Positions 1 through 64,000 of a stretch of 64,000 nucleotides of DNA are shown here, in pieces. The position numbers and the translations under genes were made by a program. The stretch is from positions 58,488,330 to 58,552,329 of the forward strand of contig CM060324.1 of NCBI GenBank assembly GCA_030674155.1. Reading direction: 5' to 3'. Under the pieces are notes generated by a model. The model was not told the DNA's origin, did no database searches, and saw only the letters and a program-made list of their open reading frames with translations. The stretch comes from Stramonita haemastoma. Its lineage: Eukaryota > Mollusca > Gastropoda > Neogastropoda > Muricidae. Numbering within the stretch: the first letter of the stretch is position 1; the number at the start of each line of letters is the position of its first letter.

Positions 1-224
1 ATAGCGTGCCGGGTAGGAAAGAATGACAGCATTAAAAAAATGCGGCTACCTTCATGGTGGGCAAAAACGGTAGAATATTCCAACAGAAAATCTCCCTGAT
101 AGTGAACGTGGGAGCTTTAGCAGAGAGACCAAAAGAAACAGGAAAGGAATCGCTGAAAGACGCCATCTTTCGCATCGCTAATCAGAAAAAGACACAAAAT
201 CCTAAAAAAAAAAAAAAAAAAAGT

Positions 225-505
225 AGTAGGCACCCATCAGTCTCGGAAGACTATGAAGTTGCGCTCTAGTCTTTAGAGCGCAAAGCCTGGGTAAGTAAGT
301 ATGGAGGGCAAGCTGTTACCCATGCAGCAGACCCCCCCTCCCCACGCCACTGGAATGATCCATTGGAAAGGCAATGGCCGATACGAATGGTTCCAGTACC
401 GTCGCAGGAGCCACCAGAACGTTGCCATATACAGCCCCGAGCCGCCCTGGGACTCCAACTCCCCGATTTTTCCTCGGGATGGTGTCTAAACACGACACCT
501 GTGTG
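225..505 (+). repeat. SINE-like repeat family D, near-complete copy
   Basis: Starts GGCACCCATCAGTCTCGGAA and ends with the GATTTTTCCTCGGGATGG and TAAACACGACACC blocks. The first 190 bases recur at 13337-13545 and in part at 44265-44370; the 3' block recurs inverted at 9785-9870. No coding capacity was seen. Confidence 0.8.
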
Positions 506-519
506 CATGTTTTTTTTTT

Positions 520-665
520 AATTTTTATAATTTTGTCATCTGCTCCTACCGGCACACGATGGCCTGCTCTTTCGAAAGGCGGAACGGGATTTTAACGTGT
601 GCGCAAGATGTTCTGCGTGCGTTCGCACACAGGACCTCGGTTTATAGTCTCATCCGAATGACTTT
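520..665 (-). repeat. SINE family A fragment (3' half)
   Basis: Diverged reverse-complement copy of the family A body: GGCACACGATGGCC, a CGGAACGGGATTT-like block, GTGCGCAAGATGTTCTGCGT and the start of the CGGTTTATAGTCTCATCCGA core. Confidence 0.7.
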
Positions 666-734
666 GACATTCAGTTTGATGAAGTAATGAACAGACAAAT
701 AGATAAATGAACTGATAGATGAAGACCAGCAGAC

Positions 735-1010
735 CTTAATCCCATGGAACCATGAAGTCATGAGTTCGAATCTCGACGGCCTCTAGTGAATTAAAAAGGT
801 GAGGATTTCTACCATTTCCCAGGTCAACCACAAGTGCAGACCTGCCAGTGTCTTATGCAGATACACACGCAGAAAATTAAAATATGCACGATGAAGATTC
901 TGTCATTCATGTCAGTGTTCGGTGGGTTACAGAAACACAAACAATCCCAGTACACATCCCCGAAGTCGGAATGCAGCTACCTTCATGGTGGGCAACAACA
1001 GTCTCCTACA
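735..1010 (+). repeat. SINE-like repeat family E
   Basis: Begins with a tRNA B-box-like string (GAGTTCGAATCTC) after CATGAAGTCAT, then a body with GATCTGCC/GACCTGCC, AAAATATGCACGATGAAGAT and TGGGTTACAGAAACAC, ending at GCTACCTTCATGGTGGGC. A second diverged copy lies at 37490-37765; the terminal string also occurs at 40-65. Confidence 0.65.
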
Positions 1011-1185
1011 CCAAAGTGTCACTATTGTGAACATCTGAGATTGAGGTGAGGAATGAAGGAAATGAATAGGTGAATAGATAAGTAAATAAATGAACAAATG
1101 AGTGAATAAGAAATATATACGTAGGCCTACATAAATAAATAAACGAAAAATAATTGAAAAAAATAGACAAGTAAACAGACTCCAC

Positions 1186-7798
<6,613 letters not shown>

Positions 7799-7889
7799 TG
7801 TGGGAGTCCGAGAGAACGGACACAAAGTCTGGTCAGCAGTTAAACCAAAAAAAAGTTGAGAATTTTACTGAAGATTTACCAAATAAAAC

Positions 7890-8178
7890 GAGATAGCTCA
7901 GTGGTCAGAACACTCGCTTTCCCCTCAGCCAAGGTTAGCAGCATCCAGCGTGGTTACAAATGGGATGGGTGACCGTTTGTGGAGCCTTGGTCTTCAGCTG
8001 AGTGCCCCAGTTCACCCAGCTGTCAATGGGTGCCTGCCCTCTATAGGGTCAGGAAGGTAAAGCAGCGAGGGAGAGGAGATGGGCGCCGCCCTCATATGCT
8101 GGCCCCTAGGGAGGCTGAGTGAGGTCTCTGACGCCTGGCTCCCCTAAGACTACATATGTTATGGGACACCTTTACCTT
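7890..8178 (+). repeat. tRNA-derived SINE family C
   Basis: Head GAGATAGCTCAGTGGTCAGA, GGGATGGGTGACCGTTTG, GGTAAAGCAGCGAGGGAGAG, CTGGCCCCTAGGGAGGCTGA, end TATGGGACACCTTTACC. Close to the copy at 3396. Confidence 0.9.
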
Positions 8179-8840
8179 TTTTATTTACAAAATAATTATT
8201 CTTTAGTCTTATCTTTGCTCTGGTATGTAGTGACTGTGGCAGCATCTAGTCTGTATCCTTGTCACAAGTCTGCTTCCTAAACTGGTTGAAGTTTGCAAAA
8301 TTCTTTCCTTTTTTTTTGAACAGATTCTCTACATCAAGTCCGGCCACAAAGGGAATGGTAAGGAGTTCTCAAGCCAGTTAATGCACCATTTGAGAACAAC
8401 ACCCCCCCCCCCCCCCACCCGAAAAACACCACACCACAGTCTTAAAAATAGCTTCGAAAAATAAATCCAAAGATAAAAACACACCTTGCCGCTTGGAACA
8501 AGATTGCGCGTCCAAGTGCTAGAAGTTTTCACGTACGATGTTCACTTTGCATTTGTTTGTCTGATGTTGAGCGTTCCTCAGATTAAACACGCAAGGGAAA
8601 GGCCAGTAAGTGCTGATTTCTCACAGCTGGAGCAGAACACGCCTTTTCAGAAAACCCTAATCTACTCGTGTGCAACGCTTTATCCACTTCCTCTCTAAGC
8701 TCCCTCTCACCACACTTTCTGTGAAGGCACAGACACAGAGGGAGACTGTGTTAGGATGCCCACAGGTGGTGGGGTGGGTCTTGGGAGCGGTTGTGTCGGA
8801 CTGTTTCTCGATTGAATAGACTGCTGATGCTGGCTTCTAA
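8178..8840. other. Unassigned sequence
   Basis: No gene, convincing repeat or RNA seen, apart from a C run at 8402-8416. Confidence 0.5.
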
Positions 8841-9066
8841 AGGTCTGTTTGTCTGTCTGGTTTGTTGATCTGGTTGTCTGGTCTGGTTGCTTGGCTGGTT
8901 GAGTGGTTGGTTTGGTCTGGTTGTCTGGTTGTTGTTGGTCTGGTTTGGTCTGGTTTGGTCTGGTCTGGTCTGGTTGGTCTGGTTTGGTTGGTCTGGTCTG
9001 GTTTGGTTGGTCTGGTGTGTGGTCTGGTTTGGTTTGGTCTGGTTTGGTCTGGTTTGGTCTGGCTCA
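8840..9066. repeat. Pentamer-based minisatellite (TGGTC/TGGTT)n
   Basis: Alternating TGGTC and TGGTT pentamers for about 225 bp. Long reading frames on both strands are artefacts of the pentamer. Confidence 0.95.
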
Positions 9067-9194
9067 GGGACATGACTCAGGACTATGCAGGGCTCCATAG
9101 GTATCCCTCTATGGCGTCATGGTCTGTTTTTGTAGACACGGTCACCCTGCAGAAAAAAGGAAAACAAATCCTTGAGAAAAAGTAGTGAGGAAAA

Positions 9195-9545
9195 CAAATC
9201 CTAGAAAAGAAGGTAGGCTTCGGAGATGCCAGGGAGCCATCGTATACGTAGCATCCCTAACTTCTGGGAATTCTGTGCTAGAAATTCCCTCTTTTCTATT
9301 CTTCTCTTTGCGTCTGCCTTGTTTCTTTTCCTCCTGTTACCTCCTTCTTGTTTAGTTTCTGCCCTTTGGTCCATTCTCTGCCTGCAGTTTGTTTTTAACC
9401 ACAGAAAGCCTTCAAAAAGAGAATTCTCTACCACGCCGAAGTTGGATGCACTGGGTCTGACTTGTCAGGCGCTTAACGGCGAAATACAACACATTTTCGC
9501 TCATATGACAGACACAAATGATAGCTGTCTGGGCTTTGATGACGA
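9195..9545. repeat. Interspersed repeat family F copy
   Basis: Contains TCTGGGAATTCTGTGCTA, CATTCTCTGCCTGCAG, AGAGAATTCTCTACCACGCC and CTTGTCAGGCGCTTAACGGC, shared with 2340-2530 and, for the first part, 35880-36160. Confidence 0.55.
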
Positions 9546-9651
9546 CGACACGACGACGAAGAAATATAGAAAGAAGAGGACAGAAAACTCAACAACCATC
9601 CAAACAAACAAAAAGAAGCAAGCACATGGCAGGCAAGTTGGATTTAGATGA

Positions 9652-9765
9652 GATTACAAACCGAGGCCCCGTGTGCGAACGCACGCAGTACATCTGCGCA
9701 CACGTTAAAACCCGCCTTTGGAAGAGCAGGCCATTGTGTGCCGGTAGGAGCGGATGACAAAAAAC
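9652..9765 (+). repeat. SINE family A fragment
   Basis: ACAAACCGAGGCCCCGTGTG, GCGAACGCACGCAGTACATC and CATTGTGTGCCGGTAGGAGC match the family A body; head and tail missing. Confidence 0.85.
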
Positions 9766-9784
9766 ACACACAAACCCCCCCACA

Positions 9785-9872
9785 AAAAACCAGCATGCGC
9801 ACCGGTGTCGTGTTTAGACACCATCCCTGAGGAAATTTCGGGGTGTTGGGAGTCCCCAGGACGGCTCGTTTG
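9785..9872 (-). repeat. Repeat family D, inverted 3' end
   Basis: GGTGTCGTGTTTAGACACCA followed by CCTGAGGAAATTTCGGGG is the reverse complement of the 3' block at 430-505. Confidence 0.8.
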
Positions 9873-10037
9873 AAGTTTGAAGAGATTGAAGAGTCAACGA
9901 ACATAGCAGAAAGGAATGAGTTGGGAAAAAAAACCCATCAACAGTAAAACGTTTCTGTGATGACAGAAATGTGAGAGTAGAACCAGCAGACATGGACGTC
10001 ACAGAAGAGAGACAAGGAAGCAGGTATGTGGTGGAAG

Positions 10038-10268
10038 AAGAAAAAAGAAGAAGAAAAGAATCCAGGTAAACAAACAGAAACAACAAGAGGACAGGAAGGA
10101 AGGATGGAAGGAAGGAAGGAAGAAGGAAGAAAGGCAGAAAGAAAGAAAGAAAGAAGAAAGAAAGAAAGAAAGAAGAAGAAGAAAGAAAAGAAAAGAAAGA
10201 AAAAGAAAAGAAAGAAAAAAAGAAAGAAAGAAGAAGGAGAGAAAAGAAAGAAAGAAGAAAGAAAGAAG

Positions 10269-10303
<35 letters not shown>

Positions 10304-10560
10304 GAAAAGAAAGAAGAAAGAAAAGAAGAAGAAGAAAGAAAAAAGAAAGAAAGAAAAGGAAAAGAAAATTAAAAGAAAGAAAGAAAGAAGAAGAAAAGAA
10401 AAAAAGAAGAAAGAAAAAAAAAAAAAAAGAAAGAAGAAGAAAAAAAAAAGAAAAAAGGAAAGAAAGAAAAAAAAGAAAAAAGAAACAAGAAAAAATGAAG
10501 AAAAATGAAATGAAAAAAGAAAGAAAGAAAAAAGAAAGACAAAAAAAGTAAAGTACAGAA
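10038..10560. repeat. 520-bp polypurine tract (GAAA/GAA/GGAA)n
   Basis: Nearly pure A/G on the plus strand, mainly GAAA and GAA units with GGAA at the start. Lys/Glu/Arg and Phe/Ser/Leu reading frames across it are artefacts. Confidence 0.97.
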
Positions 10561-10724
10561 AAAAGAGAACTGATCACAGATCCTTTTCCTCCAGTCTCAT
10601 TTCCTCTTGCTACATGACCTTGTCATTGTCCCGTACCTCACAGAGCTCCAGTTTGCACACAGTATGATAGCAGTGATGGCCGTACTCCACACACACACTG
10701 CATGCAGACGAATAACAATAGTAG

Positions 10725-11858
10725 AAGAAGCAGCAGCAGTTAACATTAGCACTAATAGTAGAAGCAGTAAAAGCAGCAGTAGAAGAATTAGTAGCAGCAG
10801 CAGTAGAGGCAGCAGCAATAGAAGTAGCAGGAGCAGCAGTACAGATGGCGGTGGAAGTAGAAGCGGTAATAGTTGTGGCGGAAGAAGTAGTAATAGTTGT
10901 AGCAGCAGAAGTAGTAATAGTTGTAGCAGTAGAAGTAGTAATTGTTGTAGCGGCAGAAGTAGTAATTGTTGTAGCGGCAGAAGTAGTAATAGTTGTAGTT
11001 GTAGTTGTAGAAGTAGTAATAGTTGTAGCAGTAGAAGTAGTAATAGTTGTAGCAGTAGAAGTAGTAATAGTTGTAGCAGCAGAAGTAGTAACAGCTGTAG
11101 CAGTAGAAGAAGTAATATTTGTAGCAGTAGACGTAGTAATAGTTGTAGCAGTAGAAGTAGTAATAGTTGTAGAAGCAGAAGTAGCAATAGTTGTAGCAGT
11201 AGGAGTAGTAATAGTTGTAGCAGTAGAAGTAGTAATAGTTGTAGCATTAGAAGTAATAATAGTTGTAGCAGTAGAAGTAGTAAACAGTTGTAGCAGTAGA
11301 AGTAGTAATAGTTGTAGCAGCAGAAGTAGTAATAGTTGTAGCAGTAGAAGTAGTAATAGTTGTAGAAGTAGTAACAGTTGTAGCAGTAGAAGTAGTAATA
11401 GTTGTAGCAGTAGAAGTAGTAATAGTTGTAGCAGTAGAAGTAGTAATAGTTGTAGTTGTAGAAGTAGTAATAGTTGTAGCAGTAGAAGTAGTAATAGTTG
11501 TAGCATTAAAAGTAGTAATAGTTGTAGCAGCAGAAGTAGTAACAGCTGTAGCAGTAGAAGAAGTAATATTTGTAGCAGTAGACGTAGTAACAGTTGTAGC
11601 AGTAGAAGTAGTAATAGTTGTAGCAGTAGAAGTAGTAATAGTTGTAACAGCAGAAGTAGCAATAGTTGTAGCAGTAGAAGTAGTAATAGTTGTAGCAGTA
11701 GAAGTAGTAATAGTTGAAGCAGTAGAAGTAGTAATAGTTGTAACAGTAGAAGTAGTAATAGTTGAAGCAGCAGAAGTAGTAATAGTTGAAGCAGTAGAAG
11801 CAGCAATAGTTGTAGCAGTAGAAGCAGTAATAGTTGAAGCAGTAGAAGCAGCAATAGT
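10725..11858. repeat. 24-bp triplet-based minisatellite
   Basis: About 45 units of eight triplets; one frame reads SCSSRSSN repeats, another Leu/Gln. The period of 24 keeps several frames open on both strands, so the 414-codon frame here is not evidence of a gene. The array resumes at 12303 beyond a SINE. Confidence 0.95.
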
Positions 11859-12260
11859 AGATCGGTTGTCTAGAGCTAACGCACCTGCCTAGAAAGCAAA
11901 AAGTCTGGGTCGAAGTGTGCGGTGGTTTGAACCCTGTTTGGGCCCCAAAACTTTTCCCCTATCCATTAGACCATGAGTGGTGGTCTGGGTGCTAGTCTTT
12001 CGGATGAGACGATAAATCGAGGCCCCGTGTGTTACACAAAATTATTAAGCGCGCGTAAAAGAACCCACGGCAACAAAAGAGTTGTACCTTGCAAACTTCT
12101 GTAGAAAAAAGCCTCTCTGATTGGGAAACAACTACAGCTCCAGACAGGAAAAGAAAAAAAAAGTTGGGTGGCGCTGCTCTTGTGGCGACGCGCTCTCCCC
12201 GGAGAGAGCAGCCCGAATTATACGCAGAAAAATCTGCCATGTCTTAGAGTGGTGTAAAAT
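11859..12260 (+). repeat. tRNA-derived SINE family B, full length, inside a minisatellite
   Basis: ATCGGTTGTCTAGAGCTAAC head, GGTTTGAACCCTGTTTGG B box, CTTTCGGATGAGACGATAAA core, AAGAACCCACGGCAAC, GGAGAGAGCAGCCCGAATTA, end GTCTTAGAGTGGTGTAAAAT. The 24-bp repeat occurs on both sides. Confidence 0.92.
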
Positions 12261-12299
12261 GTAAAAAAGAAAAAGGAAAAATAAAGTAAAATGTAAAAA

Positions 12300-12400
12300 A
12301 AAAAGTAATAGTTGTAGCAGCAGAAGCAGTAATAGTTGTAGAGCAGAAACAGCAGCAACAACAGCAGCAACAACAGCAGCAACAACAGCAGCAACAACAA

Positions 12401-12452
<52 letters not shown>

Positions 12453-13212
12453 CAGCAGCAACAACAGCAACAACAGCAGCAGCAACAACAGCAGCAACAA
12501 CAACAGCAACAACAGCAGCAACAACTACAGCAACAACAGCAACAACAACAGCAACAACAGCAGCAACAACAACAGCAACAACAGCAGCAGCAACAACATA
12601 AGTAACAACAGCAACAACATCAGTTACAACATCAGCAACAACAACATCAGCAACAACATAAACAACAACATAAGCAACAACAGCAGCAACAACATCAGCA
12701 ACAACAGCAGCAACAACAGCAGCAACAACAGCAGCAACAACAACATCAGCAACAACATCAGCAACAACAGCAGCAACAACATCAGCAACAACAGCAGCAA
12801 CAACATCAGTAACAACATCAGCAACGAAAGCAACAACCACCAGCATCAACAGCAATAAACAGCAGCGGCAACAACAGCAGCAAACAACAGCAGCAACAAC
12901 ATCAGCAACAACATAAGCAACAACCAGCAGCAACAACAGCAACAACCAGCAGCATCAACAACAGCAGCAACAACAACAGCATCAACATCAGCAACAACAG
13001 CAGTAACAACATCAACAGCAGCAACAACAACAGCAGCAACAACATAAGCAACAACATAAGCAACAACATCAGCAACAACATCAGCAACAACAACAGCAGT
13101 AACAACAGCAGCAACATCAGCAACAACAGCAGTAACAGCAGCAACAACAGCAGCAACAACAGCAGCAACAACAGCAGCAACAACAGCAGCAACAACAGCA
13201 GCAACAACAGCC
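12300..13212. repeat. CAACAG/CAGCAA triplet array
   Basis: Begins with about two units of the 24-bp minisatellite, then 850 bp of CAA, CAG and CAT triplets in 9- to 12-base patterns. No gene. Confidence 0.95.
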
Positions 13213-13336
13213 CTGATGTGCAGGACATGCAGCCTGACTGACCCCTTACGATGCCAGAAGCGAAGGGACAATGAATTAACGGAGACTCTGGCAGCGAGGA
13301 AGCTTCTCTGAATAGAACGCCCACTTCTGCCTCTCC

Positions 13337-13545
13337 CGTGCAATAGTAGTACTAGGCACCCATCAGTCTCGGAAGACTATGGAGTCGCGCTCTAGTCTTT
13401 AGAGCGCAAAGCCTGGGTAAGTAAGTATGGAGGGCAAGCTGTTACCCATGAAGCAGACCCCCCCCCCTCCCCCCCCCCCTCTCCACGCCACTGGAATGAT
13501 CCATTGGAAAGGCAATGACCGATACGAATGGTTCCAGTACCGTTG
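13337..13545 (+). repeat. Repeat family D, 5' part
   Basis: Close copy of 225-420: GGCACCCATCAGTCTCGGAA, TCTTTAGAGCGCAAAGCCTG, CTGGAATGATCCATTGGAAA, then diverges after GTTCCAGTACCGT. Confidence 0.88.
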
Positions 13546-13867
13546 TGTTCTCCTATGCAGCTGTCCCCAGAACAGTCTACATGCAGCGGCAGTTGGCAGC
13601 AGAGGACATACACACAGGACTCCAGCCTTCTGCACAGGATAGGGAAAGTGACCAGCCTAAGCAAAAGACTTGACACCCATACTACCACTGCTTCGAGTGT
13701 TAAAGAAGGACATGACGAGGGGGGTGGGGGTGGGGGTGAGGGGGCAAAAGTTATGGTTCCGTTTTGAATTTTTACATGCTCGCAAACAGTGGTCCGATAA
13801 TAAAATGATAAAAAAACAATAAAAAGATTTTTCTTTTTTTTTGATAAAAAGGGTGGTGTTTGTATCA

Positions 13868-13998
<131 letters not shown>

Positions 13999-14049
13999 CC
14001 ACCGCCACCCCTTCTCCTTTCTTGTTTCCCTCCCTCCTTGTCTCACTGA

Positions 14050-14432
14050 TGACTGCCAGCCAATTACCCAGCCAGCCACTTAGCCAGTCAGTTCAATAGT
14101 CAGTCAGTCAGCCACTTAGCCAGTCAATTACCCAGCCAGCCACTTAGCCAGTCAGTTCAATAGTCAGTCAGTCAGCCACTTAGCCAGTCAATTACCCAGC
14201 CAGCCACTTAGCCAGTCAGTTCAATAGTCAGTCAGCCACTTAGCTAGTCAATTACCCAGCCAGCCATTTAGCCAGTCAATTACCCAGCCAGCCACTTAGC
14301 CAGTCAATTACCCAGCCAGCCACTTAGCCAGTCAATTCAATAGTCAGCCAGTCAGCCAGCCAGCCAGTCAGCCAGTCAGCCAGGCAACCAGCCAGTCAAT
14401 CATTCATTCATTCATTCATTCATTCAGCCAGT
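14050..14432. repeat. Minisatellite built on CAGT/CAGC tetramers
   Basis: Higher-order unit of about 64 bp (GCCACTTAGCCAGTCAATTA, CCCAGCCAGCCACTTAGCC, AGTTCAATAGTCAGTCAG) repeated about five times, ending in CATT repeats. Confidence 0.9.
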
Positions 14433-14519
14433 GAGTCAGCCGAGGTTTATTTCGTTTATTGCAGTATCATCGTTATCACTTTTGTGAGTGTGCAAAATGC
14501 TATGTTTTTTGTATGCATG

Positions 14520-14632
14520 TATGTATTTATGTGATGTATGTATGTATGTATGTATGTATGTATGTATGTATGTATGTATGTATGTATGTATGTATGTATG
14601 TATGTATGTATGTATGTTTGTAAGTATGTTTG
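14520..14632. repeat. TATG microsatellite
   Basis: About 25 TATG units. Confidence 0.97.
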
Positions 14633-14869
14633 TAGGCATTATATGCATATATGAATGTGGGTATTTGAACGTTGTCTAGATTCTGTTTTTTTTTCAATAT
14701 TGGTGTGCATTCATGAACATGCGACTGCAAATGGTTCACGCTTATTCTCAATGCCAATGCTTGTCATGGATATATGCTTTTGTAACAACAAAATGAATAA
14801 AAAATAAGTTTTTAAAAGATGCCATGTTTTGGGTTCTTCTTTGTCGAACGGTCAGACAGTATTGTCCGA

Positions 14870-15110
14870 AAGTTCAGGCCTTCCGACTTCAACCTGGGAG
14901 AGAATTCTTATCCTTGAAGTCTTTCTGGAAAGAAAAGGCAGGAGAATGGACCGAGATGGCAGAAAATAGAAAAAAGAAGTGTCGAACGGCAGAAGTATGT
15001 ACAAAGAAAAAGGCCAAGTTCCGACTTCAAGGCTGGGGAGAATTCTTATCTTGAAGTCTTTCCTGAACGGAAGGACCCATGGCAGGAAAGGTAGGAACAA
15101 GGCGAAACAG
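14870..15110. repeat. Family F-like tandem pair
   Basis: Two copies of a block with TTCCGACTTCAA, GGGAGAATTCTTATC and TTGAAGTCTTTC, about 135 bases apart. Confidence 0.5.
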
Positions 15111-15179
15111 GAATAGCGGACATGGATGAAAAAGAAGGGGTTGCGAAACGGCTACCCTCTAGGCGAACAGGTTTAGTGT

Positions 15180-15365
15180 GCGAAAGTGTTCTCGTGGTTC
15201 GCAACGGTCTCGGTTTGTAGTCTCATTCGAAGACTTTTGGGGAGAGTGGAGTGGGCATGGAAGTAAACAACAGGGGAAAATCCCCTTCAGTGGGTTCGAA
15301 CCCAGACTCGAATCCATGCCACCAGATCGTGAGCGCAATGTTCTAACCACCAGGCTATCGTGTTC
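15180..15365 (-). repeat. SINE family A, head half
   Basis: Reverse complement: TAGTCTCATTCGAAGACTTT core, GGGTTCGAACCCAGACTCGA B box, GCGCAATGTTCTAACCACCA and GGCTATCGTG (A box). Confidence 0.82.
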
Positions 15366-15504
15366 TCTTCCTTTCTGTTCTTTTAGTCTTTTATTTGGAG
15401 AATATCTCGGTCCATTCTCCTGCCTTTTCTTTCAGAAAAAAACTTAAAAGATAACAATTCTCTCCCAGGCCGAAGTCGGATGGGCTGGGGACATGTGTGC
15501 TTTT

Positions 15505-15825
15505 TTTTTTTTTTTTACATCCAGTCCCTGCGTGTATGCAGTTTCATAAATGTTGTCATCCGTTTTTACCGGCACACAATAGCATACTCTTTTCTATAGC
15601 GGAACGGGTTTAACGTGTGCGCAAGATGTACTGTGTGCGTTTGCACACAGGAACTCCATTTATAGTCTCAGCCGAAGGACTTTTGGGGGTGGGGGTGGGG
15701 GTGGGGAGTCGCACTGATGTTAACTCCATTAACTCCAGAGGAAATATCCTCTTGAAGGAGATTCGAACCCGGGTCAGCAGATCACGAGCGCATCACTCTG
15801 ACCACCAGGCTTTGAGTATGCTTGT
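15505..15825 (-). repeat. SINE family A copy
   Basis: Reverse complement from ACATCCAGTCCCTGCGTGTA to GATTCGAACCCGGGTCAGCA and CACTCTGACCACCAGGCTTT. Confidence 0.88.
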
Positions 15826-15849
15826 GTGACTGATCTAATAGACTGACCT

Positions 15850-16210
15850 GGGGGACGGATAGCCTAGTGGTCAGAACATTGCGCTGGCAATTTGACGACC
15901 CGGGTTCGAGTCCGGTCGAGGAGATTTTTCTCCTGGAGTTTACATCAGTGCTGACTCCACTCTCCCCAAAAGTCCTTCGGATGAGACTTTAAACCGAGGC
16001 CCCGTGTGCGAACGCACGCAGAACTTCTTGCGCACACGTTAAATCCTGTTCCGCTTTTCGTAAGAGTAGGCCATCGTGTGCCGGTGGGAACAGATGACAA
16101 TATTTACAGGACTGCATACACACGGGGACCGGATGAAAAAAAGCACATGAGTGCTTATTCTGTTATCCTCGATATAGAAGAATAAATAAATAAATAAATA
16201 AATAAATAGA

Positions 16211-16245
<35 letters not shown>
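15850..16245 (+). repeat. tRNA-derived SINE family A, full-length reference copy
   Basis: GACGGATAGCCTAGTGGTCA (A box), GACCCGGGTTCGAGTCCGG (B box), TCCTTCGGATGAGACTTTAA core, GTGCGAACGCACGCAGAAC, GTTCCGCTTTTCGTAAGAGT, CCATCGTGTGCCGGTGGGAA, tail GATATAGAAGAATAAATAAA then AATA repeats. About 300 bp plus tail. Confidence 0.93.
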
Positions 16246-16419
16246 GATCTTGTAAAAGTGCCTGTGCAGGTATTGTTGCGAGTAGTGCGTGTGTGTGTAC
16301 ATTCGATTTTGCTATTTTCTAAAACTATTAATTGTCATTGATTGCTTGTATGTTGTATAGGTCCAATGGAAGCGCTTTGATTTGTTTTTGCAAGATATAG
16401 TGCTATGTAAATTCCATGT

Positions 16420-16441
16420 ATTATTATTATTATTATTATTA

Positions 16442-16527
<86 letters not shown>

Positions 16528-16545
16528 CATTATTATTATTATTGA
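16420..16545. repeat. ATT microsatellite
   Basis: About 40 ATT units with three small interruptions. Confidence 0.97.
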
Positions 16546-16914
16546 ATGTGCCTGTGGGTGTCGTGATATCCTGAACCTCTTCAACCCATCTCTCAAAATA
16601 ATGAAAATAGCTGTCTCATCCGGTTAAGAGCAGTTAAAATGCTTTCATCGCATACAAGACAGCTAAAAATTTTTTTAGAACACTCATAAACAAGGGAATA
16701 AAAGAAAGACCATAAACAACAAGTGATCATAAACACAGAGTCAAGCCTCCAATAACTCAACCTTTAACACCCTGTGGCCTAGTGGCCAGTGCTGTCAAAC
16801 CCCCCACTGAGAGATCGTGGGTTCGTTTCCCACTCAGTCGCTGACACACGGGCAGTATCCAAGGTACAGATGGAGAGAACGTGGAAACTTTTTGTTTTTA
16901 TTTTAGTTTATACT

Positions 16915-17150
16915 ATACCACTTTATGTCATTGCAGATTTCCCTGCGTGGAATTTGGGGTGCTCTCCTCGTGGGGAGAGCACGTCGCCACAAGTGCAGCG
17001 TCTACCCATTATTTCCTTTTTCTTTTTCCTGTCTGCAATTGTATTTGTTTCCCTAGCAGAGTGGCTTTTTTCTACAGAATTTTGCCAGGGACAACCCTCT
17101 TGTTGCCGTGGGTTCTTTGACGTGAGCTAAATAATTATGTGTAACACTCG

Positions 17151-17181
<31 letters not shown>

Positions 17182-17316
17182 AAGCACCCAGACCACCACT
17201 CATGATCTAATGGATGGGGGAAAAGTTTTGGGTCCAAACGGGATTCGAACCACCGCACACTCTGACACGAACTTTTCGCTTTCTAGACAGGCGGGTTACC
17301 TCTAGACCACCGATCC
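16915..17316 (-). repeat. SINE family B copy
   Basis: Reverse complement: CACTTTATGTCATTGCAGAT, GTTGCCGTGGGTTCTTTGAC, GGACCTCGGTTTATCATCTC, ACGGGATTCGAACCACCGC (B box), CAGGCGGGTTACCTCTAGAC (A box). Confidence 0.92.
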
Positions 17317-17344
17317 ATCTGATGTGTGCAGTTAATCGCTGCAA

Positions 17345-18730
17345 TGACGCGAACTACTGGTTCCAGAAGCCATAAAACATTTTTTGCTTCGAGTCTGACG
17401 AGCTGACAGAACCAGATGAAGCTGAAGACATCCAGCCAGGGGAACCATCACCATCACCATCACTACCATCACCATCACCACCACCACCACCACCATCACC
17501 ATCATCACCACCATCACCATCATCACCACAATCACCACTACCATCACCACCATCACCACTAGCATCACCACCATCATCACCACCATCACCACCACCATCA
17601 CCACCATCACCACCACCATCACCATCACCACCATCACCATCACCAGGTTCTGGAGCAACTGACTGGCTTCTGGTCAGAGGTCCAAGCAAGACCAGATCTG
17701 CCAAGAAGTGTCAAAAAAAGAGAGAAAAAAAAATGTTGACACGAAAGTGGAAAACACAAATGTAGAGATTTCCCAGCTGTGTGAAATGGTCAGTCATTTA
17801 AAATCAATCATTCTTACCCTCAGTGACTGTATTCTTTCTCTGGAATTGACCGTTCAGAAGCTGTGGACAGGGAAACAGGAACAGCCAGAAACACAGAACA
17901 AGAACGTGGGCACACAGATAAACACAGACAGAGACTCCATGCTGCTCTACTTACGCTGAAGTCACCCAAAGAAACAGTCCTGTGGAACGCAGCTCTAAAC
18001 ATCCTAGTGCACCCCACCCTGCCAAAACTGAAATGAAGGCAGCATCAGCAGAAAGAGAAAAGCTGGAGACAGCCAGAAGACACCATGACGTCAGGTTCTA
18101 ACTGGTGTTATCTCCCCTTGACATCAAAACATGCGAAAGGAACTAGGCCTAGTCCAGATGCAAATCTTCCCTCTGTCGTTTTCCTGCATGACTGTTCAAA
18201 TTCACTTTAACGTCTTTTCACAAGTGATATCAGAGGAAACATGACTGCATGACTGTGTTGTAAAAGAATGCAGTTCAAACGGCTGGGCCGCTCCTATGGA
18301 TTCGCTGCTATCCACCAGAAAGCTTCCATGATTCAAAATCTCCAGGATCAGCTGGAGACCGCCAACTCAAGTCTGGGCAAGCCAGTAGACGGCATTGTTC
18401 TCCACTGCGGCATCAACGACCTCACACAGGAAGAGGCGGACAGTGTGGATTGTCTCCCATGCTAGCCTGCACAGCAGCAGCTGAAGGACGTGAGGGAGTC
18501 ACCATGGAGGACTCCTCCATCCTGGCCGTTAACCTTGACCATTAACCTTGACCATTAACCTTGACCCTCATCTCCACAGCTGCTCTGGACCAGGCCAAGG
18601 AAGTCAACACGCTCTCTGCATCAGCCACCAAGGACGCCCTGTCTCCCACAGGGGGACCGCTCACTGAGTCACAGGGCCTCTAAGTCACAGGGCCTCTAAG
18701 TCACAGGGCCTCTAAGTCACAGGGCCTCTA
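17345..18730 (+). pseudogene. Decayed LINE ORF1 with Pro/Ser-rich, coiled-coil and SGNH-like parts
   Basis: Read across frames: an MTRTTGS start, an acidic stretch (SDELTEPDEAED), a Pro/Ser-rich tract encoded by a CACCAT repeat (17445-17645), a basic stretch (KCQKKREKK), a coiled-coil-like segment (SQLCEMVSHLKSIILTL), then VVFLHDCSNSL near 18170 and GIVLHCGINDLTQEE near 18400. The last two match ILHDSTM and VVLHAGINDI of the ORF1 at 28847-30147. The nucleophile position is Cys here and frames are broken, so it is a relic of a related element. Confidence 0.65.
17445..17645. repeat. CACCAT triplet/hexamer array
   Basis: CAC and CAT triplets; in the frame of the ORF1 relic it codes for PSP/SPP repeats, so it may have been coding in the source element. 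Confidence 0.9.
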
Positions 18731-18745
18731 AGTCACAGTCAAGTC
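18660..18745. repeat. 16-bp tandem repeat, four to five copies
   Basis: AGTCACAGGGCCTCTA units. A related motif forms the inverted array at 19470-19700. Confidence 0.9.
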
Positions 18746-18830
18746 AAGTCAAGTCAAAAACACTTTAATCATCCCTGAAGGGCAATTACAATACTGACAG
18801 GCATATTGATATGAATCATAACCAAAAGAT
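18738..18830 (-). repeat. Probable LINE 3' end with GACTT tail
   Basis: TCAAGTCAAGTCAA followed by AACACTTTAATCATCCCTGA: a pentamer tail joined to a T-rich 3' end, the arrangement seen for LINE 3' termini. Orientation inferred from the tail. Confidence 0.4.
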
Positions 18831-18909
18831 ACAAGATAGCCACATTTCATATTTGTTCAAACATTATACCTTCAAATAAAAATATCACAATACACACTCG
18901 TAGGCCAGC

Positions 18910-18912
18910 GCG

Positions 18913-18987
<75 letters not shown>

Positions 18988-19007
18988 ACACACACCACAT
19001 ACACACA

Positions 19008-19039
<32 letters not shown>

Positions 19040-19252
19040 TACACACACACACACCACCACACCACCACCACCACCACCACCACCACCACCACCAATATAT
19101 GGACACAATGTTATTAAAATCATTGACTAGAAAAGACATAACCACTATTATTTACGCACACACTGGCACACGCCCATATACATGCACACACGTTGGCATA
19201 TACACAAACACGCCCCCCTCCCCCCACACACCATCTACACATACCCTCTCTC

Positions 19253-19332
<80 letters not shown>

Positions 19333-19335
19333 AAT
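18910..19335. repeat. CA and CAC microsatellites
   Basis: CA runs at 18914-19053 and 19253-19332, a CAC run at 19052-19085; a short unique spacer lies between. Confidence 0.97.
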
Positions 19336-19469
19336 AAATGCAATGTTTTAAAACCATTGGCTAGAAGACATGAATTTATAAACAAAAAAATCAATAAAGC
19401 AAAAAATATGACATACTTATTCTATGAGTACATGTGCATCAGAGAAGTGGAAAAAATAAGCGCCAAGTC

Positions 19470-19700
19470 TTAGGGCCGCTCAGTCACAGGGCCGCAAAGT
19501 CACAGGGCCCCAAAGTCACAGGGCCGCAAAGTCACAGGGCCCCAAAGTCACAGGGCCGCAAAGCAAAGTCACAGGGCCGCTAAGTCACAGTATTTACACC
19601 CCCTGTGACTTAGTGGCCCTGTGACTTAGGGGCCCTGTGACTTAGCGGCCCTGTGACTTAGCGGCCCTGTGACTTGGCGGCCCTATGACTTGGTGACCTA
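19470..19700. repeat. Inverted pair of 16-bp tandem arrays
   Basis: Left arm: about seven GGGCCGCAAAGTCACA-type units. A 12-base spacer (TATTTACACCCC) at about 19591-19602. Right arm: about six CTGTGACTTAGCGGCC-type units, the reverse complement. No gene seen. Confidence 0.92.
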
Positions 19701-19739
19701 TTTCCCTCCCACAGCAGGGACCGCAGACAGCGTGGCTTT

Positions 19740-20250
19740 TTGGGGAGCAAGAGATGCCTGGTTCAACATGTTCCATGTGCTCAGTCAGTGCTAGTAGTGG
19801 TGGTGCTGAACAACGGGGTTCTCTAGCCTGCAGTTGCTTTGTTTACTTTTTTTATGATTATTATTTTTACTTATTATTTATTGATGTTTCAGTTTAATTG
19901 TAAACATTTTAAACATTAATGTTGTGAAGTGACTGCAATGTCTAGATTATCTGTTAATAAAAATTGAAGTGTCAAACGTTTGGGTCCACGATTTTGCAAT
20001 GAATACACACGCGCCATGTTTGTTTTACACCCTTTTTTCCAACACGGTGCAATGGCGATTGAAAAATAATTTTCATCTAAACTCTATATACTGTCTTACC
20101 ATTTGATGAAAATTAGGCTTTAAAAAAAAAAAAAGAAGATAACCCAGCTAACAGGAATTTACAGCTTACTAATATTTTACGTGATATACCTAATAGGATT
20201 TTTTTTCTTTTGCATATAGATATCTATATCAATTATATCATCATTGTCAA
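19740..20250. other. Unassigned AT-rich sequence
   Basis: No gene or recognised repeat seen. Confidence 0.5.
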
Positions 20251-20251
20251 G

Positions 20252-20288
20252 TCTTCAGGGGTGCCCCCACGGTCGCCAGACTAAGGAT

Positions 20289-20320
<32 letters not shown>

Positions 20321-20322
20321 TA
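20252..20322 (+). repeat. LINE 3' terminus with GATA tail
   Basis: GTCAAGTCTTCAGGGGTGCC, CCACGGTCGCCAGACTAAGG then GATA repeats. It is the reverse complement of the ORF end at 22565-22610. Confidence 0.75.
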
Positions 20323-21029
20323 ATCATATGTTGTTATGCAACGAAGATATAGAGGTTGTACACGATTGATGTGTGTGTGACGCAAACTTTGTAGATTAAA
20401 AAAAAAAGGTTCGTCTACTTTGTCGCGATTTTTTTACAACAAAAACAAGTGGTGTAGGCCTAATCGGCTGTTTTGTATAATCCGTATATCTGGCGTAGCC
20501 TACTCTTGTGTTTTAATCAAACTAAAAATTTAACATTTACTTTGTAAAGGATCTATCTTCCATAACACATCTTCCTACCTTGTTTGCTTTTTCTCTCCCG
20601 AGATGATAATACACTACCCCCCCCCCCCCCCCCCCCCCCAATTCCTTGCCCGTGTAGAGAAAAGAAAACAGATTTAAATCCAAATGATAATGCGTTCTGG
20701 CAGTAAGATCTCAGTTCTGCAATGGAATCTTTAGCTACAAACTTAGATTATTTACAGCAATACTTTGTGTCAAACACCTATTAGGTTCTCCTTCTTCAAT
20801 CTTAGAATGTTTATTAGATGTTACAAATTTAAAACTTCATTTGTCACAGGAAGAATGTTATCAGGTCGTTCAAAAATCACAACAAACGTTATTCCAGTAT
20901 GAGAAAGAGAAAGTGATCTAAATGTGTATGGAGAAATGGTACAGTTTGAGTCGTGTATTAAAAAAAACCTAAAAACTGATTGTTACCGCATAAAACAGAT
21001 TGTTTCTCTGGCCTGCAGAAAGAGATTGA

Positions 21030-21430
21030 ATTTATTTATTTATTTATTTATTTGTTTATCTAATCTTTTATATCAAGGATAATGGAATAAGCACTCATGT
21101 TCTTTTTTACATTCAGTCCCCATGTGTATGCAGTTTTGTAAATATTGTCATCTATTCCCACTGGCACACAATGGCCTACTCTTATGAAAAGTGGAACAGA
21201 ATTTAATGTGTAAGCAAGATGTTCTGCGTGTGTTCGCACACGGGGCCTCGGTTTATAGTCTCATCCAAAGGACTTTTTTTTGGAAGGGGGAGGGGGGAGG
21301 TGGGGTCGGAACTGATGTTAACACCAGAGGAAAAATCCTCTTGAACCAGATTCGAACCTGGGTCAGCAGATCACGAGCGCCTCACTCTGACCACCAGGCT
21401 ATCCCCAGCACAACGCTTTAACCACTAGGC
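21030..21430 (-). repeat. SINE family A copy
   Basis: TTTA tail repeats, ATCAAGGATAATGGAATAAG, GGCCTCGGTTTATAGTCTCA, GATTCGAACCTGGGTCAGCA (B box) and GACCACCAGGCTATCCC (A box). Confidence 0.9.
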
Positions 21431-21634
21431 CAATCAGCCTCCGCGCCTAAAGGTATAGTCCGTTTCAGGACCGTCTAGATCACGAACACTTTTTATTAGG
21501 AGAAATTATGTCTCCTGCCTCTCAGGGTTATTTTGGATTGAGAAATTGAAATTAAAAAGACGGAAGAGATTAAAAAATCAACTTTGTTGTATTGTGTGCA
21601 CACTGCAATGCATGTTGGATGTATGTTGAGTGCG

Positions 21635-22032
21635 ATCATTGGTCTAACGGTAACGCGCCTGCCTAGAAAGCGAAAAGTCCGGCTCGGAAGTGTGCGGTGG
21701 TTCAAACCCTGTTTGGGCCCAAAACTTATTCCCCATCCATTAGACCATGAGTGGTGGTCTGGGTGCTAGTCTTTCGGATGAGACGATGGACCGAGATCCT
21801 CTGTGTTACACATCATTTTTTAGCGCACGTAAAAGAACCCACAGCAAGAGAGTTGTCCCTGGCAAAATTCTGTAGAAAAAGTCACTCTGATAGGGAAACA
21901 TACAGTTGCAGACAAGAAAAAGAAATAAAAAAGGGTGGCGTTGCACTTGTGGCGACGCGCTCTCCCTGGGGAGAGCAGCCCGAATTTCATGCAGAGAAAT
22001 CTGCTGTGACTTAACGTGGTATAAATAAATCA
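21635..22032 (+). repeat. SINE family B, full length
   Basis: ATTGGTCTAACGGTAACGCG head, GGTTCAAACCCTGTTTGG (B box), TCTTTCGGATGAGACGATGG core, GTAAAAGAACCCACAGCAAG, GGAGAGCAGCCCGAATTTCA end. Confidence 0.92.
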
Positions 22033-22256
22033 ATCAAATAAATACTTTGTGAAGTGTATTGATACAACAGCGGTTTAATAAAACAAACAAAACAAAAACG
22101 CCCCAACACAGTCACAAAACAACAATAACAACAGAAGCAAAACCTAAAAAAGATAAACCCAGAAAAAAGCAAAAAAACTCTGTGTGTTAGAAAAGTGAAG
22201 TAGTAGCAAAAAGAATAGATGGATGTGAGAATAGCGAAAAGAAAAAAAAGGTGAAC

Positions 22257-22262
22257 CCCCCC

Positions 22263-22293
<31 letters not shown>

Positions 22294-22300
22294 ACATACA
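22257..22300. repeat. Poly-C followed by CA repeat
   Basis: About 23 C residues then CA units. Confidence 0.95.
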
Positions 22301-22399
22301 CTACAGCAAAGATAAACTCCGACAGATGCACATCACTCGTTCATATGTCTATGCACACAACACCACACACCAGAGCAACAACAAACCCTGCTTCATGTT

Positions 22400-22565
<166 letters not shown>

Positions 22566-22745
22566 CCCTTAGTCTGGCGACCGTGGGGGCACCCCTAAAG
22601 ACTTGACAACCAGGTCCCTCCATTCCTCTCTCTGTTCTGCCTTTCTCAGGGTTGTGGCGAGTTCTAGGCCTGTCCATTCGCTGATGTTGTCCTCCCATCT
22701 CTTCCTTGGTCTGCGGCGCTCGTGTTCCTGACAGCTGAACATGAA
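22566..22745 (-). pseudogene. LINE ORF2 C-terminal fragment
   Basis: The minus strand reads RRPRKRWEDNISEWTGLEL, then [21 protein letters not shown] and a stop, followed by the GATA tail. This WEDNI.EWTG string is typical of invertebrate LINE C-termini. It is 5'-truncated. Confidence 0.8.
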
Positions 22746-23221
22746 GAGAACACAGGCAGCACTTCACATTGGGCAAGTTTCTGCACCAAACAGTAGATAT
22801 GATAGTATTTAGGGGAGAACAGCTTGTTTTACATTAATGTAAAAACAAAAAACAAATGACACCACACAAACAACAACAAACAAGGAAAAAAAAGAGAGAG
22901 AAAACACATAAAGAAATTGAAGTAGCAGTACAAAGAATGTTTTCTCCTTTTTTTCTTTTAGTTTTTGTTTTTTGTGGTTTATTTCATTGTTTGCTTTTTG
23001 TTGTTTTTCTTTTTTTAAGGGGGTTGGTTCTTTTCCTTTGTTTTCACGCATTGTGTGTATGGGGGTTTTATCCAGCCGATACACACAGAGGTGTGAAGCA
23101 GCGGATAAAGACAGACAGCAGAACAAAAAGAATAAACCAACTCGTTCTGTCAATTCCACAATAAGAAGTGATACGGATAACAGTTATTCTGGTGCCTCTG
23201 CTTGCAATTCAGTATAAAAAG

Positions 23222-23512
23222 GTGAAGGTGTCCCATAACCTATGTGGTCGTAGGGGAGCGAGGCATCAGAGACCTCATCTTCTCTAGGGGCCAGCATATT
23301 GAGGGCGGCACCCATCTCCTCTCCCTCGCTGCTTTACCATCCCTGACCCAAAACAGGGCAGGTAACCATTTACAGCTGGGTGAACTGGGGGACTGTACTG
23401 AAGCCAAGGCGTGCAAACGGTCACCCATCCAGCTGGTAACCACGCTCGATGCTGCTTCACCTTGGCTTGGGGAAAGCGAGCGCTCTGACCACTGAGCTGT
23501 CCCGTCCGGGTC
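23222..23512 (-). repeat. SINE family C copy
   Basis: Reverse complement: AGGTGTCCCATAACCTATGT, TTCTCTAGGGGCCAGCATAT, CAAACGGTCACCCATCCAG, CTCTGACCACTGAGCTGTCC (A box). Confidence 0.9.
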
Positions 23513-23534
23513 GTTGGAAAGCAGGTTGGAAAGT

Positions 23535-23567
23535 GTGTGTGTGTGGTGTGTGTGTGTGTGTGTGTGT

Positions 23568-23610
<43 letters not shown>

Positions 23611-23795
23611 AAATTATAAAGTATTCGAATTTGTGTTTATTTTTGGTGATATAATGTGTTATGTATCTTTTCTATGCATGCATGATGTATGTATGTATGT
23701 ATGTATGTATGTATGTATGTATGTATGTATGTATGTATGTATGTATGTATGTATGTATGTATGTATGTATGTATGTATGTATGTATGTATGAATG
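23535..23795. repeat. GT and TATG microsatellites
   Basis: GT run at 23535-23609 and about 27 ATGT units at 23685-23791. Confidence 0.97.
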
Positions 23796-24057
23796 TCACC
23801 CATATGACTCTCTCTCTTTTTAAGATGATAAAGTTTCTGTGTCTGCATGGTCACGTTGTCTTGGGTTCTGTTTCTGGCCACTTTGCTCCTGTTGCTGCAA
23901 TGCCTGGATCACGAATGGCGATTGTGTGTGCAAAGAAAGTCACGATCAGTTGTGTGTGTTGTGATGAATTGTGTTATGTGTTGTTGTGTTGTGTTGTTTT
24001 GTATATGGTGTCTTCTTTTGTTCTGTATTGAATTGAATTGTATTGTATACTACATAT

Positions 24058-24063
24058 ACGCGC

Positions 24064-24160
<97 letters not shown>

Positions 24161-24177
24161 TGTGTGTGTGTGTGTGT

Positions 24178-24224
<47 letters not shown>

Positions 24225-24246
24225 CGTGTGCGTGTGCATGTGTGTG

Positions 24247-24320
<74 letters not shown>
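24058..24320. repeat. GT/GCGT microsatellite
   Basis: Long GT runs around a GTGC block. Confidence 0.97.
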
Positions 24321-24321
<1 letters not shown>

Positions 24322-24329
24322 TTATTTCA

Positions 24330-24372
24330 TTCATTCACTTATTTATTTATTCTTTCATATCGAGGATAATGT
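24330..24372 (-). repeat. SINE family A tail remnant
   Basis: CATTCATT/TTTATT repeats then TTCATATCGAGGATAATG, the family A tail; the rest is absent. Confidence 0.6.
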
Positions 24373-24519
24373 ATGTGTGTGTATGTGTATGCGTGCGTGC
24401 GTGTGTGTATGCGTGCGTGCGTGTGTTTATGTGTGTGCGCGCGCACGTGTGTTTGTGTGTTTGTTTTGTTTTGTTTTGTTTAATGTCCTTCACTACTTGG
24501 TGATATAGACACACCCGCA

Positions 24520-24777
<258 letters not shown>

Positions 24778-25254
24778 CTACAGAAGAGATCTTACTGGGG
24801 AAGAATATATAACCTCAGCAACTGATGTTATGAACTGCTGAGAGTCATACAACACTTCTTGAATAGTGGCATATCTTTTTTTAATATCTATTCCTCTCCT
24901 TTTAAAAAGGTCAATAAGAATTGGGCAATCAAACAATAAGTGGTGGATTGAAAGAGGTTGAGAACAGCAACATGACACGTTTTTAGAATATTTGGTATTC
25001 CATGCATTCAACCTCAGTTTATACATTAAAATTTCTAGTTTACGTGAACATGAAATACGTTCAAAATGTGATGTCTTCATTTTGGAATGCATTCTATTCA
25101 TTAATCTTGCACTAATTTCATACGAGGACAATACAAGATTGGAATCAAACGTTTCAATACTACGATCAGAGGCACCTTGTTTTGCTAATGAATCAACCAA
25201 CTCATTCCAATAAATTCCACAGTGAGAAGGGACCCAACATAAAGTTATCTGCAA
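24778..25254 (-). CDS. Retrotransposon ORF2, part 3: RNase H end and Cys/His tail
   Basis: Continues RNase H with ITLCWVPSHCGIYWNELVD and LAKQGAS, then a C-terminal domain with a zinc-knuckle-like CCCSQPLSIHHLLFDCPIL. It ends PVRSLL then TAG, directly followed by the TA repeat. A one-base frame change near 25255 separates it from part 2. Confidence 0.88.
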   Translation of the reverse strand: MQITLCWVPSHCGIYWNELVDSLAKQGASDRSIETFDSNLVLSSYEISARLMNRMHSKMKTSHFERISCSRKLEILMYKLRLNAWNTKYSKNVSCCCSQPLSIHHLLFDCPILIDLFKRRGIDIKKRYATIQEVLYDSQQFITSVAEVIYSSPVRSLL

Positions 25255-27349
25255 TACAATGTATCAAAAATTTAATCTCAAATATAATATCCGTCCTTAT
25301 TTTCCCTTGCCAATTATTTAGTGCCTGCAATACTGCTTTTGAATCAACACAAAAAAGTATGTGGCAAATATCAAGAGCCATATCAGACAAAAACTTCAAG
25401 GCCATAAAAATTGCAAATAATTCAGACGTAAAAATGGAAAAATGTTCTCCTAAATGAAACAACTTTTGTACTTTTAAAGCAGGAATCACAAATGCTGCGC
25501 CACTTCTGCCTGATTCCAATACAGATCCATCAGTATACACTTTTAAATAATTGGAATAATTACATTCAATGTGGCTTTTTACATCAACAGTGAGAAGATT
25601 TTGATCTTCATTCTTTTTTACATCCGTGTAATCAATGTCAAAGCTAGCTGAAATATGTTCCCACGGAGGCATTAGGGGAACCATCGGTAAATTTGGAATC
25701 GTTGCTATGTCAATGCCAATTTCTTTCATTAATGAATTAGTATAATTTTTAATTGGCAGCAGAAATGAAATATCGCATGCTCGTTTTGGATAATCAGTGT
25801 CTTGATCCATAAGTATTTCATCTTTTACTGAATTTGGAATAGATAGACTCCGAATCACGTACTTTGATACCGCCAATCTTCGTTGATCAGAAAGAGATAA
25901 CAAATGTGCTTCTTTATAAGTATTAGCTGTGTTAGCATGTGTTGGAACACCAAGTGCTATCTTTATGGCTTTACTGTCTAAACTTTGTAATTTTTTAAGC
26001 AGATAATCTGCAGCAGAAAAATAAACTTCTTGTCCATAGATTAATTTTGAGCGTACTAAAGATTGAGCCAAATGTATCAGTGTTTTAGTATCTTGACTCC
26101 ATGCCTGAAAACTTATTACTTTTAAAAAGTTCAGTCTTTTTCTAGCCTCGGTTATTAAGTGGTCGATGTGCATCTTCCAGCTCAACTTTCTAGTTAAAAT
26201 TACGCCTAAGAATTTTACATATGGTTTATACTTAAGCACTGTTCCTTCTAATTTTAGGGTTGGTAATTTTGATGGATTTTCACCATTATTAAAGAGCACA
26301 AGACATGTTTTTTCTGCAGATAGTTCTAACTTATTTTCCTTCATAAAGTTACAGAATTTATTTAATTCATCTTGATATAAATGTTCAACATAATTGGTAA
26401 CTCTCTTTTTGGTGTTTTTCCTAACTGAAGTATTTATCCATATTGCGATATCATCAGCATACTGAACGACTTGAGTATTAGTTGACAAACAACTAGGGAG
26501 ATCATGTACAAGAATAGAAAACAACATGGGAGCAAGCACTGATCCCTGCGGTATACCTAAATTGATAGATTTATAGGATGAGTAAGCTGAGCCCAATTTA
26601 GTGCAGATTGATCTATTAGATAAAAAATTGTGAAGATATTTATATAACATTCCATTGATACCAATATTCTTCAATTTATGCAACAATTTTTCATGACAGA
26701 CTCTATCGTATGCTTTCTTCACATCAAAGAATGTGGCTAACACACTTTTCCTTCTGGCAAATTGTTTTTTAATCTGGTGAGTTAATTTAACTAAGTGATC
26801 AGAAGTACATCTCCCCTTTCGAAAGCCAGCCTGATTAGTTGGGATAACATTATTCTTTTCACAATAATGAAACAGACGCTTATGTATAATTTTTTCCATT
26901 ACTTTACCCACATGTGAAGTAAGAGCAATTGGTCTATAACTATCTATTGATGACCTCAACTTACCTTTCTTAAGGATTGGAACTACTATAGACTGCCTCC
27001 AGATACTAGGAAGAGTGCCATTTATCCAACACTTTTGGAAAAATGAATAAAGTAGTCTTTTCCATTTTAAAGGCATATGGGCCAGCATTTGATAAGATAC
27101 ACCATCAGGACCAACTGCTGTCTTGTTAAAAGTAAATGAATCTAAGGTTTCAATAAATTCATCATATTGAAGAGGAGCATTCAAATAATCCGCATTACAT
27201 GATATATTTTCTAATTTGTCTAGCTTTTCTGAAGAGTCATAACTTTTGATGTCTGATTGAAGCTTTAAGGATGAACTATTATCTGCAAACATTGTAGAAA
27301 AGGCTTCTGCTTTTTCAAATATGCTTGGAAATCTGTTTTTTTTTTTCAA
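25202..27349 (-). CDS. Retrotransposon ORF2, part 2: reverse transcriptase and RNase H
   Basis: 715 open codons. RT landmarks: AVGPDGVSYQML, YRPIALTSHVGKVMEKI, NQAGFRKGRCTSDHL, ATFFDVKKAYDRV, INLGIPQGSVLAPMLF and the catalytic YADDIAIW (about 26440-26463). RNase H begins KVYTDGSVLESGRSG with the second acidic site in SELFAIFMAL and the third in LFCVDSKAV. The frame then breaks near 25255, just before the last RNase H block. No internal stop. Confidence 0.92.
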   Translation of the reverse strand: MKKKNRFPSIFEKAEAFSTMFADNSSSLKLQSDIKSYDSSEKLDKLENISCNADYLNAPLQYDEFIETLDSFTFNKTAVGPDGVSYQMLAHMPLKWKRLLYSFFQKCWINGTLPSIWRQSIVVPILKKGKLRSSIDSYRPIALTSHVGKVMEKIIHKRLFHYCEKNNVIPTNQAGFRKGRCTSDHLVKLTHQIKKQFARRKSVLATFFDVKKAYDRVCHEKLLHKLKNIGINGMLYKYLHNFLSNRSICTKLGSAYSSYKSINLGIPQGSVLAPMLFSILVHDLPSCLSTNTQVVQYADDIAIWINTSVRKNTKKRVTNYVEHLYQDELNKFCNFMKENKLELSAEKTCLVLFNNGENPSKLPTLKLEGTVLKYKPYVKFLGVILTRKLSWKMHIDHLITEARKRLNFLKVISFQAWSQDTKTLIHLAQSLVRSKLIYGQEVYFSAADYLLKKLQSLDSKAIKIALGVPTHANTANTYKEAHLLSLSDQRRLAVSKYVIRSLSIPNSVKDEILMDQDTDYPKRACDISFLLPIKNYTNSLMKEIGIDIATIPNLPMVPLMPPWEHISASFDIDYTDVKKNEDQNLLTVDVKSHIECNYSNYLKVYTDGSVLESGRSGAAFVIPALKVQKLFHLGEHFSIFTSELFAIFMALKFLSDMALDICHILFCVDSKAVLQALNNWQGKIRTDIIFEIKFLIHCIADNFMLGPFSLWNLLE

Positions 27350-28565
27350 ATTTGATTGGAAACGATGGGAGTTGAAATCCGTTTTTCATTTCAGTAACTT
27401 TCTTCCAAACTTTATGCATGTCCTTGGATTCTGAAACTTCATTAATACAGAATTCTGTCCAATAATTGTTTTTTGCCTGAGCAATTGTTTTCTTACTATG
27501 ACTTTTAGCATATTTCATACGAATAAAGTTTTCCTCTGATTGGTTTTTTAACCATATTTTATACTGTTCCTTTTTATAGTTTACGGCATCCTCACATTCT
27601 TTAGTCCACCATTTATTGCCTGATCGTTTTCCATTCTTCCTGATTTTGCGTTTGGGAATAGAAAACTCAGCTGCTAGAATGAGCATTGCCACAAAATTTG
27701 AATAAAATTTATCAACATCATCCTCAGCAATCGTTTCAATATCAATACCTTGAAGAAACGAATGAAATGAACTCCAGTTAGCTAATTTATATATAAATTG
27801 AGGGATTTTATCCTCAATATGTGGTCGATCTGATGCTGAAAAGTCCTCAAATGACAATGTGATTGGAAAATGATCACTTCCGAGGCAATCCTCTTCAACA
27901 TTCCATGTGCAGTTAATAGCTAATCCTGGAGATACTAAGGCTAAGTCAATGGCACTGGGTTTATGGGTAGAAACATCAGGAATTCTGGTTACTCTACCAT
28001 CATTCAATAAGTAAAGCTTCGAATCTACAATATTTTCTATTAAACGATTGCTAGTGATGGTAGAGCATGCAGAGTCCCAAAAAGGAGCATGAGCATTGAA
28101 ATCTCCAAGAATAATCCATTTATGCTTAGTGAAGTCTGTGTTTTTTAACCAGTCAGTATTGTCATTTTTCGGACCTTGGGGTAAATAAACAGACACTACA
28201 TTTAGTATTTCATCCTTGTTAAGTTTGACTGTCACCCCAGTGTGATACATATCTACTGTACTTTGCACGATAGGAGATATCACTAGCTTTTCATAGTCTA
28301 GACCCTGCCTAACATATATGGCAGATTTTACTCTAGAGTTATTATCACAATCACATAATGGAGGGTAATAATAATTTGTCAATTTAGGCATTTTCATTTT
28401 GTCCACATTCAAAGACTGGAGTGCTAATATAGCATAGTTATCAGTTGTTAAAAATTGTGTCAAGTCCAACAGATTGGTGGCTATGCTCCGAGCATTCCAC
28501 TGTAAAATTTTAACTCCTGTAGAGAGATGTAATGTCCTGTCCAAGCTTGTCTTCATGTTATACAT
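27315..28565 (-). CDS. Retrotransposon ORF2, part 1: APE-type endonuclease
   Basis: Starts MYNMKTSLDRTLHL and reads VKILQWNARSI (N of the first block), NVVSVYLPQGP, WIILGDFNAHAPFWDS (the GDFNAH block), SAIDLALVSP and LGSDHFPITLSF (the SDH block). All landmark motifs of the apurinic/apyrimidinic-like LINE endonuclease are present. The frame ends at a run of ten Ts (As on this strand) near 27340, from which the RT frame continues. Confidence 0.9.
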   Translation of the reverse strand: MYNMKTSLDRTLHLSTGVKILQWNARSIATNLLDLTQFLTTDNYAILALQSLNVDKMKMPKLTNYYYPPLCDCDNNSRVKSAIYVRQGLDYEKLVISPIVQSTVDMYHTGVTVKLNKDEILNVVSVYLPQGPKNDNTDWLKNTDFTKHKWIILGDFNAHAPFWDSACSTITSNRLIENIVDSKLYLLNDGRVTRIPDVSTHKPSAIDLALVSPGLAINCTWNVEEDCLGSDHFPITLSFEDFSASDRPHIEDKIPQFIYKLANWSSFHSFLQGIDIETIAEDDVDKFYSNFVAMLILAAEFSIPKRKIRKNGKRSGNKWWTKECEDAVNYKKEQYKIWLKNQSEENFIRMKYAKSHSKKTIAQAKNNYWTEFCINEVSESKDMHKVWKKVTEMKNGFQLPSFPIKFEKKKQISKHI

Positions 28566-28846
28566 TTGTTTGTTATATTATTTTGTGTTCTGATTGTAGT
28601 CAACAACAATATGCAACCCAATTGAAAAAAACAACAACAAACTAATGGCCCACCTCACATACACACATACATACGCAAGTAAGTAACAGGAAAAAATGGA
28701 GGGGGGGGGGGGGGGGGGATTTAGACACAGACCAGTGAGGAATAGTGTAAATAACAATGAAAAGTCCATGATGGAAGATGGTGATGTTTGGGAAGATCTT
28801 GCTCTGAAAAGATAATTATATACTGCCATGAAGAAGCGTAAGGATC
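28566..28846 (-). other. Spacer between retrotransposon ORF1 and ORF2
   Basis: About 280 bp with a run of about 18 Gs (plus strand, 28699-28718). No conserved coding seen; an overlapping frame of 95 codons here is not supported. Confidence 0.6.
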
Positions 28847-30147
28847 TTAATGACGAAACGCCCATGGGGGAGGTAGCGGGTACGGTGCAGGCGGCAGTGG
28901 GTGGCCAGGTCTGTCAGTCCATGGATTGCCACAGAAAGAACGGCCTGTGTTGCTGGCGCCGAATCCCCCGCGTCTCTGTCGTCTTCGTGGACGTTCCCAG
29001 AACAGCTGACATAGGTGGCGGCCCAAGGCTCTTGCAACGTTGCCAGCACCGTAGTTATTCAAGTGAATTTCATCTTGAAGATGTTTGGATGGATGAATAT
29101 TCTCATATGCCAGGTAGGAAACGTTGTTGATATCTTCATTTACTATTTCGGAATAAGCGTGAGCATTGAACACGACCCGTCTTGCTTCTAGATGCTGTTG
29201 ATTCACTGGAGTGGCCCTGCTGCATACGACATGGGTCTTGGGGAAGATCTTCTGGACAGCCTTTACAGCTGCTGCCATGGCTTTGCCACATGTTGCAGGA
29301 TCTTTCCCTTTGATGTCGTTGATGCCTGCATGCAGCACGACACACTCTGGGGCCGGTTCAAGCTCCTTGCTAGCTTCTTGGGCCACTTTCGTTATGTTGT
29401 CAATGGTGTAAGCTTTTTTCTTCGCCACCTGAAGGCCGTATGACAATGCCAAACGTGATGGATTTATTTTATTCATTGTCGAGTCGTGCAAAATGAGCAC
29501 ACGTGGCATGTCTGACTCAATTTCTTTGACCTGAGAAGTCGACTGCTTGGAGAACCCTTTCATCTTTTCTTCATTTTGCGTCGTTCTTTGGTTTACGTCA
29601 CTGAACTTGACGTCATTCCTCGACTCTGGTTTTGCTTTTATTCTTTTTGCGGTCTTTTTATCTTTTTTTAAGTCCTGCCCTGCTCTCACACTGCTCAAGG
29701 CTTTAGGGGATGGGTAAGTGATGCCTGCATTGAGTTTGACTGCATCAGCGTAAGAGACAGGGGGAGATTTTACGGATTCTGCATGTTGTTGTTTGGCAGT
29801 CCGACTGTCTTTCTGTTGGCAAAGTGCTATGAGATTTGCGATTTTTTCATTCTGTTCGCCAACAGTTTTTTCTAAGTTTCCAATGCGCTCACACAAGACC
29901 GTGATAATATTTTTAAGATCAAATATTGAGCTCACTGCGACAGATGGCACAGATGGCGTGATCCCAGTAAGCCATGGGAGCGTTCCATCCTAACGGCCTG
30001 CTTGTTTGTTGAGCAGGGTGTCGAATCGTCCGTCGAAACGTTGTTATCCGTCTTGTAGGAGCTTGCTCTTGACTTTTTCTTGGAGCTGTTCTTCTCCATG
30101 ACTGGGGCGGTTGTTAAATTTGGACCCTTGCTCCTAGTTCTAGTCAT
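28847..30147 (-). CDS. Retrotransposon ORF1: coiled coil plus SGNH-esterase-like domain
   Basis: Starts at MTRTRSKGPNLT (30147) with a Lys/Ser-rich N-terminus; one frame change is needed between about 29950 and 30000 to enter the 367-codon frame. Then come a heptad-like segment (LCERIGNLEKTVGEQNEKI), a Lys-rich linker and an SGNH-type domain: VLILHDST (block I, nucleophile Ser), VVLHAGINDI (block III, G-x-N-D) and DEIHLNNYGA (block V, D-x-x-H). The C-terminus is Arg/Gly/Pro-rich. Esterase ORF1 proteins are known from CR1-like LINEs. It probably binds element RNA; hydrolase activity is inferred only from the motifs. Confidence 0.82.
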
Positions 30148-30179
30148 TCTTCTTGGTTTTCTTTACAAAATTTTCTTGT

Positions 30180-30180
30180 G

Positions 30181-30218
<38 letters not shown>

Positions 30219-30312
30219 TTTGATTTTAATCTTGCGCACACGTTAAATCCTGTTCCGCTTTTCGTAAGAGTAAACCATTGACTGCCAGTGGGAACAGATG
30301 ACAATATTTAAA
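30180..30312 (+). repeat. GT repeat and SINE family A fragment
   Basis: GT run at 30180-30215, then CTTGCGCACACGTTAAATCC, GTTCCGCTTTTCGTAAGAGT and TGGGAACAGATGACAATATT. Confidence 0.85.
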
Positions 30313-30569
30313 AAACAGCACACTGACGACTGACAGCATGACGAAAAAGTGAAAGTAGAACAGGAAAGGCCAGAGTGGTCTGTGATACATCCACACTAAA
30401 TAATCCTTAGCCGTTATCGCATCGGTCGGTCTTTATGTCCAAATATCACTAACCTGCCCTGAAATAAAGAACTCGCATGCCTTCAGGCTTTTGTACACCC
30501 GGAATTCGTACGGGGTGTAAGCTCTCTTCCCACTAACAAAGTAATTTACGATGTATATATTTTATTATT

Positions 30570-30782
30570 TTAATTTATTCTTTTATATCGAGGATAACAG
30601 AATAAGCAATCATGTGCTTTTTTTCATCCGGTCCCCGTGTGTATGCAGTTTTGTAAATCTTGTCATCTGTTCCCACCGGCACACGATGGCCTACTCTTAC
30701 GAAAAGCGGAACAGGATTTAACGTGTGCGCAAGATGTTCTGCGTGCGTTCGCACACGGGGCCTCGGATTAAAGTCTCATTGA
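30570..30782 (-). repeat. SINE family A, 3' half
   Basis: TTCTTTTATATCGAGGATAA, GGTCCCCGTGTGTATGCAGT, GTTCGCACACGGGGCCTCGG; stops inside the core. Confidence 0.9.
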
Positions 30783-30984
30783 CGTCAGATAGACCATCTG
30801 GGTATGTAAACTATGTTTGTAGGCCTATTGGGATCTCATAAAGATCAACTCTATCAATATCTAGAATATTCGAATGCTACATTTTTTTCCTCCGTTGAGT
30901 TTTGGTTTTCTGCGTTCTCCTATGTTGCACGAGCCATCGCGTCGACCACCGTACATAGTCAAGTAGCCTAGAGTAGGCTCTTAG

Positions 30985-31100
30985 TTTCTATCTGAACAGA
31001 TGACAAGATTCACAAAACTGCATACACACGGGGACTGGATATAAAAAAGCGCACGAGTGCTTATTCCATTATCGTCGATATAGATAAATAAATAAATATC
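30985..31100 (+). repeat. SINE family A, 3' end
   Basis: GAACAGATGACAAGATTCAC, ACACACGGGGACTGGATATA, tail GATATAGATAAATAAATAAA. It ends about 120 bp upstream of the DHFR start codon. Confidence 0.88.
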
Positions 31101-31223
31101 TGAAAAAAATGACTCCAGCGATATTTATCGAAGGGAAATAACTCTCATTAATCATTCATTCATACAGATCGGCGCCAAACCTTTCAACTCGGTCTTTGCA
31201 GATTGTTGTGGATCAGTTATATA

Positions 31224-31367
31224 ATGGCAACACCAAAGTTGAATCTTGTTGTGGCAGCCTGCAATAACGGCGGTATCGGAATAGAGGGCCGCATCCCATG
31301 GAGAATCAAACAGGATCTTCGTTTCTTCAAAAAAATCACAACCACCACACAGGATGCAGAGAAACAG
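31224..31367 (+). CDS. DHFR: DHFR exon 1
   Basis: MATPKLNLVVAACNNGG to TTTTQDAEKQ, 48 codons; donor CAG/GTAATT. The break after KQ sits just before the (L/A)VIMG strand. Confidence 0.97.
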
Positions 31368-31488
31368 GTAATTAAAAAAAAAAATCACTTTGAATTCTTC
31401 GAACTTGATTTGGATATTAATATATTATGGTTGGGACTGGATGCCAAAAAGCTTATTCCATTATTCTTGATATGAAAGGATAAAAATG

Positions 31489-31580
<92 letters not shown>

Positions 31581-31915
31581 GATGATAGCCTAAACCGAGG
31601 CCCTGTGTGTGAACGCACACAGAACATCTTGCGCACACGTTGAATCCTGTTCAGCTTTTCGTAAGAGTAGGCCATCGTGTGCTGGTGGGAACAGATGCCA
31701 TTTAGTGATTTACAAAACTGCAAACACAGGGGGACTGGATGTAAAAAAAAAAAGCACTAGAGTGCTTATCCCATTATCCTTGATATAAAAGAATAAAATA
31801 AAAATGAAATAAATAAAACATGCACTCACACACACGTGTAGTTGTAGTGAGTATACAAGTACTATAGCTATAGTATTGGAGTATGTACAGGTAAACACAC
31901 CACACACACACACAC

Positions 31916-31982
<67 letters not shown>

Positions 31983-34874
31983 CACACATGTATACACACA
32001 CTCTGTGTCTGTCTGTCTGTCTGTGTGTGTGTTTTCTCTCTCTCTCTCCAATCCAATCCAATCATGTTTAATACCCCCACTGACCACACAGGCCATAATG
32101 GGGCTGTCACCTCGTCACATTTTAAAACTCATATTAAATACCCCTGGGGTCACACAGTTTATTCAGTGTGAAACTTGGTGTCAAAGGGAAGTAATTTTTA
32201 CATCTTTCAATAGTCAATACACAAAAAACTGAGGGCGCTAATGGGCGCTACAGGGTTACGTTATAAAGGGGCGCTAATGGGCGCAGCAGGGGGATAAGGG
32301 TGTTATTAAAACTGTGCAACTATACACAGATTTAAATGGGGTATAAAACCTCTCCCTCTCTCTGTCTGTCTCACACACACACCACACGCGCACACACATG
32401 CACACACACACACACACAGGTGTTTTTTTTTTAATTAAAAAGTTTAAAATTAGATGTGAATAGTCAAACTGAAGATATCACACACTGTCCTCATCTGCTC
32501 AGACTCAGACTCAGATTAATCTTGTTAAAGTTTTGTCACTAGAACTGTTCTTTATTTTTATGCAGCAAAGGTCACAAGGTGTAATGAAAATTACAAGAGA
32601 TTTAAATTTATTTCTGCACAGTTTTTGTTGAGTGTTTTTTTACTCCAGGAAAACCAAGGCAGACCTCATGTCCTCAATTAAAAAATTTAAATAGAGGGGT
32701 ACTTTTCAGTAAACTGAGACTGAGACCAATTCATTTTTCAGTCTGAAAACACTCACATGGCGATCATTTCATCTTCCCAAAATATTCACCTCTGGCCACA
32801 CATTTCTGCATTCGCTCAATCCATTATACAATTGTAGAAATAACGATCTATAGGCCTCTCTAGTTGGTATGTGTGCCAGACACAGAAAAACCTTTGTTCC
32901 CAAGTTTTCTCATTTTTAAACTGTCCTGCCAGTGCCTGGTACTTCTTCAGTTGGGGGAGAGAAAGAGGTAAAAGTTACAAGGTGTAACTGTAACAGTAAG
33001 TAAGGTTTGGGAAGTATGGAGGTTGTGGCAAAGTTTCAGTGATCTTCACGAGATACCATTGTATGAACTTTGACCAGTGAGTAAACTGTCCATTGTTGTG
33101 TTGGATCTTGGTTCCCCTCATCCAGTGTTTGGTCGGTCAGCTGCATGAGTCTCTGTAGTTCTAACTCACCTGTGACCATCTGGCCTTACTTGTAAGGTTT
33201 CTGGGAAGTGGCTACAACTAGATTCTGGCTGGACATTTTATCTTATAGTACATGTATGTATTCGTACATGTATATGTATACATGTAATATACATGTGTAT
33301 TCATGATAGTTTATCTCCATTGTCCTGATACTGTTTCAGTTTATCTCCATCGGCATTGTCATGATACTGTTTCAGAATGCAGTGTGATAGTGTATCTCCA
33401 TTGTTTCAGAATGCAGTGTGATTGTGTATCTCCATTGTATCAGAATGCAGTGTGATAATTTATCTCCATTGTTTCAGAATGCAGTGTGATAATTTATGTC
33501 CATTGTTTCAGAATGCATTGTGATAGTGTATCTCCATTGTTTCAGAATGCAGTGTGATAGTTTATCTCCACTGTTTCAGAATGCAGAGTGATAATTTATC
33601 TCCACTGTTTCAGAATGCAGAGTGATACTATGGTGTATCTCCATTGTTTCAGAATGCAGTGTGATAATTTATCTCCATTGTTTCAGAATGCATTGTGATA
33701 GTGTATCTCCATTGTTTCAGAATGCAGTGTGATAGTTTATCTCCACTGTTTCAGAATGCAGAGTGATAATTTATCTCCACTGTTTCAGAATGCAGAGTGA
33801 TACTATGGTGTATCTCCATTGTTTCAGAATGCAGTGTGATAATTTATCTCCATTGTTTCAGAATGCAGTGTGATAATTTATCTCCATTGTTTCAGAATGC
33901 AGTGTGATAATTTATCTCCATTGTTTCAGAATGCAGTGTGATAATTTATCTCCATTGTTTCAGAATGCAGTGTGATAATTTGTCTCCATTTCAGAATGCA
34001 GTGTGATAATTTGTCTCCATTGTTTCAGAATGCAGTGTGATAATTTATCTCCATTGTTTCAGAATGCAGTGTGATAATGTATCTCCATTGTTTCAGAATG
34101 CAGTGTGATAATTTGTCTCCATTGTTTCAGAATGCAGTGTGATAATTTATCCCCATTGTTTCAGAATGCAGTGTGATAATTTATCTCCATTGTTTCAGAA
34201 TGCAGAGTGATACTATGGTGTATCTCCATTGTTTCAGAATGCAGTGTGATAATTTATCTCCATTGTTTCAGAATGCAGTGTGATAATTTATCTCCATTGT
34301 TTCAGAATGCAGAGTGATACTATGGTGTATCTCCACTGTTTCAGAATGCAGAGTGATACTATGGTGTATCCCCACTGTTTCAGAATGCAGTGTGATAATT
34401 TATCTCCATTGTTTCAGAATGCAGAGTGATAGTTTATCTCCATTGTTTCAGAATGCAGTCATCATGGGCAGGAAGACCTGGTTCTCCATCCCGGAGAAGT
34501 TCCGCCCCCTGCCAGGTCGCGTCAACGTGGTGCTGAGTCGCGAGTTGCCGCAAGTTCCGGAAGGCGCTCACCTGGCTCGCAGTTTGTCAGAGGCCATCAG
34601 CATGTTGACCTCTGGCCCCCTGAGCTCCAAGGTGGAGTCCCTCTTCGTCATCGGGGGAAGCTCCGTCTACGAGGAAGCCATGGCCTCCAACAAAATCCCT
34701 TGTCGCTTGTACCTGACCCGTGTTCTGGGCGACTTTACCTGCGACACCTTCATACCTGCTGTGGATGACCGCTTCCAGAAAGTTCCCAATCCTGACACCT
34801 GCCCTGCCGAGGTTCTGACAGAAGACGGCATTGACTTTCAGTTTGAAGTGTATGAAAAGGACCTGGCTTGTTGA
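31224..34874 (+). CDS. DHFR: Dihydrofolate reductase, complete two-exon gene
   Basis: Reduces dihydrofolate to tetrahydrofolate with NADPH for thymidylate and purine synthesis in the cytosol. Exon 1 (31224-31367, 48 codons) joins exon 2 (34452-34874, 140 codons plus TGA) in phase 0; the 188-aa protein matches the usual animal length of about 187. Motifs: AACNNGGIGIEGRIPW (N-terminal strand and Met20-type loop), QDLRFF with the acidic active-site residue as Asp31 (Glu in vertebrates), VIMGRKTWFSIP, RVNVVLSRE, and VIGGSSVYEEAM for NADPH binding; it ends FEVYEKDLAC. The ATG was chosen because it gives the normal N-terminus; there is a TTG seven codons upstream in frame. The 3.1-kb intron holds SINE A copies, CA repeats, a mariner relic and a splice-site array. 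Confidence 0.97.
31425..31582. repeat. SINE A tail remnant and CA microsatellite
   Basis: GGGACTGGATGCCAAAAAGC and CTTGATATGAAAGGATAAAA, then about 44 CA units (31490-31578). Confidence 0.88.
31586..31815 (+). repeat. SINE family A, 3' two-thirds
   Basis: TAAACCGAGGCCCTGTGTGT, GAACGCACACAGAACATCTT, CGTAAGAGTAGGCCATCGTG, tail GATATAAAAGAATAAAAT. Confidence 0.92.
31895..31980. repeat. CA microsatellite
   Basis: CA repeats with ACAAC interruptions. Confidence 0.95.
32745..33090 (-). pseudogene. Mariner-family transposase relic
   Basis: The minus strand, across frames, reads KITETLPQPPYFPNLT (cf. LPHPPYSPDLAP), TPCNFYLF, LKKYQALAGQF, and then WIERMQKCVARGEYFGK, the usual C-terminal end of mariner transposases. 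Stops and frameshifts are frequent. No terminal inverted repeats were identified. Confidence 0.65.
33370..34451 (+). repeat. 34-bp minisatellite carrying copies of the DHFR exon 2 splice acceptor
   Basis: About 31 copies of a mostly 34-bp unit (some about 40 bp) made of CCATTGTTTCAG/AATGCAG plus TGTGATAATTTATCT or variants. The slash is the splice point of the genuine acceptor, which forms the last unit at 34440-34458. Variants after AATGCA include GTGTGATAA, GAGTGATACTATGG and TTGTGATAG. Confidence 0.96.
34452..34874 (+). CDS. DHFR: DHFR exon 2
   Basis: Begins NAVIMGRKTWF straight after the acceptor CCATTGTTTCAG and runs to the TGA at 34872-34874. The GC-rich coding sequence contrasts with the AT-rich array before it. 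Confidence 0.97.
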   Translation, partial: NAVIMGRKTWFSIPEKFRPLPGRVNVVLSRELPQVPEGAHLARSLSEAISMLTSGPLSSKVESLFVIGGSSVYEEAMASNKIPCRLYLTRVLGDFTCDTFIPAVDDRFQKVPNPDTCPAEVLTEDGIDFQFEVYEKDLAC

Positions 34875-35784
34875 GATTTGCCCTGCCCTGCCCTGCCCTC
34901 AGGCTGCAGAGAAAGAACTGACTGTTGGTTTCTCTGTGCTGTGCAGATGGAAATGTTTGGGTTGTCAGTGTGTGTGACTGTGGAGTGGTCATTTGGCAGA
35001 TCTATTCATGGACACTGGATAGTGAAGATCATAAGTTGATTACATTAAAGTTTGTTTGGTTTTTTTTTTTTAGGGGGGGGGGGGGGGGAATGTTGTCACA
35101 TAATACTTATTTTTTTAATTCTCATTATCATTTCTTCTATGATTGTTATGTCAGTGTGACATTCATTGTTATCATATTTCTTAGAATTATTATTGTTATG
35201 CCTGGGTAGTACTAGATTTATTCAGTATTTTTAAAACATCATTCTTTTTTTATCACTGTTTTCTTTGTGTAATTTTCACCATTATCATTCCTTCCATTGA
35301 TGACTGCTTTGTTAGTGCGAGAGTCATCTGATCAGTGCCTTGGCTCATGTACAATTGTACTGCTGATTTTTCAGTTCTTTTTCTTTCACTCTTAATAGCT
35401 TTTGTGCAAGATGGTCATGTACTACTCTATTTTTTTTTTTGTGCAATGGGATTTTTTCCTGTTCTATTGTTAGAGAGCATAGGTATTGTGACGTTGTTTA
35501 AACTGGTGAAGGATGAAAGAGTGAGTCTTATGACCAGGTTTACATGTATGTATCATGTCTGTAGTAATTATTGAAGAACTTCAGCAGGCCAGCTGGCTTT
35601 GTTTTTGTCTTGCTTTCATTTTGTTCTAATGTCAACATTGCTAATGCTTGGCTGAAAGAAGGATGGTATTTGGAAATATATATTTATATGTCAACATGTT
35701 TAGGGAGCTATATAATTTTAAATGACAATATGTGTTTCACATTGTGTTGTGCAGTTGAGAGAGATTTTTCCATATTAAGTGGAC

Positions 35785-35790
35785 AATAAA
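35785..35790 (+). terminator. Polyadenylation signal of DHFR
   Basis: AATAAA 910 bases after the stop codon, followed by a T/G-rich stretch. It is the first canonical hexamer found downstream; the 3' UTR includes a G run at 35077-35089. Confidence 0.6.
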
Positions 35791-35879
35791 AGTTGTATCC
35801 TGTATTCACCTGCATTTTTGGTGTACACAAAAACTATTGCCTTCAAAATAGAAATGTAGTAAAGTCCCCACCACTAAGA

Positions 35880-36165
35880 TTCATCCCTGTGGAGATTCCG
35901 GGAGCTCTTCCCTCTATCTGGAAATTCTGTGTTACTATTTAGTGTTGTGTTTTCTATCACTCTGTTTCCTTCCTTTGTCTTCTGTCTCCCCCCTCTCTCT
36001 CTTGCTTGCTTGCTTTGTCTTCTTGGCCCATTCTCCTGCCTTTGTTTTTTTTTCAAGGAAGTTTGACAGCTTCTTCCTCTCAGTGTATTGAATGACATTT
36101 TCCTTTTCTTTTTTGTTTGTTTTTCAATTCTGGCAACCAGGCGGAACACCCACATTCAGATTAAC
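35880..36165. repeat. Interspersed repeat family F copy
   Basis: Shares GAAATTCTGTG, CTTTGTCTTCT, CCCATTCTCCTGCCTTTG and AAGGAAGTTTGA blocks with 9195-9545 and 15400-15490. Confidence 0.45.
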
Positions 36166-36454
36166 ACTGGGAGGGGCACATACAGTCCATTCTGCAAAGC
36201 TGTTTGTTAATGTAGGCAGTGATACAGCGTCTCATGTAGCTCGTTTCTTTATACTGTGACATCTTATTTTTTGTTAGATCTTATTTTTTGTGCTTTTTTT
36301 TTTTTTTTTTAAACCTGCAGTTAATTAATTAAATAGACTGACTGGTGTACTCATCACAGCCTGATTCTATGTGCCATTAAAAAATGGAAATGTAGAATAA
36401 TTGTCTTCAGGTGCTATGTTAGTTTGTGTGTGTGTGTGCGTTTAATTTATTTAT

Positions 36455-36565
36455 GATTATTAATTTATTCTTTTATATTGAGGATAATGGAATAAGCACT
36501 CGAGTGCTTTTTATTCTTTACAGCCAGTCCCCGTGTGTATGCAGTTTTGTAAATCTTGTCATGTA
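36455..36565 (-). repeat. SINE family A tail fragment
   Basis: TTCTTTTATATTGAGGATAA, CAGTCCCCGTGTGTATGCAG. Confidence 0.85.
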
Positions 36566-36884
36566 ATAACAGTACTATGGAAGTGCACTAACTACGAGTT
36601 CATACAGGGCTGTACCCTACTCTTCCTATCATATTTCCCAGGCCTGAGAGATGCTAGATACAGACATCTTGCAAGGTTGATGAATTAATTTGAGCAATAC
36701 TTTAAAACAAACCCATCCATGAAGTGGATGATATAATTATGAATGGGACATGGTCCCACAGCTAACTCAGAAGCTGGATGGTGTCTGACCAAATCCTAGG
36801 ATTGTCTTTTCTGCTTTACCCCCCCACCTCCTAGTCAACAACGCAATGAGTTAACCACTGCACATCCTAGTTTTTCAGTAGCTA

Positions 36885-37005
36885 CTTTTCTTTCCAATCC
36901 TTGGGTAGAGCTCCCAGGTTCACCAGTGGTGAGGTTTTGCATATGTGACTTTTTTTTGCCCACCATGAGGGTACTCGCATTCCAACTTTGGGGAAGTATG
37001 GTACT
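36885..37005. repeat. Short interspersed repeat shared with 2860-3000
   Basis: CCTTGGGTAGAGCTCCCAGG and GCATTCCAACTTTGGGG resemble CCTTGGCTAGAGCTCCGAGG and ACATTCCGACTTCAGG. Confidence 0.4.
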
Positions 37006-37489
37006 TAACCCTTACAGTACTGAATATCTGCTGACAATCACTTCCCCTATCCTGAATTTCTGCCCTGGCACTCTCCCCTTCAGTCCTGTCAGCTGGGTTT
37101 CCGGCGATAACGGTGCCAGCGGAGGGTTTGTTTTACAGTGATCTGTCATGCGGCTAACTGGTATCAACGGACTCTGGATAGTTTTGATTCGGCAAACACT
37201 GCGTCTCCTTTCCTACAAGAATGTTTATAATGCTTTGTGTGTGTGTGTGTGTGTAAAATTTACCGAGGTACTTGTTCTGCACTCTTCTGCACCTCAGAAA
37301 CCCAGGAATTGAAAGAAAATTCTATTGCACCGGTTTTCCTCCTTACAGGACTGAAGGGAAGCAGGAAGCTGAGCCAGAAAACTGGCTTACCGTACTGAAA
37401 GGGTTATTAAAAAGGGGGTGTGTTAGTTTTACCTTGACTCCAGACTGACTCTATGTACAGCTGAATGAATGAAGTTCAGGCTTTCTGTT

Positions 37490-37768
37490 AATTCCAGGAT
37501 GGTCCTGAAGTCATGAGTTGCAAGTTCAAACCCCAGCAGAGCCCGGGGGATCAAACTGGAGGGGTTTTTTTTGGAAAGGGGGGTGATGATTTGAAACAAT
37601 TAAAATTTTTTTTTTTTTTTTACTAGATTGTTTTTAAAGCTTTTTAAGTCAACGTCTGTGCTGATCTGCCTGCTGTCAATTGCCTTGTCATTTCCTGTCT
37701 ACATGCATGCAAGAGGTAAAATACGCATGTTGAAGATCCCATGACTTGTCAGGTGGGCTGCAGAAACA
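37490..37768 (+). repeat. SINE-like repeat family E, second copy
   Basis: CCTGAAGTCATGAGTTGCAA, TGTGCTGATCTGCCTG, ATGCAAGAGGTAAAATACGC, GTTGAAGATCCCATGACTTG, GGGCTGCAGAAACACC. Confidence 0.7.
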
Positions 37769-37782
37769 CCCAAATATTTATT

Positions 37783-38175
37783 TAGACCATTTTAAGTCAT
37801 GCAGATATTTCTGCGTGAATTTGGGTTGCTCTCCCTGGGGACAGTGTGTTGCCACAAGAGCAGCACCACCCTTTTTTTTTTTTTTTTTTGGTCTGCAACT
37901 GTATTCATTTCCCTATCAGAGTGGCTATTTTCTACAGAATTTTGCCAGGGATAACCTGCTTATTGCCGTGGGTTCTTTTACGTGTGCTAAATAATTTTGT
38001 GTAATGTATGGAACCAAAGTTTATCATCTCATCTGACAGACTAGCACCCAGACCCCCACTCATGTTCTAATGGATAAGGGACAAGTTTTGGGCCCAAGTA
38101 GGGTTTGCACACTTCTGACCCAGATTTTTGGCTTTCAAGGCAGGCACATTCCCTCCTAACTACTGATCCACCTAG
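37783..38175 (-). repeat. SINE family B copy
   Basis: Reverse complement: GACCATTTTAAGTCATGCAG, TTGCCGTGGGTTCTTTTACG, TTTATCATCTCATCTGACAG, CAGGCACATTCCCTCC. More diverged than other copies. Confidence 0.85.
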
Positions 38176-38244
38176 CATGCATCTAGAGCTTCACTTATAC
38201 ACTCTGTTATGTAGTTGGTGGAGCATCTGCTGAGCCCATTTAAA

Positions 38245-38612
38245 AAAACTATTGACTTCAATCACTTATAAATAACAGAGCAGAGGAATGAAGGGAAAAA
38301 CTATTGACTTCAATCACTTAGCAATAACAGAGCAGAGGAATGAAGGGAAAAACTATTGACTTCAATCACTTAGCAATAACAGAGCAGAGGAATGAAGGGA
38401 AAAACTATTGACTTCAATCACTTAGCAGTAACAGAGCAGAGGAATGAAGGGAAAAACTATTGACTTCAATCACTTAGCAATAACAGAGCAGAGGAATGGA
38501 GGGAAAAACTATTGACTTCAATCACTTATCAATAGCAGAGCAGAGGAATGGAGGGAAAAACTATTGACTTCAATCACTTAGCAATAACAGAGCAGAGGAA
38601 TGAAGGGAAACT
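38245..38612. repeat. 53-bp tandem repeat, about seven copies
   Basis: Unit contains AAACTATTGACTTCAATCAC, TTAGCAATAACAGAGCAGAG and GAATGAAGGG; copies differ by only a few bases. Confidence 0.95.
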
Positions 38613-38619
38613 TTTCTGC

Positions 38620-40421
38620 ATCATCAACAGGAAGGGCAGTAACAACTCAAGGGCAGTAACTCGCAAAAATTAACAAACAAAAAATATTTCATGTTTCACT
38701 ACAATTTTTTTCTCTATAATTGTTTTTGGCTTCCACAAAGCAAAACACCAAAGAAGGAATGACTTTAATTAGAAAACACATAAAAAACTGATGCCTGATA
38801 TATGTCCCAAGAAATTGCTTGTAAACAATAATCCCACAGCAAGAATCTTGATATCCAAAATCATCCACTTCCAGTGTGCTTTTTTCTTGAGCATGCACAC
38901 ACATATGCATGTGTGTGTGTGTGTGTGTGTGTTTGTATGTATGTATGTATGCCTTTAACAGCAGACTCCTTGCCCATTTTATCTCTACACAGGATGCCAA
39001 GCGACCCACAACATCCATTCTCCTCTCTACTCAACTTGACAAAACCAAGTTCAACACAGTGCACATCCACTTCTAGCTTTTCCATAGATTTTATTGTATA
39101 TACCTCATAAATTTTCCCTGTCGCACCCCATTCACACAAGTCCCAGTCTGGGCAGTGAGCACACTCCCTCCCTTTCAGAGCCAGGCTTTCCACGCCAGCA
39201 GCACACACCCGCACACTGAACACCACCACACACGCTGTCGTCTTCTGTACAAATATCTGCAAAATATACTGGACTAAAATTTTTTTTTTTTTTTTAGTAA
39301 CCAAAACAAAAAAAAATGTCATCTGTTTCTCCCATTACCACTTTAATTTTTCCTGGTTTATTTGACATTGGCACACTGAAGTCCACCACTCTCTTCATGG
39401 TAACCATTTCAATGCTGTCAGAAAAACGACCTGCCTCCACACTGTCTTGACGTGAAATCGCTCACCGCTCAATCAAAACAGGAAACCCTGATTCCCTCCA
39501 GGAGCCGTGCAGTGCCGGCTTCGCACAAGAGGGTTTTCACATCAGCAATCAATCCACCAGTCAACCGCCACAGTACAAAAGGGTTCAAAACATAAAAAAG
39601 AAAAGAAATCATTCAACTATTTCAAATGCTTAGGCAAAATGACTCAAACAGGTTTAAAAAGAGCTAAATGATTTTCTTCATATTATTTCTTTTTTTTTTT
39701 TTCTTAGCAGGGAGAGGGGGGACTTTAAAATCATGTACAGCTCCCAGCTGGCTGACACCTCTGTGGAGGAGGAAGGAAGGAAGGAAGGCCTGTTGCAGAC
39801 AGGCAGCTGTACACTCCTCGCTGCAGGGAGAATGCTGTTCGTCTGGGTAGATAGGACAGGAGAGGGAGACACAACTCACACTCCACAGGGACATGTTACG
39901 CTGTTTGGAGAGAGTTCATCATGCACACAAACTACTAGATGCACACTCCCCAGTACATACGCTAGCCACTCGTCTGCTTCAAAGTTGTTCCGTCCTCACA
40001 GAATCCCTCCTGTGTGTCGAGACACGGGTCACACACCAGGACAGGGGTGTGCATGCGCTGCCATGGCCTGGAGTGCGGTGGAATGTTCAGAAACATGATC
40101 TTGTGGTCAGACCTGCTGCATACAGCAGCTGACACCTGGCAGTAGACCGATGTTTGAGGCAGCGGTGGAAGCAAACGCCCTACGGAACACGAAAAACACA
40201 GAGAAATGCAGTCTCCCTCGGCATCACCAACACTGCTCCAACGGGGTGATTGCCATGTTGCGCGCACACACACAGAGACACACACACACGTACACACAGA
40301 CAGACAGACATGCCTCTGCTGACTTTAGTCTCCAGTATGGCATCAGTCCTGCAGCGGATCCTGCAGGACCCATTCAGGGGTGAATGAATGAACGATGAAT
40401 AACACCAGTGACTTCAATGGG
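38620..40421 (-). other. Probable PPP4R3 3' untranslated region and downstream flank
   Basis: No further coding is seen. One candidate AATAAA on the minus strand lies at 39090-39095. Contains short GT and CA runs and A/T homopolymers. The end of the transcript is not fixed. Confidence 0.4.
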
Positions 40422-40535
40422 TTAGGATCCTATCCTGGGTCGCTTTGGCGACGGCCCTATGACGTCCTCATCTTCCTCCTCCTCCTCCTCTTCAGAGTCT
40501 TCGTCTGGGTAGTCCACCAGACCCACCAGTCCAGG
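40422..40535 (-). CDS. PPP4R3: PPP4R3 terminal exon
   Basis: 37 codons plus [38 protein letters not shown]. Acceptor GTGTGTTTCAG/CCTGG. The short basic KRPRI is a plausible nuclear localisation signal, as in orthologues. Confidence 0.96.
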   Translation of the reverse strand, partial: PGLVGLVDYPDEDSEEEEEEEDEDVIGPSPKRPRIGS

Positions 40536-43534
40536 CTGAAACACACCACCATAGGTAACCACCCTGAAATACATAACCACCCTGAAATATACACCACGCA
40601 GATAACTACCCTGAAATATACACCACACATAACCACCCTGAAATGTACACCACGCAGATAACCACCCTAAAATATACACCACACATAACCACCCTGAAAT
40701 ATACACCACACAGATAACTACCCTGAAATATACACCACACAAATAACTACCCTGTCTTACCTTATATACACTGCACAGGTGACCACCCTGTCTTAACTAA
40801 CATACACCACACACATGGGGACGGGATAGTCTAGTAGAACATTGTGCTCGCAATTTGATGACCCCGAGTTTGATTCCTGCTCGAGGGGATTTTTTCCTCC
40901 TGGAGTTAACATCAGTGCTGACTCCACTCTCCCCAAAAGTCCTTCGGATGAGACTGTAAACCGAGGCCCTTTGGTCAAACACACGCAGAACATCTTGAGC
41001 ACATGTTAAACCCTGTTCCGCTTTTTGTAAGAATAGATCATCATGTGCCAGTGGGAACAGATGGCAAGATTTACAAAACTGCATACACATGGGGATTGGG
41101 TGTAAAAAAGCACATAAGTGCTTATTCCATTATCCTCGATATAAAAGAATAAATAAATATAAAAGAATAAATAAATAAATAAAAATAACATACACCGCAC
41201 ACATGACTACCCTGGCCTAACTAACATACACCACACCAAAACTTAACACACCAAAAAAATCATCTGTACATCACAGTCAGTTTGAACATGCAGGAAAAAA
41301 AATCCCTGAACAGACATCTACCTCCATGACAGCAAATACCCTTCATATTTTTCTTCCCCTGAATTACACTCCCCAAAAAGAAAACAGAAAAACACCACAA
41401 TACAAACTTGCACATTTTTCATACGTCCTATGCTCTGTGTCTATAAAATAAAGGCCACAGATGACATGAACATGGAATCTTATCTTGGCAAAATTGCACA
41501 CAAAGCTGTTCCCCCTGTCACCCACAGTCGACAAGTCCTGTTGCCCCCGACAACCCACCTTCTTTGTGACGGCGTTGGTCTGGTCCACAGGTTTGTGAGG
41601 GGCGCTGACGGCCGACGTCTGAGGCGTGGTCCCCAGGCGCGGCGCGGTGGTGGAGGTGGGGATGGGGGAGTCTGGGGCGGTGGCGGTGGCGGCGCCCAGG
41701 ATGTTGGAGAGGGGGGAGGTGGGGGTGGTGGACTTGAGGTTGATGTTGATGGGCCGGGCTTGTGCACCAGGCGCTGAGGGGCCTCCTTCTGATCCGCCTG
41801 CTCTTTGGCTGAGGATGGTCATGATGCACACACACAACAATAGCAGGGATGAGCAAATATCGTCAGGGTCTTGGGGGGGGGGGGGTCTTTTTCTCCTTCA
41901 CTTTGCACTCCGTGAAGGAGACAGGAATGGACTGAATACAGCTCTTCACTGGTCTGGGGGGGGGGGGGGGGGGGGTCTTTGCACTCAGTAAAAGAGACAG
42001 GAATGGACAGAACATGACAAACAGCTCTTCACTGAGCTAGGGGGAGGGTCTTTGCACTCAGTGAAAGAAACAGAACTTCTATGTGACCAACAGATATATA
42101 ACTAGTGGCCTTCAAAAATTAATCACTTAACTCAACTAACTGATTTTCACCGTTTCTGAAGGCCCCTAATTATGTGCCTGTTGGTGACACAGAAATTTTG
42201 TTCCAGCCAGTTTACTTGTCTTTTCAAATCTTGCTTTTCATTCACCTCTTTAATCATGCGTAACCTTCTCTTTTACCTTTTTTCTTGGGCTTATTCCAAA
42301 ACTTCATCACTTACAATTTTTTTTTTTTTTTCATATTTTTTCTTCTGATTTTTTTTTTTCTATGTCAGCGTAGATCTTTTTCTTCCAATTGTCAGTCCAA
42401 TTTCTTCAAGCAACTTATCAATTTCCACCCTCATCTCGATCAACTGTGAAAAATGGTTGCTTGTTGCAATTTGGCAACTCAGTGTAATAAAAACAATCTG
42501 GATTTTAGATGGAACTTAACAAAAGACCTTTCAGTTTGTAATCTACTCTCTGATCATTCTCTACATCAGCAAAGCCCTACTACACACAGCTGAATCCCCC
42601 CCCCCCCCTCTCCCCCCAGGCCGTTCTTTGTATTTTCTTTATTTTATACCACTTTATGTCACAGCAGATTTCTCTGCGTGAAATTCAGGCTGTTCTACCT
42701 GGGGAGAGCGTCGTCACAAGTACAGCGCCTACCCATTTTTTTCTCTTCTTTTCCCTGCATGCAAGTATTTGTTTTTCTATCAGAGTGGCTTTTTTTCCTA
42801 CAGAATTTTGCCAGGGTCAACCCCCTTGTTGCCGTGGGTTCTTTTACGTGCGCTAAACAGTGATGTGTAACACACGGGACCTCGGTTTATCGTCCCATCT
42901 GAAAGACTAGGTCTTCTCACCTTTCTTCTGCTCCCAGATCTTGTGGATGTTGTCCAGGTCAGCGTCCAGCTTGTGTTTGAGGAGGTCAGACATGGGGGGC
43001 GACCCCTCCCCATCCTCGGGCTCCTCCTCCTCCTCAAACCACAGCTCCTCCTCCTCCTCCAGGCTGCGGATCTCCCGGCGGAACCGGCTGTTGCGCAGGA
43101 ACGAAGCTGCATGCCTGGGGAGACATGGAGACTCTTGTACTACAGGGGTACATACGTTACTGCTGTGTGAAGTTATCCTAGTCTCTTTTTTGTACACTCG
43201 AAGCTGCGTGCCTGGCGAGACATGGGGACTCTTGTACTACAGGGATACATACATCACTGCTGTGTGAATGTATCCTAGTCTCTTTTTTTGTACGCTGGTC
43301 CCATATGTGCATGCAAAGTAAAACACTTTGTGTTCTATTCTCTCAGATTCCAGCGTATGCATACAAGGTAACTTTGCAATTTTCAGAGTATGTACACAAA
43401 AGTAGCTTCATAGTTCTCACCACATATACACAAGCTATAGAACTTTCAACTTAGTAGTTACTCCTTTTTTTTTTCTTCTTCTGTTTTACTGTTAGTTTCA
43501 CATGTGTGTGTGTGTGTGTGTGTGTGTTTTGTGT

Positions 43535-43578
<44 letters not shown>

Positions 43579-43653
43579 ATGTGTAGTGTGAGTGAGAGTG
43601 TGTGTGTGAGAGTGGTGTGTGTGAGAGTGTGTGTGTCTGTGTGTCTGTGTGCA

Positions 43654-43687
<34 letters not shown>

Positions 43688-46600
43688 GCATGCGCGTGCG
43701 CATGTGTTTGTGGGCATGTATGCGTGCTCCATATGTGTGTGTGAGCATGTGCATGTGTGTATACCTATCTATGAACAGTCAGTCAGAAAGACAGGCAGGC
43801 ACACAGACACACACACAAACTGGCTGTCTGCCTACTTACCCCTCCATGTTGACTTTGTCCTTGAGGCGGTCTTGCTGCTGGTCGTAGCGCAGCTTCAGGG
43901 TCTCAAAGGTCTTCACATACTTCACACCCTCCAGCTCCTTCTGGAAGTTCTCCACTACGTGCCGTGCTCAGCACCCTTGATGTCCTCCTGCACACACCAC
44001 ACCACACAATCATGTCCTCCCTAGTCCACAACCACACCACACACAATCATGTCTCCTGCCCACACCCACACAAAGCCTGACAATCATGTCCTCCTGTCCA
44101 CACACACACAAAGCCTGACAATCATGGTCCTCCTGCCCACACCAACACAAAGCCTGACAATCATTGTCCTCTTGTCCCACACCACACACAAGCCTGACAA
44201 TGATGTTCTCTAGCTCACATCACACAAAGTCTCAATGATGTCCTTGCTTTTCACCACTGTCATGCCAGTAGGCATCCATCAGTGTCAGAAGACTATGGAG
44301 TTGCACTTTAGGCTCTAGAGCACAAAGGCTGGGTAAGTAAGTACGGAGGGCAAGCTGTTACCCGTGCAGCAGACCTGTCTTTTCCTGTCTGCATGTTGAT
44401 TTGTTTTCCTATCAAAGTGGCTTTTCTCTACAGAATTTTGCCAGGGGCAACTCTCTTGCTGCTGTGTTTTTCTTCTTCTTATATACACTAAATGTGTGTT
44501 GCACCCAGAACCTGGGTTTATCATCTCATCCAAAAGACTAGCACCCAGACCACCATTCAAGGTCTAGTGGATGGGGAAAGTTTTAGACACAAACAGGGAT
44601 TGAATCACCACACACTTCAAATCCGGACTTTTCTCTTTTTAGGCAGGCGTGTTACTTCTAGAACCCCTATCGACTGAGGTATATAGTACAGTACATAGGT
44701 TCACTGAGGTGTTAAGTTATAAGTCTGTCCCGAGCCATAAGGCTCATCAGGCGGTGCTTATCCCGGTTATCGTGGCTTTTAAGCGACTGAGAGTCATAGA
44801 CTTCCCCTGGATAGGAACGCAGTCTATCGCAGGGTTAACCCCCAACACAAGGTTGGTACCCCTTTTACACCTGGGTGGGGTGAGAAAATAGCCGTTAAAG
44901 TGCCTTTTCCAAGGGCACAACGCCATAGCGGAATAGCTGGGATCGAACCCGCAACCTTTAGGTTACGAGTACAACGCCCTAACCACTAGGCCACAGCGGC
45001 GGCTCACTGAGGTGTACCAGTGTATTATTTCTGACCTTTTTAGGGGGTGGTGGTGGTGCTGTCAGCGCACAACTACAAAGAAAGAATATCTTTTCATTAA
45101 ACACTGAATCTGAAATCAATTATTCCTACTTGAACCATGGAAGAAAGAATGAAGTACAGTAAAATCAAGTCAACATCCTACAACAGGTGCAAACTGGCAG
45201 GAACTTCTTGTTACACTGAAAGACATATCTGTGTTATTTTTATTCTGTGACATATATCTAAACACATTCTGCACAGCATGGGGGAAACTGTATCTCCCAC
45301 TATCACGCCTAAACAATAGATGACAAAATCAACAAAAACCAAAAAAACAAGTCTGTAAAACAAAACCCGACATCGATGACCTCTCATTTCAATGGTGGCT
45401 TAACATATACCCCCCAAATTTATCTGGCTGCAAAAACTGATGTTGACGAATAAATGAATTCAAAATGAAGACCCTGAGGGAACAAATGAACATTATTTCA
45501 AAAAGAGGAGCACTAGTAAACAAGCACTAACCCACAGCAGTCCAAAACACGATCTTTTCACACCTGCCTTTCAGGCAAAGCCCTCTCTTTCCCATTCCTC
45601 CACCAGTCAAGCACACTGCGCTACTCACCACCTTGATGAACTCAAAGAGCTCGATAAGCGCGGAGTTGAGGAGGTTGTATCTGTCCCCGTTGCGCAGGAA
45701 GAGGTTGATGATGGGCTTGAAGAGGTTGTTCTTGATGATGTGGCGGTAGTAGTTCTCCTCCTTCAGACCAATGATCTTCCTCATGAAACGTAAGGCACCT
45801 GAAGCAACACACACAGCAATACAGACATGGGGGAAACTGCATCTCACACTCACTCACTCACTCAGTCCCAAAGACATAGGGGGGACATGAGAGAAGACGC
45901 AACAGAGATCTTTTTCCATGCTTATGAATACTCCCCCCCCCCCCCCCCTCCCAGTTTAGTCCTTTGCATCTTGTGCACATGTTAAAAGCTGTTCCGCTCA
46001 CAGTGTGCAAATCCAGCATCACTCAGTCAAGAGTGCGAAATTTAGTGCACCCCTTCAATTCAATTCAAACATTTTATTATCTCAAAAACAGAGATATTCA
46101 TGTGGGTTACAAGCCGTGCATAAGAAATAAATAGGAAAAATGTTCATCACAGAGGAATTGACACAGAACAGTATGCAACCATTACCTCAGACACACTACA
46201 AGACGATACGTCATGGCAGTGAACACTCATTTTGTGTGAAGTGGCGGCAATCTATGTAAAAAATCATTTGATTTCGTGTGATGGAAGATACTTGGCAGCA
46301 TACCGAAATGACTTGACAACAGTTATTTCAAAGCCTTGTTGCATTTAAATAGCGTTAAAACAATGTATGACGTTGAAATTGCCAGGTAGCCAAGAAGTGC
46401 ATTGGGCAAAACTTAGCACTGCTTGATTCAGTCCGATTGCAATAAATTTTTCCAAAGTTTTTCAAAAATATCCCACAACCCTTCTTACCTCATCATCTCT
46501 GTCACAGTTTAAATCAACCAAATCCAGCCTCTAAAACTCCTCCTCGCTGTCAATATCATGAAAAAACCCCCCCAAAAACCCTTGCAAAATACTTCAACTA

Positions 46601-49600
46601 ATTCGGGCGCAAACACGTGGCCGCCATTTTGCTTTCAGGTGAAAGAGGCTGGTCCGAAAAAAACCCCACCCGACCCTCTAAACCAATCAGAATCCTCGTT
46701 GCGTGCGACTGTGGAACCAACTTCAACCATTTCTGTGGCCCTACAAAGGCCATCACGTTCATTGGGTGACCTTAGATAGCAAAAGTGAGCCTTCAATTAC
46801 GATCACCAACCACATCCCAGTAATATTCGGGAGCCACCAAGCTCAACATTCCCGGTATAATCCAGGAACCGTGCAGCTAGGGTTAACCAAAGCGACTCAC
46901 AGAGAACGAGGAAGGCGTGTGCTTGGATGCCAGCAGCACGAGGACTCGCTTGAGGAGGTCCCTGTGGGTGATGTACTGGCGGATGTGGTAGGTGTGGTGC
47001 TCCACACAGAACGACAGCAGCTCCAGGATCAGGCTCAGCAGCTGGGCCGTCTGGTAGTCGTCTGCAACAACACCACACACACACACCACACACACACGCA
47101 CACACACAACACACACGCAGACACACACACACATGAGTAAAGTTGTTGCTGTGCGCTCCCCGGCTTAACAGCACCCTGAGGGTCACCCAGAATGTGCACT
47201 CTTCGACTCACTCATCCCACACTGTGCGACTGAAATTGCATACTGGATGAAAAGTTTGCCTGTATGACTGTTTTTAAAGTAACTCGCCATACAGGCAGCC
47301 ATACTTCGACCGGAGGATTTTTTCTCTCATAACCTTCTAGCCTGCCCCATTTGCCGTTTGGGATTGGCAGATAAACCATGCCTCTCATGCTGCCATGTGA
47401 TGGGTACCATTCCACAACATTGGTCATGTGTCCTGACTCTGCTCAAGCACTTTATATAGGTAATTACTTCCTTAAATCTTTATACTTAATAAAAATCAGT
47501 TTGTTTACAATCGCTCAAAATTTAATTCACAAGATTGTTGTTTTACTACAGTCACCCTTTTTTTTGAGGGGTGGGGTGGTGTTCCCTGGCAAATGGGGTT
47601 TTCCTCTCAGCCAAAAAAACCAACTGATTTTTTCTGAGCAATTGAAAAAAAAAAAGATGAAGAATATTCAAGAACAATTATCTCAATGCAAATTTTTATA
47701 TACTTGTCCTATAGTTTTAATTTTCAAGTGTTCGATTTACTCTGCATTCCTGATAGCATATTTTTAAAAGATAATCTCAACATTTTGTGATTAAATGGCT
47801 CTCTTTTTCCTGAAAGGATAAAAACAATAGTTTTGCAACATGTTTTAACAGACACTTTCAAAGAGCGTAGATCAAAAGATCTTTCTCTCTTGTTTTAACA
47901 AACATTTTTTTCAAAAAGTGTGTAGATCAAAAGCATCTTTTATCTCTTGTTTTAACAGAATTTTTTTTCAAAGTGTGTAGATCAGAAGCATCTTTCATCT
48001 GCACACAGGATGATCTACAGCAGAAGTCAGTGTTCCCTCACCTCGACTGGGTTTCTCGTCAGCAGTGTTGGCGAAGAGAGGGGCGGTGAGGACATGCATG
48101 CTGTGCTTGTAGAAAAACGTCAGGAACTCCGTTTTCTCCGACTTCTGAAATGTACAGGCGTTATATAGAAATCACTTTGACACATATATTCTCTTAGCAA
48201 ACCAAGAGGGAAGTTTGCTGACTGATTAAACATTTCCTGGTCTCTCTCTCTTTTTTTTTTCAAACTCCCATGAATCAAACTGGCTACAGTAAAATATTAT
48301 CAATAGCAAACCTCCCCATCAAGAAATACAGAAATTTATGCCAGAAAATAAAAATATGACGAAATATATTGTACAGATTCTCATGGAAATCATTTCAATT
48401 TATAGATCTGGATTCAACTTTTCCAGAGCGGACTGTTCGAGAAGCATTTCTACTTTTGGAGTGACAAAACTCTAAATTTTTCCCATACCACTGATATAAA
48501 CCAATCATATATGAATGTATATAATCTCTCTCTATTTTTCTCTATCTATATCAATTATCAAAAACAAATAAGTAAAAACTGCTGCATATAACTGATCCAT
48601 ACACCATAGGCATTAAACTTCATAAGGAAGAGAGTATACAGTTGACTGTTGATGTAATGCTGTTTTCCATGGACCTGGAAAGGAAGAAGAGCATGTTATG
48701 TGGCTGAAGGACTTACACTGGCAGTGGCCAGCATGTTTTCTGGATCCAGCAGCAGACGCAGGATTCCCATCAACTGCATGGCACCCCCAGCTCTGCACAC
48801 AGTCCATGACATGACATAATAATAATAATGTATGGAGTTTATATAGCGCTATATCTTGTAAAGCAAACAAATTGAAACGCTTGCATTCAAATGAGTCGCA
48901 CGCATGCAACCATTCACAAATGAATTAACAAACTATATATTTATACAAATGCAAACACACACATACATGCGCGCCATAACACACAGTGATGGAGATGGAG
49001 AAGGCTGAATGAAAATAGGGACAGATGTGAGGTGTAATGATGGAGGAAGATCCTAGGTAGGAAATGAGTATGTCTTTAGACTGGATTTGAAAGTGTTCAA
49101 TGAAGGGATTTGGCGAAGGGACAGAGGGAGGTCATTCCAGATAGATGGACCTGAAACAGTGAAAGAATGACCGCCGACACGGGACTGTTTGAACCTGGGT
49201 ATTTTTAAGCACATGGTATCTGCAGCAGAACTGAGGGAATGAGGAGTGTACACTAGAAGACAGTCACAGAGAGAGGAAGGTGCAGTCTTGTGTAGACATT
49301 GTAGCAGAGGGTACTGATCTTATTTCACTCTCTGTGCAACAGGTAGCCAGTGAAGAGATCCCAAGAGAGGAGTTAAATATGTTCTGATATCTTCTTTCTG
49401 TGGGCAATACACAACCCTCCACCAATATGCAAGGGCATCACTCTGACTATACCAAAGTGTAGGCTACATCATGGCTGTCAGTTTCCCCCACTTTCAGCTA
49501 CTCTCATAATCTTTTATCCAATCCATCCCATCCCAGCTATTGTTGAACATTATCAGTAGGGGATTTACTAGGCGGTGTCCTTCCCATGTTAGCTCAGAAC

Positions 49601-50471
49601 AGGCACCACTGAACACCAGCAAAGTGACCCAACAGCAGTGAAGGACCCCTCTGAAAATAGGGAAGGTAGAGCCCCTTGAATAGAGAAGTATCTGGGTGGT
49701 GGCTTGAACCCGATCCTGGGCACAATGATCTGCCACCAGGCCCCTTGAGTGGCCGAGGTCTCTGACACCTCAATCCCGAACAAGTGCAGGGGTTATGGAA
49801 CACCTTTACTTAACAGACAATATCTGAGCAGACAATATCTTTACCACAAACAAGTCTTGGCACCGAAACATTGGGTTTTCTCTTCTTGGTCACCTCTAAG
49901 AAGTGCTGATCAAGCAGTTTCTTGCTTGGACTGCTACAATAGGTAAGGATGAGGGGCAAAAGGAAAAGAGGCAGACCCCCAACATCCTTCACTGCCAACA
50001 TCACTGAGATCAGTGGTCTGGGAGGGCTACTACAGGAGATGGTAGAACTCAGCAGAGACAAGGAAAGATGGCAAACTCTGCTGGCATTGCATGGAGCTCC
50101 TACATACAACAGCAGTGATGGAGACACATTTTCTTTTTATTTATTTATTTATTTTTTTATTGCTACAGGATCAATCCAGGGCAGGACTAGGGACCAGATC
50201 CAGTGGCATAGCACCATTTTTTACAGCACAGGCACCAACATAAACTGCAACAGACGACAGGACAGGAGCCACAGACCAGGCTCAGCACTAAAGCCGGGCT
50301 TCTGGGTGGGGGTCTCCAGGCAATGCAACACAGGTGGACCTCTACACACTCTGCATTCTGGATGTGATGTGCCACCCAGTGTGTTCAGGTTCATGCTGAG
50401 AGCAGAATTTTCCCCATGAGGCAACAAGGAAATTGTGGTCATAAGAAGAACAAGGGAGGGAGGGAGGGAGG

Positions 50472-50537
<66 letters not shown>

Positions 50538-51652
50538 AGAGAGGAGGAAGAGAGACAGAAGACAGAGACACACACAAAAAATACCTGGATCAGAATCGTT
50601 GACCATCTGCTCAATGACTAGATTGATCAGGAGGTCATCCTGTAAAACACAAGCAAAAACTTCACCGTACGATAAAAATACAACAAACCTGTCGTCAACA
50701 ACAACAACAAAACCCCTTAAGAAACCAACAACAATTCTGGAAAAGTACCACACAAAAAAACTAAAACTATAAAACAAGTATCAGGAACGAGATTTACATC
50801 CTACAAAGTAAAACATAGACTCATGTTTGTCTGGATTTTTTCCTTGTGTTTCCTTTGTTGGCATTCTTACTAGAGATTTACAGACCTGCCTACTGCAGCA
50901 AATGAAAAATAGTATTTGGACAGGCTAAAATAGTATTTAGATAGCAAAAATAGTATTAGGAAATTCATATTTTTGTATTAAGGGTAAACAAATCGTAAAA
51001 ATATGATAAAATCGTACAGGTAGGCAGGTCTGGATTTATCATTTTCAAGTCCAATGATGTACATGTATACCTTCTCTACACCTAGTACACCTTAAACCAA
51101 GAGCAAAAGGAACTTAACCATCCCAAAGCTTCTGGTATAGCACAGAATGGCTTAAATCCAATGCCAGGAAAGCCTGTATCTCATATGCTGGACTCTTTTA
51201 CTCACTATATATCGGCTGATTTTTACTATGCGTATCTCTGTATACTGGCTGTTTGTATTCATCAGTAAAACTTTATAACTAAAAAGGTATGGAACACAAG
51301 TACATGTAATGTTCTGGGTTTATTGTTGACATGTGTGTGGGAGGTCAAAGTCAACAGACAGCTGCTGGAATTTTGTTAAAAGTCGGCCATCATTGAGCTA
51401 AAAAAAAATCCGAAAGGTCAAATCCTGCGATTGCAGTGGACCGTAGGGCGTGAGTTAAGTTTAGGTCCAGATGGAAATTATGAAGGTAGATTCCCTCTAA
51501 ATTGTACGGGACACTGGCTGAATAGAAAGAGAACAGAAGTGTGCACAAGTGTGAGTGTGTGTGTTTTTGTGTGTGTGAGTGAGAGAGTGTGTGTGTGAAT
51601 GTGTGTGCGAGTGTGTGAATACAAAACCAGTGTAGCCTGTGTACAGTGTGTA

Positions 51653-51734
<82 letters not shown>

Positions 51735-54700
51735 ATGTGTGTGTGCGTGCGCGCATGCGTGTGTGTGATTTGATTTCATTTATTCTTTTATATTGAGGAT
51801 AATAGAATAAGCACTTGTGCTTTTTTACATCCAGTCCCCGTGTGTATGCAGTTTTGTAAATGTCATCTGTTCCCACCGGCACACGATGGCCTACTCTTAC
51901 GAAAAGCGGAACAGGATTTAACGTGTGCGCAAGATGTTCTGCATGCGTTCGCACACAGGGCCTCGGTTTAACCCTCTTGTTGTTGAATTCTACAGAGCTA
52001 AACTGCCTGTAGATTTTGAATTCTTTTAAAGTTTTCTACCCCAAACTGACATAGTCTACTCCTGAGACAATTGTCTGTGTACATGACAAGCTATCAAGCT
52101 GAAATTTTGTCACAAGCTAGATATATCTTTGTACTTGCATTTTAAGACAAGTTTACATGTCTGGTCACAAAATGTCGTGTCGTTGTCACCTTATTTGTCA
52201 CCAATCACAGGTAAAAGTATGTTGTATACAATAAACCAGCAAAATATATATGGAATAGACACAAATTCATACATGTAAGTGTTGAATAAAGAACTGATGC
52301 CTAGCTAACGTGTTTATTAATGTTTGTGTGCAATTGTACTTCAAGGATGTGTCACACAATGTCCTCATAACACCTATTGTTTTATATGTCTTGATGAGGC
52401 ATACTTTTTGTTTAACTGGTTTTTTGTCTTTTGAAAACAAGGAATATTCAATCAATATCTTACCTATATACTGCATTTCAGATGTCTATGTCTTACCACA
52501 TGTTTGTTAAGTGCACAGAAGTGTAATATTGTACATAAGTGTCACATTGTCACCAGTGTCACCACACAGGTGTGACAAACATGAAACAACACAGAACTTC
52601 TGTAATTCTACAAAATTTTAATCGTGATAGCCTTTAAAGTAGTCATAGTGATGGCACAGGGACACATCACATCACAGAAAGCACAAAATGTGGATGTGTC
52701 GGGGGTGTACCTATCGCTGTCACCTGTGGCATCTTGGCAGACTTGAGGTCTATTTTCTTTTCCTTCTCGGTATTTTCGTCATCAGCAAATCTGTCCGTTG
52801 AGTTTCAAATAAAAAGTGTGGTATTAACTAGAAAATAGACAAAAGGCGTCACATTTTCTGGCGTTTATGCTGGGGACCTCCCCCCTCCCCCGTCAAATTT
52901 CTCCACAGCGTGTGGGTAGCACAGGTCGCCACGCTTGCAGGAATGTGCCGTGTAGTCGGGTTCATTCTTCTCTCTAACTGCGTTATTTCCTTTCTCTTCT
53001 CCCCCGTCAGCTTTTTATTTCTGACTCACTTAATATTTATCATTGAATTTTTTCTACTTCCAATGCAAACACGTTCATTTTATTGTCTAGTTAGTTAGAT
53101 GAATCGTCTGCTACCAACGAAGACGCCATTTTTTTTCGCCACGCGTTATGAGTGAAAGGCGTTTCTATCGCCAGCCTTGCTTTCTTCCTTCCCTCCCAAG
53201 TACACACTGTTAGTGGTCTAAATTTATCACTGGCACCATCTGAAACCTTCCCTGCATCGCCCCACCAAATTTCAGACACATTGTGTGAGAACCACGAGGT
53301 ATGTGTGTGATGGAAAAGTACTGCCCACGTGGTCAGGACCAACGGGCGGCTACGGCCGCAACGGAATCTAGCAGCAGGTGCTGTTACGGGCGGCTGCGGC
53401 CGCAACGGGGCTAAGACGGTTAAAGTCTTATCCAAAAGACTTTTGAGGAGAGTGGAGACAGCACTGATGTTAACTCCAGGAGAAAAATCTCCTCGACCGG
53501 AATCGAACCCGGGTTGTCAGATTGCCAGCGCAATGTTCTGACCACTAGGCTATCCGTCCCCCCAGTGTGTGTGTGTGTGTGTATACATGTATAGTGTATG
53601 TATGTCTGTCTGTACGTATACGTGTACGTCTACACCAACACACCTCACAGTTGTCTCCTCCGTCTGCTGTGCTCACCTCCTCTGGGGTCTGCGTTTCTTG
53701 TGTGATGAATTCGCGCACCATGGACGGACTGAACTCCACAATGTAGGAAAAAATGTCGATAGCTGCAGATCGGATTCTGTCATCATCCAGACCCTGCACA
53801 CACACAGCCACAGCTCCAGTCCAGTCACACAAAGACTACTACACCTCAGCCAGGGCGCTAGTCTTTCACATGAGGCAATGAAATGCAGTTTCATGCAACG
53901 TTTTATGCACATAGCTGGTTAACCCACTGCTACAGGAGAATACTGTTGTACGTCAACAAAATTCTGTGCAAAAACAAACAGCAACCTCCTTATGGGTGCG
54001 TGCAAGATTTTCAGCTTAACTCTGCCAAGAATGATCTCACTCAATGGTCACAAGACATTCAGCTATGTAGTGCCTGAACAGATCTACCATTTCCAGCTCA
54101 CCTAAATCAGAACTTTCAGGGTACTAGTCTTTCAGACGATGCCATGAACTGAAGTCCTGTGTGTGTATACATGCACAAAGTAGAAGAACCAACATATGAT
54201 CAACAAAACTGACAACAATCTATACAAAAATCCACTGTCATAAATATAGATCTCCAAACAAGTACAGAAATAATATCAGACAAGAGGAAAAAGAAAAGAA
54301 AGCGGAGTTACCCCCAAATTCTGGAAGAAATTGATATATGGTACAATAAAATCATACCAAAAAAGTAATAGAAGCACCTTTCAGAATGACAGGTCACAAG
54401 CTCAATCCCCTTTAAGTGTGACAGGTCACAGGCTCAATCCTAAGCCTGACAGGTCACAGGCTCAATCCTCTCTAAGCCTGACAGGTCACAGGCTCAATCC
54501 TCTCTAGTCTAAGCCTGACAGGTCACAGGCTTAATCCTCTCTGAGCCTGTATTTTTCCTTCAGCCTCTGAACTGATATAACATATGGTCTAAAAGTTTGT
54601 CTGTCAGAAGTAACAATACACCACAGTCTCACGTCACAAAACTTTAGCGCATACATGTATAAGAACTAGGCAACAAGATATCTGTCCTTGGACAAATTCT

Positions 54701-57700
54701 GGGTAAAAAAAAACAACCCAACCTCTCACAAGGCAACAAATGTACAGAGGCCCTAATTTTGTTAAAAAAATTGTAGACATAGAAGCATTCTCTCTTCAGG
54801 GAGAACAGCTCATACTTCACAAGGAGCAGACTGCTGCTAAATGGTAAACAGCACAACGGAAAATAATGACAGAAACCAATGGTGGAACGTTGTGCCCTGA
54901 CATGACACACACCTTGTCACAAAATTAATGCATAAATTTAGTCTTTAAACATGATCTTGTCATGTCACTGATGGTGGATATTCATCCCCCCCCCCCCCCA
55001 AAAAAAAAAAAGAAGTTCTTAGAACAGAACTGACACTTAAATGACTACCTTCCAACTTAAAAAACAAACACACACACACATGCTGTCTGCATATGAACAA
55101 ATCGATCTGCTGGTAGATTGCTGCTGGTGACAATGCTTTGCTTTGTCCTTGCTGACAGTCACACAGGACTCACACTTCTTTGAAAATAAATCTATAATGT
55201 AGCTCTGAATACAACTTTTCCCTTTTATTATTCACAGAAACAAAGTTAACCCAAATCAAATGTAATTCAACAAGTTTGATTTCAAACACAGAAACAGGTA
55301 AGAAAAGAATGAACAAATGCTCACCAAAATAATTTCAATGGTAGACAAAATGCCAAGGTTTGATAACGTCTGAAACAAAAAAGAAAAATATGAAGAATAC
55401 AAAGAAAGTATCTTTCAACCATCCCAAGTTTCTTACTCACTCTACTATTTGTGTTATCTATCAGAAATGCTTTTCTTCTTCTAAATCCAAGAAATCAAAT
55501 GGTATGTCTGCCTCTCTTTCTTGTTTGCTTGTGTTTTTGTAATAATAGTTAATATAATTTTTCACAAACAGTGCAGTAATAGTACGCCATAAAATATTTG
55601 ATAACAACTGACATGAAAAAAGCATGCCCTTACAAAATAAACTATCATGTAAATAATTTTGTACTGTTTATAAAAATAATGAAAATGAAGTTTTAAAACC
55701 AATCTGAATCTTTATCAAAAACAGCCCAACGCCAATACTGCAAACACCAGTATACAGAAGCAAACATAATGATAAAGTTTACATTAAAAAAAAAAAAACT
55801 ACTTGAAAAAAATATCACTGAATTATCCAACATTAGTCAAGTAGCAACATAAAAATAAACATAGAACTTCCTACCAATTCTAGGTATGTTATCACCACAA
55901 CTGAAAGCAGACACTAAAACAGAACAAACCAAAAAAAACAAACAAAAAAAGAGAAGAAAAAGAGAAGATAATTTCAAAGAATAAGCAATACGAGCCAAAT
56001 CAATACACTAAATGAGACAAGCTGATAACGCTTCAAACGTTCAACCTTACATCAGAAGAGGTAAAAAGTCAGTGATTTCGTTACTGTTAGCATTACTATT
56101 ACAGTATTAGCATCTCTGAAGAAAATCTGACAGATTTATTCTGAGATCAATCCTTCCCTCATATTGTGTGGAATGCATAGCGCCTGGTCTACTCCTGCAT
56201 TGCAGGAGGTCTGCACTCTGGCATCAGCTGACACATTCCGACTTTAAGGAAGCTCATAAAAAAGTTCACAAGGAAGATTTGCTTGAAAAAGGGTGGGAGA
56301 ATGGACTGGGTAGGAAGAAAATAAGCCAGAGAGATAAGAAGGCAGAGAAGGGAAAAAAACAGAATGAGAAACAAAGAGAGTGATAGTAATGGGAAAAATT
56401 GCTTAGTATAATCTGTAGAAAATGGGGATGCTACTGACACTGAAAGACCCCCCCACCCCCACAACTGATTTAAACCTACAACCTCTGAACCCTTCCACTG
56501 GGTCCTGCATGATAAGCAAGGGCGTGGCTTATCTAAGACAGCAACAGACACAGCCCCTGTTGGCTCCTTGTCAGTTGTGTGACAACACCTCCGCCTTTGT
56601 TTACATTGAATTAAAATTCTATTTTCTTAATAAACACTGACAACTACACCTTTTCATGTAAAGATTACACAGCTGCACAGCCTTTGAGAATCCAATAACA
56701 GAATTCAGTGGGGGGTTGGTTCAGGAAAGGCTAGCAGCTAGAGCTCTATGAATTTATAACAGGGTGAAAGCTTGTGATTTTACTCTGTGACAAATTTATA
56801 TGAGCCATGCACTTTTCTGTCAGTGTGAAAAATCTTGAGTATTTCACAGCTGGCGGTAAGTGTTACTTCCCTGGTCATTTCTATCTGAATGGCAGTAGTT
56901 GTGTATGCATGCGGTAGACAGTTCTTGTCTTATATTGTTATAATATGTACCCCAGTTGTCCCTTTATAGTTTACAGAAACACAACTTGTTCACAGATTAG
57001 AGGAAAGGATTTATTGAAGTTTTGAAGTTTACTGTGATAGGTAACCAGACAGAAACATGTCACAATGTTGTAAACAAGAAAGTTCAAACAGCAGCTCATT
57101 AAAAAAAACAACTTTTCTTTTAGAAGTCTATTTCAGGAGACACTGCAAAGAAATAACAATGTTAACAATGGATGTAAAGTACTTGATGCTGAACTTCAAG
57201 TGCTTTAATTAAATGTAGGGGGGGAGGGGGACTAGACAACAGAGATGGACATTACAAAGCTGATTCCAGAAACAGGTAAAAGATAAACATATTTTTTGCC
57301 TTTTACAGGACTTGCATGGAAGACTTTAATTCAGTGCAAAAGGTAACGTGAAACTAAATTTAAGGAAAAAAGTAGTAAGCGAAAGAAAAAAACCAGATTG
57401 ATCTGCAGAATGTGGATGATCTGTTATGTCATACTGATACTCACCTTAAAAAAGTTTTCTCTGCTTGGCTGCTGCAATGTTTGTGAGAAGGTGCAAAACT
57501 CCTTGAGGAACATAACGAGATCTCTTCGGTGTTCGTCATCCGTTTCATCATCCGTGAGCTGAGCGAATAATGTGGTCAGGAACTTGACATCTTCCTGTTC
57601 ACAGACACCATTCACAAAACTACATAACTTTGCCAAAATGAATAAGAGTGTGGTGTGGTGTTGTGCAGTACTTACTGACTAAACTGCAATACAATACACA

Positions 57701-60241
57701 CATCGTAACCTAATATTTAATATCTTCATGGAAAAACCTCACTACAATCAGATACAGGTCAGTAAATTTACACGGATACAACGTGGCACTGGAAGTAGCC
57801 ATGATGACTGGGGAGTGGGGTAAAAAATTGAGGAGTACAACAAACAGTTATCACACATAGTTTTTATTAGTTTAATTCACTCCCAAGAAGGAAAAAAAAC
57901 AAAAACAAACAAAACAACAACAAAATTGATAAGAAAAGCATGTGGGAAAGATGAGAAGTGAAAATTCAAAAGAGAAACAAACAAAAAGCCCAAACACTCA
58001 ACAGGCTTTTTAGTGATTTTGGACAGAAATGCTGAAGGCATTAATTAAAATCTTATTTTAACATTTGAAATGGAAAGCGATACAAAACATCAAATAGATT
58101 CAAAGCTTTGGCAATGGACTGATGCACTGTGATCAGAACGGACTACATAGCATGGCAATGGACTCCATAACAGGAAGTTTACAGTTTGTCAAGGCTCCAA
58201 AAACAATTAAATAAAAACAAAAAAATGTTTTTTTTCTGAAAAGAAGAGGAGACAAGTGCTAAATAAGTACTTCTCCTAGAAGTAGAAACAACTCTCAGGT
58301 GATCTTGCAGATTCTGAAGCCAGTGAAGGTGATGAATGCCCATAACTTGTTTTATGCTTAGACTAGCCCAGGGAAATACAGTAGTGGCATTGAAGGAAAT
58401 TTATACACTCCTCCCCCTAAAACCTCAGACAAATTTATATTCTTTAAAAAAAAAAATCATCTTACAAAAGTTACATTACAGCAATCTGAAAAAAAGACAC
58501 AAAAGTTTGTATTATTTCTAAAAAAAAAAAAAAAGAACACCCCAACATCCCCCCCCCCCCCCCCCAAAAAAAAAGAAGCATTCACAATTCAGCATTTGTT
58601 TTGGAAGGCAATAATTCCAAATCACCGGCTAAAAAAGTTAAAAAGTTCCAAAATGATACGTGACCACGCTGTGTAAGCAGTTGTACTGGAGGTTATAGCA
58701 TGACTGAGAATGAATTATTTTTTTAAATGATAAATGATCTTTTCTGGTTCAGACATTTCTTTTGCCTCCTTTGTGTATCGCTTCACTTGTACTGCCCGTT
58801 TCTTTGATGCCCATTTATCTGATAATGTTGGAAAAAAAAACACACACAAAAAAACCCACCAAATCGCAAATTCTTAAATCTATATCCAATACGGCAATAG
58901 GCAATACAACGCTCCAAAACTGTCAAAAAAAGTCATAATACATTTTTCCAAAGTAATTATTTGAATGTAAAATTTGTAAGTTGCAAAACCATACATGATA
59001 CAATTTTACATCCTACCTGAATGTATGCACTATAAGTATAAGGGGGAAAAAAGGCCCAAAATCTTTCAAACACATTGGCTGTAAAATATACTTTGAAAGC
59101 GAACCTACTGAAGAAATCAAAACAAGACAATTTTTTTTTAAGAGGTATATATTGGGGTTTAACTGATGATTTATCTCAAAATAAAAAATGGTCATGGGGA
59201 TATCATATACTGATAATACTCATATACTGATAGTATCTATCTCAGACATAGTCAAGAAAGTGAAATTCCACCAAAACTGCTAAAGCCAAGGGCAGAAAAT
59301 TCTCATGATCTCATGTCTTTTGTCATCACTCATATTGAGTATTGTCCAAGTTTAACTCTAAGTCTCATATAGTGAACTGACATACAACTTCCTTTTCATG
59401 GAAGATTTGGGAAAAATGAGCTGAAATGGGTGGGTATGTTTAAAATGTAAAAAAATTATATCTCTCACACTATAAAGTATTATTAGTATTATAAAGCAGA
59501 ACTCCGTGCAATTTGAGAATAGTGTTGGCAAATGATTGTATGTTGCATTATTTTTCTTACGTTATTTGTATCTTGTGTCAGAAGTTGTTTGCTTGTTTTA
59601 TCTGCAATTATATAATCTCTAGTAAACAACACAATAAACACAATTGTGTGAGTGGTGTTTCTACATGTATTCTGTATAAAAACACTGCAATACTAAAACA
59701 CTTGCATTCTCCTAAGGTGTCTAGTGTGCATGGGCAGAGAGAAAAGGTTTCTTTGGCCATACCGTAAAGTATGGCATGATGATACTGCACTTTCAAGTGG
59801 TTCATGAACACATGTCAATGTTGATGTTATTTAAATGTTAAGTGCTGTACTTTTGAATGGTTCATTTATTTTTTTAATTTTAATTTTTCTTTTATACTGA
59901 GGATAGTGGAATAAGCAATCATATGCTTTTTTACATACAGTCCCCGTGTGTATGCAGTTTTGTAAATGTTATCTGTTCCCACCGGCACACGATGGCCTAC
60001 TCTTACAAAAAGCGGAACAGGATTTAACATGTGTGCAAGAGGTTCTGTGTGCGTTCGCATATATGGGGCCTTGGTTTAAAGTCTCATCTGAAAGACTTTT
60101 GGGGGAAGTGGAGTCTGCATTGATGTTCATGAGACAAAGAATTAAGTTACATTCACAGACACTGTCATTGTCAGACCTGTAGACAAGAGTGTGAGTGGGA
60201 AAGACAGCATGCAGACAATAATTATCATACCAAGACTTTGC

Positions 60242-60294
<53 letters not shown>

Positions 60295-63292
60295 GGCAGC
60301 TGTCCACATGAAAGGGAGGCTGGTAGGACTACAGCTTCTTAACATAAACACTGGCTGACAAGATGTTGACAGCTACTGTGTAAGATTTCAAGTGTTACTG
60401 TTAAACTTAAAGGGGGCCCTTTCCACTATGAGTGTGATGCACACACACAGGTCAGTGAAACTCAAGTCTCCTTCCCCCACTTCCTTCTTCCTACCAACCC
60501 TATTCTCCCCTCTGCCTTAGAGTTGCTGGTCCACGTGGATCCCTATCTAAAGTTTCTTGAAATCCCTTCATGTTGGTTCTTTGCACATGGCCCCCTTCTT
60601 TCGACAGAGAAATTTTACTTGCTAGTGATGACTAGCTCTAACACCAAGGACAGTAGTCTGCATGGAAGAGTTACATCCCTTAGCTCTTTGCAGTGCATTC
60701 ACTTTTTTTCATGGCTGTCAAAATTGTATTGTCAAAATCATATGTTTATCAGTAAATTTGATTAAAAATAGGAAAAAACTGTACAGGTACGCAGGTCTGT
60801 CACAACACATTCCACAAAATAAGGTAAAGGTGTCCCATAACCTATGTGGTTACAAGGGAGTGAGGCATCAGAGACCTCAGCTTCTCTAGGGGCTAGCTTA
60901 GCAATATTGAGGGTTGCGCCCGTCTCCTCTCCCTCGCTGTTTCAACTTCCCTGTCCCTAAAGACGGAAGGTAACCATTTACAGCTGGGTGAACTGGGGGA
61001 CTGTACTGAAGCCAAGGCGCACAAATGGCTACCCATCCAACTGGTGTTCCACGCTTGATTCTGCTTAACCTCAGCTTGGGGAAAGCGAGTGCTCTGACCA
61101 CTGAGCTACCCCATCCCCGCTTCCACAATTACCATAGCAATTACTGAATTAGCATTCTTCACTGTATGTATCACGAAAACTTACCAGGCAGTTTCTAATG
61201 CTGCATTTAACTTTTAAGTGGTGCTTGCGCTTTTCTGGTGCCTGTTACATGAAAATGAGAGGACAATTTCAAGTTAACAGGCCAACCCCCTCTCTATGAT
61301 GATGAGCATGACTATGGTTGAGAACAAGATGGTCCCAGACCATACGTTTCCCCTTCTAGTTCTACTGATCACTAAATCAGTTTGAGAGAGTAGAGTCGAA
61401 AACTAAATGAGTAAATCTAAATTGAATGAAAGATTTAGATGAGCGCTAAGCATAGAAACAAGAAAGAAGAATATAAGTCACATGAATGATGTCATGCAAA
61501 ACAACAGACTGACACAGACAGTGACACAGGCGTTAGAAAAAAAAATCCTACCTATTAAAGGCTATTTCCTGTGTGGCTTCATGCCCAAGAAGCGAGTGGC
61601 AGCAGCACGGCAGTCAAAGTCTCTGAGAAATTTGCGTTCAATTTAGATTTTTTTGCTGCCGAACAATCCCCCCCTCCCCCACCCCCTCACTAAATAGCAT
61701 CGTTTTGGTCACAGTACGTACCGGATTTTATTTTCTGGGGACCGATTTTGGGGGAGTTGGTCAAGATATCTCTGAAATGGCAACTCGCAGTACCGGTTTT
61801 AAAAAATCCTAGCGCGAACCCTGATATTGGAAGGATCTAAGGATGGGATGGTATTGAAAACGAGTCTTCTGTTGGGGAGGGGCTCTCTCTGTCTCTCTGC
61901 CAGAGATGAAGAAAAAAGAGCAACATTGGTTTATTGCTTTATGACCATTTACTAGTCAAAGCAACGTGTAAATTCATAGACCCTCCGCTTTTCGTAAGAG
62001 CAGGCCATCGTGTGCCGGTGGGAACAGATGACATTTACAAAACTGCATACACACAGGGACTGGATGTAAAAAAGCACAGGAGTGCTTATTCCATTATCCT
62101 CGATATAAAAGAATAAAGAATTAAATCAATCTAGGCCGCATTTACTCATTGTGAATGGAAGTCACTGTCATGCCAAGAAGAACGCAAAGCTCTATTCTTT
62201 CTCAGCAAAGTTTGCTGTTCTGCGGTTGAGGTTGGCGCCAAAGATAAGAGTTCGTGGGAAGGGGTGGGAAAGGGTAGAGTGCGTAAGCACAGGCGCATGA
62301 CAGACTGTCAGAAAATGTCACTTCAGACTTTTTTTTTGAGACAGAAATCTAATCGGTCACAGGCAAACAGAATCGGTACGTGGTACCGGCTGCTTCGAAA
62401 ATTTTTGGTACTCCCTGTTTACAATTGGTAAAATACCAACAATTACCGGTTATCGCGAACCCTGCAATATTATAATTTTTATATTCAAGACAAGTTTCAC
62501 AGTTCACACAACACTGGTGAAATAGAGGAAAGGACTGTAGCTGAGTGAATATTCCACCAAAAGACTGGACCAGTTGAAAAACATGCACATGCCATGTATA
62601 TTACACAGTAACAAAGCAGAGAGACAGCTCAATAAAATGAACAAATTGAAGTATAATAGAGTACTCACCTGAATCATACTGACGATTTCCACTTTGTTAA
62701 AAAACACAAATGAGCTTAATGATGAGAGCATGTTTTCCTCAAACACTGACGGCGTGGGAAGGATGACCTCCTGAATGTACTGCACTCTGTAAGTTTGATG
62801 GATTTTGTTTTCAAGCTCAGAGTTTGTCATGGGCACAACTTCTTTGAACTTGGCTTTGTTCCTCAAGTAGTCTCTGTGCTTTGCTGGCTGGGCTAACGAA
62901 GGGTCATACTCCAACACCCCTACCACGTCAAAAATCACATCGTCTGAAAACATGATCTCAAACAACGCGTTCTTGTTCAGCAGGAAGATGCTTTTGAAGA
63001 TGTCGAACAGATGATGCAAGCCTTCCATGTTTTCCAAATCCTCACACATATGAAACAAGTCGATAAGCTTTTTGATGTAGCCGTCGTTCTCTATGGCAAC
63101 AGCCAGTTTTTCTCTTCGGATGGGGGATGGCAGGACGCTGCTGAAGAGTTCTGATATTTCTTCCAGCTTGCTCAGTTCACAGGCGGGCAGTTCTATGGGC
63201 GGTGCTGCATCAGGCATGTCGTCAAAGCGCTCATCCTCAGATTCCTCCACCACGTCCTGTGTGATCTCCACAGAGGGATCTTTACCCTGAAC
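40422..63292 (-). CDS. PPP4R3: Protein phosphatase 4 regulatory subunit 3 (PPP4R3/SMEK), 5' end missing
   Basis: Regulatory subunit of the PP4 holoenzyme (with PP4C and PPP4R2), acting in DNA-damage signalling and development. Thirteen exons on the minus strand give about 735 residues: the SMK-1 region (62669-63292), alpha-helical armadillo-like repeats (57.6-43.8 kb), the acidic [15 protein letters not shown] block (43.1 kb), a Pro/Ser/Thr-rich linker (41.8-41.6 kb), and the terminal [20 protein letters not shown] with KRPRIGS. Order and boundaries follow the animal family throughout. The N-terminal EVH1/PH-like domain lies beyond the right edge. Joins are in phase except for indels in the exons at 46901, 43840 and 41559. 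Convergent with DHFR. Confidence 0.95.
40550..41240. repeat. About 28-bp tandem array with TTTCAG motifs, interrupted by a SINE
   Basis: About nine units before the SINE (40550-40810) and one or two after (41190-41240). On the minus strand the unit is GGTGGTTATGTGTGGTGTAT then ATTTCAG, close to the genuine GGTGGTGTGTTTCAG acceptor of the terminal PPP4R3 exon at 40535. Confidence 0.92.
40813..41188 (+). repeat. SINE family A inserted in the array
   Basis: GGGGACGGGATAGTCTAGTA head, AGTTTGATTCCTGCTCGAGG, TCCTTCGGATGAGACTGTAA core, tail GATATAAAAGAATAAATAAA repeated. Array units flank both sides. Confidence 0.92.
41559..41808 (-). CDS. PPP4R3: PPP4R3 exon, Pro/Ser/Thr-rich linker, one base short
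   Basis: 250 bp. Enters as (A)[17 protein letters not shown]; leaves as [19 protein letters not shown] to DQTNAVTKK and joins the last exon in phase 0. One base is missing in the CCC run (41756-41758), where the protein expected is KPRPIN. The other frame through it is Pro-rich and spurious. Confidence 0.9.
41860..42075. repeat. Tandem repeat of about 75 bp, three copies, with G runs
   Basis: GGGTCTTTGCACTCAGT, AGACAGGAATGGACTGAA/AGAA and CAGCTCTTCACTG recur. Located in a PPP4R3 intron, upstream of the 41808 acceptor but not containing it. Confidence 0.85.
42640..42912 (-). repeat. SINE family B, truncated, next to a splice donor
   Basis: Reverse complement from TACCACTTTATGTCACAGCA through GTTGCCGTGGGTTCTTTTAC to TCGTCCCATCTGAAAGACTA; the tRNA-like head is missing. 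Its edge is about 8-10 bp from the donor at 42920. Confidence 0.88.
42921..43114 (-). CDS. PPP4R3: PPP4R3 exon, acidic region
   Basis: 194 bp, phase 2 to 1: [62 protein letters not shown]. The acceptor chosen is TCTCCCCAG/GCATGCAG because it keeps phase; a second AG seven bases downstream would not. The donor AAAG/GTGAGA is 10 bases from a SINE B edge. Confidence 0.94.
43102..43297. repeat. 97-bp tandem duplication overlapping the PPP4R3 exon start
   Basis: Two copies, 43102-43198 and 43199-43295. Each begins CGAAGCTGC(A/G)TGCCTGG, the reverse complement of the acceptor plus 12-13 exon bases, and ends with a TTTTTTGTAC block. Confidence 0.93.
43500..43700. repeat. GT microsatellite, interrupted
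   Basis: GT runs with GA interruptions between two PPP4R3 exons. Confidence 0.95.
43840..43987 (-). CDS. PPP4R3: PPP4R3 exon with a frame break
   Basis: 148 bp. EDIKGA then, after a frame change between about 43957 and 43975, [37 protein letters not shown] and KVNMEG. One missing base or two extra bases would restore both the protein and the phase-2 exit. Acceptor GTGTGTGCAG/GAGGAC follows an array of similar sites; donor GG/GTAAGT. Confidence 0.93.
43988..44262. repeat. About 38-bp array carrying copies of the 43987 splice acceptor
   Basis: Seven degenerate units containing ATCATGTCCTCCTG; on the minus strand each reads CAGGAGGACATGAT, compared with the genuine CAG/GAGGACATCAAG. Linked by CACACAAAGCCTGACA. 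Confidence 0.9.
44263..44372 (+). repeat. Repeat family D fragment
   Basis: AGGCATCCATCAGTGTCAGA, AGAGCACAAAGGCTGGGTAA, GGAGGGCAAGCTGTTACCC. Confidence 0.8.
44372..44670 (-). repeat. SINE family B copy
   Basis: Reverse complement from TGTCTTTTCCTGTCTGCATG via TTTATCATCTCATCCAAAAG to GATTGAATCACCACAC and CAGGCGTGTTACTTCTAGAA; joined directly to the family D fragment. Confidence 0.85.
44690..45004 (-). repeat. tRNA-derived SINE with tRNA-Thr-like head
   Basis: The minus strand begins GCTGTGGCCTAGTGGTTAGG (A box), GTTGTACTCGTAACC (anticodon-like CGT), GGTTGCGGGTTCGATCCC (B box), then a body with CACCCAGGTGTAAAAGGG and CAACCTTGTGTTGGG. The tRNA-like part runs into a long body, so it is not a tRNA gene. 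Confidence 0.82.
45629..45798 (-). CDS. PPP4R3: PPP4R3 exon
   Basis: 170 bp: (C)[48 protein letters not shown]. Acceptor TTGCTTCAG, donor GTG/GTGAGT. Confidence 0.97.
46050..46130 (-). repeat. Probable LINE 3' end with TTGAA tail
   Basis: TTCAATTCAATTCAA followed by ACATTTTATTATCTCAAAAA and CATGTGGGTTACAAGCC; arrangement like the GACTT-tailed end at 18738. No coding part seen up to 46500. Confidence 0.4.
46901..47061 (-). CDS. PPP4R3: PPP4R3 exon with a 2-bp frame break
   Basis: 161 bp: (D)[47 protein letters not shown], then the frame is lost. Two extra bases (GTGT at 46917-46920) separate KH from AFLVL; without them the exon is 159 bp and joins the next exon as CALRF, as in the family. 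Donor CTCT/GTGAGT. Confidence 0.93.
48042..48144 (-). CDS. PPP4R3: PPP4R3 exon
   Basis: 103 bp: [34 protein letters not shown] plus one base. Donor CGAG/GTGAGG. Confidence 0.96.
48717..48790 (-). CDS. PPP4R3: PPP4R3 exon
   Basis: 74 bp reading (A)[18 protein letters not shown] and MLATAS. The phase requires the acceptor CAGAG/CTGG rather than the CAG two bases earlier. Donor AGT/GTAAGT. Confidence 0.93.
48818..49260 (-). mobile_element. 5'-truncated L2/CR1-like LINE 3' end
   Basis: The minus strand reads [20 protein letters not shown] then [18 protein letters not shown] (49053-49200), the usual C-terminus of L2/CR1-like RT proteins. About 200 bp on is GCGCTATATAAACTCC and an ATT repeat tail, typical of such 3' ends. 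Inserted in a PPP4R3 intron, about 30 bp from the acceptor at 48790. Confidence 0.75.
49555..49812. repeat. SINE C-related composite repeat
   Basis: The end GGCCGAGGTCTCTGACACCT and TTATGGAACACCTTTACTT matches the family C 3' end; the rest (GGCTTGAACCCGATCC, ATGATCTGCCACCAGG) suggests a second tRNA-like head in the opposite orientation. Confidence 0.5.
49940..50140 (+). pseudogene. LINE ORF2 C-terminal fragment
   Basis: [55 protein letters not shown]: the basic RGRP and D(K/R)xRW pattern of LINE C-termini. Intronic. Confidence 0.65.
50150..50420 (+). other. Short unassigned open frame, possibly mobile-element derived
   Basis: Reads [37 protein letters not shown]. It looks protein-like but no family is recognised; it follows the LINE fragment and a TTTA repeat. 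Confidence 0.25.
50455..50575. repeat. GA microsatellite adjacent to an exon
   Basis: GGGA then GA runs, ending 10-15 bases from the donor of the exon at 50585. Confidence 0.95.
50585..50639 (-). CDS. PPP4R3: PPP4R3 exon
   Basis: 55 bp: [18 protein letters not shown] plus one base. Acceptor TGTTTTACAG, donor CAG/GTATTT. Confidence 0.95.
51655..51975 (-). repeat. GT microsatellite and SINE family A 3' half
   Basis: GT run at 51655-51735; then TTCTTTTATATTGAGGATAA, CAGTCCCCGTGTGTATGCAG, GTTCGCACACAGGGCCTCGG. Confidence 0.92.
52724..52790 (-). CDS. Possible extra PPP4R3 cassette exon
   Basis: Between the flanking PPP4R3 exons the minus strand reads [19 protein letters not shown] then MPQ and a donor CAG/GTGACAG; a possible acceptor is AACGGACAG. 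The 67-bp length would shift frame between two phase-0 exons, so it is either not an exon, alternatively spliced, or affected by an indel. No matching segment is recalled in the family at this point. Confidence 0.3.
53418..53566 (-). repeat. SINE family A head half
   Basis: AAAGTCTTATCCAAAAGACT, CCTCGACCGGAATCGAACCC (B box), GTTCTGACCACTAGGCTATC (A box). It complements the tail-only copy at 51770 in family structure but is separated by 1.4 kb. Confidence 0.92.
53677..53793 (-). CDS. PPP4R3: PPP4R3 exon
   Basis: 39 codons: [20 protein letters not shown] to [17 protein letters not shown]. Donor GAGGAG/GTGAGC; acceptor GTGTGTGTGCAG formed by a GT repeat. Confidence 0.96.
54385..54550. repeat. 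About 32-bp tandem repeat, five copies
   Basis: CTGACAGGTCACAGGCTCAA followed by TCCTCTCTAAGC. Intronic in PPP4R3. Confidence 0.9.
55325..55369 (-). CDS. PPP4R3: PPP4R3 microexon
   Basis: 45 bp, 15 codons [15 protein letters not shown], matching the family's TLxNMGILPxLEVIL. Acceptor TTTGTTTCAG, donor TTG/GTGAGC. Too short for simple ORF finding. Confidence 0.93.
55370..57444. other. PPP4R3 intron, AT-rich
   Basis: No gene or clear element. A family F-like patch (CATTCCGACTTTAAGGAAGC) at 56228-56310. Confidence 0.6.
57445..57594 (-). CDS. PPP4R3: PPP4R3 exon
   Basis: 50 codons: [20 protein letters not shown] to [13 protein letters not shown] and SRENFFK. Acceptor CTGTGAACAG, donor AAG/GTGAGT. 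Confidence 0.96.
57595..59870. other. PPP4R3 intron, AT-rich
   Basis: A/T homopolymers and a C run at 58551-58565; no gene or recognised repeat seen. Confidence 0.6.
59872..60130 (-). repeat. SINE family A copy without head
   Basis: TTTTATACTGAGGATAGTGG, CAGTCCCCGTGTGTATGCAG, GGGCCTTGGTTTAAAGTCTC, GAAAGACTTTTGGGGG. Confidence 0.9.
60248..60298. repeat. GA repeat plus G run
   Basis: About 18 GA units then about 12 Gs. Confidence 0.95.
60822..61125 (-). repeat. SINE family C copy
   Basis: AAGGTGTCCCATAACCTATG, CAGCTTCTCTAGGGGCTAGC, CAGCTGGGTGAACTGGGGGA, GCTCTGACCACTGAGCTACC (A box). Confidence 0.92.
61980..62130 (+). repeat. SINE family A 3' end
   Basis: CTCCGCTTTTCGTAAGAGCA, CATCGTGTGCCGGTGGGAAC, ACACACAGGGACTGGATGTA, tail GATATAAAAGAATAAAG. 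Confidence 0.92.
62669..63292 (-). CDS. PPP4R3: PPP4R3 exon, SMK-1 domain
   Basis: 208 codons, phase 0. [87 protein letters not shown]. Acceptor TTTTTTTGTTCAG, donor CAG/GTGAGT. The largest exon and the strongest match to the family. Confidence 0.97.
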
Positions 63293-64000
63293 CTGAACAA
63301 AAAAATTCACACAATGATGATGTGCTCACAAGACACTGATGCAACTGCCATAAGTCATTATTACTAGAGGTCTTATGATTCAGTCTAGAAAGTAAACTGC
63401 GCTGCAGCTGTGGTAATGTGTTCTGATGTTTGTGAACATGTAAGGATTCTTCAAGAATGTGTCGAGAAGAAACAGTTTGTTTAATAATGATGCTATCAAT
63501 GATTAGGTTATTCAACAATTTCTGCTTAGTACAGTGTCTTGAAATAGTTATAAATCTGTTTATAAACAGATTTAAAGTATAAATACTTTAACTGCACAAC
63601 ATCACAAATAATCCATATTATTATGATCTTCATCACACAGAATTATAGTTTTGCTTGTAAAATTACCAACAGAACAATTTTATCCATTCTTGTTGATCAT
63701 TCCTATCAAACTTTTTACATGTATTTAATATGCATTATTATCTACAATAAATATACCCAAAATATCCCCTCCCCCCAAAAAAACAAAACAAACAAACAAA
63801 TAAAACCAAAACAACACCAAAAAAGCACTAACAAAACAACCCCCCCCCCCCCAAAAAAAAAGGGGAAAAATAAAAGCAAATGACAACAAAACCAATTTGC
63901 TGATTAAATTATTCCAAAACATAAATCTATAAATTACTTAATTTTTATTCTACTAGTATTAGTTACATTACATTTGCTTTACACGCCTGTATAAAAAAGG
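63293..64000. other. PPP4R3 intron to the window edge
   Basis: AT-rich with a C run at 63840; the next upstream exon is not in the window. Confidence 0.6.

Follow-up and report, generated by a model that had tools for sequence, protein, structure and literature searches.

The last approximately 1.1 kb of the DHFR intron in Stramonita haemastoma is filled by a tandem array. Its unit combines the acceptor of exon 2 with the bases that open this exon (TTTCAG|AATGCAG). The best reading of the array is that of a mirage, a known kind of repeat, and it is notable for holding 31 intact decoys. Our full reading, to which we give a probability of roughly 0.7, is that this mirage originated by duplication and that most transcripts would be spliced at the AG ending at 34451 by way of exon definition. 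We infer the duplication origin, the position of the branch point, exon definition and the actual splice usage from the sequence. Positions are those of the window, by which we mean the whole 64-kb stretch of DNA that was analysed.

Mirages are tandem repeats that span an exon-intron boundary. They were first described in lancelets and are reported from the amphioxus genes Adh3, BflGb6, BflGb9, PGBD5 and TnC in the available text of two papers (PMC3087553, PMC3902484), the second of which adds PGBD5 and cites TnC.

The DHFR gene and its intronic array

31224..31367 (+): DHFR coding exon 1, 48 codons (MATPKL...AEKQ), with the donor GTAATT after it; placed by alignment with gastropod DHFRs
31368..34451 (+): DHFR intron, 3084 bp, phase 0
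33301..33375 (+): degenerate left edge of the array, with two acceptor-like stretches, the first being TTTCAG at 33334-33339 without exon bases after it
33376..34451 (+): array of 31 units, the commonest being AATGCAGTGTGATAATTTATCTCCATTGTTTCAG; decoy AGs end at 33375 to 34417 and the genuine AG ends at 34451
34423..34424 (+): the one other frame-keeping AG among those tested in the intron; its use would insert SDSLSPLFQ, nine residues, ahead of N49
34452..34874 (+): DHFR coding exon 2 with stop codon, GC 0.567; the ORF that contains it matches Pfam DHFR_1

Joining 31224-31367 to 34452-34874 gives an intact DHFR of 188 aa, and its best database match is the DHFR of Babylonia areolata (84% identity over 99% of the query). 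The match to the annotated Nucella lapillus DHFR is confined to exon 2, where a gap-free comparison gives 115/136 identical residues for Nucella versus 108/135 for Babylonia; both species belong to the Neogastropoda. The KQ|NAV junction aligns with the Babylonia DHFR, which by homology makes AG 34451 the correct junction. The initial annotation had placed the genuine splice site in the last unit of the array, and the intact frame together with this alignment argues that it was correct. It had also called this the only DHFR intron, which holds for the coding sequence; there may still be an intron in the 5' UTR.

TRF reports the array at 33368-34459 with a period of 34, 31.5 copies and 91% matches. 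On the plus strand CAGAATGCA occurs 32 times in the 64 kb, every time inside the array, and on the minus strand it occurs once. The 32nd plus-strand copy is the genuine exon 2 junction, which leaves 31 decoys. The units are 34 bp (n=25), 39 bp (n=5) or 31 bp (n=1) long, and no unit is missing from the series. Each one runs from the copied exon bases through a branch-point-like GTGATA and a pyrimidine-rich stretch to the AG. The description of the unit as the acceptor plus the first exon bases, also taken from the initial annotation, agrees with our counts: the first six exon bases are present in 31/31 decoys (a figure set by the search pattern, with no unit left over), the seventh in 29/31 and the eighth in 23/31.

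The 31 units fall into 15 types, one of which accounts for 11/31. A block of neighbouring units is repeated within the array, as seen both from a TRF period of 175 bp and from the order of the units. Nine of the 31 are singletons: the two left-most units, the last one and several inner ones. In a mirage the inner copies are expected to be homogenised and the outermost ones spared, a pattern that is not clean here. There are 74 AGs in the 1076 nt of the array and its GC content is 0.354. When we compared the 24 bases at the DHFR junction with their surroundings, the next best match in 1.3 kb reached 22/24, versus at most 16/24 in 60 Markov shuffles, a null too lenient for testing targeting. The anatomy shows three features of a mirage, namely a minisatellite-like array that ends at an exon, units that hold both intron and exon sequence, and a copied splice signal.

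Predicted proteins from other snails bear on how widespread the array is. Three contig-predicted proteins (P0020, P0022, P0023) read from the intron into QNAV, and P0039 also appears to read through the acceptor, its intron position being less sure (MK before NAV). Judged from these protein models, the intron position is common to other snails, less surely so for P0039. The read-through upstream of the acceptor covers 54 nt in P0020 and 69 nt in P0039, each longer than one 34-bp unit, and in these two stretches the copied exon start was not found; a Cys-Val run or a hydrophobic stretch is there instead. The read-through in P0022 (27 nt) and P0023 (24 nt) is too short to tell. These two cases suggest that gastropods do not generally carry the array.

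Choice among the acceptors

All 31 decoys retain the AG and 30 of them retain TTTCAG. Between -19 and +7, 10/31 are identical to the genuine site and 25/31 have at most one mismatch. The 19-mer given in the initial annotation, CCATTGTTTCAG|AATGCAG, is exact in 20/31 decoys and within one mismatch in 29/31, and GCAG lies seven bases past the acceptor AG in most copies. The estimate of about 31 near-identical AGs ahead of the genuine site thus stands, and the immediate sequence cannot separate most decoys from the genuine site. Because 10 decoys are identical over these 26 bases, whatever picks the winner must, as far as the sequences compared here can tell, lie outside the immediate site.

Scoring each unit with a splice-site model had been proposed. 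On a crude matrix built from the 15 other acceptors in the window, 20/31 decoys equal or exceed the genuine site. Among the 173 intron AGs the genuine site ranks only 7th, outscored by six that lie outside the array, so the matrix is a poor discriminator and we dropped it as an arbiter.

Splicing at any of the 31 decoys is predicted to lead to a stop after 51 residues. The shortened proteins would end in ...KQNAV (21/31), ...KQNAE (8/31) or ...KQNAL (2/31). The 31 stops count as one event because the stop is inherited when a unit is copied. The intact frame is kept by 2 of the 173 intron AGs examined (2/77 from 33300 on), the genuine AG included. Since the stop after a decoy lies downstream of the only coding junction, decay that depends on the exon-junction complex would not be expected.

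The array would have been seeded by a tandem duplication across the intron/exon 2 boundary of DHFR; the copied exon bases in the units point to the true junction as the seed. The minisatellite would then have grown and been partly homogenised inside the intron, where extra copies leave the coding sequence unchanged. Each unit could act as a self-contained acceptor, with the branch-point-like GTGATA, the pyrimidine-rich stretch and TTTCAG, followed by the copied exon bases.

According to the portions of PMC10655562 and PMC1431707 available to us, scanning starts at the branch point and takes the first AG, except that AGs nearer than about 12-15 nt are skipped. The acceptor AGs of the array lie 19-30 nt below the preceding AG (36 nt for the first, 19 nt for the genuine one). 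Under this rule, such spacing would confine the genuine site's branch point to the last unit or its margin, and the real site would be usable only if a branch point were committed there. With the branch point in the last unit, the decision would fall at branch-point and U2AF binding. By consensus, the branch point of the genuine site looks weak: a strict yTnAy search finds only TTTAT about 16 nt upstream, and GTGAT is matched by a relaxed branch-point rule only.

The likely discriminator is exon definition, because only the last unit is joined to a real, GC-rich coding exon. Enhancer-like purine-rich motifs in exon 2 would mark that unit. As a crude stand-in for enhancers, with no null, we counted GAR-type tetramers: the array has 0.00 per 100 nt, against 3.07 for exon 2 as a whole and 5.00 for its first 60 nt. 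Most transcripts would then use AG 34451 and some mis-splicing would be lost as truncated products of 51 aa. In classical competition tests the donor-proximal acceptor often wins, which would predict splicing noise.

Two familiar arrangements of acceptors do not describe this intron. A distant branch point exon with an AG exclusion zone was rejected since the previous AG is just 19 nt upstream of the genuine one. A NAGNAG-type tandem acceptor was rejected as well, the acceptor units being 31-39 bp apart. In the accessible part of PMC1431707, the exons with AG exclusion zones and distant branch points follow the same AG-choice rule as the DHFR array, but their layout is the opposite, since the DHFR array is full of AGs.

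Repeats elsewhere in the window

DHFR is neighboured by PP4R3 (Pfam PF04802) on the minus strand, which we mapped by tblastn and checked against snail proteins. Its best matches are in Nucella (91%), Littorina (87%), Batillaria (86%) and Babylonia (85%); the Babylonia match is perhaps a paralogue, because Nucella has a second copy at 80%. Judged by the DHFR and PP4R3 matches, the host is probably a neogastropod near Nucella. The following repeats lie before its exons:

43988..44243 (-): mirage-like array before PP4R3 exon 11; its seven units, 33-39 bp long, all open with a version of the exon start (GAGGACAT...)
43115..43293 (-): mirage-like repeat before PP4R3 exon 12, a two-copy 97-bp duplication of the acceptor and first 13 exon bases (12/13 identical), with the copied junction at 43211
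40536..40754 (-): acceptor-like array before the last PP4R3 exon, seven TT[T/C][C/T]AG sites 18-29 bp apart, before the genuine one

In the exon 11 array about 8 exon bases are copied. The units at 44132, 44093, 44055 and 44020 come directly after an AG, and the three oldest-looking units do not. The exon 11 and exon 12 acceptors share the anatomy of the DHFR array. Copied exon bases were not detected in the array before the last exon, where the junction test gave 16/24, within the null.

We made two further observations on this gene. The Batillaria attramentaria PP4R3 model P0123 departs from the other snail proteins just past the exon 10/11 junction, possibly because a wrong acceptor was picked at the corresponding position of that snail. 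The exons near 48790, 46910 and 43980 (-) are otherwise well conserved but lose their frame in low-complexity tracts, probably through residual assembly indels.

Counting non-overlapping local copies of the junction at a threshold of at least 19/24, we found them at 3/16 acceptors and 0/15 donors (the donor positions of PP4R3 E9 and E11 are one base off). The background is high: 15.3% of all 24-mers in the window have such a copy (13.4% without the three arrays), and against it 3/14 acceptors gives P 0.37 (0.29 without the three arrays) and 3/16 gives P 0.45. Among 962 pseudo-acceptors the share is 8.5%, which gives P 0.15. The 0/15 for donors has P 0.08. Of the 2493 24-mers that lie wholly within DHFR or PP4R3 exons as mapped (exon 13 with an approximate end), 6 have local copies. 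A looser, post hoc count of intron ends at least half within a TRF array gave 7/16 acceptors (one exactly half) versus 16.9% cover (p 0.011) and 3/15 donors (p 0.48); for periods of at least 10 it gave 6/16 acceptors (p 0.009) and 1/15 donors. We set aside a special targeting of acceptors as not shown, junction copies being no commoner than the repeat background of the window predicts.

There are other repeats in the window. A galactosyltransferase-like gene (-) has its acceptor at 4682 preceded by an 11-bp, 49-copy array at 4690-5211, with zero AG in 521 bp versus 12.3 expected from base composition. This is a possible AG exclusion zone built by a repeat, the opposite of the situation in DHFR. 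A short tandem repeat at 7281-7435 (-), in an Asp/Ser/Thr-rich open frame upstream of the galactosyltransferase domains, is perhaps a coding minisatellite. At 25202-29989 (-) there are ORFs like those of a non-LTR retrotransposon, with an endonuclease and with a reverse transcriptase plus RNase H; a further ORF upstream has a GDSL match below threshold. A search of the window against Rfam gave no match at gathering scores.

Rival readings and known mirages

The array might instead work as a splicing attenuator, in which the decoy-spliced fraction rises with copy number and the length of the array sets DHFR dosage. It would suit this reading, which we regard as unlikely, that the AG and the early stop are kept in 31/31 decoys, that 20/31 score at or above the genuine site on the crude matrix and that decoy-spliced mRNAs would not be expected to be cleared by exon-junction-dependent decay. 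However, the inherited stop reduces that 31/31 to a single event, there is no significant sign of selection on the decoy cores (variable columns 1/12 in the core versus 9/22 in the others, Fisher p 0.06), and amphioxus mirages are reported with normal splicing in the parts of PMC3087553 and PMC3902484 available. The stronger form of the idea would have decoy copy number quantitatively set the amount of correct DHFR mRNA, making the array a fast-changing, length-tunable attenuator, perhaps with many counterparts in a genome whose acceptors repeatedly gain minisatellites; we think this quite improbable. Residual assembly indels are suggested by PP4R3 coding exons E7, E9 and E11, which break frame in low-complexity tracts, and raise the question of whether the array or its copy number is real. 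Even so, we find an artefact very improbable given 15 unit types among 31, an intact DHFR frame, a window without N and similar repeats at two other acceptors. The window also holds other arrays of about 1 kb, as a long-read assembly would.

Secondary structure in the RNA could hide the decoys and expose the last site, and the last six units with the exon start do fold better than shuffles (z -3.67; 1/200 shuffles as good). Pairing between repeated units can be trivial, however, and among the 32 sites the genuine one is predicted to have ordinary or low openness. Its ranks for branch region, pyrimidine stretch and AG (1 being most open) are 18, 9 and 16 at span 60; 26, 31 and 27 at span 120; and 19, 17 and 9 at span 250. 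Predicted folding does not single out the genuine site, and we set this masking aside as having very little chance of being right. We give least credence of all to re-splicing, in which decoys would be used first and then removed through a weak donor-like GCA|GTGTGA six bases on, with Asn-Ala added in frame per round. Many decoys carry the GT (seventh base G in 29/31, eighth base T in 23/31) and an AATGCA micro-exon would keep the frame. Donor consensus has G at -1, which the donor-like site is without, and there is no Asn-Ala repeat at this place in the 25 proteins read or the 24 rows aligned, which come from other species and are mostly annotation models.

A mirage spliced mostly at its last site is the reading that we set beside the known systems. 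Like the DHFR array, the amphioxus mirages have minisatellite-like units across an intron/exon boundary, often with a splice signal, in the available text. BflGb6 is close in that the 3' end of the intron and the start of the next exon are repeated, in units of 150-160 bp with 6 and 3 copies in two haplotypes; the BflGb9 unit is 157 bp and the Adh3 units are 10-72 bp, as cited there (PMC3087553). The DHFR array differs in its 34-bp unit, its 31 decoys with every AG kept and its occurrence in a mollusc, compared with the 150-160 bp and 6 copies of BflGb6. It is known from the sequence of one assembly, whereas the amphioxus mirages are also known from RNA and haplotypes, and for them RT-PCR suggests regular splicing (PMC3087553, available portions). 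In human genes within segmental duplications, variable internal tandem repeats sit at exon-intron boundaries and affect splicing (PMC2812944); as far as the accessible text goes, these involve alternative transcripts and novel introns in recent primate paralogs, whereas in DHFR a single true site follows a series of decoy acceptors.

By title or start of abstract, none of the matches listed in our literature searches (including the best 20 of 40 and the best 20 of 81, subscription papers being outside their scope) was a molluscan mirage, and the main text of a gastropod intron paper (PMC7931591) does not mention repeats or minisatellites. As far as this search shows, our findings extend mirages to a mollusc, at three acceptors in two neighbouring genes. 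The available text of PMC3087553 proposes mirage repeats as a road to new introns, and the DHFR array is fresh material for that idea. If the attenuator reading were true, the array would be a length-tunable brake on the folate enzyme DHFR. In any case, it is a natural 32-way acceptor competition in a gene with one coding intron, and RNA data would show to what extent exon definition outweighs the strength of a site and its proximity to the donor.
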